Positions 1 to 49,254 of a stretch of DNA of 49,254 bases are shown in pieces; the first letter of the stretch is position 1; every line of letters begins with the position of its first letter. The stretch comes from Bacteroidales bacterium. GTDB taxonomy: Bacteria > Bacteroidota > Bacteroidia > Bacteroidales > Muribaculaceae. The stretch is taken from the NCBI GenBank assembly GCA_030524765.1, contig JAUNGA010000008.1:1-49254 (forward strand), in the 5' to 3' direction. Both the position numbers and the translations under genes were made by a program. A model generated the notes under the pieces. It did not search any database. It had not been told where the DNA came from and saw only the letters and a list, made by a program, of their open reading frames with translations.

Positions 1-299
1 GTGGTGCCTGCGCCGTTGTGGGTGCCTGTATATCCGCCGGCGTTGTGTCTGCCGGTCGCGGGCTCGATTATGTCATCGACCGGGTCTATTATTTCATCGA
101 CGGTCTCTTCGGGCTCAACAATCTCGTCGTTGACGAGGTGGCGGTAGGCTGCGTCGGCGCCGCTTCCGGCTGCGATTCCGGCAGCGCCGGTAGCTGCGGC
201 CGCTGCTGTCGACCGGTCGGGCCTTGGATTTTTCTGTTTGCCTCGGGACTGTTGCTGCGACAGCTCGTCGGCGGGAATGATGGCGTCGTTGTTGCTCAT
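1..299 (-). CDS. Ala/Gly-rich acidic protein of unknown function, 5' part only
   Basis: An open frame begins with ATG at 299 and runs off the left edge, so only the first 99 codons are visible. The product starts MSNNDAIIPADEL, continues with a short basic Gln/Lys/Arg-rich stretch, then a segment made almost wholly of Ala and Gly (about residues 30-45), then an acidic Glu/Asp/Ile/Pro stretch. No enzymatic motif is seen. Ala/Gly-rich segments can be membrane-associated, but this one is too short to call. It lies 123 bp downstream of the caspase-like gene on the same strand but has its own good promoter at 323-355, so it can be expressed alone. The function is unknown; its position suggests a link with the LytTR-FHA-caspase cluster. 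Confidence 0.6.
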   Translation of the reverse strand, partial: MSNNDAIIPADELSQQQSRGKQKNPRPDRSTAAAAATGAAGIAAGSGADAAYRHLVNDEIVEPEETVDEIIDPVDDIIEPATGRHNAGGYTGTHNGAGT

Positions 300-322
300 A
301 TTGATTTAATGAATGTTTGTTG

Positions 323-355
323 CAAAATTAAGGCTTCGTCGTGCCGCGATGCAAA
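323..355 (-). promoter_or_regulatory. Bacteroidota-type promoter
   Basis: Read on the minus strand, TTTG (355-352) is followed after 21 bases by TAATTTTG (330-323). This matches the Bacteroides -33/-7 consensus TTTG-N19-21-TAnnTTTG exactly. It would start a transcript about 20 bases before the ATG at 299. Confidence 0.7.
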
Positions 356-422
356 TTTTACATCGTCTCTTTGACGAAGCCTCGGTGTTTTTTGACGAAA
401 CCGGGTGTCGCGCTGTCGAAAG

Positions 423-1166
423 TCAGCGATCGTTCTCGGGTTTGGGATAGCGTATCACAGGCAGTTCATGCATGCTTTTGGGTGCGATGAGCATGGGGTG
501 CTGTTTGTCTTCTGATCGACGCACCACGTCGCGGTGAATGTGTCTGAAAAGTTCCATCACCGTGATTGTATAGTCATGATCGCGGTCGGCCTTGCCACGC
601 AGACCGGTGATGAGAGCCTGTGTGAAGAAGCCTTTATCGAGCCATCCGCCACTCCAGCTGAATTCCTCGCTGCGGCTCGACAGCATATACACGTGGCCGG
701 GTTTGGCCTTGAGTCCGGCAAAACTGTCTGTGTCGGGCGATACGGATTTACCGGCCGAACCGCTGTGGCAAGCGTTGATAAACACAAACACCTCGCTCGC
801 CTTGGCCTGATCAAGCATCCTGACCAGATCACTGTAGTTAAGCGAGCTCTTGAACAGCCCGAGGCCACCCTCATAGCCGTGGCCGTTGAAAAAGAATATG
901 ATACGGTCGCCCTTCTGAGCAGTGTCGGTGATCTTTTTGAGCTTGGCGGTGACGTTTTCGCGTGTGGCATATTTTGAGGTCAGCACGGTGACGTCTTTTG
1001 TAGTCTGTTTGAGTATTGTGGCCAGATCTTTGACGTCTTTTGCGGAAAGCTTGGTGACGTCGGGCTCATCATAGTTTGACATGCCCACCAGCAGTGCAAA
1101 CGTGCGGGCCTCGGTCGGGCAGCAGAGGGTCAGCACGGCGATTATAATCAGTATAAGCCTTTTCAT
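423..1166 (-). CDS. Secreted caspase-like (peptidase C14/metacaspase fold) protein
   Basis: A 247-residue protein with an N-terminal hydrophobic signal sequence (MKRLILIIIAVLTL), so it is predicted to act outside the cytoplasm. The ATG at 1166 was preferred to an upstream ATG at 1223 because the signal sequence starts there. The caspase p20-like core is visible: a beta-strand start FALLVGMSNY, the catalytic His in FFFNGHGYEGG (His96) and the catalytic Cys in INACHSGSAG (Cys133). This dyad is what defines clan CD cysteine peptidases; most relatives cleave after Lys, Arg or Asp, and specificity cannot be read here. It is the last gene of a LytTR-FHA-caspase run, 32 bp after the FHA gene. Whether it matures by self-cleavage is unknown. 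Confidence 0.85.
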   Translation of the reverse strand: MKRLILIIIAVLTLCCPTEARTFALLVGMSNYDEPDVTKLSAKDVKDLATILKQTTKDVTVLTSKYATRENVTAKLKKITDTAQKGDRIIFFFNGHGYEGGLGLFKSSLNYSDLVRMLDQAKASEVFVFINACHSGSAGKSVSPDTDSFAGLKAKPGHVYMLSSRSEEFSWSGGWLDKGFFTQALITGLRGKADRDHDYTITVMELFRHIHRDVVRRSEDKQHPMLIAPKSMHELPVIRYPKPENDR

Positions 1167-1198
1167 ACAATTTTGATATAGGTGAGTATAAGTCTTGT

Positions 1199-1852
1199 TT
1201 ACATGGCTTTGCATACCGAGCAACGTGAGTTGCGCACGTCATAGTCGCTGAGTTGCCGGCCGCATTTGGGACATACCACTATCTTGGCACGCCGTGCGCG
1301 AATCTCTTTTAGCCGCTCGGCATCGTCCTTATAGCGGTAGCGCAGAAATGCGAGCGGCCCGGCGGTGGCCATCGACGACATGGCAATCATGATGGCCGGG
1401 TCCATCGGCACGGCCAGACGTATCAGCGCGGCTACCACCACGCCTGCCACCGGAGCGATGATCGAGTTGCGGGTGTGCTTTTTGACAGTGGCATTGTGCT
1501 CGTCTTCCTCGCGCCGCAGCTGTGAGTCGAGCGATTTGATGTAGCTGAATTCGTAGTGCAGGCTCGGATCAAGCACCCGTCGGGCCATGAATGTGACCGA
1601 TCGCGCGCCCTCGGGGCCGAGTCGTATGATGTCGGTGGGCTGTATGCGGCACGAATAGACGCGGGCAAAATCGCCGTTGGCGTTGCGCAGATATATGCCG
1701 TTGCCACCATTGCCTTTCAGATCTTCGATAAACCATTGGCGATAGTCGTCGCTTATGGTTATACGGGCGTGCTCGCCGTGTACATATGTCAGCGAAGGGT
1801 CGATCTCGAAAGGCTGGTTGCCGCGTCGTCCGATTGTAAATATGTAAGGCAT
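1199..1852 (-). CDS. FHA-domain membrane protein with C-terminal zinc ribbon
   Basis: A 217-residue protein in three parts. Residues 1-95 resemble a forkhead-associated domain, the phosphothreonine reader: Gly8-Arg9, then VHGEHARI at 24-31, then GNGGNGIYLRN. Residues about 128-170 form two hydrophobic helices with a short loop. The C-terminus has a CPKCGR...CSVC zinc ribbon. Both ends are therefore predicted to be cytoplasmic. In most FHA domains the fourth motif reads SRxH; here it is HGEH, so the phosphate-contacting Ser is absent and phosphopeptide binding may be altered. The ATG overlaps the stop of the upstream LytTR gene (TAATG), showing coupled translation. It probably relays a signal within the same operon; the kinase partner is not adjacent. 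Confidence 0.8.
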   Translation of the reverse strand: MPYIFTIGRRGNQPFEIDPSLTYVHGEHARITISDDYRQWFIEDLKGNGGNGIYLRNANGDFARVYSCRIQPTDIIRLGPEGARSVTFMARRVLDPSLHYEFSYIKSLDSQLRREEDEHNATVKKHTRNSIIAPVAGVVVAALIRLAVPMDPAIMIAMSSMATAGPLAFLRYRYKDDAERLKEIRARRAKIVVCPKCGRQLSDYDVRNSRCSVCKAM

Positions 1853-2238
1853 TATTTGTCCGGTGTCTGTTGGGGTGCCGTATATCGGGCGGCTACCTTG
1901 TCTTTGTAGACTTTGAGCAGGGCCTTGGGCACGTTGAGTTTGAAATGATGCGACTCAATGTCGGAGAGAGTCAGATATTGCTTGGGCACATTTATGTTAG
2001 ACAGATATGTCTGGTTGATGATCAGGCTGCGGCCCATGCGCACAAACATGGCGGGGATGCCTTTGGGCAGCACCGCCGCAAGAATCTTCTCGACGCCCGA
2101 CAGACCTGTGTTGAGCGTCAATGCATGGCCGCTGATATATGTCAGTCGCGTGTAGTTGCCGTTTGCCTGAAAGAATGCTACCTTGTCGAGGTCTATTATC
2201 AGCAGCTCGTCGCGGGTGTTGAGGCACACTTTTCTCAT
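1852..2238 (-). CDS. Stand-alone LytTR-type DNA-binding regulator
   Basis: Using the ATG at 2238 this is a 128-residue protein consisting almost only of a LytTR DNA-binding domain; no receiver domain precedes it. Visible family features are the first strand LLIIDLDKVAFFQANGNYTR and the conserved HR-like segment FVRMGRSLIINQTYL. LytTR proteins bind direct repeats as dimers and usually control surface or secreted functions. Without a receiver domain, its activity must be set by amount, a ligand or a partner. An upstream in-frame ATG at 2337 would place the start before the promoter and is rejected. It heads the operon with the FHA and caspase-like genes, so autoregulation is plausible but not shown. 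Confidence 0.88.
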   Translation of the reverse strand: MRKVCLNTRDELLIIDLDKVAFFQANGNYTRLTYISGHALTLNTGLSGVEKILAAVLPKGIPAMFVRMGRSLIINQTYLSNINVPKQYLTLSDIESHHFKLNVPKALLKVYKDKVAARYTAPQQTPDK

Positions 2239-2271
2239 TGCTGTGTGAGTTTTCGATGGTCTATTGTGCCA

Positions 2272-2303
2272 CAAATTTAATAAATTGCAGTGTGAAATGC
2301 AAA
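2272..2303 (-). promoter_or_regulatory. Bacteroidota-type promoter of the LytTR-FHA-caspase operon
   Basis: On the minus strand TTTG (2303-2300), 20 bases, then TAAATTTG (2279-2272). This is a full match to the Bacteroides -33/-7 consensus. The start codon of the LytTR gene follows 33 bases after the -7 element. The remaining intergenic DNA up to 2520 holds no gene I can support. Confidence 0.75.
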
Positions 2304-2517
2304 CAATCAGGGCCGTTTCGATAATATGCGGAGTCAACTGGCGGATGCAGTACCTCTATAACTATCACAGCGCCATCATCGAGCACTACCTTTTCAATTG
2401 TCATCGAGGGCCGGGGCTGTATATTTCCGTCAGTCCGGATAGCGGAAAGATTTTTCAACAAGTCGAATCAAAGAGGTGCGATCTGTCGAGGCTGTCTAAC
2501 ATCTGTGCGATTTATAC

Positions 2518-2559
2518 GAAAAGCCGCCGGCTGCGCTTGAGTTCGGGTGCAGCCGGCGG
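2518..2559 (-). terminator. Intrinsic terminator of the large lipoprotein gene
   Basis: An 11-bp perfect inverted repeat, CCGCCGGCTGC at 2524-2534 with GCAGCCGGCGG at 2549-2559, has a 14-base loop. On the minus strand it is followed by a short T-rich tract, 18 bases after the stop codon at 2577. Confidence 0.8.
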
Positions 2560-2576
2560 ATTTCAAAAGGTCGGGA

Positions 2577-4682
2577 TCATTTGTTCTGGTAGACGGTATC
2601 GACTGTAGCTATATAGAAGTCCTTGCCGAGGTAGCGGGCGTTGCATTCAACTTTATATAGCCTTGCCGGTCCTTCGGGGATTTGTACATCTTCGACGGTT
2701 TCTTTAAAACTTCTTTTTGCGTGCCAGTCTGTAAAATCTATGACCGTGTCTGTATCGCTGAAATAGTAAAAACGATCCGTAAATCCATGATGGAGACCAT
2801 ATTCACGTATCTCATGGTAACGAGGTCCACTATAATCTGAATATTCAAGACCATAAGCGCGATAATAGGGCACATAACGGACATACCAACCATCAACATG
2901 ATGATCTCCGTTTCCAAATTTTATATCGGTACCGAATATCTTATATTCAGACCAATAATTAGGCCCAAAAGTATCGATGTATCCATCTTCGCGAAGTAAT
3001 AATGGTGATAATTTGTTCAAATCGGGAACTCCTGTTTTTGCACCGCGAATTGCAGTTGTTGCACTCTCTCCATATATAGTATATTGTTTAAATGTCAGGA
3101 CTTCATCATCAGAAATATATTGTTCCAAATAATCAAATGACGAGAATGGATTAGATGTGGAAAGCGATACATCAAACATATAGTTTCCGCTGCGGTATTC
3201 TTCGGTTTTGGTCTGGCCGTTTGAGTAGATGAGTTCGCGCTCGATGATGTAGCAGGAGCGCAGGGCGAGATTGTCGTGGGCGTCGTACCATTCGTAGCGG
3301 CGATTGTATTTGACGTCGACAAGCTTCAACTCAAGGGCGGCGATGTAGGTCACGACGTAGTCGACGTCGAAGGCGGCTGGATGGTCGCCGGGGGTGCCCT
3401 CGGCTGTGGCGGTCTGCGAGAACGTGGCCGTGACCTCGTAGACGTCGGCCATCTTGGCCGGGGACTTGCCATTGTCCTCAAGCTTGCGCGTGGTGACATC
3501 TTTGAGTTTCACGGGCGAGAGGCTGTAGTAGGGCATCGCTACGTCCAGACCGTCGGGGGCGGCGGCCTGCTCGTAGCTCCAGCCGATTGTGATGGACTTG
3601 TCGCCGACTGCGAAGATCTGCGCTGCGTCAGCGGCACCGGTGGCGTCGGGCGATGTCTCCGTCAGGCGGGTGAGCTCCTCGGCGGAGGACACCCACACAG
3701 TGTCGCGCACGGCCGAGACGGTGACCGCGGCCCTCGGCTCGCTCACATAGCGGTTCTTATACTCGTCGGTATAGACTGAGGTCTGAGCCAGCTCCAAAGC
3801 CATGTCCTGCCCGGGGGTCTGCACGAAAGGCGAGGCGGAGGAGAGGGTGCCGCCTCTGACGCTCCACGCGTACGACAGCGTGGCTACGGGATCGTCGAGG
3901 GTGGTGGTGGTCTCGACCACGCCGATGTAGGATGCCGAGAAGTCGAGCGTGCGGGTCTCGCTCTTGATGGCGTTGACGCTCTCGAGGGTGATGTTGAAGC
4001 GGACGTTTACCTCATACATTGCCGAGTCGGTGACGGTGATGGCGCGCGAGCGGGGGGCGACCGGTCTGACGGAAACGTCGGCCACTGCTACGGATGCACG
4101 CGAGCCGGAGCGCTGCTCGACGGCCCCGGCGGTGCCGGTCCTGGCCGCGTTGGGACGGATGTAGGGCATCTCGACTTTGTCGCCGACCGAGTTGGTGATT
4201 GTGAACACATCATAAGCCATGTCGAGGCTGATCTCCTGGCCGCCGACCGCGATTTTCTGCCCGATGGTGTGACGGACGGGCATCGTGCCGTTCCGGCCCG
4301 TGGAGACGTCTGATGCGTCGCCGGGCTGTCTGAGCTCGTCAAGGGTGCGGGCATGCACGGTGTCGTGCATTACCTTGACCGCTATTGTCGCCTCGGGCTC
4401 CCGGGAGATGACTGACCCGTCGGGGTCGTTGTAGGTGCTCTTCTGGGAGACGGTCAGCGCGAGCGGCTCGTCAGGAGTTACGGCGAGGGGCGAGGAGACG
4501 GTTCCGGCGCCGGAACCGCCGGGGATGTCCACCGTGAATGCTACATCGCCCGTCTTGGGGCTGTCGGGTTCGGGCCCGGGCTTAGGCTCATCATTGCTGC
4601 AAGCCGACAACACACACAGGGCGAAAGCCAACAGATACACGGACACAAAGGGTCGTATAGAGAAAATAGCTTTGAAATTCAT
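2577..4682 (-). CDS. Large lipoprotein of unknown function with two internal repeats
   Basis: A 701-residue predicted lipoprotein: basic start MNFKAIFSIRP, hydrophobic core, lipobox LSAC, then an acidic Pro-rich linker. An in-frame ATG 30 bases upstream (4712) is the alternative start. Two similar modules of about 180 residues follow. Each begins with a Gly/Ser strand and VSSP or LSSASP, then a LALTVSQ or MALELAQ strand, a YNDPDG or YTDEYKN turn, EPEATIAVKV or EPRAAVTVSA, and a DTV element. They look like duplicated beta-sandwich domains. The C-terminal 220 or so residues are Tyr/Asp-rich, unrelated to the repeats, and encoded by AT-richer DNA than the rest, which suggests domain exchange. 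I do not recognise a function. Surface or periplasmic location is inferred from the lipobox. Confidence 0.75.
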   Translation of the reverse strand: MNFKAIFSIRPFVSVYLLAFALCVLSACSNDEPKPGPEPDSPKTGDVAFTVDIPGGSGAGTVSSPLAVTPDEPLALTVSQKSTYNDPDGSVISREPEATIAVKVMHDTVHARTLDELRQPGDASDVSTGRNGTMPVRHTIGQKIAVGGQEISLDMAYDVFTITNSVGDKVEMPYIRPNAARTGTAGAVEQRSGSRASVAVADVSVRPVAPRSRAITVTDSAMYEVNVRFNITLESVNAIKSETRTLDFSASYIGVVETTTTLDDPVATLSYAWSVRGGTLSSASPFVQTPGQDMALELAQTSVYTDEYKNRYVSEPRAAVTVSAVRDTVWVSSAEELTRLTETSPDATGAADAAQIFAVGDKSITIGWSYEQAAAPDGLDVAMPYYSLSPVKLKDVTTRKLEDNGKSPAKMADVYEVTATFSQTATAEGTPGDHPAAFDVDYVVTYIAALELKLVDVKYNRRYEWYDAHDNLALRSCYIIERELIYSNGQTKTEEYRSGNYMFDVSLSTSNPFSSFDYLEQYISDDEVLTFKQYTIYGESATTAIRGAKTGVPDLNKLSPLLLREDGYIDTFGPNYWSEYKIFGTDIKFGNGDHHVDGWYVRYVPYYRAYGLEYSDYSGPRYHEIREYGLHHGFTDRFYYFSDTDTVIDFTDWHAKRSFKETVEDVQIPEGPARLYKVECNARYLGKDFYIATVDTVYQNK

Positions 4683-4723
4683 ATAGAGGGGTGATAAAAA
4701 TCGGTAATTCATTACATTCGGTA

Positions 4724-4749
4724 CAAATTTAGCGATAATTTACCCCCCC
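4724..4749 (-). promoter_or_regulatory. -7 element preceded by a G7 tract, upstream of the lipoprotein gene
   Basis: On the minus strand a run of seven G (4749-4743) lies 11 bases upstream of TAAATTTG (4731-4724), that is, inside the -33/-7 spacer. No clear TTTG is seen at the normal distance. A change in tract length would change promoter spacing. Confidence 0.45.
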
Positions 4750-4912
4750 ATATTCATTAACAGTATTTAACACATAGAGGGTCCATGTAGAGAGTTTTTA
4801 CGTGCACCAAGGTGCGCTCGGCGGGGACGGATTTTTCGGCCCGACATTGCGCGTTTCAAAAATATTTTTTAACGCGAGTGTCAGATGAATTTCAAGATTT
4901 CCGAACCGGCTC

Positions 4913-5398
4913 TTATGCGATTTTCTCGACCAAAGCCACCGCCTGGGCCGCGATACCCTCGGCACGACCTGTAAATCCGAGATGCTCGGTGGTGGTGGCT
5001 TTTACCGACACGCAGTCGATGCCGATGCCAAGGTCGGCGGCGACGTTGGCCCGCATGGCTGTGATATGCGGCAGCATTTTCGGGGCCTGCGCGATTATGG
5101 TCACATCTACATTTACGGGACGCCAGCCGGCCCCGGCGAGCAATCCGACTACCCCGCGCAGCAGCAGCCGCGAGTCGGCGCCGCGCCAGCGCTCGTCGGT
5201 GTCGGGAAAGTGTTTGCCGATATCACCCAGTGCAACGGCGCCGAGCAGAGCGTCGGCCAAAGCGTGCAGAGCGACGTCGGCGTCGCTGTGGCCGAGCAGG
5301 CCTTTGTCGTGTGGAATGTCAACGCCGCAGATTATGCAGCGGCGGCCTTCGACGAGTCGGTGCACGTCGTAGCCTGAGCCTATGCGGAATGGTGTCAT
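4913..5398 (-). CDS. ispF: 2-C-methyl-D-erythritol 2,4-cyclodiphosphate synthase
   Basis: A 161-residue protein of normal family length. IspF cyclises CDP-methylerythritol 2-phosphate to the 2,4-cyclodiphosphate, releasing CMP, in the non-mevalonate isoprenoid pathway. The N-terminus [15 protein letters not shown] contains the zinc ligands Asp11 and His13; His45 lies in the motif [19 protein letters not shown]. The segment [10 protein letters not shown] and the later [16 protein letters not shown], which binds the nucleotide, are intact. The ATG at 5398 is chosen because the domain begins there; upstream in-frame ATGs add an unrelated leader. It is divergent from polA. Confidence 0.96.
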
Positions 5399-5491
5399 GA
5401 TATTTTTATAAGACTTGTCTGAATAATCTGTAAATTTTGACAAAGATAGCTGTTTTTGAGCATTGGGGGCCGGTATGACAGGAATTTTTAG

Positions 5492-5499
5492 TAATTTTG
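5492..5499 (+). promoter_or_regulatory. -7 element directly before polA
   Basis: TAATTTTG matches TAnnTTTG and ends five bases before the polA ATG. If used normally, transcription would start at or next to the start codon, giving a leaderless message. No good -33 TTTG is seen. Confidence 0.5.
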
Positions 5500-5504
5500 G
5501 CATC

Positions 5505-8261
5505 ATGGAAGAAAAGAAACTTTTTCTGCTTGACGCTTACGCGCTGATCTACCGCGCGTATTATGCGCTGATGCGCTCGCCGCGCATGACATCGCAGGGC
5601 TTTAACACCTCGGCGGTCTTCGGCTTTGTCAATACGCTCGAGGAGGTGCTGCGCAAAGAGAATCCCGGCTATATAGCCGTGTGCTTTGATCCTCCGGGCG
5701 GCCATACGTTCCGTCATGAGGCTTATCCCGAGTACAAGGCACAGCGCGACAAGCAGCCCGAAGACATCACACTGGCCATACCGTATATCAAACGCATTCT
5801 CGACGCTTACCGCATACCGGTGGTCGAGGTGCCTGAGTTTGAGGCTGACGACGTGATCGGCACGCTGTCGCGTATGGCCGAGCGCGAGGGCTTTATGACA
5901 TACATGATGACGCCCGACAAAGACTATGGCCAGCTGGTGACCGACCGCGTGATGATGTATCGCCCGTCGCTGCGTGGCCAAGGCTTTGAGATACGCGGTC
6001 CGGAGCAGGTGTGCGAGCGTTACGGCATCTCGAGTCCGGAGCAGGTGATCGATCTGCTGGCACTCGAGGGCGACGTGAGCGACAACATCCCCGGCTGTCC
6101 GGGTGTTGGCGAGAAAACAGCCGCAAAACTCATCGGCGAGTGGGGATCGGTCGAGAATATGCTCGAACATGCGGCTGAAATCAAGGGCGCGCTGCAGAAA
6201 AAAATCACCGAGAATGCCAAGCAGATACTTTTCTCGAAATATCTCGTGACCATCAAGACCGATGTGCCTCTCGACATTAAGCCTGACGCATTTTTGCGCC
6301 GTGAGCCCGATGTCGATGCGCTTGTCAAAATATTCGAGGAACTCGAGTTCCGCACATTTATCAACCGTCTGCAGGGGCGTACCGCAGCTGCCGCCAAGCC
6401 GGATATAGCACCACGGGCGGCCACGCCGTCGCTCTTTGACATGCCCGACGATGAGGCCGCCGAGGCCGCTGCCGCTGCAACCGGTATGGCCGAGACAGGC
6501 ATTACTGTAGAGACGCCCGACACCCCCGAGGCTATAGCTGATTTTCTGAGCCACGCCGCCGGGAGCGGCACGGTGGGCATCGCTGTTGATGCCGCCGGCG
6601 AGTCGGCAATGACCGCCGATCTGCATGGTGTGGCGTTGGCTGCCGACGGACGGACGGCCTATATCGCAATGACGGGATTCGGTAGCGGCGTGACCGGGTC
6701 GGCCACATTGCTTGCCCCTCTGTTTTCAGACCCGGCGGTAACACTGGTTAGCCATGACGTGAAGCGCGATATGGTGATTTTGCGCCGTGCCGGCGTCGAC
6801 TGGACGGCTCCATATTTCGACACAGGGGTGGCCCACTATCTGCTGTCGCCCGAGATGAAGCACGACTTGCCTACCGTGGCCCTGGCGATGCTGCGCTACA
6901 AGACGGCCGACTATGACCTCACGGCCACCGAGCGTAAAAAGCCCCGTGTGCTGTCGCCTGACGAAGTCGCCGAGCGGGCTGTTCTGCCGCTGCGGCTGCG
7001 TCCGGTGCTGGCAGGGATGCTCGCCGAGCAAGACCTGATCAAGCTGTATGATGACATCGAGGGACCGCTCATCCCCGTGCTCGCACGCATGGAATATGAG
7101 GGCGTGCGCGTCGACGTGCGCGAGTTACAGGCCATGTCGCGGCAACTCACCGCACGTATGGTCGAGCTCGAAGAGCAGGTCTATGAGCTGGCCGGCACCC
7201 GGTTTAATATCTCGTCGCCGATGCAGGTGGGCGAGGTGCTGTTCGAGAAACTCAGAATCGACCCCGAGGCCAAGCGCACCAAGAGCGGTAAATGGTCGAC
7301 TACCGAAGAAATACTCGAGAAGTATGCCCGACATAATCCAGTCGTCGGGCTGATACTCGAGATACGCGGCCTCAAAAAACTGCTGGCTACGTATGTCGAC
7401 GCCTTGCCGACACTGATCAATCCGCGCACGGGCAAGATACATACAACACTCAACCAGACCGTCACGGCTACCGGCCGCATATCATCGACCAATCCCAATC
7501 TGCAGAATATACCTGTGCGCACCGAGGAGGGCCGCGAGATACGCCGTGCGTTCGTGGCCGACCCGGGTTGTCTGATACTCTCGGCCGACTATTCGCAGAT
7601 CGAGCTGCGCCTGATCGCTGACATCAGCGGTGATCCGGAGATGGTGGCGGCTTTCAACGCGGGCGAGGACATACACCGGGCCACGGCGGCCAAGATATAT
7701 CATGAGCCGCTCGATGCCGTGACCGACGACCAGCGTCGTCATGCCAAGACCGCCAACTTCGGCATCATATACGGCATCTCGGCATTCGGTCTGAGCGAGC
7801 GTCTGGGTATTTCGCGGGCCGAGGCCAAGCAGCTCATCAGCGGTTATATGGCATCGTATCCGCGCATCAAGCAGTATATGGATGAGTCGATACAACGGGC
7901 CCGTGACAACGGTTATGTAACCACGATACACGGCCGCAAGCGTTTCTTGCCCGATATAGGCTCGCGCAACGCCGCCCTGCGCGGCTATGCCGAGCGCAAT
8001 GCCATCAATGCCCCGCTGCAGGGATCGGCGGCCGACATCATCAAGATCGCGATGATAGCCGTCGATGCCGAGATGCGGCGTCGCGGCATGCGTTCGCGCA
8101 TGATAATGCAGGTGCACGATGAGTTGATATTCAATGTCGTGCCCGACGAGCTGCCCGACCTGCAGGCGATGGTGACCGATCTGATGCAGCACTCATATAG
8201 CGGCAAGGTCGAGCTTGAGGTTTCGAGCGGAGTAGGCAATAATTGGCTTGAGGCTCATTGA
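5505..8261 (+). CDS. polA: DNA polymerase I
   Basis: A 918-residue protein with the usual three-part layout. Residues 1-300 are the 5'-3' exonuclease/flap nuclease ([46 protein letters not shown]). Residues about 335-520 are the 3'-5' exonuclease region, but its first motif reads Asp362-Ala-Ala364 instead of Asp-x-Glu, and the second reads SHDVKRD. Residues 540-918 are the polymerase: motif [11 protein letters not shown] (Asp695), motif [17 protein letters not shown] and motif C MQVHDEL (Asp872, Glu873). It fills gaps and removes primers during replication and repair. The ATG at 5505 is chosen because the nuclease domain starts with [12 protein letters not shown]; an upstream ATG at 5463 lies before the promoter element. 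trmD follows after 46 bp. Confidence 0.97.
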
Positions 8262-8307
8262 TTATGATCGCTCTTTGCCGATATTTATGATTTAAAGTCC
8301 GGAATTT

Positions 8308-8988
8308 ATGCGTATAGATATAATAACAGTGCTGCCCGAGATGCTTGAGTCGCCTCTGGGCTGTTCTATCCTGAAACGGGCCTGCGACAAGGGCCTGGCT
8401 CAGATTGTCGTGCACAATCTGCGCGACTATACCACCAACAAGCACCGCAAGGTCGATGACTATCCGTTTGGCGGCGACGCCGGCATGGTGATGCAGGTAG
8501 AGCCTGTCGACCGTTGTATATCGGCTCTCAAGGCCGAGCGCGACTATGACGAGGTTATTTTTACGGCACCCGACGGCGAGGTATTCAACCAGCGGATGGC
8601 CAATTCGCTCTCTCTGCTCGATAATATCATAATACTGTGCGGCCACTACAAGGGTATTGACTACCGCATACGCGAGCATCTGATCACCAAGGAGATATCG
8701 ATCGGCGACTATGTGCTGACCGGCGGTGAAATGCCCGCTGCCATCATAGCCGACGCTATCGTGCGGCTCATACCGGGTGCGATAGGCGACGAGCAGAGCG
8801 CACTGACTGATTCGTTTCAGGACAACCTGCTCGAGCCGCCGATCTATACGCGTCCGGCCGAATATAACGGTTGGCGTGTGCCCGATATATTGCTGTCAGG
8901 GCATGAGGCAAAAATTGCCGAGTGGCGTCACGAGCAGGCTGTCGAGCGCACTCGACGGCTGCGCCCCGACCTGCTTGACAATCTCTAA
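8308..8988 (+). CDS. trmD: tRNA (guanine37-N1)-methyltransferase
   Basis: A 226-residue protein, the normal TrmD length. It methylates N1 of G37 next to the anticodon, using S-adenosylmethionine bound in a trefoil knot, and so prevents frameshifting. Visible signatures are [13 protein letters not shown] at the start, the [10 protein letters not shown] loop, the knot region [12 protein letters not shown], and [14 protein letters not shown]. The catalytic Asp region near [11 protein letters not shown] and the C-terminal helices [12 protein letters not shown] are also present. Unlike many bacteria, trmD is not flanked by rpsP, rimM or rplS here; it follows polA with a 46-bp gap. The next gene is convergent. 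Confidence 0.97.
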
Positions 8989-9036
8989 AAAGTCTCTGCG
9001 CTTGAGACGACGGGGATAATGTCGATGGTGAAACGG

Positions 9037-9414
9037 CTATATGGCGTTAAGCCCCAGATATATGACAATTATAAAGGCCGTGAGCACCACCACAAGCACC
9101 CCCGAGGCAATGATTGCCGTTATGGCGGTGTTGCGCACCCCGTGACGGTGCGATCTGAGAGCGAGCGCGCCTGCAACGATCGATATCACGCCTGTGGCAA
9201 GACCGGCATAACCATTCCATCCCGCGATTAGCCAGGCGATTACGGCTATCACAATCGATAGAATGGCCCATATGCGGTAGCGTGCGGGCTCCTTGACCTT
9301 TTCGGCGGGAGTCTTCTGATCATGGGTATCTTCCGACTCTTCGGGCAGCCGGCCCTGCTGAAAGGTTTCTTGCAGTTTATCGTCGTGTATATCTTGAGTT
9401 GTCATAGTGAGCAT
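9037..9414 (-). CDS. Small membrane protein of unknown function
   Basis: A 125-residue protein (an internal ATG at 9405 would shorten it by three residues). The first 45 residues are hydrophilic and acidic. Three hydrophobic helices follow: IWAILSIVIAVIAWLIAG, YAGLATGVISIVAGALAL and the C-terminal IASGVLVVVLTAFIIVIY. A basic loop with RSHRHG lies between the second and third. This layout is like the small DUF4190-type membrane proteins, but I cannot assign a family with certainty. It is convergent with trmD and separated from the DUF1573 gene by an intergenic region with a terminator. No full promoter consensus is seen upstream. Confidence 0.65.
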   Translation of the reverse strand: MLTMTTQDIHDDKLQETFQQGRLPEESEDTHDQKTPAEKVKEPARYRIWAILSIVIAVIAWLIAGWNGYAGLATGVISIVAGALALRSHRHGVRNTAITAIIASGVLVVVLTAFIIVIYLGLNAI

Positions 9415-9467
9415 TGTCTTTTTAATTATGACAACAAACTCTTAAAAAAGTTTAATTATTGATAGAA

Positions 9468-9493
9468 AAAGCAGCCGTGCGGACATACGGCTG
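9468..9493 (-). terminator. Intrinsic terminator, possibly bidirectional
   Basis: CAGCCGT (9472-9478) and ACGGCTG (9487-9493) form a 7-bp stem with an 8-base loop. On the minus strand it is followed by five T; on the plus strand by TTTCATTT. It lies 180 bases past the stop of the DUF1573 gene. The DNA between 9494 and 9673 shows no other feature I can support. Confidence 0.65.
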
Positions 9494-9673
9494 TTTCATT
9501 TAAAAATGCTTTGAAATCTCAAAGCGTGTGATTGATAGGCCGTTAAAAGCCTTTCGTGTTTTTATTCAAAATGAGATAAACATAGACACTCCATAATGAT
9601 GCGATGTAAACCTTTGATTGACAGTGGCACCTTGTAACGTCAAAGTTAAATGAAAGAGCCGTGCGTGCGAATA

Positions 9674-10744
9674 TCACTCTGCATAGGTGCCCACCAGCCG
9701 TATCACATAGGTGGGATGCATGGGGTCGTTTGTGATGATGTTGAGGCGCGAGTTGAGCAGGGCGCCGGTCTGCACCGACGGATCGACGGTGACAGTTATG
9801 ACGGTTTTCTTGCCTTTTTTGACCGATGTGTCTTTGATTCTGACTGTCACGCCCGGATCGGTCGAATATACACGCCGCACGTCGAGACGGTCTTTGCCGG
9901 CATTGGCGAGGGTCATCGTGCGTGTGATTATGCCGCCGTCGCGCACGACAGTGCCATAATCGATGGTCTGGGTCTCGGGCACGGCGATGGGCGCATTCTG
10001 CATGCGTGATGCGCTGAGACCGCTGAAATCTTCTTTGACAAGCAGCGTCATGGGCAGGGTGTATTCGAGTCCGGGTGCGGGGCTGATGGTGACCGAATCC
10101 TCGACCAGACCGTAGAGAGGACATTTGTCGGCATTTACATATGCGATGAGTGTGACCTGCTCGCCCGGAGGAGCAGCTTCGGGCGCCGGCACGATATCGA
10201 GCCATGCCGGGCTGCGGGTGATCTTGACACGCAGCGAGTCTGACGAACGGTTGTAGCCGTCGACATACACGGTCTTGAGCCGGCCTTTGTTGACCTCGCC
10301 CAGCATTATGCCGTCGTGGGCGAGTTTGAGCGGACCGAGATCGGCAGGGTAGCGGCGCGCTACGGTCTCGCCCGAGCCGATGACCACGCCCGAGATGGTG
10401 AGCCGTGTCTTGCGTGGCTCGCCGTTTGTCTCGACGGTTATGTCTTTTGAGAATCTGCCGGGTCGCCCTTGAGGATCGTAGCTGACTTCGATATAAGCGG
10501 TGTCGCCCGGAGCGATAGGCTTCGAGGGGATTACAGGCCGTGTGCAGCCACAGCTGGCGTGAGCCTGCACGACAGCGAGCGGTTCGAGGCCGGTGTTGAC
10601 CAATGCAAACCGGCAAGTGGCCGGCCCCGACTCCTCGGTGAACGCGCCAAAGTTGTATTTTGTGGCAAGCCATGTGCCGCGGGCCTGAGCCCATGCGGCG
10701 CCTGCCGTGAGCAGCAGTGTCAGAGCAAGAAATGTTTTTTTCAT
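9674..10744 (-). CDS. Secreted DUF1573-domain protein
   Basis: A 356-residue protein with a signal peptide (MKKTFLALTLLLTAGAAWAQ). The first domain, residues 25-120, has the DUF1573 pattern: YNFGAFTEESGPATCRFALVN, then ASCGCTRP with two cysteines, then the strand GDTAYIEVSYDP. The C-terminal third (DYGTVVRDGGIITRTMTLAN onwards) looks like a second copy of the same Ig-like fold without the cysteines. DUF1573 proteins are abundant, mostly uncharacterised envelope proteins of Bacteroidota. The ATG sits one base after the stop of the upstream PCMD gene, so the two are translationally coupled and probably work together. Confidence 0.85.
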   Translation of the reverse strand: MKKTFLALTLLLTAGAAWAQARGTWLATKYNFGAFTEESGPATCRFALVNTGLEPLAVVQAHASCGCTRPVIPSKPIAPGDTAYIEVSYDPQGRPGRFSKDITVETNGEPRKTRLTISGVVIGSGETVARRYPADLGPLKLAHDGIMLGEVNKGRLKTVYVDGYNRSSDSLRVKITRSPAWLDIVPAPEAAPPGEQVTLIAYVNADKCPLYGLVEDSVTISPAPGLEYTLPMTLLVKEDFSGLSASRMQNAPIAVPETQTIDYGTVVRDGGIITRTMTLANAGKDRLDVRRVYSTDPGVTVRIKDTSVKKGKKTVITVTVDPSVQTGALLNSRLNIITNDPMHPTYVIRLVGTYAE

Positions 10745-10745
10745 A

Positions 10746-11708
10746 TCAGTAGGCAAGAGCGACGTTGTCTACCCACAGGGTCAGGCCCGGTGTGCCCACA
10801 TAAGGCTCGCCGCTGCCGGCCGAAAACATTACAATCATGTGTGTGGGTGTGGCGTCGGGGGCATCCCAGCCGACCTCCTTGACAGGGACCATTTTGCCGC
10901 GTGAATTACGGGCATAATAGCTTTTTTCGGCCGGTATGAGGCCCATATAGGGTTTATAATAAGATTCTTTTGAGATATCGCCGTAATGCAGGTCGAGATG
11001 GTGGCCGTTGACCCATCCGCCTGTGGTATGGCCGAACAGCTCGCGGCCGGTACCCACGCGTTTGGCATATATGTTGCCGTCGGCATCTTCCCAGCGTCGC
11101 TGCAGAAAGATGAACACTTCGGCCTTGTCAGAACCCTTCATGGTGCGTTTGTGACCGAATCCTGACGAATATATGCGCTGATTGCCCGACGGGACCTCGA
11201 GGCGATAGTCAAAGCACAGAGCTGTGGGACGCTTGGTAAATGGTACGCCCATCTCCATCTTTGAGTAGGGATTCGATGTCGATTTGATCGGCTCGATCAT
11301 CTTGCCTAAGAATAGAGTGCCGGCTACCATGACATCTATGTTGATCAGCCCTATGGCCTTGCAGTGCTCGATCATCGATGTGAGTTTGGCACAACGGCCA
11401 CCGCCGGGACGGGTATCGGGGAATACAGCGTTGGAGCACTTGGTCACGCCGGCCACTTTGGCCATTACGTTTGATGTGGCCCATGGCGATCCGCCCGAGC
11501 CCTTGTAGGGTTCGTTGCCGTTGACGGTCGCGTTTGGCCCGATGGCATATACCTGACGGTCTTTTCCGCCGATGACTGCAGATTCGTGTATGTTGCGGGT
11601 GACCCAGTTTTCGAAGTCGCCGTAGCGTATCGGCTCGCGGGTCTCGGCTGCCATAGGCATGCCAGACAGTGCAAGTAATGCAGCAAAAATAAATAGTCGA
11701 ACGCTCAT
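10746..11708 (-). CDS. Secreted PCMD-domain protein
   Basis: A 320-residue protein with a signal peptide (MSVRLFIFAALLALSGMPMAAE). The C-terminal half fits the PCMD (putative carbohydrate metabolism) domain seen in Bacteroidota envelope proteins: TALCFDYRLEVPSG, DKAEVFIFLQRRWEDADG, RVGTGRELF, and the end motif GTPGLTLWVDNVALAY. The N-terminal FENWVTRNIHESAVIGG region resembles the start of these proteins, which often begin with a GDFENW-like segment. The domain has a beta-jelly-roll appearance and may bind glycans, but its ligand is not known. It heads an operon with the DUF1573 gene and has its own promoter. Confidence 0.75.
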   Translation of the reverse strand: MSVRLFIFAALLALSGMPMAAETREPIRYGDFENWVTRNIHESAVIGGKDRQVYAIGPNATVNGNEPYKGSGGSPWATSNVMAKVAGVTKCSNAVFPDTRPGGGRCAKLTSMIEHCKAIGLINIDVMVAGTLFLGKMIEPIKSTSNPYSKMEMGVPFTKRPTALCFDYRLEVPSGNQRIYSSGFGHKRTMKGSDKAEVFIFLQRRWEDADGNIYAKRVGTGRELFGHTTGGWVNGHHLDLHYGDISKESYYKPYMGLIPAEKSYYARNSRGKMVPVKEVGWDAPDATPTHMIVMFSAGSGEPYVGTPGLTLWVDNVALAY

Positions 11709-11716
11709 AATGGATG

Positions 11717-11750
11717 CAAAGATAAATAAAAAAGGTATGTTGATATCAAT
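11717..11750 (-). promoter_or_regulatory. Promoter of the PCMD-DUF1573 operon
   Basis: On the minus strand ATTG (11750-11747), 22 bases, then TATCTTTG (11724-11717), eight bases before the ATG. The -7 matches the consensus; the -33 is TTG only and the spacer is one base long. Confidence 0.55.
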
Positions 11751-11798
11751 ATAACGTCATTCGGGCCCAAAAAGTCGCATTTCTGACCAAAAAATGCG

Positions 11799-11806
11799 TA
11801 ACTTTG
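11799..11806 (+). promoter_or_regulatory. -7 element before the BtuG-like gene
   Basis: TAACTTTG matches TAnnTTTG and ends eight bases before the ATG at 11815, giving a very short leader. The leader and the divergent spacer are too short to hold a cobalamin riboswitch. Confidence 0.5.
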
Positions 11807-11814
11807 CCTGTGAT

Positions 11815-12891
11815 ATGAAATTTGCACTTGTCAGAATATTCGCAATAATTGCCGTATGTGTCGCCGTAACGGCCGGATGCATGCGCTGGGAATATGGCGA
11901 TATCGAGCAGATAACTGCCGCTCCCGAGGGACTGTTTGTGCTCAACGAGGGCAACTTCCAATATGGCAATGCCACGCTCAGCTATTATGATCCGGCTACC
12001 GACGAGGTAGAGAACGAGGTGTTTGTACGCGCCAACGGATTCAAACTCGGTGATGTGGCCCAGTCGATGACCATGCACGGCGGTCTGGGCTGGGTGGTTG
12101 TCAACAATTCACATGTGATATTTGCAATTGATCCTGACACATTTGTCGAGGTGGGGCGCATCACCGACCTCACATCGCCACGCTGTATTCACTTCCTGTC
12201 AGACACAAAGGCGTATGTGACACAGATATGGGACAACCGTATATTTATCGTCGATCCGTCGCGCTACGAGATCACGGGTTACATCGAGATTCCCGGCATG
12301 GAGCGGGGCGACGGATCTACCGAGATGATGGTGCAGATCGGCGATTATGTATATGTCAACTGTTACAGCTACTGGAATCTGTTGCTCAAAATCGACAGTC
12401 GCACCGACGAGGTGACCGATATTATAGAGGTAGGCATACAGCCGCGCACGATGACGGCCGATTGTATGGGCCGGCTGTGGATACTCTGTGACGGCGGATA
12501 CGCCGGCAGCCCTTATGCATATGAGGAGCCCAGGCTGTTGTGTGTTGATCCCACGACTATGACCGTGCTCAAGCAGTTTGACTATCCGCTGGGCACCAAG
12601 GCCACTACTGTAGTGACCAACGGCGCCGGTGACCGTCTGTACTGGATATGCGACGATGTATGGTCGATGCCTGTCACTGCCGACGAGCTGCCCTCCGAGC
12701 CGCTGATACCTGCCATAGGCACGATTTATTACGGACTGACGGTCGACCCCTCGTCGGGCGACATTTATGTGGCCGACGCAATTGATTATCAGCAGCAGGG
12801 CGTGGTATATAGATTCTCGCCCGACGGCGAGCTGCGTGGACGGTTTTATGTAGGTATAACGCCTCGTGCATTTTGCTGGAAGACGGAATGA
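11815..12891 (+). CDS. YncE/DUF5074-type beta-propeller lipoprotein, BtuG-like
   Basis: A 358-residue predicted lipoprotein: MKFALVRIFAIIAVCVAVTAGC with lipobox TAGC. The rest is a series of propeller-like repeats, each with a strand pair and phrases such as GLFVLNEGNFQYGNATLSYYD, GWVVVNNSHVIFAIDPDT, SDTKAYVTQIWDNRIFIVD and VYVNCYSYWNLLLKIDSRT. The opening GLFVLNEGN is typical of DUF5074 surface proteins. Its ATGA overlap with a BtuB-like receptor gene matches the layout of BtuG-BtuB pairs, in which BtuG captures vitamin B12 at the cell surface. The B12 assignment is inference: substrate cannot be read from sequence, and no riboswitch is present. Confidence 0.75.
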   Translation: MKFALVRIFAIIAVCVAVTAGCMRWEYGDIEQITAAPEGLFVLNEGNFQYGNATLSYYDPATDEVENEVFVRANGFKLGDVAQSMTMHGGLGWVVVNNSHVIFAIDPDTFVEVGRITDLTSPRCIHFLSDTKAYVTQIWDNRIFIVDPSRYEITGYIEIPGMERGDGSTEMMVQIGDYVYVNCYSYWNLLLKIDSRTDEVTDIIEVGIQPRTMTADCMGRLWILCDGGYAGSPYAYEEPRLLCVDPTTMTVLKQFDYPLGTKATTVVTNGAGDRLYWICDDVWSMPVTADELPSEPLIPAIGTIYYGLTVDPSSGDIYVADAIDYQQQGVVYRFSPDGELRGRFYVGITPRAFCWKTE

Positions 12892-14897
12892 AAGGTATAT
12901 TTGTCCTCATAATGGTGTCAGTGGCTTTGTCGGCTATGTCGCAGGAACAGTTGCGCGGACTGACTGTCACCTCGCGCGCTCCGCTGCGCGAGACTGCGCT
13001 CGGCCGCACACTCATCGACTCGGCGGCGCTGGCCGAGAGCCCGGCGTTGTCGCTGGCCGATGTTCTGGCCTACAATACGTCGGTGTTTGTCAAGAGCTAT
13101 GGCCGGGCTACGCTGTCGACGGTGTCGTTTCGCGGTACATCGCCGTCACACACCCGTGTGAGCTGGAACGGTCTCGACATTTCGAGCCCGATGCTCGGTT
13201 CGACCGACTTCTCGACCATACCGTCGTATCTGGTCGACCGCGCCTCGATGCTGCACGGCTCGTCGAGCCTCACCGAGAGTGCCGGCGGCCTGGGCGGTGC
13301 AGTGCGTCTGTCTACGGCACCGCGCCGCGAGTCGGGCTGGCACGCGCAATATGTGCAGGGTATAGGATCGTTCAGCACGTTCGACGAATACCTGAGGATC
13401 GCCTGGGGTAACGATCGCTGGCAGACCTCGACGCGTCTGGTATATTCGTCATCGCCCAATGATTTCAAATACCGAAATCACGACAAAAAAGAGAACATAT
13501 ACGACGATGACCACAATATCGTCGGCTCGTATTACCCCGAGGAACGCAACCGTTCGGGCGCGTTCAAAGACTTCCATGCCCTGCAGCAGGTCTATTATGA
13601 CACCCGCGGCCACGGACGGCTGGGTCTCAATCTCTGGTACACATCGTCAGACCGTGAACTGCCGTTGCTGACTACCGACTATAGCGACGATACCGCGTTT
13701 GAGAACCGCCAACGCAACCAGACACTGCGCTCGACGCTCGGGTGGGAGCGTACAGGCCTGCACACCAAATGGTCGGCTACGGCCGGATACATTCACACAT
13801 GGACAGCCTATGACTACCGGCGCGACCCGGGAAACGGTGCCCTTGCCACTCTCACACGCTCGCGCTCGTCAATCAATACACTGATGGCAAAGGGCAGTTT
13901 CGACTGGTTTCCGACCGACCGCCTGATGGTCACGGCCGGAGTGACTGCCTATCACAATGCTGTCGAGAGCCACGACGGCGATATCACCTCGGCCGACGGT
14001 AGCGTCACCCGCATCGGCTATGACCGCAAGCGTGCCGACATCAGCATGATGACCTCGCTGCGGTGGCGCCCGGTGCAGCGGGTAGGTATGCAGGCCGTGC
14101 TGCGCGGCGATATCGACGGCGACCGCCACACGCCCTTGATCCCCGCGCTGATGGCCGACGCGGTCATATGGCCCGAAGTCAACCTTACAGTCAAGGGCTC
14201 GCTGTCGCGCAACTATCGCGTACCGTCGCTCAACGATCTCTACTATATGCCCGGCGGCAACCCCGACCTGCGCGATGAGCGGGGCTGGACCTACGATCTT
14301 GGCCTGTCGGCCGAGTGGACACGCGACGGTATAGTGCGTCTGGCAGCCTCGGCCGGGTGGTTTGATTCGCGCATCGACGACTGGATATTGTGGTTGCCTA
14401 CGGTCAAGGGTTTCTTTTCGCCGCGCAACATACGCCGCGTGCATGCCTATGGAGTGGAGACAGAGGCCACGGCCGCTGTCAGTCTCGGCCGTGGATTTAC
14501 GGTCGACGGCACGGCCAATTGGTCATGGACACCGTCGATCAATGAGGGCGAGCCCGTATCGGCCGCCGACCAGTCGGTGGGCAAACAGTTGCCCTATGTG
14601 CCCCGCCGGTCGGCGTCGGCCACCGTCAGAGTCAACTATCGACGCTGGTCGCTGTTGTATAAATGGTGCTATTACTCAGAGCGCTTTACCATGTCGAGCA
14701 ACTCGCCGTCGCTGACAGGTCGGCTCCCGAAGTATTATATGAGCAACGTCTCGGTCGAACGCACCTTTGATGTCGGCCGCGCAAAGCTGTCGTGCAAATT
14801 TGCCGTCAACAACCTTTTTGACGAAGAATATCTGTCGGTGCTTGCCCGCCCGATGCCAGGCATCAATTTTGAATTGTTTTTAGGCGTTTCAATATGA
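12888..14897 (+). CDS. TonB-dependent outer-membrane receptor, BtuB-like
   Basis: A 669-residue receptor with a signal peptide (MKGIFVLIMVSVALSAMSQ). The plug domain starts at about residue 25 and shows SLADVLAYNTSVFVKSYG and SFRGTSPSHTRVSWNGLDI, which is the form seen in the Bacteroidota receptors paired with DUF5074 propellers. The 22-stranded barrel follows, ending NNLFDEEYLSVLARPMPG...LFLGVSI with a terminal aromatic-free strand. There is no N-terminal carboxypeptidase-like domain, so it is not a SusC-type glycan receptor. The ATG overlaps the upstream stop by four bases, and its own stop overlaps the next ATG. It would import its ligand using TonB energy; cobalamin is the likeliest, not proven. 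Confidence 0.85.
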   Translation: MKGIFVLIMVSVALSAMSQEQLRGLTVTSRAPLRETALGRTLIDSAALAESPALSLADVLAYNTSVFVKSYGRATLSTVSFRGTSPSHTRVSWNGLDISSPMLGSTDFSTIPSYLVDRASMLHGSSSLTESAGGLGGAVRLSTAPRRESGWHAQYVQGIGSFSTFDEYLRIAWGNDRWQTSTRLVYSSSPNDFKYRNHDKKENIYDDDHNIVGSYYPEERNRSGAFKDFHALQQVYYDTRGHGRLGLNLWYTSSDRELPLLTTDYSDDTAFENRQRNQTLRSTLGWERTGLHTKWSATAGYIHTWTAYDYRRDPGNGALATLTRSRSSINTLMAKGSFDWFPTDRLMVTAGVTAYHNAVESHDGDITSADGSVTRIGYDRKRADISMMTSLRWRPVQRVGMQAVLRGDIDGDRHTPLIPALMADAVIWPEVNLTVKGSLSRNYRVPSLNDLYYMPGGNPDLRDERGWTYDLGLSAEWTRDGIVRLAASAGWFDSRIDDWILWLPTVKGFFSPRNIRRVHAYGVETEATAAVSLGRGFTVDGTANWSWTPSINEGEPVSAADQSVGKQLPYVPRRSASATVRVNYRRWSLLYKWCYYSERFTMSSNSPSLTGRLPKYYMSNVSVERTFDVGRAKLSCKFAVNNLFDEEYLSVLARPMPGINFELFLGVSI

Positions 14898-15736
14898 AAA
14901 CATTATATATAACAGATCTTGACGGTACGTTTCTCAACAATCAGGCGCAGGTGTCGGCCGAGTCGGCCCGTATCATTACCGGTCTTAGCCGTGAGGGTGC
15001 GCTGATATCGGTGGCCACGGCCCGCACGCCGGCTACCGTCGAGCCACTTATGCGCGACACATATACAGCTGCCGAGATGGTGGTGATGACAGGCGCGGCA
15101 CTATGGAATCGTCCCGGACATTGCTATGAGGGTCTTGTTGTGCCCGGCGCCGTGCGTGTGTCGGCCATTGTAGACTGTCTGGGGCGGCGTGGCGACGTGC
15201 ATCCGTTCTGCTACGTGATGCGCCCCGACGGACACCTCGACGTCTACCACGATACGGCCAATCTCAACAGTGCCGAGGCGCGGTTCGTGGCCGAGCGTTC
15301 GAATCTGCCGCTCAAGACGTTCATGCTGGGGCATCAGTTGCCTGAAGATGATTATGACCGTACGGCCCTTTTCTTTGGCATGGGGTCTCAGGACGCTATT
15401 GTAGGTGCCGCGGATGAGTTGCGTGGCATCACCGACTGTTATGTCTCTTATTACAAAGATACCTATACTCCCGATCTGTGGTTGATCGAGATTTTTGCTC
15501 CGGGAGTGTCAAAAGCCTCAGGCATCGAGAGGCTGCGCTCACGGCTCGGTGCCGACCGGGTGGTGGCCTTTGGCGACAACCTCAACGACATACCCATGCT
15601 GCAGGCCGCCGACGTTGCCGTTGCCGTCGACAATGCCCTGCCGCAGACCAAAGCCGTCGCCGACATAATCATCGGTGACAACGACCACGACGCCGTAGCC
15701 CGCTGGATCGCCGACGACTACCGGCGTAACGGGTGA
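14894..15736 (+). CDS. Cof-type HAD-IIB phosphatase
   Basis: A 280-residue member of the HAD superfamily, subfamily IIB. Motif I is ITDLDGTF with nucleophile Asp8 and acid-base Asp10; motif II Thr is in SVATART; the Lys of motif III lies around GVSKASGIERL; motif IV is VAFGDNLNDIPML. The large alpha-beta cap typical of Cof proteins lies between residues 80 and 190. Relatives dephosphorylate sugar phosphates, flavin or pyridoxal phosphate, and the substrate here is unknown. Its ATGA overlap with the receptor gene puts it in the same operon, although a functional tie to uptake is unclear. Confidence 0.88.
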   Translation: MKTLYITDLDGTFLNNQAQVSAESARIITGLSREGALISVATARTPATVEPLMRDTYTAAEMVVMTGAALWNRPGHCYEGLVVPGAVRVSAIVDCLGRRGDVHPFCYVMRPDGHLDVYHDTANLNSAEARFVAERSNLPLKTFMLGHQLPEDDYDRTALFFGMGSQDAIVGAADELRGITDCYVSYYKDTYTPDLWLIEIFAPGVSKASGIERLRSRLGADRVVAFGDNLNDIPMLQAADVAVAVDNALPQTKAVADIIIGDNDHDAVARWIADDYRRNG

Positions 15737-15764
15737 TAAAAGGCGATAATCATATAGGACGCAG

Positions 15765-15797
15765 TCTGCTCAACTCAAGAAAAAATGCTTACCTTTG
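15765..15797 (+). promoter_or_regulatory. Promoter of the tamL gene
   Basis: TCTG (15765-15768), 21 bases, then TACCTTTG (15790-15797). The -7 is a consensus match and ends four bases before the GTG at 15802, which argues for the GTG as the true start and for a leaderless transcript. Confidence 0.6.
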
Positions 15798-15801
15798 TAT
15801 C

Positions 15802-18138
15802 GTGAAACGGCAAGTAGGCTTTTCTGGCGCCCTGAGGGCGGCTCTGGCGGTTGTGGCCCTGGTGATGTGGGGCTGCAGCTCGACCAAACATGTGCCTGCC
15901 GACGAGATGCTGCTCGACAAGGTCAGTATCGATATCGATGGCGACAGCCGTGCCGGTACTCAGGAAGAACTGATAAACTTTCTGCGTCAGACACCCAACC
16001 ACAAGGTGCTCGGTTTTGCAAAACTGCAGCTGGCAACATACTCGCTGTCAGGCAGCGACACGACCAAATGGTACAACCGCTGGCTGCGTAGTCTGGGCCA
16101 GCCTCCTGTAATATACGACGAGGAGCTCACCGAGGCTTCACGCCGTCAGTTGCGTCAGGCGCTGATAAACCGCGGATATATGGATGCCGTCGTGACGGTC
16201 GACACGGCGTTGCACCCCGAGCGCAAGCGTGCCGAGGTGGCTTATGTCATCAATACTGGCGAGCCCCACACTATAGGATCGCTCGACCTGAATATCGCCG
16301 ACTCGGCCATACGCGAGATCGTAGAGACCGATACGATGCTGATCGATCTGGCCGCCGGCGATCTGTTTGACCGCAACAAACTCGACAACGTGCGCGCCAC
16401 CATCACCGAGCGCCTGCGCGAGCACGGCTACTATGCATACAGCAAGGAATTGATTACATTTACGGCTGACACCGTGCGGGGATCGAAGGTGGTCGATCTG
16501 ACTCTTAACATGAGTGGAGGTGTCGAGCGCGACTCGCTGCAGACGATGCGCGGCAACCGCGTCTACATGGTGCGGTCGGTGACGTTTGTGACCGAGGAGG
16601 CCGCTGCTGATCCGGCCATGGCCGACACGGTCGATTACCGGGGCTTGCAGGTGGTCTACGGCCGCGACCGCTACATACGGCCATCGTCGCTATACGATAT
16701 GTGTTTCATCGAGCCCGGCCGTCCCTACAACGCCCGTATGGTCGACCGCACCTATGCGTCGCTGTCGCGTCTGAGCATACTCAGATTTATCAACATCGAG
16801 ATGCGACCGGCCGGATCGGTCGGCGACATAGGCCTGCTCGACTGCGTCATCAGCATATCGCGCAACCGCAAACAGAGCGTGTCGCTTGAGCTCGAGGGCA
16901 CCAATTCTGAGGGAGACCTCGGATTTGGTATAGGTGCCACGTATCAGCACCGCGATCTGACGCACCGTTCCGAGCTGCTGACGGTGAAATTCCGTACTGC
17001 ATACGAGAGCCTGTCGGGCAATCTCGACGGCTTTATCAATAAACGCTACTCGGAATATGCGGGCGAGGCGGCGATCACCTTCCCGAAATTCGTGTTGCCC
17101 GGCGCATCGCGGGCATTCAAAAAACGTATGCAGGCGACGACCGAGCTGGCTCTGTCGTTCAATTATCAGGAACGTCCCGAATATACCCGCATCATCGCCG
17201 GCGTGGCCTGGCGCTGGAAGTGGAACGACCGCCGTCGCGACTACAACCGCCGCCATACGTTTGACCTGTTCGATATAAACTATGTGCGTCTGCCGCGCTC
17301 TACCATCGACTTTATCGATCAGATCGCCCCTGACAATCCGCTGTTGCGTTACTCCTACGAAGACCACTTCATCATGCGGCTGGGTTATACGTTCTACCGC
17401 ACCAACCGTCGCATCCCCACGCCCGAGGTCAACGCTTTTGTCATGCAGCCGCATATCTCGACGCTGCGTGCCTCGGCAGAGACGGCCGGCAACCTGCTCT
17501 ATGCGCTGTCGTCGGCATTCGGCACACGCCGTGACGACGGGGCCTACAAGGTGTTCGGCATACAGTATGCCCAATATATCAAGGGTGAGGTCGACTATAC
17601 CTATACCCGCAATCTCAACTCACGCAATGCGCTGGCATTCCATGTCGGCGCCGGCATAGCCTATCCCTACGGCAACTCGTCGATGGTGCCGTTTGAGAAA
17701 CGATTCTATGCCGGCGGCGCCAACGGCGTTCGAGGCTGGGGAGTGCGCACTCTCGGCCCGGGCTGCTATGACGCCCGCAACTCGGTGAGCGACTTTATCA
17801 ACCAGTGCGGAGATATACGTCTCGACCTTAGTGTCGAGTATCGTGCCCGGCTGTTCTGGGTATTCGAGGGCGCTCTGTTTATCGACGCAGGCAATATCTG
17901 GACCATACATGACTATCCCAATCAGCCCGGCGGCATGTTCCGGTTCAATTCTTTCTACAAACAGATCGCTGCGTCCTACGGCATCGGTCTGCGCATGGAC
18001 TTTACTTACTTCCTGCTGAGATTTGATCTGGGCATGAAGGCTCATAATCCCGCAATGAACCAGGAACCGTGGCCTCTCATACACCCCAGATGGGGACGCG
18101 ACTCAAACTTCCACTTCTCGGTGGGTTATCCATTCTGA
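15802..18138 (+). CDS. OMP85-family outer-membrane lipoprotein, TamL-type
   Basis: A 778-residue protein in which a signal sequence with lipobox MWGC is followed by SSTKHVPADEMLLDKVSI, the typical start of TamL, the lipidated TamA homologue of Bacteroidota. POTRA-like segments occupy about residues 25-380, for example RRQLRQALINRGYMDAVVTV and NVRATITERLREHGYYAY. The rest is the 16-strand surface-antigen barrel, with the OMP85 signature near GGANGVRGWGVRTLGPG and a C-terminal strand ending in Phe (HFSVGYPF). TamL is thought to work with TamB in outer-membrane biogenesis. The annotated start is a GTG at 15802; the longer frame from 15733 lacks a signal peptide at its N-terminus and begins upstream of the promoter. 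Confidence 0.9.
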   Translation: MKRQVGFSGALRAALAVVALVMWGCSSTKHVPADEMLLDKVSIDIDGDSRAGTQEELINFLRQTPNHKVLGFAKLQLATYSLSGSDTTKWYNRWLRSLGQPPVIYDEELTEASRRQLRQALINRGYMDAVVTVDTALHPERKRAEVAYVINTGEPHTIGSLDLNIADSAIREIVETDTMLIDLAAGDLFDRNKLDNVRATITERLREHGYYAYSKELITFTADTVRGSKVVDLTLNMSGGVERDSLQTMRGNRVYMVRSVTFVTEEAAADPAMADTVDYRGLQVVYGRDRYIRPSSLYDMCFIEPGRPYNARMVDRTYASLSRLSILRFINIEMRPAGSVGDIGLLDCVISISRNRKQSVSLELEGTNSEGDLGFGIGATYQHRDLTHRSELLTVKFRTAYESLSGNLDGFINKRYSEYAGEAAITFPKFVLPGASRAFKKRMQATTELALSFNYQERPEYTRIIAGVAWRWKWNDRRRDYNRRHTFDLFDINYVRLPRSTIDFIDQIAPDNPLLRYSYEDHFIMRLGYTFYRTNRRIPTPEVNAFVMQPHISTLRASAETAGNLLYALSSAFGTRRDDGAYKVFGIQYAQYIKGEVDYTYTRNLNSRNALAFHVGAGIAYPYGNSSMVPFEKRFYAGGANGVRGWGVRTLGPGCYDARNSVSDFINQCGDIRLDLSVEYRARLFWVFEGALFIDAGNIWTIHDYPNQPGGMFRFNSFYKQIAASYGIGLRMDFTYFLLRFDLGMKAHNPAMNQEPWPLIHPRWGRDSNFHFSVGYPF

Positions 18139-18144
18139 AACATA

Positions 18145-18792
18145 ATGAAACAGCTTGTAATCTTTGACCTCGACGGCACTCTGCTCAACACAATCGCCGA
18201 CCTCGGCACGGCCACCAACCATGCATTGTCGGTCAACGGCTATCCGACACATCCGATCACATCCTATCCCATGATGGTCGGCAACGGAGTGCGCCGTCTG
18301 ATCGAGCGCGCTCTGCCGTCTGAAGACCGCACAGATGCCACGATCGACCGGCTGCTCGGCGCATTCAAAGAGTATTACAACGCCCATCTGTACGACCTCA
18401 CCGAGCCCTATACCGGCATCGTGTCGCTGCTCGACGGGTTGCAGAGCCGCGGTGTGGCCATCGCTGTGGCATCTAACAAATATGAGGCTGCCGTGCGTCG
18501 GCTGATCGAACACTTCTTCGGCGACCGGCAGTGGGCCGCCGTATGCGGCCAGACCGAAGGCGTGCCCGTCAAGCCCGATCCGTCGATCGTATTCCGTATT
18601 CTGGGCGAGCATCCCACTCCTAAGGCCGACGTGCTCTATGTAGGCGACTCGGGTGTGGACATCGAGACAGCCCGCCGTGCCTGTGTCGAGTCGGTAGGGG
18701 TCACATGGGGCTTCCGTCCGCAACGCGAACTCGCGGCGGCCTATGCCGACCATATAATTTCTGATCCTGCCGACCTGCTCGGTCTGCTCTGA
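18145..18792 (+). CDS. HAD-IA phosphatase, phosphoglycolate phosphatase-like
   Basis: A 215-residue HAD hydrolase with a small helical C1 cap. Motif I is VIFDLDGTLLNT (Asp8, Asp10), motif II Ser in IAVASNKYEA, the motif III Lys in GVPVKPDPSI, and motif IV in VLYVGDSGVDIETARRA. The sequence order and length fit the Gph group, which removes 2-phosphoglycolate formed during DNA repair, but this group also contains pyrophosphatases and sugar phosphatases. It starts six bases after the tamL stop and is followed by a TerB-like gene after 26 bp, so the three probably share one transcript. Confidence 0.85.
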   Translation: MKQLVIFDLDGTLLNTIADLGTATNHALSVNGYPTHPITSYPMMVGNGVRRLIERALPSEDRTDATIDRLLGAFKEYYNAHLYDLTEPYTGIVSLLDGLQSRGVAIAVASNKYEAAVRRLIEHFFGDRQWAAVCGQTEGVPVKPDPSIVFRILGEHPTPKADVLYVGDSGVDIETARRACVESVGVTWGFRPQRELAAAYADHIISDPADLLGLL

Positions 18793-18818
18793 CTATCATA
18801 TCCATATACCAATCAGCT

Positions 18819-19238
18819 ATGAAGACTCCTCACCAGACCATCGCCGCCCTGCTCGCCATCACGATATGGGCCGACGGCGAATATTCAGAGACCGAACGAT
18901 TTATGGCCGACGAAATCGCCAATACGTTCAGGATACCGGCCGCCGACCTTGGCCGGTATATCGCTGACGCATTTGCCGAGATCGACGGCCTTGACGAGGC
19001 GGCGGCTCATGTATATCTGCGGCGGCATGCCTCGCGTGTGCATCCGCTGGAGATTCCTGATATTTTCAGGGCTGCGATTCATATGGTGCTGGCCGACGGC
19101 GAGCTGACCTCAGGCGAGGTCAACAATCTCCTTGCGATCAGCGAGGCCCTCGGCATAGATTATTCCACTGCCACCCTCATGCTCTGCGACATGGTCAAGG
19201 CAGACCCCGAGATCGAGCTGACCTACGAGCGGGTATGA
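18819..19238 (+). CDS. TerB-like (DjlA N-terminal-like) protein
   Basis: A 139-residue all-helical protein. It carries the two acidic repeats of the TerB fold: AITIWADGEYSETERFMADEI near the start and MVLADGELTSGEVNNLL near residues 87-105. In TerB these Asp/Glu-rich turns bind metal. The family includes tellurite-resistance TerB and many stand-alone proteins with no known role; nothing else of a ter cluster is present, so a tellurite role should not be assumed. It is the last gene of the tamL operon and is convergent with menA, with three bases between the stops. Confidence 0.75.
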   Translation: MKTPHQTIAALLAITIWADGEYSETERFMADEIANTFRIPAADLGRYIADAFAEIDGLDEAAAHVYLRRHASRVHPLEIPDIFRAAIHMVLADGELTSGEVNNLLAISEALGIDYSTATLMLCDMVKADPEIELTYERV

Positions 19239-19241
19239 TCA

Positions 19242-20120
19242 TTACAAGACAGCCGCGCAGACAAGCAGGATGACTGCGACGGCAAACATCGAGAGTGCCG
19301 TGCCGCCGAGCAACGGATTGAGCTGTGCGCCAAGACGCCTGACCATCAATGCCCGTAATTTGAGACCGAGCAACAGATATACCACTACGGCCACAAGTGA
19401 TTCGTAGCGTCCGGCCATGATGACAGCCACTGTCAGCAACAGTGAGGCGATGATTATGTCGGCAAGATAGATCCGGGCCATGCATCGGCGTCCCCAGCGT
19501 ACACACAGTGTGCGTTTGCCTACAGACAGATCGTCTTCGCGATCGCGATAATTGTTGATGATCAGTACGTTGGCACCCATCAGTCCGATGGCGACACTCG
19601 ACAGCAGCACCTCAGACGACCAGCATCCGGCAGCAAGGTAATAAGTGAGATTGACCGGTATGATGCCGAAGAAGAATACCACGGCCACCTCGCCCCAGCC
19701 GTGAGTCGACAGAGGGTAGGGGCCGGTGCTGTAGGCAAATACGCCGACTGCAATCAGTGCTCCGACGGCGAGCAGCCACCATCCGCCCCAGGCCACCAGG
19801 CTCAGGCCTACACATCCGGCGATACCGATGGTGACAAGCGTGGCCTTGCGCATGGCTGCGGGAGTGATGTCACCCTCGGTGACGCCGCGGCGCGGTCCCT
19901 CGCGGCCGACACGGTCGCGACCGGCGGTGTAATCGTAATATTCGTTGGCAAAGTTAGATGCAATCTGTGCCAATAGCGCGAAGGCAAGGCACAGGACGGC
20001 GGGCATGGCGTCGAACCTGCCGTCGATCAGCGCCCATGCCCAGGCCGTGAGCACGCCTGCCACTGACACGGGCAGTGTGCGCAGGCGCATGGCTTCAATC
20101 CAGCATTTCAGTTGTTTCAT
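19242..20120 (-). CDS. menA: 1,4-dihydroxy-2-naphthoate polyprenyltransferase
   Basis: A 292-residue membrane enzyme of the UbiA family with eight or nine hydrophobic helices. MenA joins a polyprenyl chain to 1,4-dihydroxy-2-naphthoate, forming demethylmenaquinone. The first Asp-rich motif is NEYYDYTAGRD followed by EGPRRGVTEGDITPA, which is characteristic of MenA rather than UbiA or heme O synthase. The second is NNYRDREDDLSVGKRTL. A -7 promoter element lies only four bases before the ATG. The gene stands apart from other menaquinone genes in this window. Confidence 0.93.
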   Translation of the reverse strand: MKQLKCWIEAMRLRTLPVSVAGVLTAWAWALIDGRFDAMPAVLCLAFALLAQIASNFANEYYDYTAGRDRVGREGPRRGVTEGDITPAAMRKATLVTIGIAGCVGLSLVAWGGWWLLAVGALIAVGVFAYSTGPYPLSTHGWGEVAVVFFFGIIPVNLTYYLAAGCWSSEVLLSSVAIGLMGANVLIINNYRDREDDLSVGKRTLCVRWGRRCMARIYLADIIIASLLLTVAVIMAGRYESLVAVVVYLLLGLKLRALMVRRLGAQLNPLLGGTALSMFAVAVILLVCAAVL

Positions 20121-20124
20121 GCTG

Positions 20125-20132
20125 CAAATTTA
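20125..20132 (-). promoter_or_regulatory. -7 element directly before menA
   Basis: TAAATTTG on the minus strand, then four bases (CAGC), then the ATG at 20120. The predicted transcription start coincides with the start codon, so the message would be leaderless. No convincing -33 element is seen. Confidence 0.55.
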
Positions 20133-20196
20133 CGCAATTTTTTGCGTTCGTCGCCCTGTCGTTGTCCGATATTATCCGGCCATCGGCATATACCAC

Positions 20197-21156
20197 TCAC
20201 AGCCGCACGTTGTATTTCTCGAGTATGGCGGCGGGATGATATGACAGCTTGGCCGCGCGCAGACCCTCGTCTCCGCAGTCTTCTTCGCGGTTGATATAGC
20301 GCAGACGCGGATGACGGCGCAGCATATAGGCGGCAAAAAGCTTGTTGACGGCGGCACCGGCACCGTTGATCTCGTGATTGATCTTCTCAATGTGGCAGAA
20401 AACCGTATCACCGATGACCTCGCCGACTGTAAAGGCGCATATCTCGCCGCTTTCCGAGCGCAATATGGCTCCCTCGAAAGGATACGACGACAGGCTGTCG
20501 AGCACCCGCCTGCATTGATCGTGCTCATACAGGGCCATGGCCTCGTCGGTCTTTTCGCCTATGGCATTTCCGCTGAAGAATAGCATGGTCTCCGGCAGCA
20601 GCTCATGCGTGAGGGCCTCGAAGCGCCAATGCGGATTTTCGGCAAAGAAGCGATTGACGTGATTGCGTTTCTTCATGAGATGCTTGCCTGTGAGAGTGGC
20701 CAGAGCCGAAATGTCGTAGAGATAGTCCGACCAGTCGTCGAGGCGTTCGACCACAGCATCAGGTCCGGCTGCTTCGAGCAAAGCGTCAAGACGATCGGCG
20801 GGCACGGCAGAGAAAACGACAGGAATATTCTTCAGTCGACAATAGTCGCGGATCATACGCACGGCGTCGCTAAGCGGCAACTCGCCCACCGGCAGACTGA
20901 AAGCAATTTCGTCGGGACGGTTTTCGGTGCGCCCCAATATAAATAATGTGTCGTCGACCACACAATACTCATAATGGAAATAGTCGATCCACATGTATAT
21001 GCCACCTATAGAATAATCGCACGTTCTACTCTGCGATGCCTGCAACATGCTGTTGATTAGTGGCATGTCGGCCAACGAGATGGGTTTGAACTTGAGCGGT
21101 GAGAGCGTGATCGTATCGGTCGACGGACCCTTTGAAAATTGAAACGGGAATTTCAT
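20197..21156 (-). CDS. DUF2156 (LPG-synthase C-terminal-like, GNAT fold) protein
   Basis: A 319-residue soluble protein fitting the DUF2156 family, the aminoacyl-transferase half of bacterial phosphatidylglycerol lysyltransferases, here without any membrane domain. Useful signatures are YLYDISALATLTGKHLMKKR followed by NHVNRF, the middle strand FEGAILRSESGEICAFTVGE, and the end RLRYINREEDCGDEGLRAAK with LSYHPA. It is expected to have a tandem GNAT fold and transfer an acyl or aminoacyl group, substrate unknown. It is upstream of menA on the same strand, but menA has its own promoter element. The region in front of it carries three TTTTAAAT boxes and no normal -7 element. Confidence 0.85.
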   Translation of the reverse strand: MKFPFQFSKGPSTDTITLSPLKFKPISLADMPLINSMLQASQSRTCDYSIGGIYMWIDYFHYEYCVVDDTLFILGRTENRPDEIAFSLPVGELPLSDAVRMIRDYCRLKNIPVVFSAVPADRLDALLEAAGPDAVVERLDDWSDYLYDISALATLTGKHLMKKRNHVNRFFAENPHWRFEALTHELLPETMLFFSGNAIGEKTDEAMALYEHDQCRRVLDSLSSYPFEGAILRSESGEICAFTVGEVIGDTVFCHIEKINHEINGAGAAVNKLFAAYMLRRHPRLRYINREEDCGDEGLRAAKLSYHPAAILEKYNVRL

Positions 21157-21169
21157 AACGGGAAAAGGT

Positions 21170-21200
21170 TTTTAAATCGGTTTTAAATAAGCTTTTAAAT
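21170..21200. repeat. Three TTTTAAAT boxes in the divergent DUF2156/serpin spacer
   Basis: TTTTAAAT occurs at 21170-21177, 21181-21188 and 21193-21200, with starts 11 and 12 bases apart, close to one helical turn. This is what an operator for a regulator binding one DNA face can look like. No regulator is identified. Confidence 0.4.
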
Positions 21201-21296
21201 ACAACACACAACACATGTCTTTTGATTTGTGGCAGACGCACACCATGGCTTTTCAATAGGTTGTTAATCGATTATTTTCAAATTTTAACATGTTTT

Positions 21297-21329
21297 TTTG
21301 TATTTTAAGTTAAAGTTGCATTATATTTG
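21297..21329 (+). promoter_or_regulatory. Promoter of the serpin gene
   Basis: TTTG (21297-21300), 21 bases, then TATATTTG (21322-21329). This is a complete consensus match. The leader would be about 75 bases and is AT-rich. Confidence 0.75.
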
Positions 21330-21409
21330 TGGCGATATAATTCCTGATGTTCTATAAAATCTATTGGGACTCTTGCAATTACACATATTTATCAGCTTAA
21401 TTTCTTTTT

Positions 21410-22636
21410 ATGATGAAAGTAAAGACCCTAATCCTTTCGGCCCTGCTTGTCATGACGGGCTGTACAAACAACTCCTTACCGGATGAGCCGACGCCTGCTC
21501 AGCCCGCAGAGGAAGAGCAGCCTGTCTCCGATGAGCTTTCGTTTAGACTTACACCCGAGCAAAGTGCTGTCAACGCATCGATCAACCGATCGACATTCGG
21601 GCTGCTTGCCGACTGCTACGCCACAGATCCGGGCAAAAATATGTCGGTGTCGCCCGTCAGCGTGTCGATTTGTCTGGGCATGATTGCAAACAGTGTCGAT
21701 GACAACACAGCCGCGGCTATCGCCGAGTCGCTTGGCTATACCGATCTTAAGGCACTCAATGGACTCTGCTCACAGCTGCTGACCTATCTGCCGGCCGGCC
21801 AACATGGTGCCGAATTGCTGATTGCCAATTCGGTATGGCATGATTCCCGCCTGCCTGTCGCCGACACATACACCAAAATGATCTCGGAGACATTCAAGTC
21901 CGATGTGATCGGCGCCGACTTCGAAGCACCTGCGACGGTCGATCTCATCAACAGCTGGTGTGCCGACCATACCAAAGGTAAAATCGACAAAATCATAGAC
22001 GAAATAAATGGATCGATATACTGGATCAATGCCCTTTACTTTGCCGGTATGTGGGAGGTGCCTTTCGACAAATCGCTCACCCGTAAGGCCGATTTCACCA
22101 CACCCGACGGCATACGCGAGGTCGACATGATGCATCTCGACCTGCAATGCGCATACAGTCACAATGATATCTATCGCTCGGTCGATCTCGGTTTCAAGGG
22201 CGGCAATACCATCCTCAGACTGTATCTTCCGGCCCGGGGGGTGGGCATCGAGTCTCTGCTCGCGTCAATCGATTCGGATCCTGTCATAGGCGGCAACGCC
22301 AATCTGCATCTCGACCTGCCACGCTTCGATGTCAATACTTTCCTCGACATGACCGGAATACTTGAGCGCAGAGGCATTTCCCTGCAAAACGTGTGGCCCT
22401 CTAAAATGGGTCTTGACGCAAGTGCTCCAATGAGATTCAAACACAACACCACGACCACTGTCGACGAAGACGGTGCGACGGTGGCGGCCGTCAGTTTCGG
22501 GAATTGGGCCGTTGATGTCCCCGATTCCGAGGCTCCCGTCGATCTGACTCTGACATTTGATCGTCCGTTTGTCTATACAGTCACCAACCGCATTACCGGC
22601 AGCTGCATCATGGCCGGCGTGGTGACCAATCCCTGA
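21410..22636 (+). CDS. Lipoprotein serpin (serine/cysteine protease inhibitor)
   Basis: A 408-residue serpin preceded by a lipoprotein signal (MMKVKTLILSALLVMTGC); the second ATG at 21413 is equally possible. Full-length serpin fold markers are SPVSVSICLGMIANS, WINALYFAGMWEVPFDKS and the end FDRPFVYTVTNR...IMAGVVTNP. The reactive-loop hinge reads VDEDGATVAAVSF: small residues at P15-P9 are what inhibitory serpins need for loop insertion. Counting 17 residues from the hinge Glu places P4-P1 at Trp-Ala-Val-Asp (22505-22516), with Asp369 at P1. Serpins trap proteases covalently; this one would sit on an outer membrane face. It is monocistronic, with its own promoter and a strong hairpin after it. 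Confidence 0.93.
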   Translation: MMKVKTLILSALLVMTGCTNNSLPDEPTPAQPAEEEQPVSDELSFRLTPEQSAVNASINRSTFGLLADCYATDPGKNMSVSPVSVSICLGMIANSVDDNTAAAIAESLGYTDLKALNGLCSQLLTYLPAGQHGAELLIANSVWHDSRLPVADTYTKMISETFKSDVIGADFEAPATVDLINSWCADHTKGKIDKIIDEINGSIYWINALYFAGMWEVPFDKSLTRKADFTTPDGIREVDMMHLDLQCAYSHNDIYRSVDLGFKGGNTILRLYLPARGVGIESLLASIDSDPVIGGNANLHLDLPRFDVNTFLDMTGILERRGISLQNVWPSKMGLDASAPMRFKHNTTTTVDEDGATVAAVSFGNWAVDVPDSEAPVDLTLTFDRPFVYTVTNRITGSCIMAGVVTNP

Positions 22637-22657
22637 CAAGTTCTGATATACTACATC

Positions 22658-22697
22658 GCGGGGCGCCCGCAGTCTATGACGGCTGTGGGCGCCCCGC
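22658..22697 (+). terminator. Strong hairpin after the serpin gene
   Basis: GCGGGGCGCCC (22658-22668) pairs perfectly with GGGCGCCCCGC (22687-22697), and CAG/CTG extends the stem inward. No T-tract follows on either strand, so it may end transcription weakly or protect the 3' end of the message. Confidence 0.55.
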
Positions 22698-22746
22698 ACT
22701 GTAAAAAGACAACAAGAGGTTAATAAATCGTTAATTTTTACTTATT

Positions 22747-22778
22747 TTTGGTCGGATTAATGGGATTTTGTAATTTTG
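22747..22778 (+). promoter_or_regulatory. Promoter of the coaX operon
   Basis: TTTG (22747-22750), 20 bases, then TAATTTTG (22771-22778), a perfect consensus. The ATG at 22788 follows nine bases later, so the leader is only a few bases long. Confidence 0.75.
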
Positions 22779-22787
22779 CCAATTGTA

Positions 22788-23519
22788 ATGGCAACGAAGC
22801 TTACCATCGACGAGGGAAACTCCTCGACTAAAATAGCCCTGTGGCGCGATGACGTCATGGTGGCGGTCTCCACGTGCTCGAGCGGCAGCGTAGAGCATGT
22901 GGCCGCTATGGCCGGCGCCGATGCGCCGGTCGACACCGCTATTTTTTGTTCGGTGTGCCGTCGCGATCCATCGGCTGTGCGTAAGGCTCTGTCGGGGCTG
23001 GCGCGCAAGGTCATTGTGCTCGATGCGTCGACACCGTTGCCCGTACAGATAGGCTATCGCACCCCCGGCACGCTTGGCGCCGACCGCATCGCCGCCGCCG
23101 CGGGCGCCACAGTCCTGGCGCCGGGGCGCACGGCACTGGTAGTCGACATGGGCACGGCGATCACATATGATGTGGTGCACCCCGACGGCACATTTATCGG
23201 CGGCAACATCGCGCCCGGCATATTCGTACGCCTCGAGGCTCTCAACCACTTTACCAAGGCTCTGCCACTGGTTGAGACCGACGGTGACTGTCCGCGCTGG
23301 GGCTACGACACAGAGACGGCTCTGCGCTCGGGTGCCATACGCGGCGTGGTGGGCGAGCTGCAGTACTACCGACATTGCCTGACCGACGACGCCGTGGTAA
23401 TTCTCACCGGTGGCTCGGCCGATCTGATCATACCGTATATCTCGTCGGCGATCATCGTTGAACCAAATCTCGTCCTCAAAGGATTAAATTGCATAATCGA
23501 TTACAATGAAGATAAATAG
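22788..23519 (+). CDS. coaX: Type III pantothenate kinase
   Basis: A 243-residue enzyme that phosphorylates pantothenate in the first step of coenzyme A synthesis. The ATG at 22788 starts MATKLTIDEGNSSTKIALW, which contains the DxGNSxxK phosphate motif (Asp8). Further markers are GYRTPGTLGADRIAAAAGAT, where the Gly-x-Asp-Arg pantothenate site lies, and VVDMGTAITYDVV, the adenosine motif. The C-terminal LTGGSADLI is also typical. The frame from 22776 would begin inside the -7 promoter element and is rejected. The next gene overlaps by 14 bases. Confidence 0.95.
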   Translation: MATKLTIDEGNSSTKIALWRDDVMVAVSTCSSGSVEHVAAMAGADAPVDTAIFCSVCRRDPSAVRKALSGLARKVIVLDASTPLPVQIGYRTPGTLGADRIAAAAGATVLAPGRTALVVDMGTAITYDVVHPDGTFIGGNIAPGIFVRLEALNHFTKALPLVETDGDCPRWGYDTETALRSGAIRGVVGELQYYRHCLTDDAVVILTGGSADLIIPYISSAIIVEPNLVLKGLNCIIDYNEDK

Positions 23520-24750
23520 ACTCCTCACCGGGCTGATCGCCCTTGTGGCCGGTGTTGCCGGCCTGACCGCCCAGAACGGCACGATGACACCTTATTCGCG
23601 TTTTGGCTACGGCATACTGAGCGATAACGCGACGGCTTCCCAGCAGGCTATGGGCGGCGTCGGATATGCCATGAACTCGGGCCGTCAGATCAATGTGATG
23701 AATCCGGCATCGTATGCCTGTGTCGACTCGCTGACTTTTCTTTTTGACATGGGGGTCGACCTCACCAATCTGTGGTCGTCCGAGGTCATTGACGACAAGC
23801 GCACGTCTGAGCATCAGATCGGTGGCGGACTGAGCTATGTGACCATGCAGTTCCCGCTCAGCAAGCGTCTGGGTATGTCGGTGGGTCTGGTGCCATTCTC
23901 GTCGGTGGGCTATGCATTCGGCAACAACATCCACAACGGATATGCCGAGCGACAGGGCTCGGGCAGCATCAACCAGCTCTATGCCGGCGTCGGTGGCAAA
24001 ATTGTCGGAGGCCTGACGGTGGGTATCAATATATCTTATCTGTTCGGCACACTGGTTAATGACACCTACGCCATCACATCTACCGGCTCTACCGGTCTGT
24101 ACGAGCGCGAGATGCGAGTGCGCGACTGGCGACTTAACGCCGGCATACAATATGGCTTCGATCTGGGACGCGACCGCCTGACGATCGGTCTGGCCTACAC
24201 GCCCGGCAAGGCTTTGCTGGGCCGCACACGCACGATGTTCTACGACGCCAATGCCGATGCCAATGCCGACCCGCAGGAGACCGATAATTTCAAACTCAAG
24301 GACTTATACAAGATGGCTCCGACTTATGGCGGTGGCATCAACTACACCTGGCGCAACCGGTTGATGGTAGAGGCCGATGTGACATATCAGCCATGGTCGT
24401 CGTGTAAATACAACGGCGCTACCGGCGAATTGGCCGACCGTTATAAGATAGGACTCGGCGCCCAGTATCAGCCTGCCCTGCGCGGTTCTTATCTGCAGCG
24501 CACACAGTATCGTGCCGGTGTCTTCTATGACCGCGACTATCTGGTGGTGCGCGGCAACAATGTGCGCGAGTATGGCGCGTCGATAGGTTTTGGTCTGCCC
24601 GTGCCCGGATTCAAGACCGTCGTAAGCCTCGGTGTGGGCTGGCTGCACCGTCAGGCTTATCCCACGGCGCTGATCAAGGAAGATTATCTGCAGGTGACTC
24701 TGGGAATCAACTTCAATGAGATGTGGTTCCGCAAGAGCAAAATCTATTGA
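23506..24750 (+). CDS. Outer-membrane beta-barrel protein, OmpP1/FadL-like
   Basis: A 414-residue protein with a signal peptide ending near GLTAQ. It then begins GTMTPYSRFGYGILSDN and QAMGGVGYAMNSGRQINVMNPASYA, the form common to the Bacteroidota barrels found between coaX and lptC. Alternating strands fill the rest, with a C-terminal strand LQVTLGINFNEMWF. Members are distantly like FadL/OmpP1 transporters for hydrophobic compounds, but no substrate is known for this branch. The gene starts within the end of coaX, and lptC follows, so the operon joins envelope assembly with coenzyme A synthesis. Confidence 0.8.
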   Translation: MKINRLLTGLIALVAGVAGLTAQNGTMTPYSRFGYGILSDNATASQQAMGGVGYAMNSGRQINVMNPASYACVDSLTFLFDMGVDLTNLWSSEVIDDKRTSEHQIGGGLSYVTMQFPLSKRLGMSVGLVPFSSVGYAFGNNIHNGYAERQGSGSINQLYAGVGGKIVGGLTVGINISYLFGTLVNDTYAITSTGSTGLYEREMRVRDWRLNAGIQYGFDLGRDRLTIGLAYTPGKALLGRTRTMFYDANADANADPQETDNFKLKDLYKMAPTYGGGINYTWRNRLMVEADVTYQPWSSCKYNGATGELADRYKIGLGAQYQPALRGSYLQRTQYRAGVFYDRDYLVVRGNNVREYGASIGFGLPVPGFKTVVSLGVGWLHRQAYPTALIKEDYLQVTLGINFNEMWFRKSKIY

Positions 24751-24798
24751 TATAGCTAAGTATATCCGTATCCGACATAGTCGAGAATGTCTTGTAGC

Positions 24799-25467
24799 AT
24801 GCGACATCTGCCTCTGGTAATCGTCGGCCTTGCGGTCGTCGGGGTGGTGGTGTCGTGCCGCGAAGACAGGCACGATTATGTGCCGAATGCTTCTGATGTC
24901 GAGCGTGTGCCTACCATGTCGACCCGCGATGTCGAGACCTTTATCAGCGACTCGGGATATACGCGCTATCATATCTCGACCCCCTTGTGGGAGATGTATG
25001 ACGAGGCTGCGGAGCCGCACTGGCGCTTTCCCGACGGCCTTGAGTTGCAGCAATACGACGAGCAACTGCGTCCGGCGGCCAATGTGTCGTGCGACTCGGC
25101 GACTTATCTGAGCCGTCGCCGCCTGTGGCAGCTCGACGGTCATGTAGTGATGGTCAACACACTGCGCGACAGTTTTCTGACCCAGCAACTGTTCTGGGAC
25201 CAATACAATTCACGAGTCTACAGCGACTCGTTTATACACATTGTGCGTTCAGACCGCATTATCGAGGGATATGGCTTCGAGTCAAACCAGAATATGACCG
25301 CCTACACCGTGCAGCGCCCTACGGGTATAATTCCCGTCGAGCGCCCTGCCCGTCAGGCCGACGGTGGCCTGCAGTCTGACTCGACCTATGACATGCAGCC
25401 AGGCAACCGTCGACGATATTCACCCGTACGCGCGTCAGAACGCCGATATACAGTCACTTATAATTGA
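24799..25467 (+). CDS. lptC: LPS export protein LptC
   Basis: A 222-residue protein from the ATG at 24799; an in-frame ATG at 24787 is the alternative. It has an N-terminal membrane helix LPLVIVGLAVVGVVVS followed by Cys, so it may be a lipoprotein. The core has the LptC pattern of beta-jellyroll strands: VETFISDSGYTRYHISTPLWEMY, a PDGLELQQYDEQ strand, NVSCDSATYLSRRRLWQLDG and HVVMVNTLRDSFLTQQLFWD, then SDRIIEGYGFESNQNM. LptC joins the inner-membrane LptBFG complex to LptA in lipopolysaccharide transport. The Pro/Arg-rich C-terminal tail is an extension. It lies between the barrel gene and a CNNM gene. Confidence 0.88.
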   Translation: MRHLPLVIVGLAVVGVVVSCREDRHDYVPNASDVERVPTMSTRDVETFISDSGYTRYHISTPLWEMYDEAAEPHWRFPDGLELQQYDEQLRPAANVSCDSATYLSRRRLWQLDGHVVMVNTLRDSFLTQQLFWDQYNSRVYSDSFIHIVRSDRIIEGYGFESNQNMTAYTVQRPTGIIPVERPARQADGGLQSDSTYDMQPGNRRRYSPVRASERRYTVTYN

Positions 25468-25488
25468 CAACAACCTGCCTGATTTATC

Positions 25489-26775
25489 ATGGACTATTCT
25501 ACCTGGATTATACTCACAGTCGTATCTCTGATGCTTTCGGCACTGTTTTCGGGCGTCGAGATAGCGTTTGTCACCTCAGACCGTGTGCGCGTCGAGCTCG
25601 ACGTAGCCCGCGGAGGTCTGATTTCGCGTATCATCAACAGGTTTTATGCCAACTCGGAATTCTTCATATCAAGCATTCTGGTGGGCAACAACATCATGCT
25701 CGTCATCTACGGCATGGGGGCGGCGGCCTTGCTCGAGCCCTGGCTTGAGACGTGGATCAGCTCGTCGGCCCTCGTCCTGCTGGCCCAGACTCTGATATCG
25801 ACCGGTGTGATACTCATCACCGCCGAGTTTCTTCCCAAGACTATATTCCGCATAAATCCAAACAGCTCGCTCAAAATTTTCTCACTTCCGATATATCTGT
25901 TCTATCTGCTGTTCTATCCTGTCTCATGGCTGTCGACCGCCCTGTCAAAGCTGCTGATGCGGCTGGTTGGCATCAAGTCGGGTAACGCCCGTCTGCGCGC
26001 CATCTCGGTGGGCGAGCTCAACGATTTTATTGAGGAAAACATCGACACACTCGAGGAAAAGCACCATGAAGTTGAAAATGAAGTGAAAATCTTCCGCAAC
26101 GCGCTCGACTTCTCGTCGACCCATCTGCGCGACTGCATGACACCGCGCAACGAGATTGTGGCCGTAAACATCGACACCACTACTCGTGAAGAACTGTCTG
26201 ATCTGTTCACCACATCGGGCCGCAGCAAGATTCTGGTCTACCGCGACGATATTGACAATATCATCGGTTACATACATGTCAGCGAGCTCTTCAGACCCGA
26301 GACCGACTGGCGCGAGCAGGTCAAGCCGATCCTCTATGCGCCCGAAAGCCTATTGGCCAACAAGATGATGCGCCGTCTGCTGCAGCAGAAACGCTCGCTG
26401 GCTATTGTGGTCGACGAGTTCGGAGGCACCGCGGGAGTGATCTCGCTCGAAGATCTCGTAGAGGAAATCTTCGGCGACATACAGGACGAACACGATCGGT
26501 CGGGTCTCACCGAGCGTCGCGTGACCGATGGCGTCTACGAGTTCTCGGGTCGCTGTGAGATCGCCGACATCAACGAACGTTTTGATCTCGACTTGCCCGA
26601 AGACGACGATTATCAGACTCTTGCCGGATATATACTGCATTCGACCGGCTCGATACCGGCCAAGGGCGACACTGTCATGCTCGGCAACGTGCGATTTGAC
26701 ATCATCGACACCTCGGCCAACCGTCTCGAGCTTATCCGCGTCACCATACCCGTCGTTGACACCGACGAGAAATAA
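25489..26775 (+). CDS. CNNM/CorC (HlyC) family membrane protein
   Basis: A 428-residue protein with the standard layout: an N-terminal DUF21/CNNM domain of three or four helices (LTVVSLMLSALFSGVEIAF, ILVGNNIMLVIYGMG, then LALAQ-like LVLLAQTLISTGVIL), paired CBS domains at about residues 205-330 (MTPRNEIVAVNIDT, YIHVSELFR, IVVDEFGGTAGVISLEDL) and a C-terminal CorC_HlyC domain (YEFSGRCEIADINERFDL, TLAGYILHSTGSIPAKGD). The family is often called hemolysin but is better linked to magnesium or cobalt efflux and homeostasis. It follows lptC by 21 bases. Confidence 0.92.
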   Translation: MDYSTWIILTVVSLMLSALFSGVEIAFVTSDRVRVELDVARGGLISRIINRFYANSEFFISSILVGNNIMLVIYGMGAAALLEPWLETWISSSALVLLAQTLISTGVILITAEFLPKTIFRINPNSSLKIFSLPIYLFYLLFYPVSWLSTALSKLLMRLVGIKSGNARLRAISVGELNDFIEENIDTLEEKHHEVENEVKIFRNALDFSSTHLRDCMTPRNEIVAVNIDTTTREELSDLFTTSGRSKILVYRDDIDNIIGYIHVSELFRPETDWREQVKPILYAPESLLANKMMRRLLQQKRSLAIVVDEFGGTAGVISLEDLVEEIFGDIQDEHDRSGLTERRVTDGVYEFSGRCEIADINERFDLDLPEDDDYQTLAGYILHSTGSIPAKGDTVMLGNVRFDIIDTSANRLELIRVTIPVVDTDEK

Positions 26776-26787
26776 TATGCCACGCTA

Positions 26788-27996
26788 ATGGCCAGGCTCA
26801 GTATATTCTCAAATCCGGTCAGATACGGCAAGGTGTTGTTTGTCATCGCGGCGGCGGCCGTGGTAGCCTCTTTCCTATATATGTCGACCGGCCTGGTGCG
26901 CGACCTCTCAGAGCAGGAGCGCGTGCGCATGGAGATCTGGGCCGACGCCACCCGCGAGATCATCGCCCCCCCGGCCGAGGACGGTATGGGGGTCGACATC
27001 GACTTTCTTTTGAGGATAATCGAGAGTAATACCACTATACCGGTGCTTCTTACCGACGACGAAGGCAACATATTGCAGCACCGCAACTTCAATCTGCCCG
27101 AACCGATAGATTCGCTCGCACCGGCCGATCTGTCGCCGGTCAACGAAGAGTTCCTTAAACGGAAACTCGAGTCATTGGCCACGACACCCAACGTCATCGA
27201 CATTGTGGTAGAGCAGGGTATGGCACAGCATCTTTATTACGAAGACTCGATATTGCTCAAGCGACTCAGCTACTACCCCTATGTGGTCATAGCCGTGATG
27301 ATCGCCTTTGTGGCGGTGGTCTACTTTGCCATGTTGTCGACCAAACGCGCCGAGCAAAACAAGGTGTGGGTCGGCCTGTCTAAAGAGACGGCCCATCAGC
27401 TCGGCACACCCATTTCGTCGTTGATGGCCTGGATGGAACTGCTGCCCGAGATGGGTGTCGACCATGCCACTGTCGCCGAGATGAACAAAGATGTCAACCG
27501 CCTGAGCACAATTGCCTCGCGTTTCTCAAAGATTGGATCGGTGCCGCAGATGACTCCCGCCGATCTCAACGCTATTGTGGGCAATGCCGCCACATATATG
27601 GCGACACGTATATCGGGCCGTATCGCTCTCTCGACCAACCTTGCCGACGAGCCGTTGCCTGTCAGGGCATGCACGCCGCTGTTTGAGTGGGTGATGGAAA
27701 ATCTGATTAAGAACGCGGTCGATGCCATGGATGGCCGTGGCTCGATCTCGGTGACGACAGGCATCGACAACGGCCGTGCCTTTATCGAGGTAAGCGATAC
27801 GGGCAAGGGCATACCCCGCAAAAACTTCAAGACGGTGTTCAATCCCGGCTACACCACTAAAAAACGCGGATGGGGTCTGGGTCTGACACTTGCAAAACGT
27901 ATTGTCGAGCAGTATCATCGCGGCGCCATCTATGTCAAGTCATCGGTGCCGGGCCGCAGCACTACATTCCGCATCGACATGCCGGTCGACCGTTAG
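26788..27996 (+). CDS. Sensor histidine kinase
   Basis: A 402-residue inner-membrane kinase. One helix lies at residues 14-32 and another at about 168-188, flanking a periplasmic sensor of about 130 residues. The H-box is SKETAHQLGTPISSL with His203. The ATPase domain has the N-box ENLIKNAVDAM, the G1 box SDTGKGIP and the G2 box GWGLGLTLAKRI, so catalysis should be intact. No response regulator is adjacent; it is the last gene after the CNNM gene (12-bp gap), and its partner must be encoded elsewhere. The input signal is unknown, though the operon suggests envelope or metal state. Confidence 0.92.
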   Translation: MARLSIFSNPVRYGKVLFVIAAAAVVASFLYMSTGLVRDLSEQERVRMEIWADATREIIAPPAEDGMGVDIDFLLRIIESNTTIPVLLTDDEGNILQHRNFNLPEPIDSLAPADLSPVNEEFLKRKLESLATTPNVIDIVVEQGMAQHLYYEDSILLKRLSYYPYVVIAVMIAFVAVVYFAMLSTKRAEQNKVWVGLSKETAHQLGTPISSLMAWMELLPEMGVDHATVAEMNKDVNRLSTIASRFSKIGSVPQMTPADLNAIVGNAATYMATRISGRIALSTNLADEPLPVRACTPLFEWVMENLIKNAVDAMDGRGSISVTTGIDNGRAFIEVSDTGKGIPRKNFKTVFNPGYTTKKRGWGLGLTLAKRIVEQYHRGAIYVKSSVPGRSTTFRIDMPVDR

Positions 27997-28005
27997 AGCC
28001 GGATG

Positions 28006-29343
28006 CTACATTTTCCCGGCCGGTCTGAGGTCGGGATGTGACGGATCTGTCTCTGTCATTTTTTTGTCGGGTTCAGACGATGATTCCACATTTTTTTTGA
28101 GATTATTGTCATCGGATGCTGTGGGCCGTGACGATGGTATGAACCCTCTGTCCGCTTTCCGCGCCGGCGTGGGCTGTGTGTCTTGATTATCTGGTATATA
28201 GCGCGGTTGCGGCGTATTGACTTCCACTCTTGCATTATCGGTCTCGGCCGGCTTTTGCTGTATCGTTTCTTGCGGCGTGGGCGCAGGCCACAGCACGGCT
28301 GCGAGACCTGCTGCGAGCAGCAGGGCCGCCCCGGCGCATACGGCATAGATCGACCGGCGGGATTTATGTTCGGGCCGGTGCTCGGGGCGGCTCACACGCT
28401 CTATCTTTCGCACCGGGCGTGGCGGCATTGTAGTTTCGGGTATGAAACGCTCGAGCGAGGCCGCGAATGCGGCGGCATCGGCCGGTCGTCGGCGCGGGTT
28501 GCGATTCATGGCGCTGACGATGGCGGCCCGGATGTGTGGCGGCGCAAGTTGACGCAGGCCGGCGTCGATATTTGCCCGGTCGACCTCGGATGATATTTCC
28601 GGTGTACGTCCTGTCAGGCAAAAATAATATGTGGCCGCAAGGGCATATACGTCGCAGGCCGGTGAGAATGCTGTTATGCCGCCATATTGCTCGGGCGGTG
28701 CATATCCAGGCATGTACCCTGTCGATATGAGGGTCGATGTGGCACGCCCGATCTCGTCGTAATGCCGCGAGAATCCGAAATCGGTCAGCACGGGCCGCAG
28801 CGAGCCGTTGCCGGTGTGGGCGAGCATGATACTTGCCGGATTGATATTGAGATGAGTGATTCGTCGCGAATGCAGGTCAGTCAGTGCATCGGTTATCGGG
28901 GATAGGAAAAACGTAGTCTCGTCGAGCGACAGCGCGCCTACACGGTTTACATAGTCTGACAGCGACTCGCCCTCGAGATATTCCATGACGCAATACGCCG
29001 TACCGTTGGCCTCGAAAATGTCGCAGATGTCGACAATGCCCGGGTGTGCCGGGCCTGATGCCTGCAGGCGTCGCGCCTCTCTGAGAAAAGCCCGAAGGCC
29101 GATGTTATAGTCGGCCGATGCCTGCCTGTCGTAGATCACGCCGGCCATATCGGCGCCACGCCCGCACATCGAGGCTATGAAGTACTCTTTTATTGCGAAT
29201 GTCGCAGTACGGGCATATCCGCGGGCTGTGGCCCGGTAGGTTATGCCGAATCCGCCTCGACCAATCACATTCACAATGGTATAGCTGTTGGCGAGGCCGC
29301 CAAGTACGGTGCCCGTGGCAAGCGTGTCTGAGTGGGCGTTCAT
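28006..29343 (-). CDS. Membrane-anchored Ser/Thr kinase-like protein with altered catalytic loop
   Basis: A 445-residue protein from the ATG at 29343. Residues 20-290 form a Hanks-type kinase fold. Kept elements are the P-loop GRGGFGITYRA, Lys52 in AIKEYF, the helix-C Glu89, the DFG Asp188 in LTDFGFSRH and GYAPPEQY. The catalytic loop normally reads HRDIKPEN; here it is HLNINPAS, so the base Asp is Asn166, the Lys is Asn168 and the metal-binding Asn is Ser171. It is therefore probably a pseudokinase or a very weak enzyme. A Pro/Arg linker, a single helix near residues 332-354 and a charged extracytoplasmic tail follow. It is convergent with the histidine kinase gene. Confidence 0.88.
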   Translation of the reverse strand: MNAHSDTLATGTVLGGLANSYTIVNVIGRGGFGITYRATARGYARTATFAIKEYFIASMCGRGADMAGVIYDRQASADYNIGLRAFLREARRLQASGPAHPGIVDICDIFEANGTAYCVMEYLEGESLSDYVNRVGALSLDETTFFLSPITDALTDLHSRRITHLNINPASIMLAHTGNGSLRPVLTDFGFSRHYDEIGRATSTLISTGYMPGYAPPEQYGGITAFSPACDVYALAATYYFCLTGRTPEISSEVDRANIDAGLRQLAPPHIRAAIVSAMNRNPRRRPADAAAFAASLERFIPETTMPPRPVRKIERVSRPEHRPEHKSRRSIYAVCAGAALLLAAGLAAVLWPAPTPQETIQQKPAETDNARVEVNTPQPRYIPDNQDTQPTPARKADRGFIPSSRPTASDDNNLKKNVESSSEPDKKMTETDPSHPDLRPAGKM

Positions 29344-29348
29344 ATCGG

Positions 29349-29356
29349 CAAATATA
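29349..29356 (-). promoter_or_regulatory. -7 element directly before the kinase-like gene
   Basis: TATATTTG on the minus strand ends five bases before the ATG at 29343, again predicting a leaderless or nearly leaderless message. No -33 match is seen. Confidence 0.5.
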
Positions 29357-29408
29357 CGAAAAGTTACCAAACAATCGTTTGTAAGTGCGCAATATGCGAA
29401 AATTTTTG

Positions 29409-29416
29409 TAATTTTG
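29409..29416 (+). promoter_or_regulatory. -7 element of the C-S lyase-aroA operon
   Basis: TAATTTTG matches TAnnTTTG and lies 19 bases before the ATG at 29436. The -33 region is not a clear match. Confidence 0.5.
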
Positions 29417-29435
29417 GGCTACAAAATTGATTGCC

Positions 29436-30629
29436 ATGAAGAAATATGATTTTGACTGCGTGATTGACCGCCACGGAACGTGTGCCACCAAGCTTGATAA
29501 TCTTGATGTGATGTTCGGCCGTCATGACGTGACTCCGCTGTGGATCGCCGATCTCGACTTTGCGGTATGCCCCGATATCACGGCCGCACTGCGCCGGCGT
29601 CTTGACCATCCTGTGCTGGGCTACTCGGCAGCACCCGACTCATACTGGCAGTCGATTATCGACTGGCAACGTGATCGTCACGGCTTTGAAATCTCACGTG
29701 AGGAATTGACTTTCGTACCGGGTGTGGTCAAGGGCATAGCTTTGGCTGTCAACTATTTTACCCGACAAGGCGACGGTATCGTCATTCAGCCTCCGGTCTA
29801 TCACCCGTTCCGTATGGTGATCGAGGGCAACGAACGTGAGGTCGTCGAGAATCCGCTGGTGTTTGAAAACGGCACCTACCGTATGGATCTCGAAGGTCTC
29901 GAACGGATGATCGAGGAGCGTCGCCCCAAGATGATGATATTGTGCAATCCTCACAATCCGGTGGGATTGCAGTGGGATGCCGACACACTGCGGCGTGTGG
30001 CCGCTATATGCCGTCGAGGCGGTGTGACAGTGGTCAGCGACGAGATACACGGCGACCTGATGCTGTGGGGCGGACGCCATATACCATTCGCCTCGGTGTC
30101 TGATGATGCACGTGCCATATCGGTGACGCTGGGTGCGCCTTCCAAGACTTTCAATATTCCGGGTCTTGTCAGCTCGTGGATGGTGGTCAAGGATCCCGTG
30201 CTGCGCAGAGGATTCTATCACTGGCTCGAGGTCAACGAATTTAATGCTCCGGTGCTCATCTCGACCATCGGCGCGGAAGCCGCCTATCGCCACGGCGGTC
30301 AGTGGCTCGACGAGATGCTCGAGTATGTGCAGCAGAATATCCTCTGGGTCAACGATTATCTCAACCTCCATGTGCCCGGCGTGCATGCTGTGCGTCCCGA
30401 GGCGTCGTTCCTGGTTTGGCTCGATTTCCGTGATCTCGGTCTGAAACAGGACGAGCTGATGCGTCTGTTGCTCGAGCGCGCTCATCTTGCTCTCAACGAC
30501 GGATCGATGTTTGGCATGCAGGGCAACGGATTCATGCGTCTCAATGTCGGCACCCCCCGCTGTGTGCTGGCCGAGGCGATGGAACACATACGCGATGCTG
30601 TTGCGTCGTTAAAAACTGTAGAAAAATGA
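29436..30629 (+). CDS. MalY/PatB-type PLP-dependent C-S lyase (cystathionine beta-lyase)
   Basis: A 397-residue fold-type I PLP enzyme. The start MKKYDFDCVIDRHGTCATK and the early WIADLDFAVCPDI are specific for the MalY/PatB branch. The PLP site shows VQPPVYHPF, CNPHNPVG, SDEIHGDL and the Schiff-base Lys237 in TLGAPSKTFNIPG; FMRLNVGTPR near the end holds the substrate carboxylate Arg. These enzymes cleave cystathionine or cysteine S-conjugates to pyruvate, ammonia and a thiol, and some act on regulators. The aroA gene overlaps its stop by four bases. Confidence 0.92.
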   Translation: MKKYDFDCVIDRHGTCATKLDNLDVMFGRHDVTPLWIADLDFAVCPDITAALRRRLDHPVLGYSAAPDSYWQSIIDWQRDRHGFEISREELTFVPGVVKGIALAVNYFTRQGDGIVIQPPVYHPFRMVIEGNEREVVENPLVFENGTYRMDLEGLERMIEERRPKMMILCNPHNPVGLQWDADTLRRVAAICRRGGVTVVSDEIHGDLMLWGGRHIPFASVSDDARAISVTLGAPSKTFNIPGLVSSWMVVKDPVLRRGFYHWLEVNEFNAPVLISTIGAEAAYRHGGQWLDEMLEYVQQNILWVNDYLNLHVPGVHAVRPEASFLVWLDFRDLGLKQDELMRLLLERAHLALNDGSMFGMQGNGFMRLNVGTPRCVLAEAMEHIRDAVASLKTVEK

Positions 30630-31885
30630 ATTATCGCATCCTTCCGCCCGAGGAGATACTTGAGACCACCGTCACACTGCCGCTGAGCAAGAGCGTCAGC
30701 GCGCGAGTGCTGGTCATGCAGGCACTTACTGCAGGCGCTCGGCCGGTGCCTGTCGCCGCTCTTGCCGATTGCGACGATACACGCGTGCTCGCGGCCGCTC
30801 TCACACGTACTACCGGCGAACTTGATGTCGACGACTGCGGCACGGCGATGCGCTTTCTCACGGCCTATTATGCCGCAGTGCCCGGCACCGATGTCACTCT
30901 GACGGGCAGCGCGCGCCTGAGCGAACGTCCTATCGCACCGCTGGTCGACGCCTTGCGCAGCCTTGGCGCCGATATCACATACACGGCTACAGAGGGCCGG
31001 TTGCCTCTGCACATACGCGGCACCCGCTTGCGCGGCGGGGCAGTGCGGCTCGACGCCCGCGCCAGCTCGCAGTTTGCGTCGGCTCTGGCCATGATAGCTC
31101 CGCTTGCCGATGGCGGCCTCGATATTGACCTCGGCGGTGAGATCGCGTCAATGCCATATCTGCGCATGACCATGCGCATGCTCGCCAATCGTGGCGTCGA
31201 AGCCGATATTGCCGGCTACACACTGTCAGTGAGAGGCACATACCGTGTGGCAGAGCCCGAGATCGAGCACGACTGGAGCGCCGCCTCATACTGGTATTCG
31301 ATTGCCGCCGTCACAGCCGGCTGGGTCACTCTGGTCGGTATGTCTGACGATAGCCTGCAGGGCGACAGTGTTCTGGCACGGATAGGCGACCGCTTTGGCG
31401 TACTCACCGAGTTTACCTACGATGGTGCCGAGCTGTCGGCTACACCCGACATTTGGTCGCGGCTCGACATGGATATGGGCGACTGGCCCGATCTGGTGCC
31501 GGCTCTGGCCGTTACGGCCTGTCTGGCCGGGCTGCCATTCACATTCACCGGCCTGGCCAATCTGCGCCATAAGGAAAGCGACCGCATAGCGGCTCTTGCC
31601 GAAGGTCTGGCTAAAATCGGTTGCCCGTGCAACACCATGCCCGACGGTATTGCCTGGGACGGTCGCCGCGAGCCCATATTTGATATGCCTGTAATCGATC
31701 CTCACGCTGATCACCGTATAGCTATGGCATTTGCGGCAGTATCAGTGTTTGTGCCGGGTATAATTATCAATGATATAGAGGCCGTCGCAAAATCGTATCC
31801 CGGATTCTGGGACGATCTGCGTGCCGCCGGATTTACACTCACCGACGCCGACATCGAGATGCCCGACGTTACCGAAGAGGCATGA
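30626..31885 (+). CDS. aroA: 3-phosphoshikimate 1-carboxyvinyltransferase (EPSP synthase)
   Basis: A 419-residue enzyme of the shikimate pathway that transfers enolpyruvate from PEP to shikimate 3-phosphate. Visible signatures are LPLSKSVSARVLVM (the usual form has SKSxSxR), DDCGTAMRFLTAYYA, ERPIAPLVDALR, RASSQFASALAMIAP, LRHKESDRIAALAEGL and DHRIAMAFA. The Asp base lies in DMGDWPDLVPALAVTA. The overall family assignment is secure, though the Asn usually next to the Arg in the first motif is Ala here. Start and stop both overlap neighbours in ATGA junctions. Confidence 0.93.
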   Translation: MNYRILPPEEILETTVTLPLSKSVSARVLVMQALTAGARPVPVAALADCDDTRVLAAALTRTTGELDVDDCGTAMRFLTAYYAAVPGTDVTLTGSARLSERPIAPLVDALRSLGADITYTATEGRLPLHIRGTRLRGGAVRLDARASSQFASALAMIAPLADGGLDIDLGGEIASMPYLRMTMRMLANRGVEADIAGYTLSVRGTYRVAEPEIEHDWSAASYWYSIAAVTAGWVTLVGMSDDSLQGDSVLARIGDRFGVLTEFTYDGAELSATPDIWSRLDMDMGDWPDLVPALAVTACLAGLPFTFTGLANLRHKESDRIAALAEGLAKIGCPCNTMPDGIAWDGRREPIFDMPVIDPHADHRIAMAFAAVSVFVPGIIINDIEAVAKSYPGFWDDLRAAGFTLTDADIEMPDVTEEA

Positions 31886-32319
31886 TAGCGGCACTTTACA
31901 TACTGCTTGTAATCATTGCCGTGGGCATCGTCGCCCGTCTGCTCGACCGGAAAGTCCCGGATGGGCCTGCCGATGCCACCGATACCGCCGGTGCCGCAGT
32001 TCAGGAGCCGGCCGATCAGGCCGACGAGGAGTGCTGCGGCATGCATATCACCTGCGAGCGCGACTCGCTGCTCGCAGCTGTATCAGACCGCATCGAATAT
32101 TACGATGATGAGGAGCTCGATGCTTACGCCGGTCGTGGAGCCGATGATTATACCGACGATGAGATAGACCGTTTTCGCGATGTGCTGCTGACGCTGTTGC
32201 CCGACGATATAGCCGGGTGGGCGCGCTCGGTGCAGCTGCGCGGCATCACTCTGCCGTCGGCCGTACGCGACGAACTCTTGCTGATCGTGGGCGAAGAGAG
32301 GGCCCGTCGCCATGCTTGA
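31882..32319 (+). CDS. Membrane-anchored protein with a Cys/His motif, unknown function
   Basis: A 145-residue protein with one N-terminal helix (IAALYILLVIIAVGIVARLL), a variable Asp/Ala-rich linker and a conserved-looking cytoplasmic part. The segment EECCGMHITCERDSLL has a Cys-Cys-x-x-His-x-x-Cys pattern that could bind a metal ion. Next come EYYDDEELDAYAGR and repeated acidic residues, then VRDELLLIVGEER. It overlaps aroA (ATGA) upstream and the metal ABC permease downstream by eight bases. A role with the permease is a reasonable guess, but no known family function can be given. Confidence 0.7.
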   Translation: MIAALYILLVIIAVGIVARLLDRKVPDGPADATDTAGAAVQEPADQADEECCGMHITCERDSLLAAVSDRIEYYDDEELDAYAGRGADDYTDDEIDRFRDVLLTLLPDDIAGWARSVQLRGITLPSAVRDELLLIVGEERARRHA

Positions 32320-33130
32320 GATGCTCGACTATCCGTTTTTTGTGCGTGCCCTGTGTGGCGTCGTCATCATCGCTGTAAGCGCGGCGATGATCGGCACATA
32401 TATCATCACGCGTCGTCTTGTGGCTATCTCTGGTGGCATCACGCACGCCTGCTTCGGCGGGTTGGGGCTGGGCTACTTTCTCGGTATCAGCCCTGTGGCC
32501 ATGGCCGCGGTGTTTGCCGTAGGCTCGTCGATAGGCGTCGAGTGGATGTCGCGACGCCTGCGTCTGCGCGAAGACTCTGCAATAGCCGTTGTGTGGGCGC
32601 TGGGCATGGCTGTGGGCGTGTTGTTTGTGTTCATGACCCCAGGTTATGTGCCTGAACTCAATTCGTTTCTTTTCGGTAACATACTCACCATCAGTCATGG
32701 CGATCTGATGGCATTTGCAGCGTTCACCCTGTTGCTTACAGTATTCTTTATATGGAAATACCGTCAGATTGTAGCCTGTGCGTTTGACCGCGATTTTGCT
32801 CAGGTCATCGGATTGCCTGTGCGTTTCATCACCTATACCATGACTGTATTTGTGGCCGTGTGCATAGTGCTAACGATACGGCTTGTTGGCGTGATGCTGC
32901 TCATGTCGATGCTCTCTCTGCCGATGATGACGGCTGAGGTGTGGTGTCGGCGCTATTCGTCGATGATGTTTGCGTCGGTTGGTATTTCTGTCGTGTCGTC
33001 AGTGGCCGGACTGATGGCCGGAGCACTCTACGACGTGCCCTGCTCGGCCTTTATAGTGCTGATAATGGCGGCTCTGTTCATCTTGTCGAAAAGCATAAGA
33101 ACAATCACTCGCGCAAAGTTGTTAAAGTGA
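32312..33130 (+). CDS. Metal ABC transporter permease, ZnuB/MntB (ABC-3) family
   Basis: A 272-residue membrane protein with eight or nine helices. The family start FFVRALCGVVIIAVSAAMIG and TYIITRRLVAISGGITHACFGGLGLG are clear, as is the coupling-loop region DRDFAQVIGLPV and the helix RLVGVMLLMSMLSLPMMTA. ABC-3 permeases carry zinc, manganese or iron. The ATPase and binding protein are not in this window, so the metal is open. The ATG at 32312 overlaps the previous gene; an ATG at 32321 is also possible. Confidence 0.92.
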   Translation: MLEMLDYPFFVRALCGVVIIAVSAAMIGTYIITRRLVAISGGITHACFGGLGLGYFLGISPVAMAAVFAVGSSIGVEWMSRRLRLREDSAIAVVWALGMAVGVLFVFMTPGYVPELNSFLFGNILTISHGDLMAFAAFTLLLTVFFIWKYRQIVACAFDRDFAQVIGLPVRFITYTMTVFVAVCIVLTIRLVGVMLLMSMLSLPMMTAEVWCRRYSSMMFASVGISVVSSVAGLMAGALYDVPCSAFIVLIMAALFILSKSIRTITRAKLLK

Positions 33131-33131
33131 C

Positions 33132-33542
33132 ATGAAAAAAGTCGCTATCATTTGCCTGACAGTAATAGCTATGCTGTGTGCGTCATGCTCAAAAGAGTAT
33201 GATGCCGAACGGTGTAAGCAACTTTCGTTCAAGATTGAGACCCGGCAGGAACTCGCTCAGCAGGACTATGCCGATATGATCAGTCAGAGTGAGCATATTT
33301 TGCGTTATCTGATCGATAAGACCGCTGATGTCTCGACGTTGCCGGCTGCGCGGCGTTCACAGGCCGAGGCCAATATGCGTGCCGACGACGACTTTCTTGA
33401 GCGGTTCGGCTATATGTTCACCTTCAGCTCGGTGCTCTACCGGGCTCATCTTGCCGGCCTGCTTGATGCCGACAATACCGCGGCCTATGAGGCACTCGAT
33501 CATTCGGCCGACCGATATGCCCGGCTTTGTGAGAATATATAA
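33132..33542 (+). CDS. Small lipoprotein of unknown function
   Basis: A 136-residue protein with a lipoprotein signal (MKKVAIICLTVIAMLCASC, lipobox CASC). The mature part is mostly helical and charged: AERCKQLSFKIETRQELAQQ, DYADMISQSEHILRYLIDK, then a Leu/Ala-rich end with FLERFGYMFTFSS. It starts one base after the permease stop and probably shares its transcript. I do not recognise a family; a periplasmic partner of the permease is only a guess. Confidence 0.7.
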   Translation: MKKVAIICLTVIAMLCASCSKEYDAERCKQLSFKIETRQELAQQDYADMISQSEHILRYLIDKTADVSTLPAARRSQAEANMRADDDFLERFGYMFTFSSVLYRAHLAGLLDADNTAAYEALDHSADRYARLCENI

Positions 33543-33547
33543 GGGCT

Positions 33548-33568
33548 TAATCTCTACTTGAGAGATTA
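33548..33568 (+). terminator. Hairpin after the small lipoprotein gene
   Basis: TAATCTCT (33548-33555) and AGAGATTA (33561-33568) make an 8-bp stem with a 5-base loop, six bases after the stop. There is no T-tract, so termination is uncertain. From here DNA becomes AT-rich. Confidence 0.45.
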
Positions 33569-33669
33569 GTCGGTCACACGAATTTGGTTATACCTACAGT
33601 AACCTATTGGCCAGAGATATAGCTGTGGGACATTGGTATATTGTACAAGGTATTATGAGGTCTGTGTAA

Positions 33670-34814
33670 TTATTGTTGTTGATCTTTCCGTTTTTGTGAG
33701 ATTAGATTGAAAATAAAACCTTTTACTTTTTTCGTGTTTCGTTCGAATATGAGATAAATCAAGTAAGAACCGAACAGACCGATAAGCAAGAACGCAAAAT
33801 AGAGAATAATTGTATAGCTATTCAGAACTTCGGCTTTTTCTGCGCCGAAGTAAAACATAAGATCTCTCAGAGGGAGGTGTACAAGATAGAGTGTATAAGA
33901 GAATGCGGCCAGTTTTGTACCAATTCGGTTCAGAGTCACACTCCACTTATGTCGAGGAGAATAAACTACAATCTGACTGATGAAAACACCGAAAAGTAGT
34001 CCGAATGCTACTTCAAATATACTGTGGGAATGTGGCCCTAAGATGTCTGTAACATGAAAGGATGTACGACTGCCGGATGACAGTTGCATCAAGGGTATAA
34101 GCATCAGTGAAAATAAAAGACTGACAATTATCTTTTTAGTATCACTTTTTATCGGAATATGCCTGTAGACCAAAGCTCCTGTAAGCCATATAAAAATATA
34201 GTAAGCTTTCAGGTGGCTGAAAACCAAAAAACTTGTACCAATTAATATATAGCTCCAGATTATCTGTTTTTTTGTTTTAGCTAACATCCATACAGCGATC
34301 GCCCCGGCAATTATATAGAACCATACCTCATATGATAATGACCATAATACAACGATCTCACTGTTTACGACGATTCCCTGTAGTGAAAGTAGATTGCCAA
34401 GAATTCGCAGCGGTTCAATAGGTTTGTCATACACAATCTCCACTATAAGTTGGAGTAGAAGAGCCGAAATCAAAGGCAACATGATCCTGACACTTCTGTC
34501 TACTGTGTATTGTGTGAGGTTAAATGTCCTGTTCTGACACCGTTCTATTAGTTTGCCTCCAACCAAAAATCCGGAGAGAACAAAGAAAATCATCACAGCC
34601 TCATTTCCCAATCTGGTGAGAAAATAAAATCCGAAAATGACCGGATTATGTTGCGATGGCATCAAATCGCTATATTCAGGTAGAAATACGGCTCGGTAGT
34701 GACTTGCTATTACAAGGAATGCTGCCAAAAAACGTATTAAATCAAGCCATTGGAAATGAGTATGACCATTTATATTGACTTTTGCGGGGGGGTAATTTGT
34801 TGAATATCAGACAT
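33670..34814 (-). CDS. Acyltransferase-3 (OafA/YrhL-type) gene, out of frame at a C7 tract
   Basis: An integral membrane O-acyltransferase with about ten helices; EAVMIFFVLSGFLVGGK, LWSLSYEVWFYIIAG and YTLYLVHLPL are family signatures. The continuous frame opens only at a TTG (34728), which would remove the conserved start of the first helix. Upstream in the same frame the codons read GHTHFQWLDLIRF, exactly what the family needs, but there is no start codon. An ATG at 34814 lies in another frame, and a run of seven C (34792-34786) separates them. One extra C gives a 381-residue protein beginning MSDIQQITPPAKVN; with seven, translation stops after 14 codons. The gene is AT-rich and probably acquired; such enzymes modify surface polysaccharides. 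Confidence 0.85.
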
Positions 34815-34852
34815 TTGTTGCAAGGTTGTGATTTTACTCCATTATTTGACTG

Positions 34853-34860
34853 CAAATTTA
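34853..34860 (-). promoter_or_regulatory. -7 element upstream of the acyltransferase
   Basis: TAAATTTG on the minus strand lies 38 bases before the ATG at 34814, supporting that ATG as the real start. A TTTG is present but only 12 bases upstream. The rest of the spacer to 34976 shows nothing else I can support. Confidence 0.5.
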
Positions 34861-34976
34861 AGAAAATTTGATCAAAACGATCGTTGGTTTAGTTAAAAAT
34901 GCATTGTATGGCTGTTTATCTTGTTGAAAAATTTTATCAGTAGAAAACTTCAGCCGAATTATTAGGCATCCGGTTT

Positions 34977-36974
34977 TTAGCGTCTGAATGTCTCGCCTAC
35001 ATTCATCATCTGACGACCGCCGCCGGCTCGGTTGCCGCCAAGACTGTTGTTTCGTCGGTTATTGTTTCGACGGTTGTTGAGGCTGTTGTTGCCGCCGAGC
35101 ATCGGATCTTCGTCGACCTGTTCTTCTGTCTCGGGCGCTTTTTCGCCGCGACGCAGTTTGGGCCTGTTCTTAAGTATCGCATATGGCTTTTGCCGGTCGA
35201 CGGGCAGTTCGTAGATGTCCCAGTTCTGTTCGATATCCCAATTTCGTTTCAATTCGATCTTCTTGGGGTAGTAGGCAACCTCCTCGGGCTGTATCGAATC
35301 AAGCACACCGGTGCTCCACAGACCGTTGCCGTCGGTGTCAAAAAACATGCGGGCATAATAGTTGCCCGGCTGCAGATACTTGAAAGTCGCACGTCCGTCT
35401 ATGGCGCGCTCTCGACGTTGGGGCACGTCGCTGGTGTTAAGCAATTCGACCACAGCTGTCGAATCGGCTCCGGCGAGTATGAATGTAAGGCTGCCGTAAT
35501 CTTCGAGCGCAGTGACTGTGATATTGCTGTTGAGAGGCGGATTATGCTCGCCATATATGCTGTGTATGGCAGCCGAGTCGACGGTAAGACGGTATTTGCC
35601 GCCGGGCTCCCAGTCTACCCATATTTCACGGGCCAGCACCGGATTGTCTGGTGCCGGGGTCAGGCGCGCGTCTTTGACAGGCTCCCAGACGGTATCGACC
35701 TGCATCTCGAGTCTCACACCGGCTGAGTCAATTGATGCTGCCGGCTGTGACAGTTCGAGACGCATAGGCAGGTAAACGTCCTGATTTGAACCCGATGTCA
35801 GTTGCAGCTCGAGCAGGTCGAGTTTGGGCCCGAGGGTGTCGGCCTCCTGCTCTTTCTTGCTCTTTTTAGCCTTCTGTTCGCGGAAGAAGAAACGCAGCGT
35901 ATCAGTCTGCCAGACGAGCCGGTCGAGAGAGTCGGGCTTCTGGTAGCGCACCGACAGCCGCAGCGAGTCATTGGCCACCATGGCCGTGTCGGTAAGCCAC
36001 AGCATCAGCGAGTCGCGTGTCTGGTTGTAGACAGGCAATGCCCAGCTGTCGAAATTCTCGCCGTCGCGGTTGCCGCTGACGGCACGTATCTCGGGCAGAG
36101 AGTCGACGGGAGCTGCGAGCTGCACGAGCACGCGACGGCGGTCGGGCCGCCCGTAGTCTTTGAGGTACTGCGCCTTATAGTCCTCGTTGAACCATGTCAG
36201 CAGCACATCGTTGGGCAGATAACGCCGCCCCTCGCGTATGCTGGTCGAGTCGGCGCCGTGTGTGTCATATAGTGTATCGGTGACCCATACGGCCTCTATC
36301 TGCGGGTGGATGAGTGTGTCGAGGAAAGCCACATCCTCGCTGCGATCCCAATGGTAGTCGCGGTTGAGGTCGTTGAGCGCATAGACCCGGTAGTCTTTGT
36401 CGGCGAGATTGCGGATGGTAAATTGTCCATACTGGTTGGTGCGCGCTATGCGGTCGGGCGGCAGGGTGCGTATGGCCGAGTCGGCTGTGTTTGAGAATGC
36501 CGCGACGATTATGCCCTGCGCCGGCTCGAGATTCGATGCCTGCATCACGCGGCCCGAGATGCGCAGAGTGTCGATGTGCTCGCCTGTCGAGAATTCAAGC
36601 GCGAAACCGTCGAGCACGTTGCCTTCATTGAGATCTTTGATGGCGTCTCCGAAATCGACGGTATATGTGGCGTCCGGTATGAGAGTGTCGCGCAGCTCGA
36701 CAGTGACGCGCCGTCCGTTTGACGATATCTGTGGCGCCTCAAGCTGCACAGGCGACACGACGACCTTGGTGAAAGCGTCTTCGAGAGCGACATTCTCGTC
36801 AAACACGACGGTGAATGTACGTCGTGTGACGCCACGCTCGCCCTGTGCCGGATTAGAGCGCACAAATTCAGGCGGCAACTCGTCGCGCGGGCCGCCCTCG
36901 GGGCGGCCCACACTGGCGCATGCTGTCAGCAGCAATGCCACTATCGAGGCGAATATATAAAGACTTTTGCGCAA
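34977..36974 (-). CDS. Ig-like-domain (Big_5) lipoprotein
   Basis: A 665-residue lipoprotein: MRKSLYIFASIVALLLTAC, then RPEGGPRDELPPEFVRSNPAQG, the usual opening of the Bacteroidota Big_5 family. Residues 30-130 form the Ig-like domain (TFTVVFDENVALEDAFTKVV, then TYTVDFGDAIKDLNEGN). The middle part has an SdrD/carboxypeptidase-like element (QYGQFTIRNLADKDYRVYAL, DLNRDYHWD). The C-terminus (YYARMFFDTDGNGLWSTG...VAYYPKKIELKRNWDIEQNW) is also family-typical, followed by a low-complexity Asn/Arg/Gly tail from about residue 620. Its function is unknown. It starts 24 bases after the pfkA stop and may share its transcript. Confidence 0.85.
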   Translation of the reverse strand: MRKSLYIFASIVALLLTACASVGRPEGGPRDELPPEFVRSNPAQGERGVTRRTFTVVFDENVALEDAFTKVVVSPVQLEAPQISSNGRRVTVELRDTLIPDATYTVDFGDAIKDLNEGNVLDGFALEFSTGEHIDTLRISGRVMQASNLEPAQGIIVAAFSNTADSAIRTLPPDRIARTNQYGQFTIRNLADKDYRVYALNDLNRDYHWDRSEDVAFLDTLIHPQIEAVWVTDTLYDTHGADSTSIREGRRYLPNDVLLTWFNEDYKAQYLKDYGRPDRRRVLVQLAAPVDSLPEIRAVSGNRDGENFDSWALPVYNQTRDSLMLWLTDTAMVANDSLRLSVRYQKPDSLDRLVWQTDTLRFFFREQKAKKSKKEQEADTLGPKLDLLELQLTSGSNQDVYLPMRLELSQPAASIDSAGVRLEMQVDTVWEPVKDARLTPAPDNPVLAREIWVDWEPGGKYRLTVDSAAIHSIYGEHNPPLNSNITVTALEDYGSLTFILAGADSTAVVELLNTSDVPQRRERAIDGRATFKYLQPGNYYARMFFDTDGNGLWSTGVLDSIQPEEVAYYPKKIELKRNWDIEQNWDIYELPVDRQKPYAILKNRPKLRRGEKAPETEEQVDEDPMLGGNNSLNNRRNNNRRNNSLGGNRAGGGRQMMNVGETFRR

Positions 36975-36998
36975 GGCTCGGCGGTGCGTATATAGAGA

Positions 36999-37979
36999 TC
37001 AGATAGAGAGTCGGCGCAGCGTATTGAGCAGCTCGCGGTTGATGGGCTTGTCGTTCTTGATGGCCTTGCTGAACGGCACGTAGACGATTTCATCGTTTTT
37101 GATACCGATCATGACGTTGCGCTGGTCTTCGAGCAGAGCGTCGATGGCCGCCGCACCCATGCGCGAGGCCAGAATGCGGTCGTGAGCCGTGGGCGAGCCG
37201 CCGCGTTGCAGGTGTCCGAGGATAGAGACACGCACGTCGTAGCCCGGGAACTCGGTCTTGACACGCTCGGCCAGACCCATTGCGCCGCCGGTGACGGGGC
37301 TCTCGGCCACAAGCACGATCGATGAGTTCTTCGATTTACGGAATCCGTTCTGGATCAGTTCGGCCAACTGGTCGACCTCGGTCGAGATCTCGGGTATAAT
37401 GGCAGCCTCGGCGCCCGAAGCGATCGCACCGTTGAGGGCGAGGAAGCCGGCATCGCGGCCCATGACCTCGATGAAGAACAGGCGCTCGTGGCTGGTGGCG
37501 GTGTCGCGGATCTTGTCGACGCACTCCATGATGGTGTTGAGCGCGGTGTCGTATCCGATGGTGGTATCTGTACCGAAGAGGTCGTTGTCGATCGTGCCGG
37601 GCAGGCCGATGATAGGAAAGTTGAATTCGTTGGCAAAGATGCGTGCGCCGGTGAGCGAGCCGTCACCGCCGATCACGACCAGTGCGTCAATGCCGTGACG
37701 CTGTATCACGTCATAGGCGAGCTGGCGTCCCTCGGGGGTCTGGAACTCTTTGCAGCGTGCAGTCTTGAGTATAGTGCCGCCCTGTTGTATGATATTCGAC
37801 ACGTTTTGCGTGCGGAAGTCGACAATCTCGTCGGTAATCAGGCCGCGATAGCCGCGATAGATGCCTTTGACCTTGAGACCGCTGAAGATTGCCGAGCGGG
37901 TGACCGCACGGATAGCGGCGTTCATGCCGGGGGCGTCGCCTCCCGACGTGAGGATTCCGATACACTTAATCTCTGCCAT
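36999..37979 (-). CDS. pfkA: 6-phosphofructokinase (ATP type)
   Basis: A 326-residue glycolytic enzyme that phosphorylates fructose 6-phosphate. The ATP-binding start [17 protein letters not shown], the GGDGS motif (residues 104-108; Gly107 rather than Asp favours ATP over pyrophosphate), the catalytic PGTIDND with Asp131, [11 protein letters not shown], and [16 protein letters not shown] are all intact. The ATG at 37979 is the only sensible start. Its promoter lies 45 bases upstream. The Ig-like lipoprotein follows on the same strand. Confidence 0.96.
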
Positions 37980-38023
37980 AATATTTCTGTTATGTCAATT
38001 AATTCGATTACACATTCAAATAG

Positions 38024-38053
38024 CAAAGATAGCTATAAAGCGCGAAATCACAA
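38024..38053 (-). promoter_or_regulatory. Promoter of pfkA
   Basis: On the minus strand TTG (38053-38051), 19 bases, then TATCTTTG (38031-38024). The leader is about 40 bases. Confidence 0.6.
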
Positions 38054-38259
38054 TGATAAAAATATTTTGTCATCAAATTGTAACATCCTGCAACTTTATT
38101 ATCCTGTGTATTGTTAATATTTCAAACACACAATGTCGGCCTCGGGCGACGCTCGGAATCGAAATTCCATCATCAATGTGGCTGAAAGTGCTGCAAGCTA
38201 CCCCGCATCAACCGGCCGACGAGACAACATAGTCTGTGAAACAACTTTCACTATCTGAC

Positions 38260-38290
38260 GATTGCGGCACCATGCGCAGATGCCGCAATC
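38260..38290. repeat. Perfect 10-bp inverted repeat between pfkA and fabF
   Basis: GATTGCGGCA (38260-38269) and TGCCGCAATC (38281-38290) with an 11-base loop. There is no T-tract on either side. It lies past the fabF terminator and upstream of the pfkA promoter; it could be a backup terminator or a protein-binding site. The rest of 38060-38320 shows nothing else. Confidence 0.5.
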
Positions 38291-38318
38291 GCCACGTTAT
38301 GGCGCCAGGTTTTAGTAT

Positions 38319-38356
38319 AAAAAACCGTGTCCCGACCCGAAAGGGGTGAGACACGG
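38319..38356 (-). terminator. Intrinsic terminator of fabF
   Basis: CCGTGTC (38325-38331) pairs with GACACGG (38350-38356), with an inner CCC-GAAA-GGG hairpin. On the minus strand it is followed by six T. It lies 34 bases after the fabF stop. Confidence 0.85.
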
Positions 38357-38389
38357 CATATAGGTGGTCACGTCGACAGGGCGACGATA

Positions 38390-39655
38390 TTATTTTTCGA
38401 ATTTCTTGACGATTACGGTCGCGTTGTGGCCGCCGAAACCGAATGAGTTTGACAGCGCGGCGCGCACGGGACGCTCCTCGGCACGGTTGAAGGTGAAGTT
38501 GAGCGTGTAATCGATTTCTTCGTCGCAATCGTCGTCGGCATGGTTGATCGTGGGGGGCACGATATTCTCTTTGACAGCCATGATGCTGAACATCGCCTCC
38601 ATTGCGCCGGTGGCGCCGAGCAGGTGGCCTGTCATTGATTTGGTCGACGAGATGTTGAGTTTGTGGGCCTGTTCGCCGAATACCTCTACGATGGCTTTTA
38701 CCTCAGAGATGTCACCGACAGGTGTAGACGTGCCGTGCACGTTGATGTAGTCGATGTCTTCGGGTTTCATGCCGGCGTCCTCGAGGGCGTTGCGCATCGC
38801 GAGGATTGCGCCCAGACCATCGGGATGGGTGGCTGTGAGGTGATAAGCGTCGGCCGACATGCCGCCGCCTGCTACCTCGGCGTAGATTTTGGCGCCGCGG
38901 GCCAATGCGTGCTCGAGCTCCTCGAGGATGAGCACGGCCGAGCCTTCGCCCATCACGAAGCCGTCGCGCGACTTGCTGAAGGGACGCGAAGCTGTCTCGG
39001 GGCTGTCGTTGCGGGTCGAGAGAGCGTGCATCGAGTTGAAGCCGCCCACGCCTGCGGGATAGATCGCGGCCTCTGCGCCGCCGGTCAGCATCACGTCGGC
39101 TTTGCCGAGACGTATGAGGTTGAAAGCGTCGATAATGGCGTTGTTAGACGATGCGCAGGCCGACACGACGCCGTAGTTGGGGCCGTGATAGCCATATTCC
39201 ATCGAGATGTGTCCCGATGCGATGTCGGCGATCATCTTGGGGATGAAGAAGGGGTTGTATTTGGGGCCTTTGTCCTGGTTGAGGGCATAGTATCCGGCCT
39301 CTTCCTCAAAAGTGTGCAGACCGCCGATGCCGGCAGCCACAATCACGCCGACGCGGTCTTTGTTGACGGCGCCCTCATTCTCGAGCCCGGCGTCAGCGAC
39401 GGCCTGGCGGGCAGCCACCAGCGCATACTGGGCATAGAGGTCGAGCTGGCGCAGTTTGCGGCGGTCAAAGTGCTCTTCGGGATTGAAGTCTTTTACCTCG
39501 CAGGCAAACTGGGTCTTGAATTTCGAGGCGTCGAAGTGAGTAATGGGGCCGGCTCCGCTGACACCGCGCTTGGCGGCATCCCACGATGAGGCGACGTCGT
39601 TACCCAGCGGGGTAATTGCGCCCAGACCGGTTACTACTACACGTTTTAATTCCAT
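38390..39655 (-). CDS. fabF: Beta-ketoacyl-ACP synthase II
   Basis: A 421-residue condensing enzyme that extends acyl-ACP with malonyl-ACP in fatty acid synthesis. Its start RVVVTGLGAITPLGNDV is typical. The catalytic triad is visible: Cys in VVSACASSNNAI, His in NVHGTSTPVGD and His in KSMTGHLLGATG. The C-terminal NSFGFGGHNATVIVKKF is also standard. It lies 120 bases after acpP, separated by a terminator-like hairpin, and no promoter consensus is seen in the gap, so it is probably expressed by read-through. Confidence 0.96.
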   Translation of the reverse strand: MELKRVVVTGLGAITPLGNDVASSWDAAKRGVSGAGPITHFDASKFKTQFACEVKDFNPEEHFDRRKLRQLDLYAQYALVAARQAVADAGLENEGAVNKDRVGVIVAAGIGGLHTFEEEAGYYALNQDKGPKYNPFFIPKMIADIASGHISMEYGYHGPNYGVVSACASSNNAIIDAFNLIRLGKADVMLTGGAEAAIYPAGVGGFNSMHALSTRNDSPETASRPFSKSRDGFVMGEGSAVLILEELEHALARGAKIYAEVAGGGMSADAYHLTATHPDGLGAILAMRNALEDAGMKPEDIDYINVHGTSTPVGDISEVKAIVEVFGEQAHKLNISSTKSMTGHLLGATGAMEAMFSIMAVKENIVPPTINHADDDCDEEIDYTLNFTFNRAEERPVRAALSNSFGFGGHNATVIVKKFEK

Positions 39656-39715
39656 TTATGATGCGGTGTTGGTTTATTTTGAATAAGTAAGAGGGGAGAT
39701 CAAAGCCGTTTATAC

Positions 39716-39776
39716 GGAAAAATGACGTCGGCCCCGACCTGTCGCGTGAGCGACAGAGCGTGGCCGGGCCGTCATT
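39716..39776 (-). terminator. Terminator/attenuator between acpP and fabF
   Basis: AATGACG (39721-39727) pairs with CGTCATT (39770-39776), enclosing GC-rich arms (GGCCC/GGGCC-like) and a CTGTCGC/GCGACAG hairpin. On the minus strand it is followed by five T. It overlaps the acpP stop codon. It would let far more acpP than fabF message accumulate. Confidence 0.7.
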
Positions 39777-40012
39777 TATGCCTGATGAGCTTCGATATAG
39801 TCAACAGCGTCTTTGACAGTCTTGATCTTCTGAGCCTCTTCGTCGGGGATCTCGAGGTTGAACTCTTTCTCAAACTCCATGATGAGCTCTACAGTGTCGA
39901 GCGAGTCAGCGCCGAGGTCGGTGGTGAACGATGCGTTTTCGGTCACCTGCTCTTTGTCGAGACCGAGCTTGTCGGTGATGATGTCTGTTACGCGGTTTGC
40001 AATTTCTGACAT
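39776..40012 (-). CDS. acpP: Acyl carrier protein
   Basis: A 78-residue acidic four-helix protein that carries growing acyl chains on a phosphopantetheine arm. The attachment Ser37 is in [18 protein letters not shown], the standard motif, and the flanks [10 protein letters not shown] and [16 protein letters not shown] are family-typical. Its 3' end runs directly into a terminator-like hairpin before fabF. Its promoter is not a perfect match: TTACTTTG is seen upstream near 40065. The spacer to topA (40013-40351) contains promoters but no gene. Confidence 0.97.
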
Positions 40013-40267
40013 AGTACTTATTTTTAAAAATTAGTAATTCACATTTTTTGCGGTGCAAAGTAAATCAATTTTTACCAAATACGGAAATTTTTCCGCTTAT
40101 TTTTAGCAATTAGAGTTGATTATCACTTCGTTAACATTATTTAACTACATATTTTCGGCTGTTTTGTCAACATTTCTGCTACGCAGACGGTCAGTAATGG
40201 GAGATGCCTGATGCGGTTTTTTAAAGAAACATCGGCACGGCGGATGCGATACTTGATTATTTTTTAT

Positions 40268-40275
40268 TACTTTTG
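40268..40275 (+). promoter_or_regulatory. -7 element of topA
   Basis: TACTTTTG matches TAnnTTTG, 76 bases before the topA ATG. The leader contains CCGCC and GGCGG arms around 40308-40333 that could fold as a hairpin. Confidence 0.5.
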
Positions 40276-40351
40276 CAGCCGTCTTTAAATAACTAATGTA
40301 TAATCGGCCGCCTCGTCGCGCAATGGCGGGGGCGGTATCTATCATAACGAT

Positions 40352-42709
40352 ATGCTGAAGAATCTGGTAATCGTCGAGTCTCCGGCCAAAGCCAAGACAA
40401 TCGAGAAATTTTTAGGGCCCGACTTCAAGGTGATGTCGAGCTACGGACATATACGCGACCTCAAGTCTAAGAGTTTCAGCATCGACGTCGAGCACGATTT
40501 CGCTCCCGTTTATGAGATCCCCGAAGACAAGACCGAGGTCGTCACCGCCCTGCGCAAGGCAGCCTCTGAGGCCGAGACGGTGTGGCTCGCATCCGATGAG
40601 GACCGCGAGGGTGAGGCCATCGCATGGCATCTGGCCGAGGTGCTCGGTCTTGATCCGCATACCACGCGCCGCATCGTATTTCACGAGATCACCAAGAAGG
40701 CCATCGTCAACGCCCTGGCTAATCCGCGTACGATCGACCTCAACCGTGTCGACGCCCAGCAGGCGCGACGAGTGCTCGACCGCATCGTCGGTTTCGAGCT
40801 GTCGCCGGTGCTCTGGCGCAAGATCAAACCGGCTCTGTCGGCCGGCCGCGTGCAGTCTGTGGCTGTGCGTCTGATTGTCGAGCGCGAGCGCGAGATCAAG
40901 GATTTTGTGTCTGAGCCTTACTACCGCGTGGCCGCCACCTTTGCGACAGCGTCAGGCGACAACCTGCGCGCCGAGCTGGGTCACCGGCTGCCTTCCGGCG
41001 AGGCTGCCCGCGAATTGCTCGCACGCTGTGCGTCGACGACATTCAGTGTCGGCGAGATCACTACTAAACCTCTGACGAAATCGCCGGCGCCGCCATTCAC
41101 CACCTCGACCCTGCAGCAGGAAGCCGCCCGCAAGCTCGGCTTCACCGTCGCGCAGACCATGATGGTGGCCCAGAAACTCTACGAGGCCGGTCACATCACC
41201 TACATGCGTACCGACTCGCTCAACCTCTCTGACGACGCCGTGCGTGCCATCTCTGACGAGATACGGCGCACGATGGGCGAGGAATACCTGCATACCCGCC
41301 GCTACCACACCCAAAGCAAGGGTGCCCAGGAGGCCCACGAGGCCATCCGTCCCACCGATATCGCCGTGAGCGCGCCCGCCGATGCTACCGACCGCGAGCG
41401 CCGTCTCTACTCGCTGATATGGAAGCGTGCCGTAGCATCGCAGATGGCCGACGCTCATATCGAGAAGACCACCGCCGAGATCAGCGACCCTGCCGGCGAC
41501 GTGCATTTCACAGCCACGGGCGAGATGATCAGTTTTGACGGTTTTCTGCGGGTATATGCCGAGAGCCGCGACGACGAGCCCGCCGACGCACAGGGCGGCT
41601 CGGCCATATTGCCGGCGCTCGCCACGGGCCAGACTCTGTCGACAGTCGAGATCAGCGCCACCGAGCGGTTCACCCAGCAGCCGCCACGCTATACCGAAGC
41701 CTCGCTTGTCAAGAAAATGGAAGAGCTCGGCATCGGCCGTCCCTCGACCTACGCCCCGACCATATCGACCATACAGAACCGCGAATACATCGAGCGCGGC
41801 GAGCGCGAGGGCACGTCGCGCGACTATCACGTGCTGACACTTGACACCGACGGCAAGATCACCGACCGCACGCGCACCGAGATTGTCGGCAGCGAGAAGG
41901 GTAAGCTCATCCCCACCGACATAGGCATGGTGGTCAACGAGTTCCTCACCAAATATTTCCCCGAGATTCTCGACTACAACTTCACAGCCCGCGTCGAGGA
42001 ACGCTTCGACGACATCGCCGAGGGCAAACTGCCGTGGAACAGCGAGATGCGCGACTTCTACGATAAATTCCACCCGCGTGTCGACGAGACTCTCAACATG
42101 CGCCTCGAGCACAAGGTGGGCGAGCGCATGCTCGGCACCGATGCCGAGGGGCGTCCGGTGTCGGTCAAGATAGGCCGGTTCGGTCCGCTGGTGCAGGTAG
42201 GTGCCGCCGACGCTCCCGGCGAGAAACCCCGTTTCGCGTCCCTGCTCAAGGGGCAGTCGATGGCCACCATCACCCTCGACGAGGCCCTCAGGCTGTTTGA
42301 CTTCCCGCGTACGCTCGGCACCTTCGAAGACAAAGACGTCACCGTTGCCATAGGCCGGTTTGGCCCCTACGTGCGCCACGACGGCAAATTCGTGTCGATC
42401 CCCAAGGACATGCCTGCGGCCGAGGTATCGCTCGACGAGGCCATAGCCCTCATACGCGACAAGCGCGAGCAAGAGGCCAAGCGCGTCGTCAAGACCTTTG
42501 ACGGTGACCGGTCAATTCAGATTCTCAACGGACGTTACGGCGTGTACATCGCCTGCGACGGTAAAAACTACAAGATGCCGAAGACTGTGGCCGATCCCGC
42601 CGCCCTTACCATCGACGAGGTGCTCGAGATCATCAAGGCGCAGGACGAGCGCCCGGCCGCATCGGCCCGGCCCAAGACCCGCCGCGCCACATCGACACGC
42701 AAAAAATAA
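40352..42709 (+). CDS. topA: DNA topoisomerase I
   Basis: A 785-residue type IA topoisomerase that relaxes negative supercoils. The TOPRIM domain starts NLVIVESPAKAKTIEKFLG and holds the metal site WLASDEDREGEAIAWHL. The active-site Tyr284 is in HITYMRTDSLNLSDDA. The core continues with GIGRPSTYAPTISTIQNR. The C-terminal part has repeated Topo_C-type units (VSVKIGRFGPLVQVG, VTVAIGRFGPYVRHDG, IQILNGRYGVYIACDG) instead of Cys4 zinc fingers, and a Lys/Arg-rich tail. This is usual in Bacteroidota. An RluA gene follows after six bases. Confidence 0.97.
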   Translation: MLKNLVIVESPAKAKTIEKFLGPDFKVMSSYGHIRDLKSKSFSIDVEHDFAPVYEIPEDKTEVVTALRKAASEAETVWLASDEDREGEAIAWHLAEVLGLDPHTTRRIVFHEITKKAIVNALANPRTIDLNRVDAQQARRVLDRIVGFELSPVLWRKIKPALSAGRVQSVAVRLIVEREREIKDFVSEPYYRVAATFATASGDNLRAELGHRLPSGEAARELLARCASTTFSVGEITTKPLTKSPAPPFTTSTLQQEAARKLGFTVAQTMMVAQKLYEAGHITYMRTDSLNLSDDAVRAISDEIRRTMGEEYLHTRRYHTQSKGAQEAHEAIRPTDIAVSAPADATDRERRLYSLIWKRAVASQMADAHIEKTTAEISDPAGDVHFTATGEMISFDGFLRVYAESRDDEPADAQGGSAILPALATGQTLSTVEISATERFTQQPPRYTEASLVKKMEELGIGRPSTYAPTISTIQNREYIERGEREGTSRDYHVLTLDTDGKITDRTRTEIVGSEKGKLIPTDIGMVVNEFLTKYFPEILDYNFTARVEERFDDIAEGKLPWNSEMRDFYDKFHPRVDETLNMRLEHKVGERMLGTDAEGRPVSVKIGRFGPLVQVGAADAPGEKPRFASLLKGQSMATITLDEALRLFDFPRTLGTFEDKDVTVAIGRFGPYVRHDGKFVSIPKDMPAAEVSLDEAIALIRDKREQEAKRVVKTFDGDRSIQILNGRYGVYIACDGKNYKMPKTVADPAALTIDEVLEIIKAQDERPAASARPKTRRATSTRKK

Positions 42710-42715
42710 GACAAC

Positions 42716-43636
42716 ATGCCCAAGCCAAGATTAGCAAAGCCCGGAGCCGAACGCCGGCCGTTCCGCCCCGACGTCATACTCGACTTCAAGGTCACCGAGC
42801 CGGCAGGCCTGCTCGACTTCCTGCTCGCGTCCATGCCCGACCGCAAGCGCACCACCGTCAAAGACTATCTCAAGCACAATCAGGTGATGGTCGGCAGCAC
42901 GGTCACCCGCCAGTGGGACCAGCCGCTCACGCCCGGTCAGACCGTCCGCGTCAATACCTCGCGCGAGTTCCAGATATTCCGCAATCCACGTCTCAGGATA
43001 GTCTACGAAGACGACGACATCATCGTGGTCAACAAGGGCTATGGACTGCTGTCGATGGGCACCGACCGCAAGAGCGAGGGCACGGCCTACTGGCTGCTGC
43101 GCGACTATGTCAAACGTCTCGACCCACGCAACAAGATATTTATCGTGCACCGCCTCGACCAGCAGACGTCGGGCCTGATGATGTTTGCCCGTACCGTCGA
43201 GGCCAAGGAGGCCATGCAGCACAACTGGAACAATATGGTGCTCGAACGCACCTATGTCGCCGTGGTCGAGGGACATATCGACCCGCCCGAAGGCACCGTC
43301 GAGAGCTATCTGGCCGAGAATTCGGCCCACGAGGTCTACTCGACCGACAATCCCGCCGAGGGGCAGTTTGCCGTCACACGCTACCGCACGGTCAAGGCCC
43401 GCGGCAAATACTCGATGGTAGAGCTGCAGCTCGAGACCGGCCGCAAGAACCAGATCCGCGTGCACATGAAAGACCTCGGCCACCCCATTGTCGGCGACCG
43501 CCGCTATGGCGCCAAGGTATCGCCCATCCACCGGCTCGCCCTGCACGCCCGCACCCTGCGCTTCGTCCATCCGGTCACACGCCGCGACATGAACTTCACC
43601 TCAGAGATTCCCGCCGGATTCGCCCGACTGGTGTGA
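42716..43636 (+). CDS. RluA-family 23S/tRNA pseudouridine synthase
   Basis: A 306-residue enzyme. Residues 25-90 form a degenerate S4-like RNA-binding region (LLDFLLASMPDRKRTTVKDY). The synthase domain has YEDDDIIVVNKGYGLLS, the catalytic motif HRLDQQTSGLMM with Asp148, ERTYVAVVEGH, and LETGRKNQIRVHMKDLGHPI. The family converts uridines in rRNA or tRNA to pseudouridine; the target site cannot be decided from sequence. The next gene starts six bases after its stop or overlaps it, depending on start choice. Confidence 0.92.
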   Translation: MPKPRLAKPGAERRPFRPDVILDFKVTEPAGLLDFLLASMPDRKRTTVKDYLKHNQVMVGSTVTRQWDQPLTPGQTVRVNTSREFQIFRNPRLRIVYEDDDIIVVNKGYGLLSMGTDRKSEGTAYWLLRDYVKRLDPRNKIFIVHRLDQQTSGLMMFARTVEAKEAMQHNWNNMVLERTYVAVVEGHIDPPEGTVESYLAENSAHEVYSTDNPAEGQFAVTRYRTVKARGKYSMVELQLETGRKNQIRVHMKDLGHPIVGDRRYGAKVSPIHRLALHARTLRFVHPVTRRDMNFTSEIPAGFARLV

Positions 43637-43641
43637 CCGTC

Positions 43642-44949
43642 ATGGGCTCCGAGATGCTGCTGCAATACATGTGGGAGTACCGGCTGTGGGACGACAGCCG
43701 GTGCCTCACCACCGACGGTCGCCCCGTGAGGGTGATCGACCCCGGATTGCGCAACACCGCCGACGGACCCGATTTCTTCAACGCCAAAATCTATATCGGC
43801 GACCGCCTGTGGGCAGGCAACGTCGAGATACACACCCGCGCCACCGACTGGCACCGCCACGGTCACGACGGCGATCGCGCCTACGACACCGTCATCCTGC
43901 ACGTCGTGGCCGACTCCGACTGTCACGTCAGCCGCCCCGACGGATCGGCCATACCTCAGCTCATAATGCCCTACGTGCCCGACTTCCGCGAGCGCTATCT
44001 GGCCATGGTCAACAACACCGCCCACACACCCGCCTGCGCCCGCGAGATCGAGGCGCTCCCCTCGATTCATGTCACCGAGTGGCTCACCGCTCTCGGTTTC
44101 GACCGCCTCTACGCCAAAGTCGAGCGCATCGACCGATGGCTCGAGGCCAACGACGGCGACTGGCAGGCTACCGCCTATGTCGCTCTGGCACGCGCCCTCG
44201 GGTTCGGCACCAACAGCGACGCCTTCGAGCGGCTCGCCCGGTCCATGCCGCTGCGCATACTGCTCAAACACCGCGACGACATCCACATGCTCGAGGCCGC
44301 CCTCTATGGCCGCGCCGGGCTGCTCGACATCGACCTCGACGACGTCACCGATCCCGACGATGCCTATTATCTCGAGCGCCTGCGTGCCGACTACCGCTTT
44401 ATCTGCGCCAAATACTCGCTCGCGCCTGTCGAGGCATTGCAGTTCCGCACCACCCGTCCGGCCAACGCACCCCACCGGCGCATCGCCGCCCTCATCGCGC
44501 TGCTCAGCGACGGTTTCAGCTTCGGCCGCCGCTTCTCGCACATCGACAGCGAACGCTCGGCCCGCGCCATCTTCGACCTCAGACTGCCGGCCTATTGGAT
44601 CGACCACTACGGATTCGGCCGCCGCTCGGCCTCGGTCAACCGCGCCCTCAGTGCCGACTCGGTCACATCGCTGCTCATCAACGCCGTCATCCCCCTGATG
44701 TATGCCTACGGCGTCAATTACGGCAACGAACGCACCCTCGACGCCGCCGTCGACATGCTGCAGACACTGCCGCCCGAGACCAACTTCATCACCAGGATAT
44801 TCAAAGGCGTAGGCATCAAATGTCCCGATGCCTTCACCTCGCAGGCCATGGTCGAGCTGCACAACAGCTACTGCTCGCAGCGCAAATGCATCTACTGCCG
44901 TCTTGGCCGCCGCTTCCTCACCGCCAAGGCCATGGGCCTGGAATCATAA
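43642..44949 (+). CDS. DUF2851 family protein
   Basis: A 435-residue protein of a family restricted mainly to Bacteroidota. Typical segments are LLQYMWEYRLW at the start, IDPGLRNTADGPDFFNAKIYIGD, WAGNVEIHTRATDWHRHGHD, YDTVILHVVADSD, and the C-terminal Cys cluster SQRKCIYCRLG. The order His/Asp-rich strand plus Cys pair suggests a metal-dependent enzyme, perhaps nuclease-like, but no activity is established. An in-frame GTG at 43633 overlapping the upstream stop is an alternative start; the open frame further upstream is only a shadow of the RluA gene. Confidence 0.85.
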   Translation: MGSEMLLQYMWEYRLWDDSRCLTTDGRPVRVIDPGLRNTADGPDFFNAKIYIGDRLWAGNVEIHTRATDWHRHGHDGDRAYDTVILHVVADSDCHVSRPDGSAIPQLIMPYVPDFRERYLAMVNNTAHTPACAREIEALPSIHVTEWLTALGFDRLYAKVERIDRWLEANDGDWQATAYVALARALGFGTNSDAFERLARSMPLRILLKHRDDIHMLEAALYGRAGLLDIDLDDVTDPDDAYYLERLRADYRFICAKYSLAPVEALQFRTTRPANAPHRRIAALIALLSDGFSFGRRFSHIDSERSARAIFDLRLPAYWIDHYGFGRRSASVNRALSADSVTSLLINAVIPLMYAYGVNYGNERTLDAAVDMLQTLPPETNFITRIFKGVGIKCPDAFTSQAMVELHNSYCSQRKCIYCRLGRRFLTAKAMGLES

Positions 44950-45130
44950 CGGCCGATTCACCCATAGACTATGTCAGCCTGTCGGTGAAGTCGCGCAATC
45001 TTGTGTAAACCTTGTACAAAAGACTTCGTTATTGAGCTGCTTTACGTTGCATCCGTGTGGCGGTAAGATCAGTCGTATTTTTCGTTATGAGCATTGAAAA
45101 TGTCATTGAATCTGCTATTAGACAATATCC

Positions 45131-45153
45131 TACTAAACGGTATTTTTTTAGTA
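45131..45153. repeat. AT-rich hairpin before the candidate RNA
   Basis: TACTAAA (45131-45137) and TTTAGTA (45147-45153) form a 7-bp stem with a T-rich loop. It could end upstream transcription. The rest of 44950-45180 shows no gene. Confidence 0.4.
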
Positions 45154-45182
45154 TGATCAATCGCAATTTCAAAAAAAATGCA

Positions 45183-45190
45183 TATATTTG
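45183..45190 (+). promoter_or_regulatory. -7 element of the candidate structured RNA
   Basis: TATATTTG, a consensus -7 element, preceded by an A/T-rich tract but without a clear TTTG at the -33 position. It would start transcription near 45194. Confidence 0.5.
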
Positions 45191-45193
45191 CAG

Positions 45194-45541
45194 TCGCAGA
45201 CCGCATAGCAGAGGCCCGGTCAGGGCCAAGTGGGCGGGTTGCAGCAATCGCAGAACATTTTGCTCTGCAAGGACATAATGAAAAGCGTTTATCCGCGCTG
45301 ATTCTTGACCATTGGAAATTCTCGCAAAGTTTCGAATCGTAGTCAAGGGTTGAGCAACGGTAGATGCCCGTGGATATGTAATTGTCTTGCTTTCGGCATG
45401 ATATCTCGCGAGAGATATTGCCGGATGCCTTGATTGCATATACAGGCGTGGGCTTCTGCGTTGCCGTCCGACTACGATTAGGCAATGCGAGAAGCCTCCA
45501 ATGGTAGGACGGTAACAGATACAGATTCCTACGCTTTTTTT
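45194..45541 (+). ncRNA. Candidate structured non-coding RNA of about 350 bases
   Basis: No convincing gene explains this stretch, but it has a -7 promoter element at one end, a hairpin plus seven T at the other, and many inverted repeats between. Seen stems: GGCCC/GGGCC (45213-45227), GCAGA/TCTGC (45250-45268), CTTGAC/GTCAAG (45304-45347), CGGCA-ATATCTC/GAGATAT-TGCCG (45394-45423), GCCGTCC/GGACGGT (45463-45513) enclosing AGGC/GCCT, and the closing GCGTGGG/CCTACGC (45446-45534). Its GC content is higher than the genes after it. It is not an rRNA, tRNA, tmRNA or RNase P RNA by any signature I can see. A 6S-like or Bacteroidales-1-like RNA is possible but unproven. Confidence 0.55.
45446..45541 (+). 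terminator. Multi-stem terminator of the candidate RNA
   Basis: The outer stem GCGTGGG/CCTACGC (one G-U pair) closes the inner GCCGTCC/GGACGGT stem and is followed directly by seven T (45535-45541). Confidence 0.6.
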
Positions 45542-45590
45542 GTACAATAGCAAACGCCAACGAGGGGATGACCGAGGCAAATTGATTAAC

Positions 45591-45845
45591 ATGTGTGAAT
45601 TGCGTAAAGTAAAGTTTCGGATAATAAGTTATGAATTCAATCCGGATGATACGTCAGAGCAGCGTGCTGAGAAGGAAGAACTTACAAAGCCGCGAAACGG
45701 ATATTTTCATCGTTGGGTAGATGATGTTGATACCAGCAAGGATATCCCATTCATTAAAACTTTAGCGCTCGTGGAGGACGTTCAAGATGGGACCCTTTAT
45801 AAGGTTGAATATGACATGCTGAATTTTATTTCAGAGAGTCGATGA
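45591..45845 (+). CDS. Small protein of unknown function, partner of the HEPN-like gene
   Basis: An 84-residue protein from the ATG at 45591 (MCELRKVKFRIISYEFNPDD). It is charged, with an acidic middle (EQRAEKEELTKPRNG) and a mixed alpha-beta look. The frame is open further upstream, but that part lies in the terminator of the candidate RNA. It overlaps the next gene in an ATGA junction, so the two are produced together. I recognise no family. AT-rich composition and location next to a HEPN-like gene are compatible with an antitoxin or specificity partner, but nothing in the sequence proves it. Confidence 0.6.
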   Translation: MCELRKVKFRIISYEFNPDDTSEQRAEKEELTKPRNGYFHRWVDDVDTSKDIPFIKTLALVEDVQDGTLYKVEYDMLNFISESR

Positions 45846-46258
45846 CCATCTTTACTGAATTTCAAGACAGTAACATTCCTGAGGAAGGATTATGCTTTTT
45901 TCACACTCTTGCCAATTGGGTAGAAGAGAAAAAGAAAGGTTGTAAACTTATAAAATGGAAGACCGGTCAAGAGAAACTTAAGAAGCTGACTTGCATTAGG
46001 ATCAAACAAAATGCTATAGTGGATATTACATTAGACATGCAAGCCGAAACTCTGTATGTCCCAGCCCGAATGGGCGCATTGTTTGTAATTAAGCAAATTA
46101 GACATGCTTTTTGTCATAATAATATTAAGTATGATGATAAAACCGGAGAGTATATAATTATGCGGACAAATAAAGTGAAAATTGCCGGTAGATTCACGCT
46201 TGATGCACTCAAGGAGTTTATCCATATATATGTTAAAAACTGTAATACTAAAAATTAA
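45842..46258 (+). CDS. Small protein with a HEPN-like Rx4H motif
   Basis: A 138-residue protein. After an amphipathic N-terminal helix region (EEGLCFFHTLANWVEEKKKG) and basic segments, residues 80-95 read LFVIKQIRHAFCHNNI. The Arg87-x4-His92 spacing and the flanking hydrophobic pattern match the catalytic motif of HEPN domains, which are often RNases in toxin, defence and CRISPR systems. A last helix follows (TLDALKEFIHIYV). The assignment rests on this motif alone, and the protein is short for some HEPN families. It overlaps the preceding 84-residue gene and lies 10 bases before the surface LRR gene, all in AT-rich DNA. Confidence 0.6.
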   Translation: MTIFTEFQDSNIPEEGLCFFHTLANWVEEKKKGCKLIKWKTGQEKLKKLTCIRIKQNAIVDITLDMQAETLYVPARMGALFVIKQIRHAFCHNNIKYDDKTGEYIIMRTNKVKIAGRFTLDALKEFIHIYVKNCNTKN

Positions 46259-46268
46259 ATAGAATCAT

Positions 46269-48638
46269 ATGAAACCAATCATTCAAAAACTTTGGATGGT
46301 CATGGCTATGCTATGGGCATTCATCCCGGCCTCGGCCTATGACTTTGAGGTTGATGGTATATATTACAACATTACTTCAATGGCTGACCTCGAAGTCGAG
46401 GTTACATTCGGTAGTAAGGCGTATAATGGCGCAATAGTTATCCCGGCTGCTGTAAATTATAATAATCGCACATTCTCTGTTATTGGAATAGGCTACAATG
46501 CTTTTGATTACGATGGGATAACCTCGATATCACTACCTGAATGCATAAGGTATATAGGCAGCAAGGCATTCTACAAATGTACAATGCTTACAAGTATATC
46601 AATTCCGTCGAAGGTTACAACAATCGGAAATCATGCATTTGGTAGTTCTGGACTCAAGTCAGCTGTTATTGGCGAATCAGTCAATAGTATAGGGCAGGAG
46701 GCTTTTTATGGTTGCACCTCATTAATGGAAGTCTTTTATACGGGAGACACAGCCCCACAGCACGGTAGTAATGTCTTTGCTGGAGCAAACAGGTATCTTG
46801 AAAGATACGTCCCGTCTGTTAAGGTATATGGATTTGGTCGCGAATACCTTACATTTGCCACAAGCTCATACGATTATACTGGACATAGCCACAATATTGA
46901 GTGGAGCAATAATCTAAAAGCTTATAAGTGTGATATCTCGGAGGCTGAGTGCCATACCGAGACGAACGCCGGACAATATACAAAAAAACTGCTGGCTAAG
47001 TATTCAGACGGCATAGACCTTTCTGTTGAAATACCGTTTGACTATACAATCAACAAGGCTCAAATGACATTGACCGTACACAATGCCGAACGCGAATATG
47101 GTGAGCCTAACCCGGTGTTTACATGTGACATATCGGGCTTTGTGAACGGCGAGAATGTGCATACGCTCGCTGAGACACCTGCTTACGAATGTGAGGCAAC
47201 CCGGATTAGCAAGGTGGGCGACTACCGGATATTGGCCTCGCTCAATGCTCCCAACTACGAGGTCACATACAAATATGGAACGCTGTCAGTGGTAAAAGCG
47301 CCTTTGACTGTGGGCGTGGCCGGCGCTACTAAGATATATGGCAATCAGAATCCCGATTTCGCGCTTACATTCACAGGCCTTAAAAACGGAGAGACTGCGC
47401 CCGAGTGGAGTGTGAAACCCGTGGTCTCAACAAAGGCGTCAGTGTCATCGGGTGTCGGACAGTATCCGGTAAACGCAGCTGACGGTGTAGCGGTGAATTA
47501 TGAGGTTGCCGGATATGTTCCCGGCACACTCACCGTCACACGAAGAGATCTTACTGCAAAAGCGATAGATTGCGAGCGTTTTTACAATGAAGAAAATCCC
47601 GCATTCGGTATTTCATACATCGGATTTGTCAACGGCGACTCAGAACAGTCTCTCACAAAGAGGCCTGTCGCCTACTGCCCGGCGACAAAAGCGTCAGATG
47701 CGGGTACATATCCCATCGTGGTGAGCGGCGGCGAGGCCGATAATTACAGCTTTGTATATCAAGACGGATCACTCAGGATCAATCCGCTGTCAGTGGGCTT
47801 TAAGAACACATACAACACGGTGACATATTATGATATGGCTTTGAGCACAGATGATGGCTATTTCAACTATATACCTGAAATTACAGGCCCATTCAATCAG
47901 GATGATTTCATAATTGAACTGTGGTTCCTTGATAAGGATAATAAGTTCGGTAATCATGTCGCTACGATTACAAGCGGAGAATACGCCGGCAACTACGTTA
48001 ATACCAATTCAAATCGACCCATGTGGGCCGGCAAGTATATATTCAATCTGGTTCCTACCGGCGCTAATCCGAATGTCTCTGCAAATCCGTCACGAGCATA
48101 CCTGACTGTGAGCCGTGCATCTAATAACCTTGAATGGAATGCAGACTCTCCGATTACTGTCAGGGTCGGCGAAAAGGTCGATTTGGGTATTACATATCAG
48201 GCCGACATATGGTGTATGTTCAATACAGATTATGATGAGAAGCTGATTGCATTGTCTTCTGAAAATGAAATGACGAGAGACCCTCATTGGTATGTGACCG
48301 GTTTGAAGGAGGGTACGACCACATTGTATTTCGGCATCGAATGTAGAAAGAACGATATGGGTTTTTATGACTTCTCTGACTCAAGGACTTTGTCAAAGCG
48401 TATAAAGGTGGAGCCTGCTGCCGGAGTGGATGGCGTCGTAAGTGACGAGGCCCCGGTATCTGTTAAGGTTAAAGATGGCGCGATCTGTATTATTAATAAA
48501 AATGCAGAGTCGGTTGTCCGTGTGTTCTCTATACAGGGTATGCTCGTTGCCGAGACATTGGATGATGTTGTTGACAATCTGTCTAAGGGTCTGTATATAG
48601 TTACAGTCGGCACCAGGTCACTCAAGATTACATTATAA
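46269..48638 (+). CDS. Secreted BspA-like LRR protein with MBG domains
   Basis: A 789-residue secreted protein. The signal peptide is MKPIIQKLWMVMAMLWAF to ASA. Residues 40-185 contain BspA-type leucine-rich repeats (LRR_5), for example YNAFDYDGITSISLPECI, YIGSKAFYKCTMLTSISIP, TIGNHAFGSSGLKSAVIG and SIGQEAFYGCTSLMEV. Three MBG-like beta modules follow, each built as LTVHNAEREYGEPNPVFTC or LTVGVAGATKIYGNQNPDFA or LTAKAIDCERFYNEENPAFG. A C-terminal domain (VRVFSIQGMLVAETLDD...LSKGLYIVTVG) resembles T9SS-type sorting domains. BspA relatives mediate adhesion. It starts 10 bases after the HEPN-like gene. Confidence 0.88.
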   Translation: MKPIIQKLWMVMAMLWAFIPASAYDFEVDGIYYNITSMADLEVEVTFGSKAYNGAIVIPAAVNYNNRTFSVIGIGYNAFDYDGITSISLPECIRYIGSKAFYKCTMLTSISIPSKVTTIGNHAFGSSGLKSAVIGESVNSIGQEAFYGCTSLMEVFYTGDTAPQHGSNVFAGANRYLERYVPSVKVYGFGREYLTFATSSYDYTGHSHNIEWSNNLKAYKCDISEAECHTETNAGQYTKKLLAKYSDGIDLSVEIPFDYTINKAQMTLTVHNAEREYGEPNPVFTCDISGFVNGENVHTLAETPAYECEATRISKVGDYRILASLNAPNYEVTYKYGTLSVVKAPLTVGVAGATKIYGNQNPDFALTFTGLKNGETAPEWSVKPVVSTKASVSSGVGQYPVNAADGVAVNYEVAGYVPGTLTVTRRDLTAKAIDCERFYNEENPAFGISYIGFVNGDSEQSLTKRPVAYCPATKASDAGTYPIVVSGGEADNYSFVYQDGSLRINPLSVGFKNTYNTVTYYDMALSTDDGYFNYIPEITGPFNQDDFIIELWFLDKDNKFGNHVATITSGEYAGNYVNTNSNRPMWAGKYIFNLVPTGANPNVSANPSRAYLTVSRASNNLEWNADSPITVRVGEKVDLGITYQADIWCMFNTDYDEKLIALSSENEMTRDPHWYVTGLKEGTTTLYFGIECRKNDMGFYDFSDSRTLSKRIKVEPAAGVDGVVSDEAPVSVKVKDGAICIINKNAESVVRVFSIQGMLVAETLDDVVDNLSKGLYIVTVGTRSLKITL

Positions 48639-48644
48639 TTTCAG

Positions 48645-48689
48645 AACTGAATCATTCGGGATCACACTGTGGTCCTGAATGATCCAGTT
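48645..48689 (+). terminator. Long imperfect hairpin between the LRR and kinase-like genes
   Basis: Two 22-base arms, starting AACTGAATCATTC and ending GAATGATCCAGTT, pair with one mismatch and two G-U pairs around a tiny loop. Only a loose T-rich tract (TTATGTCTTTTC) follows. It lies six bases after the LRR stop. Confidence 0.6.
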
Positions 48690-48699
48690 ATGTCTTTTC

Positions 48700-49254
48700 A
48701 TGCAGGCGATAATCATAAGATTGAAAAAGTACATGATAGACTGGTATTTTTATTATTCGAGGATCAACAGGTATTTTCGAAAGATCACAACCGTCACCTC
48801 TTGTTTTGGCGGCCTTTCGAAGGAAGAGCTTATCGAGTTTGCAGAGACATCACCTTTTGAAGCCGATATTTTATGGAAAAAGAGAAACGTGGTATGGAAA
48901 ACCAATAAATACGGGCATACGTTTGTTGTCAAAACTTTTGGTGGAAATGTCTGGAGCAGTATCATATATGCGTTTCGTAAATCAAAGGCTCGCCGATCAT
49001 ACGAACATGCGCAGGAATTGTGTGCCCGTGGCATCGATACTCCTTGTCCTATAGGATTCGTCGAGGTAAGAGGTCTTTTTAATATTTTATCCCATTCGTG
49101 CTATACGAGTCTGTATATCTCGGCTATCCCCTTGAAATATGCGATTGAAAGGTATGGAGACCCGATTATCGAGAGTTTTGCTTCGTTTGTTGCGCGATTA
49201 CTGGAAAAACCGGAGCAGACTGGGACAGTGCGCCGGAGGTGGCTGGGACACTTT
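48700..49254 (+). CDS. Kdo/lipid A kinase-like (WaaP/InaA family) gene, disrupted or running off the window
   Basis: An open frame with no stop reaches the right edge; starts at 48700 or 48733 (MIDWYFYY) are both possible. The family pattern is clear: YGHTFVVKTFGG with the ATP-binding Lys, then SIIYAFRKSKARRSYEHAQE, LCARGIDTPCPIGFVEVR and SFASFVARLLEK. In relatives this Leu-Glu-Lys leads straight into a catalytic loop of the form xHxDLxxxN. Here the frame instead reads PEQTGTVRRRW from 49210, in DNA made of a 23-bp tandem repeat. The catalytic loop is therefore missing, and the gene is probably broken by an inserted element. Intact relatives phosphorylate the lipopolysaccharide core. Confidence 0.75.
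   Translation, partial: MQAIIIRLKKYMIDWYFYYSRINRYFRKITTVTSCFGGLSKEELIEFAETSPFEADILWKKRNVVWKTNKYGHTFVVKTFGGNVWSSIIYAFRKSKARRSYEHAQELCARGIDTPCPIGFVEVRGLFNILSHSCYTSLYISAIPLKYAIERYGDPIIESFASFVARLLEKPEQTGTVRRRWLGHF
49210..49254. mobile_element. Possible insertion-sequence end with 23-bp direct repeats
   Basis: CCGGAG-N5-TGGGACA occurs at 49210-49227 and again at 49233-49250, a 23-bp period, exactly where the kinase-like protein stops matching its family. Repeated terminal motifs of this kind, including TGGGACA, resemble IS21-family ends as I remember them. Only 45 bases are visible and no transposase is in the window. Confidence 0.45.

Follow-up and report, generated by a model that had tools for sequence, protein, structure and literature searches.

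A C-run at the start of a Muribaculaceae acyltransferase-3 gene: a candidate slipped-strand switch and its recurrent sequence module

Introduction

Slippage switching is an old mechanism, and the repeat found in oafA of Haemophilus influenzae is of the tetranucleotide type. The product of oafA is a phase-variable O-acetyltransferase that turns the acetylation of a surface glycan ON and OFF (as cited in passages of PMC11868660). In Bacteroides fragilis, an acetyltransferase-related gene is frameshifted at a run of four C, for which the authors, in the passage concerned, suggest slippage (PMC3090145). The phase variation described in published passages on Bacteroides is DNA inversion, in agreement with the remark, made in a preliminary description of the present locus, that Bacteroidales are known mainly for that process; a slippage switch would add to it a second layer of surface diversity.

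The locus discussed below lies in a stretch of 49,254 nucleotides from a Muribaculaceae genome, which was analysed as a whole and is called the window. It places a run of seven C (C7) between a start codon and the reading frame of an acyltransferase-3 enzyme, in a sequence setting that recurs in other genomes of the family.

A C-run between a start codon and an enzyme frame

All features of the locus are read on the minus strand. The -7 consensus of Bacteroidetes promoters is TAnnTTTGC, and the sequence TAAATTTGC, read directly at 34860-34852, which we take to be a -7 box of this type, is separated by 37 bases from an ATG at 34814. This ATG opens a leader frame of 14 codons (34770..34814; ATG TCT GAT ATT CAA CAA ATT ACC CCC CCG CAA AAG TCA ATA TAA) that spans the C-run and ends at the TAA at 34772-34770. 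The run itself (34786..34792), the proposed slippage site, has exactly seven C in the assembly, a consensus call in a MAG of 127 contigs that is 90.77% complete, and is part of a conserved module, CAACAAATTACCCCCCC (34786..34802), recognised by its recurrence in family genomes and by its presence in the nearest relative, L003. Directly 3' of C7 begins the acyltransferase-3 frame (33670..34785, 371 codons and a stop), from which the frame of the ATG at 34814 is shifted by one base; with a simple repeat sitting between the ATG and the enzyme frame, tract length sets the reading frame. Followed upstream of the tract, the acyltransferase frame consists of seven open codons preceded by TGA, with no ATG, and its first ATG, GTG or TTG downstream is a TTG at codon 20 (34726..34728), inside the first helix. 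The preliminary description had placed a promoter element before the ATG at 34814, the C7 at 34792-34786 and the end of translation at 34770, and had seen no start in the acyltransferase frame before the TTG at 34728; the sequence agrees with it to the base.

Runs of C7 or G7 are not in excess in the window (three, against a mean of 3.75 in 100 shuffles), and the idea that the tract exceeds chance by count alone was ruled out. The 17-mer CAACAAATTACCCCCCC, with up to three mismatches allowed, matches twice in the window against 0.10 times in shuffles, the exact match being the tract of the acyltransferase gene and the other (4733-4749) having three mismatches. C7 alone is unremarkable; it is its setting that carries the weight. 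Read on the minus strand, the C7 at 4743-4749, within the inexact match, lies between TAAATTTG and TTAA repeats, and a 711-aa frame (2577-4712) that has no Pfam match follows after about 30 bases. This C7 resembles the poly-G promoter-like sites treated below, but with a different spacing.

The enzyme, its genomic setting and its relatives

That the frame encodes a full acyltransferase-3 protein, as originally proposed, is borne out by the Pfam profile PF01757, which its 371 codons match over positions 2-325 of 326 (84.8 bits against a curated cut-off of 31, E 7.6e-24). It also contains, in the first helix, the RX10H motif of the acyltransferase-3 family (RFLAAFLVIASH, 34699..34734), whose R and H are invariant in eight aligned sequences, and profile and motif together place it in the family. 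No stop interrupts the 371 codons after the tract, the conserved motif residues are intact, and divergence from L003 is highest at third codon positions (0.443, 0.308 and 0.667 over the three positions). NCBIfam assigned no family to seven of the acyltransferases studied here, a PDB sequence search returned a single unrelated match (E 0.24), and no homolog of the window gene was confirmed in the viral contigs searched.

The gene has a G+C content of 38%, against 55% for the window. It is present in only its own genome among 49 of the genus (E 1e-20) and in two of 397 genomes of the family, its own included (E 1e-15), and every one of 48 genus genomes has its upstream neighbour. The sister loci number 29, five with shorter downstream sequence and 24 with at least 1000 bases of it, and the acyltransferase is absent downstream of the conserved neighbour in all 24. 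These figures mark the gene as accessory and as probably acquired horizontally. Its Pfam-scanned neighbours include no glycan genes.

A scan of genome contigs yielded 14 relatives. The nearest, L003, comes from another MAG, labelled Prevotellaceae, shares about 50% protein identity and carries ATG AAT AAG CAAATTACCCCCCC at the same place, with a C7 that is also off-frame, at a different offset. L004 (labelled Muribaculaceae, 44-45% identity) is intact and without a C-run. Its start lies some 14 residues ahead of its LDLIRF motif, so that the window protein would be expected to begin at the run or close to it. Tract counts in related genomes, which had been suggested as a check, gave a divided answer: L003 has both leader and C7, and is the only one of the 14 relatives with a start run, whereas L004, the other 12 and two further sequences, L017 and L279, have none. 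For the other 12 and L017 this means that C or G runs of at least six are absent near the expected start, a position that is approximate since several of the matches are partial. That these relatives lack a start run speaks slightly against a switch kept over a long time. The window gene and L003, its only close leader-bearing relative, are both off-frame, and an in-frame form of the window gene itself was not seen.

Recurrence of the module

Shorter forms of the module are widespread: of 397 family genomes, 97 contain CAAATTACCCCCCC and two its reversed control, 34 contain CARCAANTTACCCCCCC and one its control, and CARCAAATTACCCCCC is present in seven of 393 genomes of the order, including the window's own (control, zero). 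Merging of identical contexts gave 125 sites, comprising 119 from the family search, five that the order search added in other families, and the one in L003. Of these, 56 look like promoters when the other strand is read; several of the remaining 69 lie at gene starts, and the others fall between genes, inside them or close to their ends. In the gene contexts, read by eye, the module gives QITPP in some genes, KLPPP in others and NYPP in L142; being read in different frames, it points to conservation of the DNA and not of the protein, and selection or a mutational process thus appears to act on the DNA.

Some sites lie elsewhere in genes. In L061, L062, L170 and L193 the module stands close to the 3' end of frames that were read mechanically, where a change in length might swap the C-terminus, and in L049 it interrupts a glycosyltransferase-2 gene mid-gene. 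A type I restriction specificity gene (L262, G311:C71:2696) is broken by C8 in the stretch that separates the two recognition domains, a possible case of phase-variable methylation.

Genes with a C-run at the start

Fifteen start-tract genes, hand-picked from several searches and so not a census, and not chosen by frame state, divide into seven in frame and eight off-frame; the eight acyltransferases among them divide four and four. Off-frame are the window gene, L003 and two genes in L257 (all C7), a DUF6056 gene (L261, C9), a gene with no Pfam match (L263, C9) and two LRR_5 genes (L270, C7; L271, C8). In frame are four PF01757 genes (L258, C8; L259, C9; L276, C9; L260, C8), two TonB-plug SusC-like genes (L265 and L142, both C8) and a CHASE2 gene (L266, C8). 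In 13 of the 15 the ATG precedes the run by 13 to 22 bases, and the nearest useful ATG lies 55 bases before it in L263 and 109 in L265. L260 shares about 50% identity with each of L259 and L276, and all three have a C-run at the start, its flank being altered in L276. The two L257 genes (G260:C30) are adjacent PF01757 genes, each off-frame at its own C7 start run, in a locus that also holds glycosyltransferase-2 genes, a UDP-galactopyranose mutase and, marginally below the cut-off, a match to Wzy_C. A further gene, L267 (DUF3575), whose site is shared with L180 and passes the strict rule described next, was excluded from the 15, its start likely lying further downstream.

A strict start-tract rule retains eight of the 119 family sites, L180 being a doubtful one, and two of 19 C7-or-longer tracts in the window's own genome. 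Random window positions pass in 2.1% of cases (1.0% in frame and 1.1% off), so that 8/119 is a modest excess in which single cases can be chance. A stronger signal than this excess is the share of acyltransferases, as five of the eight strict sites precede PF01757 genes. Baseline PF01757 matches number 521 in 99 genomes, or 5.3 per genome, and the binomial P for five of eight is 5e-9 if one gene per hundred is assumed to be PF01757. A start run was present in none of 90 sampled PF01757 genes, made up of the 30 best loci and 60 picked by the author from the next ranks; two of the 90 have a run about 220 bases upstream. Few acyltransferases would thus be switched in this way, yet a large share of the strictly defined, putatively switched genes is acyltransferases.

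Length differences between near-identical copies

The window's own genome contains two BspA-type LRR genes with the same start arrangement as the window gene, the off-frame L270 (G000:C33:18205) and L271 (G000:C119:2094) introduced above, whose runs of C7 and C8, respectively, are set in DNA otherwise identical over about 140 aligned bases, from the promoter region through the leader and on. Between L089 and L164, one a viral contig and the other a family genome, 1406 of 1492 positions are identical and the alignment has two gaps, each of one base and both inside G runs. More broadly, among 20 pairs of sites whose flanks agree at 68 or more of 100 bases, run length is unequal in 14, although 11 of these 20 pairs fall within a single group of five host-unassigned viral contigs.

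L164 and L089 carry a phage-like gene matching phrog_887 (queuine tRNA-ribosyltransferase), preceded by the two G runs that differ by one base between the copies. It was dropped as an on/off pair, some relatives starting after the tract, and kept for the length change only. Genomes of one genus differ in their counts of 8-C positions, which, with overlapping positions counted, run from 7 to 440 (G027, G037, G040 and G032 compared with G031 and others).

A promoter-like poly-G class on the opposite strand

At 56 of the 125 CAAATTAC(6+) sites, a TAnnTTTG box lies on the opposite strand 9-14 bases past the G-run and its TAATTTG, at exactly 12 bases in 49 of the 56; a control stretch 200 bases away gave three boxes at any distance. 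The resulting layout, seen for example in L053, L066, L149 and L188, consists of TTAA repeats, G7-10, TAATTTG, 12 bases and TAnnTTTG. Across all the DNA gathered for the analysis, 58 sites have a box and at least seven G, and 49 of them carry at least two TTAA in the 32 bases upstream; a search with the box reversed gave no site. Run lengths of five or six were not seen, in DNA that had been selected by runs of at least seven.

A frame of at least 90 codons begins within 320 bases in the promoter direction at 50 of the 56 sites, and in the other direction at 27. By a simple hydrophobicity rule, 40 of the 50 promoter-direction frames have secreted-protein-like starts, compared with five of the 27 in the other direction and 33 of 184 mechanically listed background frames. 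L142, which is also a start-tract gene, may be a false promoter call. If these sites are promoters, the length of the poly-G run may switch them.

Discussion

We consider it likely that the window gene is a slipped-strand on/off switch and that the assembled sequence presents it in the OFF state. Slipped-strand mispairing at the C-run beside the ATG would alter tract length, the changed length would set the start codon in or out of the enzyme frame, and translation of the acyltransferase-3 would thereby be switched on and off stochastically, the assembled C7 corresponding to OFF. Such length changes would be expected at a high rate in living populations, and the ON protein would O-acylate a surface glycan. 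Slipped-strand phase variation is well supported by comparison of sequences. The early suggestion of phase variation at C7 has been strengthened by the recurrence of leader and run at other gene starts, about half of them in frame, by the one-C difference between the own-genome LRR paralogs over some 140 bases, and by one-base differences in G/C runs between near-identical sequences of different source. Against a switch, hypermutable tracts would be expected to be longer than seven C.

One alternative is that the gene has suffered a fixed loss, the module being an ordinary leader and the frameshift a one-base break at the C-run or an assembly miscount. All four C7 acyltransferases are off-frame, so that a share of them may be frozen losses, and the gene of interest is an accessory one, confined to its own genome among 49, missing from 24 sister loci and known from one assembled MAG of a single species. 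A decayed gene would nevertheless be at odds with 371 codons that carry no second lesion and an intact motif, with a module found off-frame in three independent genomes (those of the window, L003 and L257) and in frame elsewhere at longer runs, and with the C7/C8 LRR pair; we regard fixed loss as unlikely. C runs can be slippery, and leader and tract are suitably placed for ribosomal or transcriptional slippage to yield some protein from unchanged DNA. However, genes that share module and run vary in the offset from ATG to gene, the window gene and the first L257 gene needing a shift one way and L003 and the second L257 gene the other, and seven genes are in frame at the DNA level, unlike what a fixed frameshift signal would entail; because the direction needed differs between genes, programmed frameshifting is rated low, as a very improbable explanation. 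It is also rather improbable that CAAATTA and the C-run are mainly a protein-binding or promoter element, regulatory at a coding start and with length variation secondary. The same 14-mer does occur on the other strand of the promoter-like sites (56 of 125), but most start-tract sites have no -7 box at the fixed distance, only L142 belongs to both classes, its box lying at the limit of the distances allowed, and the exact flank is missing in L276 and the LRR genes, which have kept the run.

Slipped-strand switching at gene starts, our preferred reading, might be one half of a larger arrangement, although we put this forward tentatively and would not call it the probable outcome. There may be a family-wide cassette acting at two levels, in which CAAATTA with a C-run would switch translation at the starts of genes for acyltransferases, SusC-type receptors, LRR proteins and others, and on the other strand would form a promoter with a poly-G spacer (TTAA repeats, G7-10, TAATTTG, 12 bases, TAnnTTTGC) that would tune transcription of genes for secreted proteins and lipoproteins. 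If true, the cassette would make up a contingency system alongside the invertible promoters already known. The slippage signature is searchable and could be read from existing metagenomic reads, and a switch of this kind would matter for the escape of gut bacteria from phages, for immune recognition and for variation at the strain level.

The poly-G/C loci of Campylobacter, Neisseria and Helicobacter, as described in the literature, resemble the proposed system in that runs of G or C, inside genes and in promoters, switch surface-structure genes; they are not known to share a flank such as CAAATTA. In oafA of Haemophilus influenzae, from what is cited of it, glycan acetylation is phase-variable, as proposed here, but in another phylum. 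The invertible promoters of Bacteroides (Mpi), in the published passages, likewise provide phase variation of surface glycans and belong to the same order, but they operate through DNA inversion by a recombinase. The Bacteroides fragilis case also involves one extra C, in a polysaccharide locus of a Bacteroidales species, and differs in being a single strain comparison, with four plus one C and, in the passage concerned, no mention of a recurrent module (PMC3090145). Among the matches listed from the open-licence literature, the passages on Muribaculaceae and Bacteroidales contain nothing on homopolymer phase variation beyond that remark. Slippage and phase-variable glycan acetylation were thus already known, and what appears to be new is a recurrent module in Bacteroidales that, judged from its sequence, would bring the two together.
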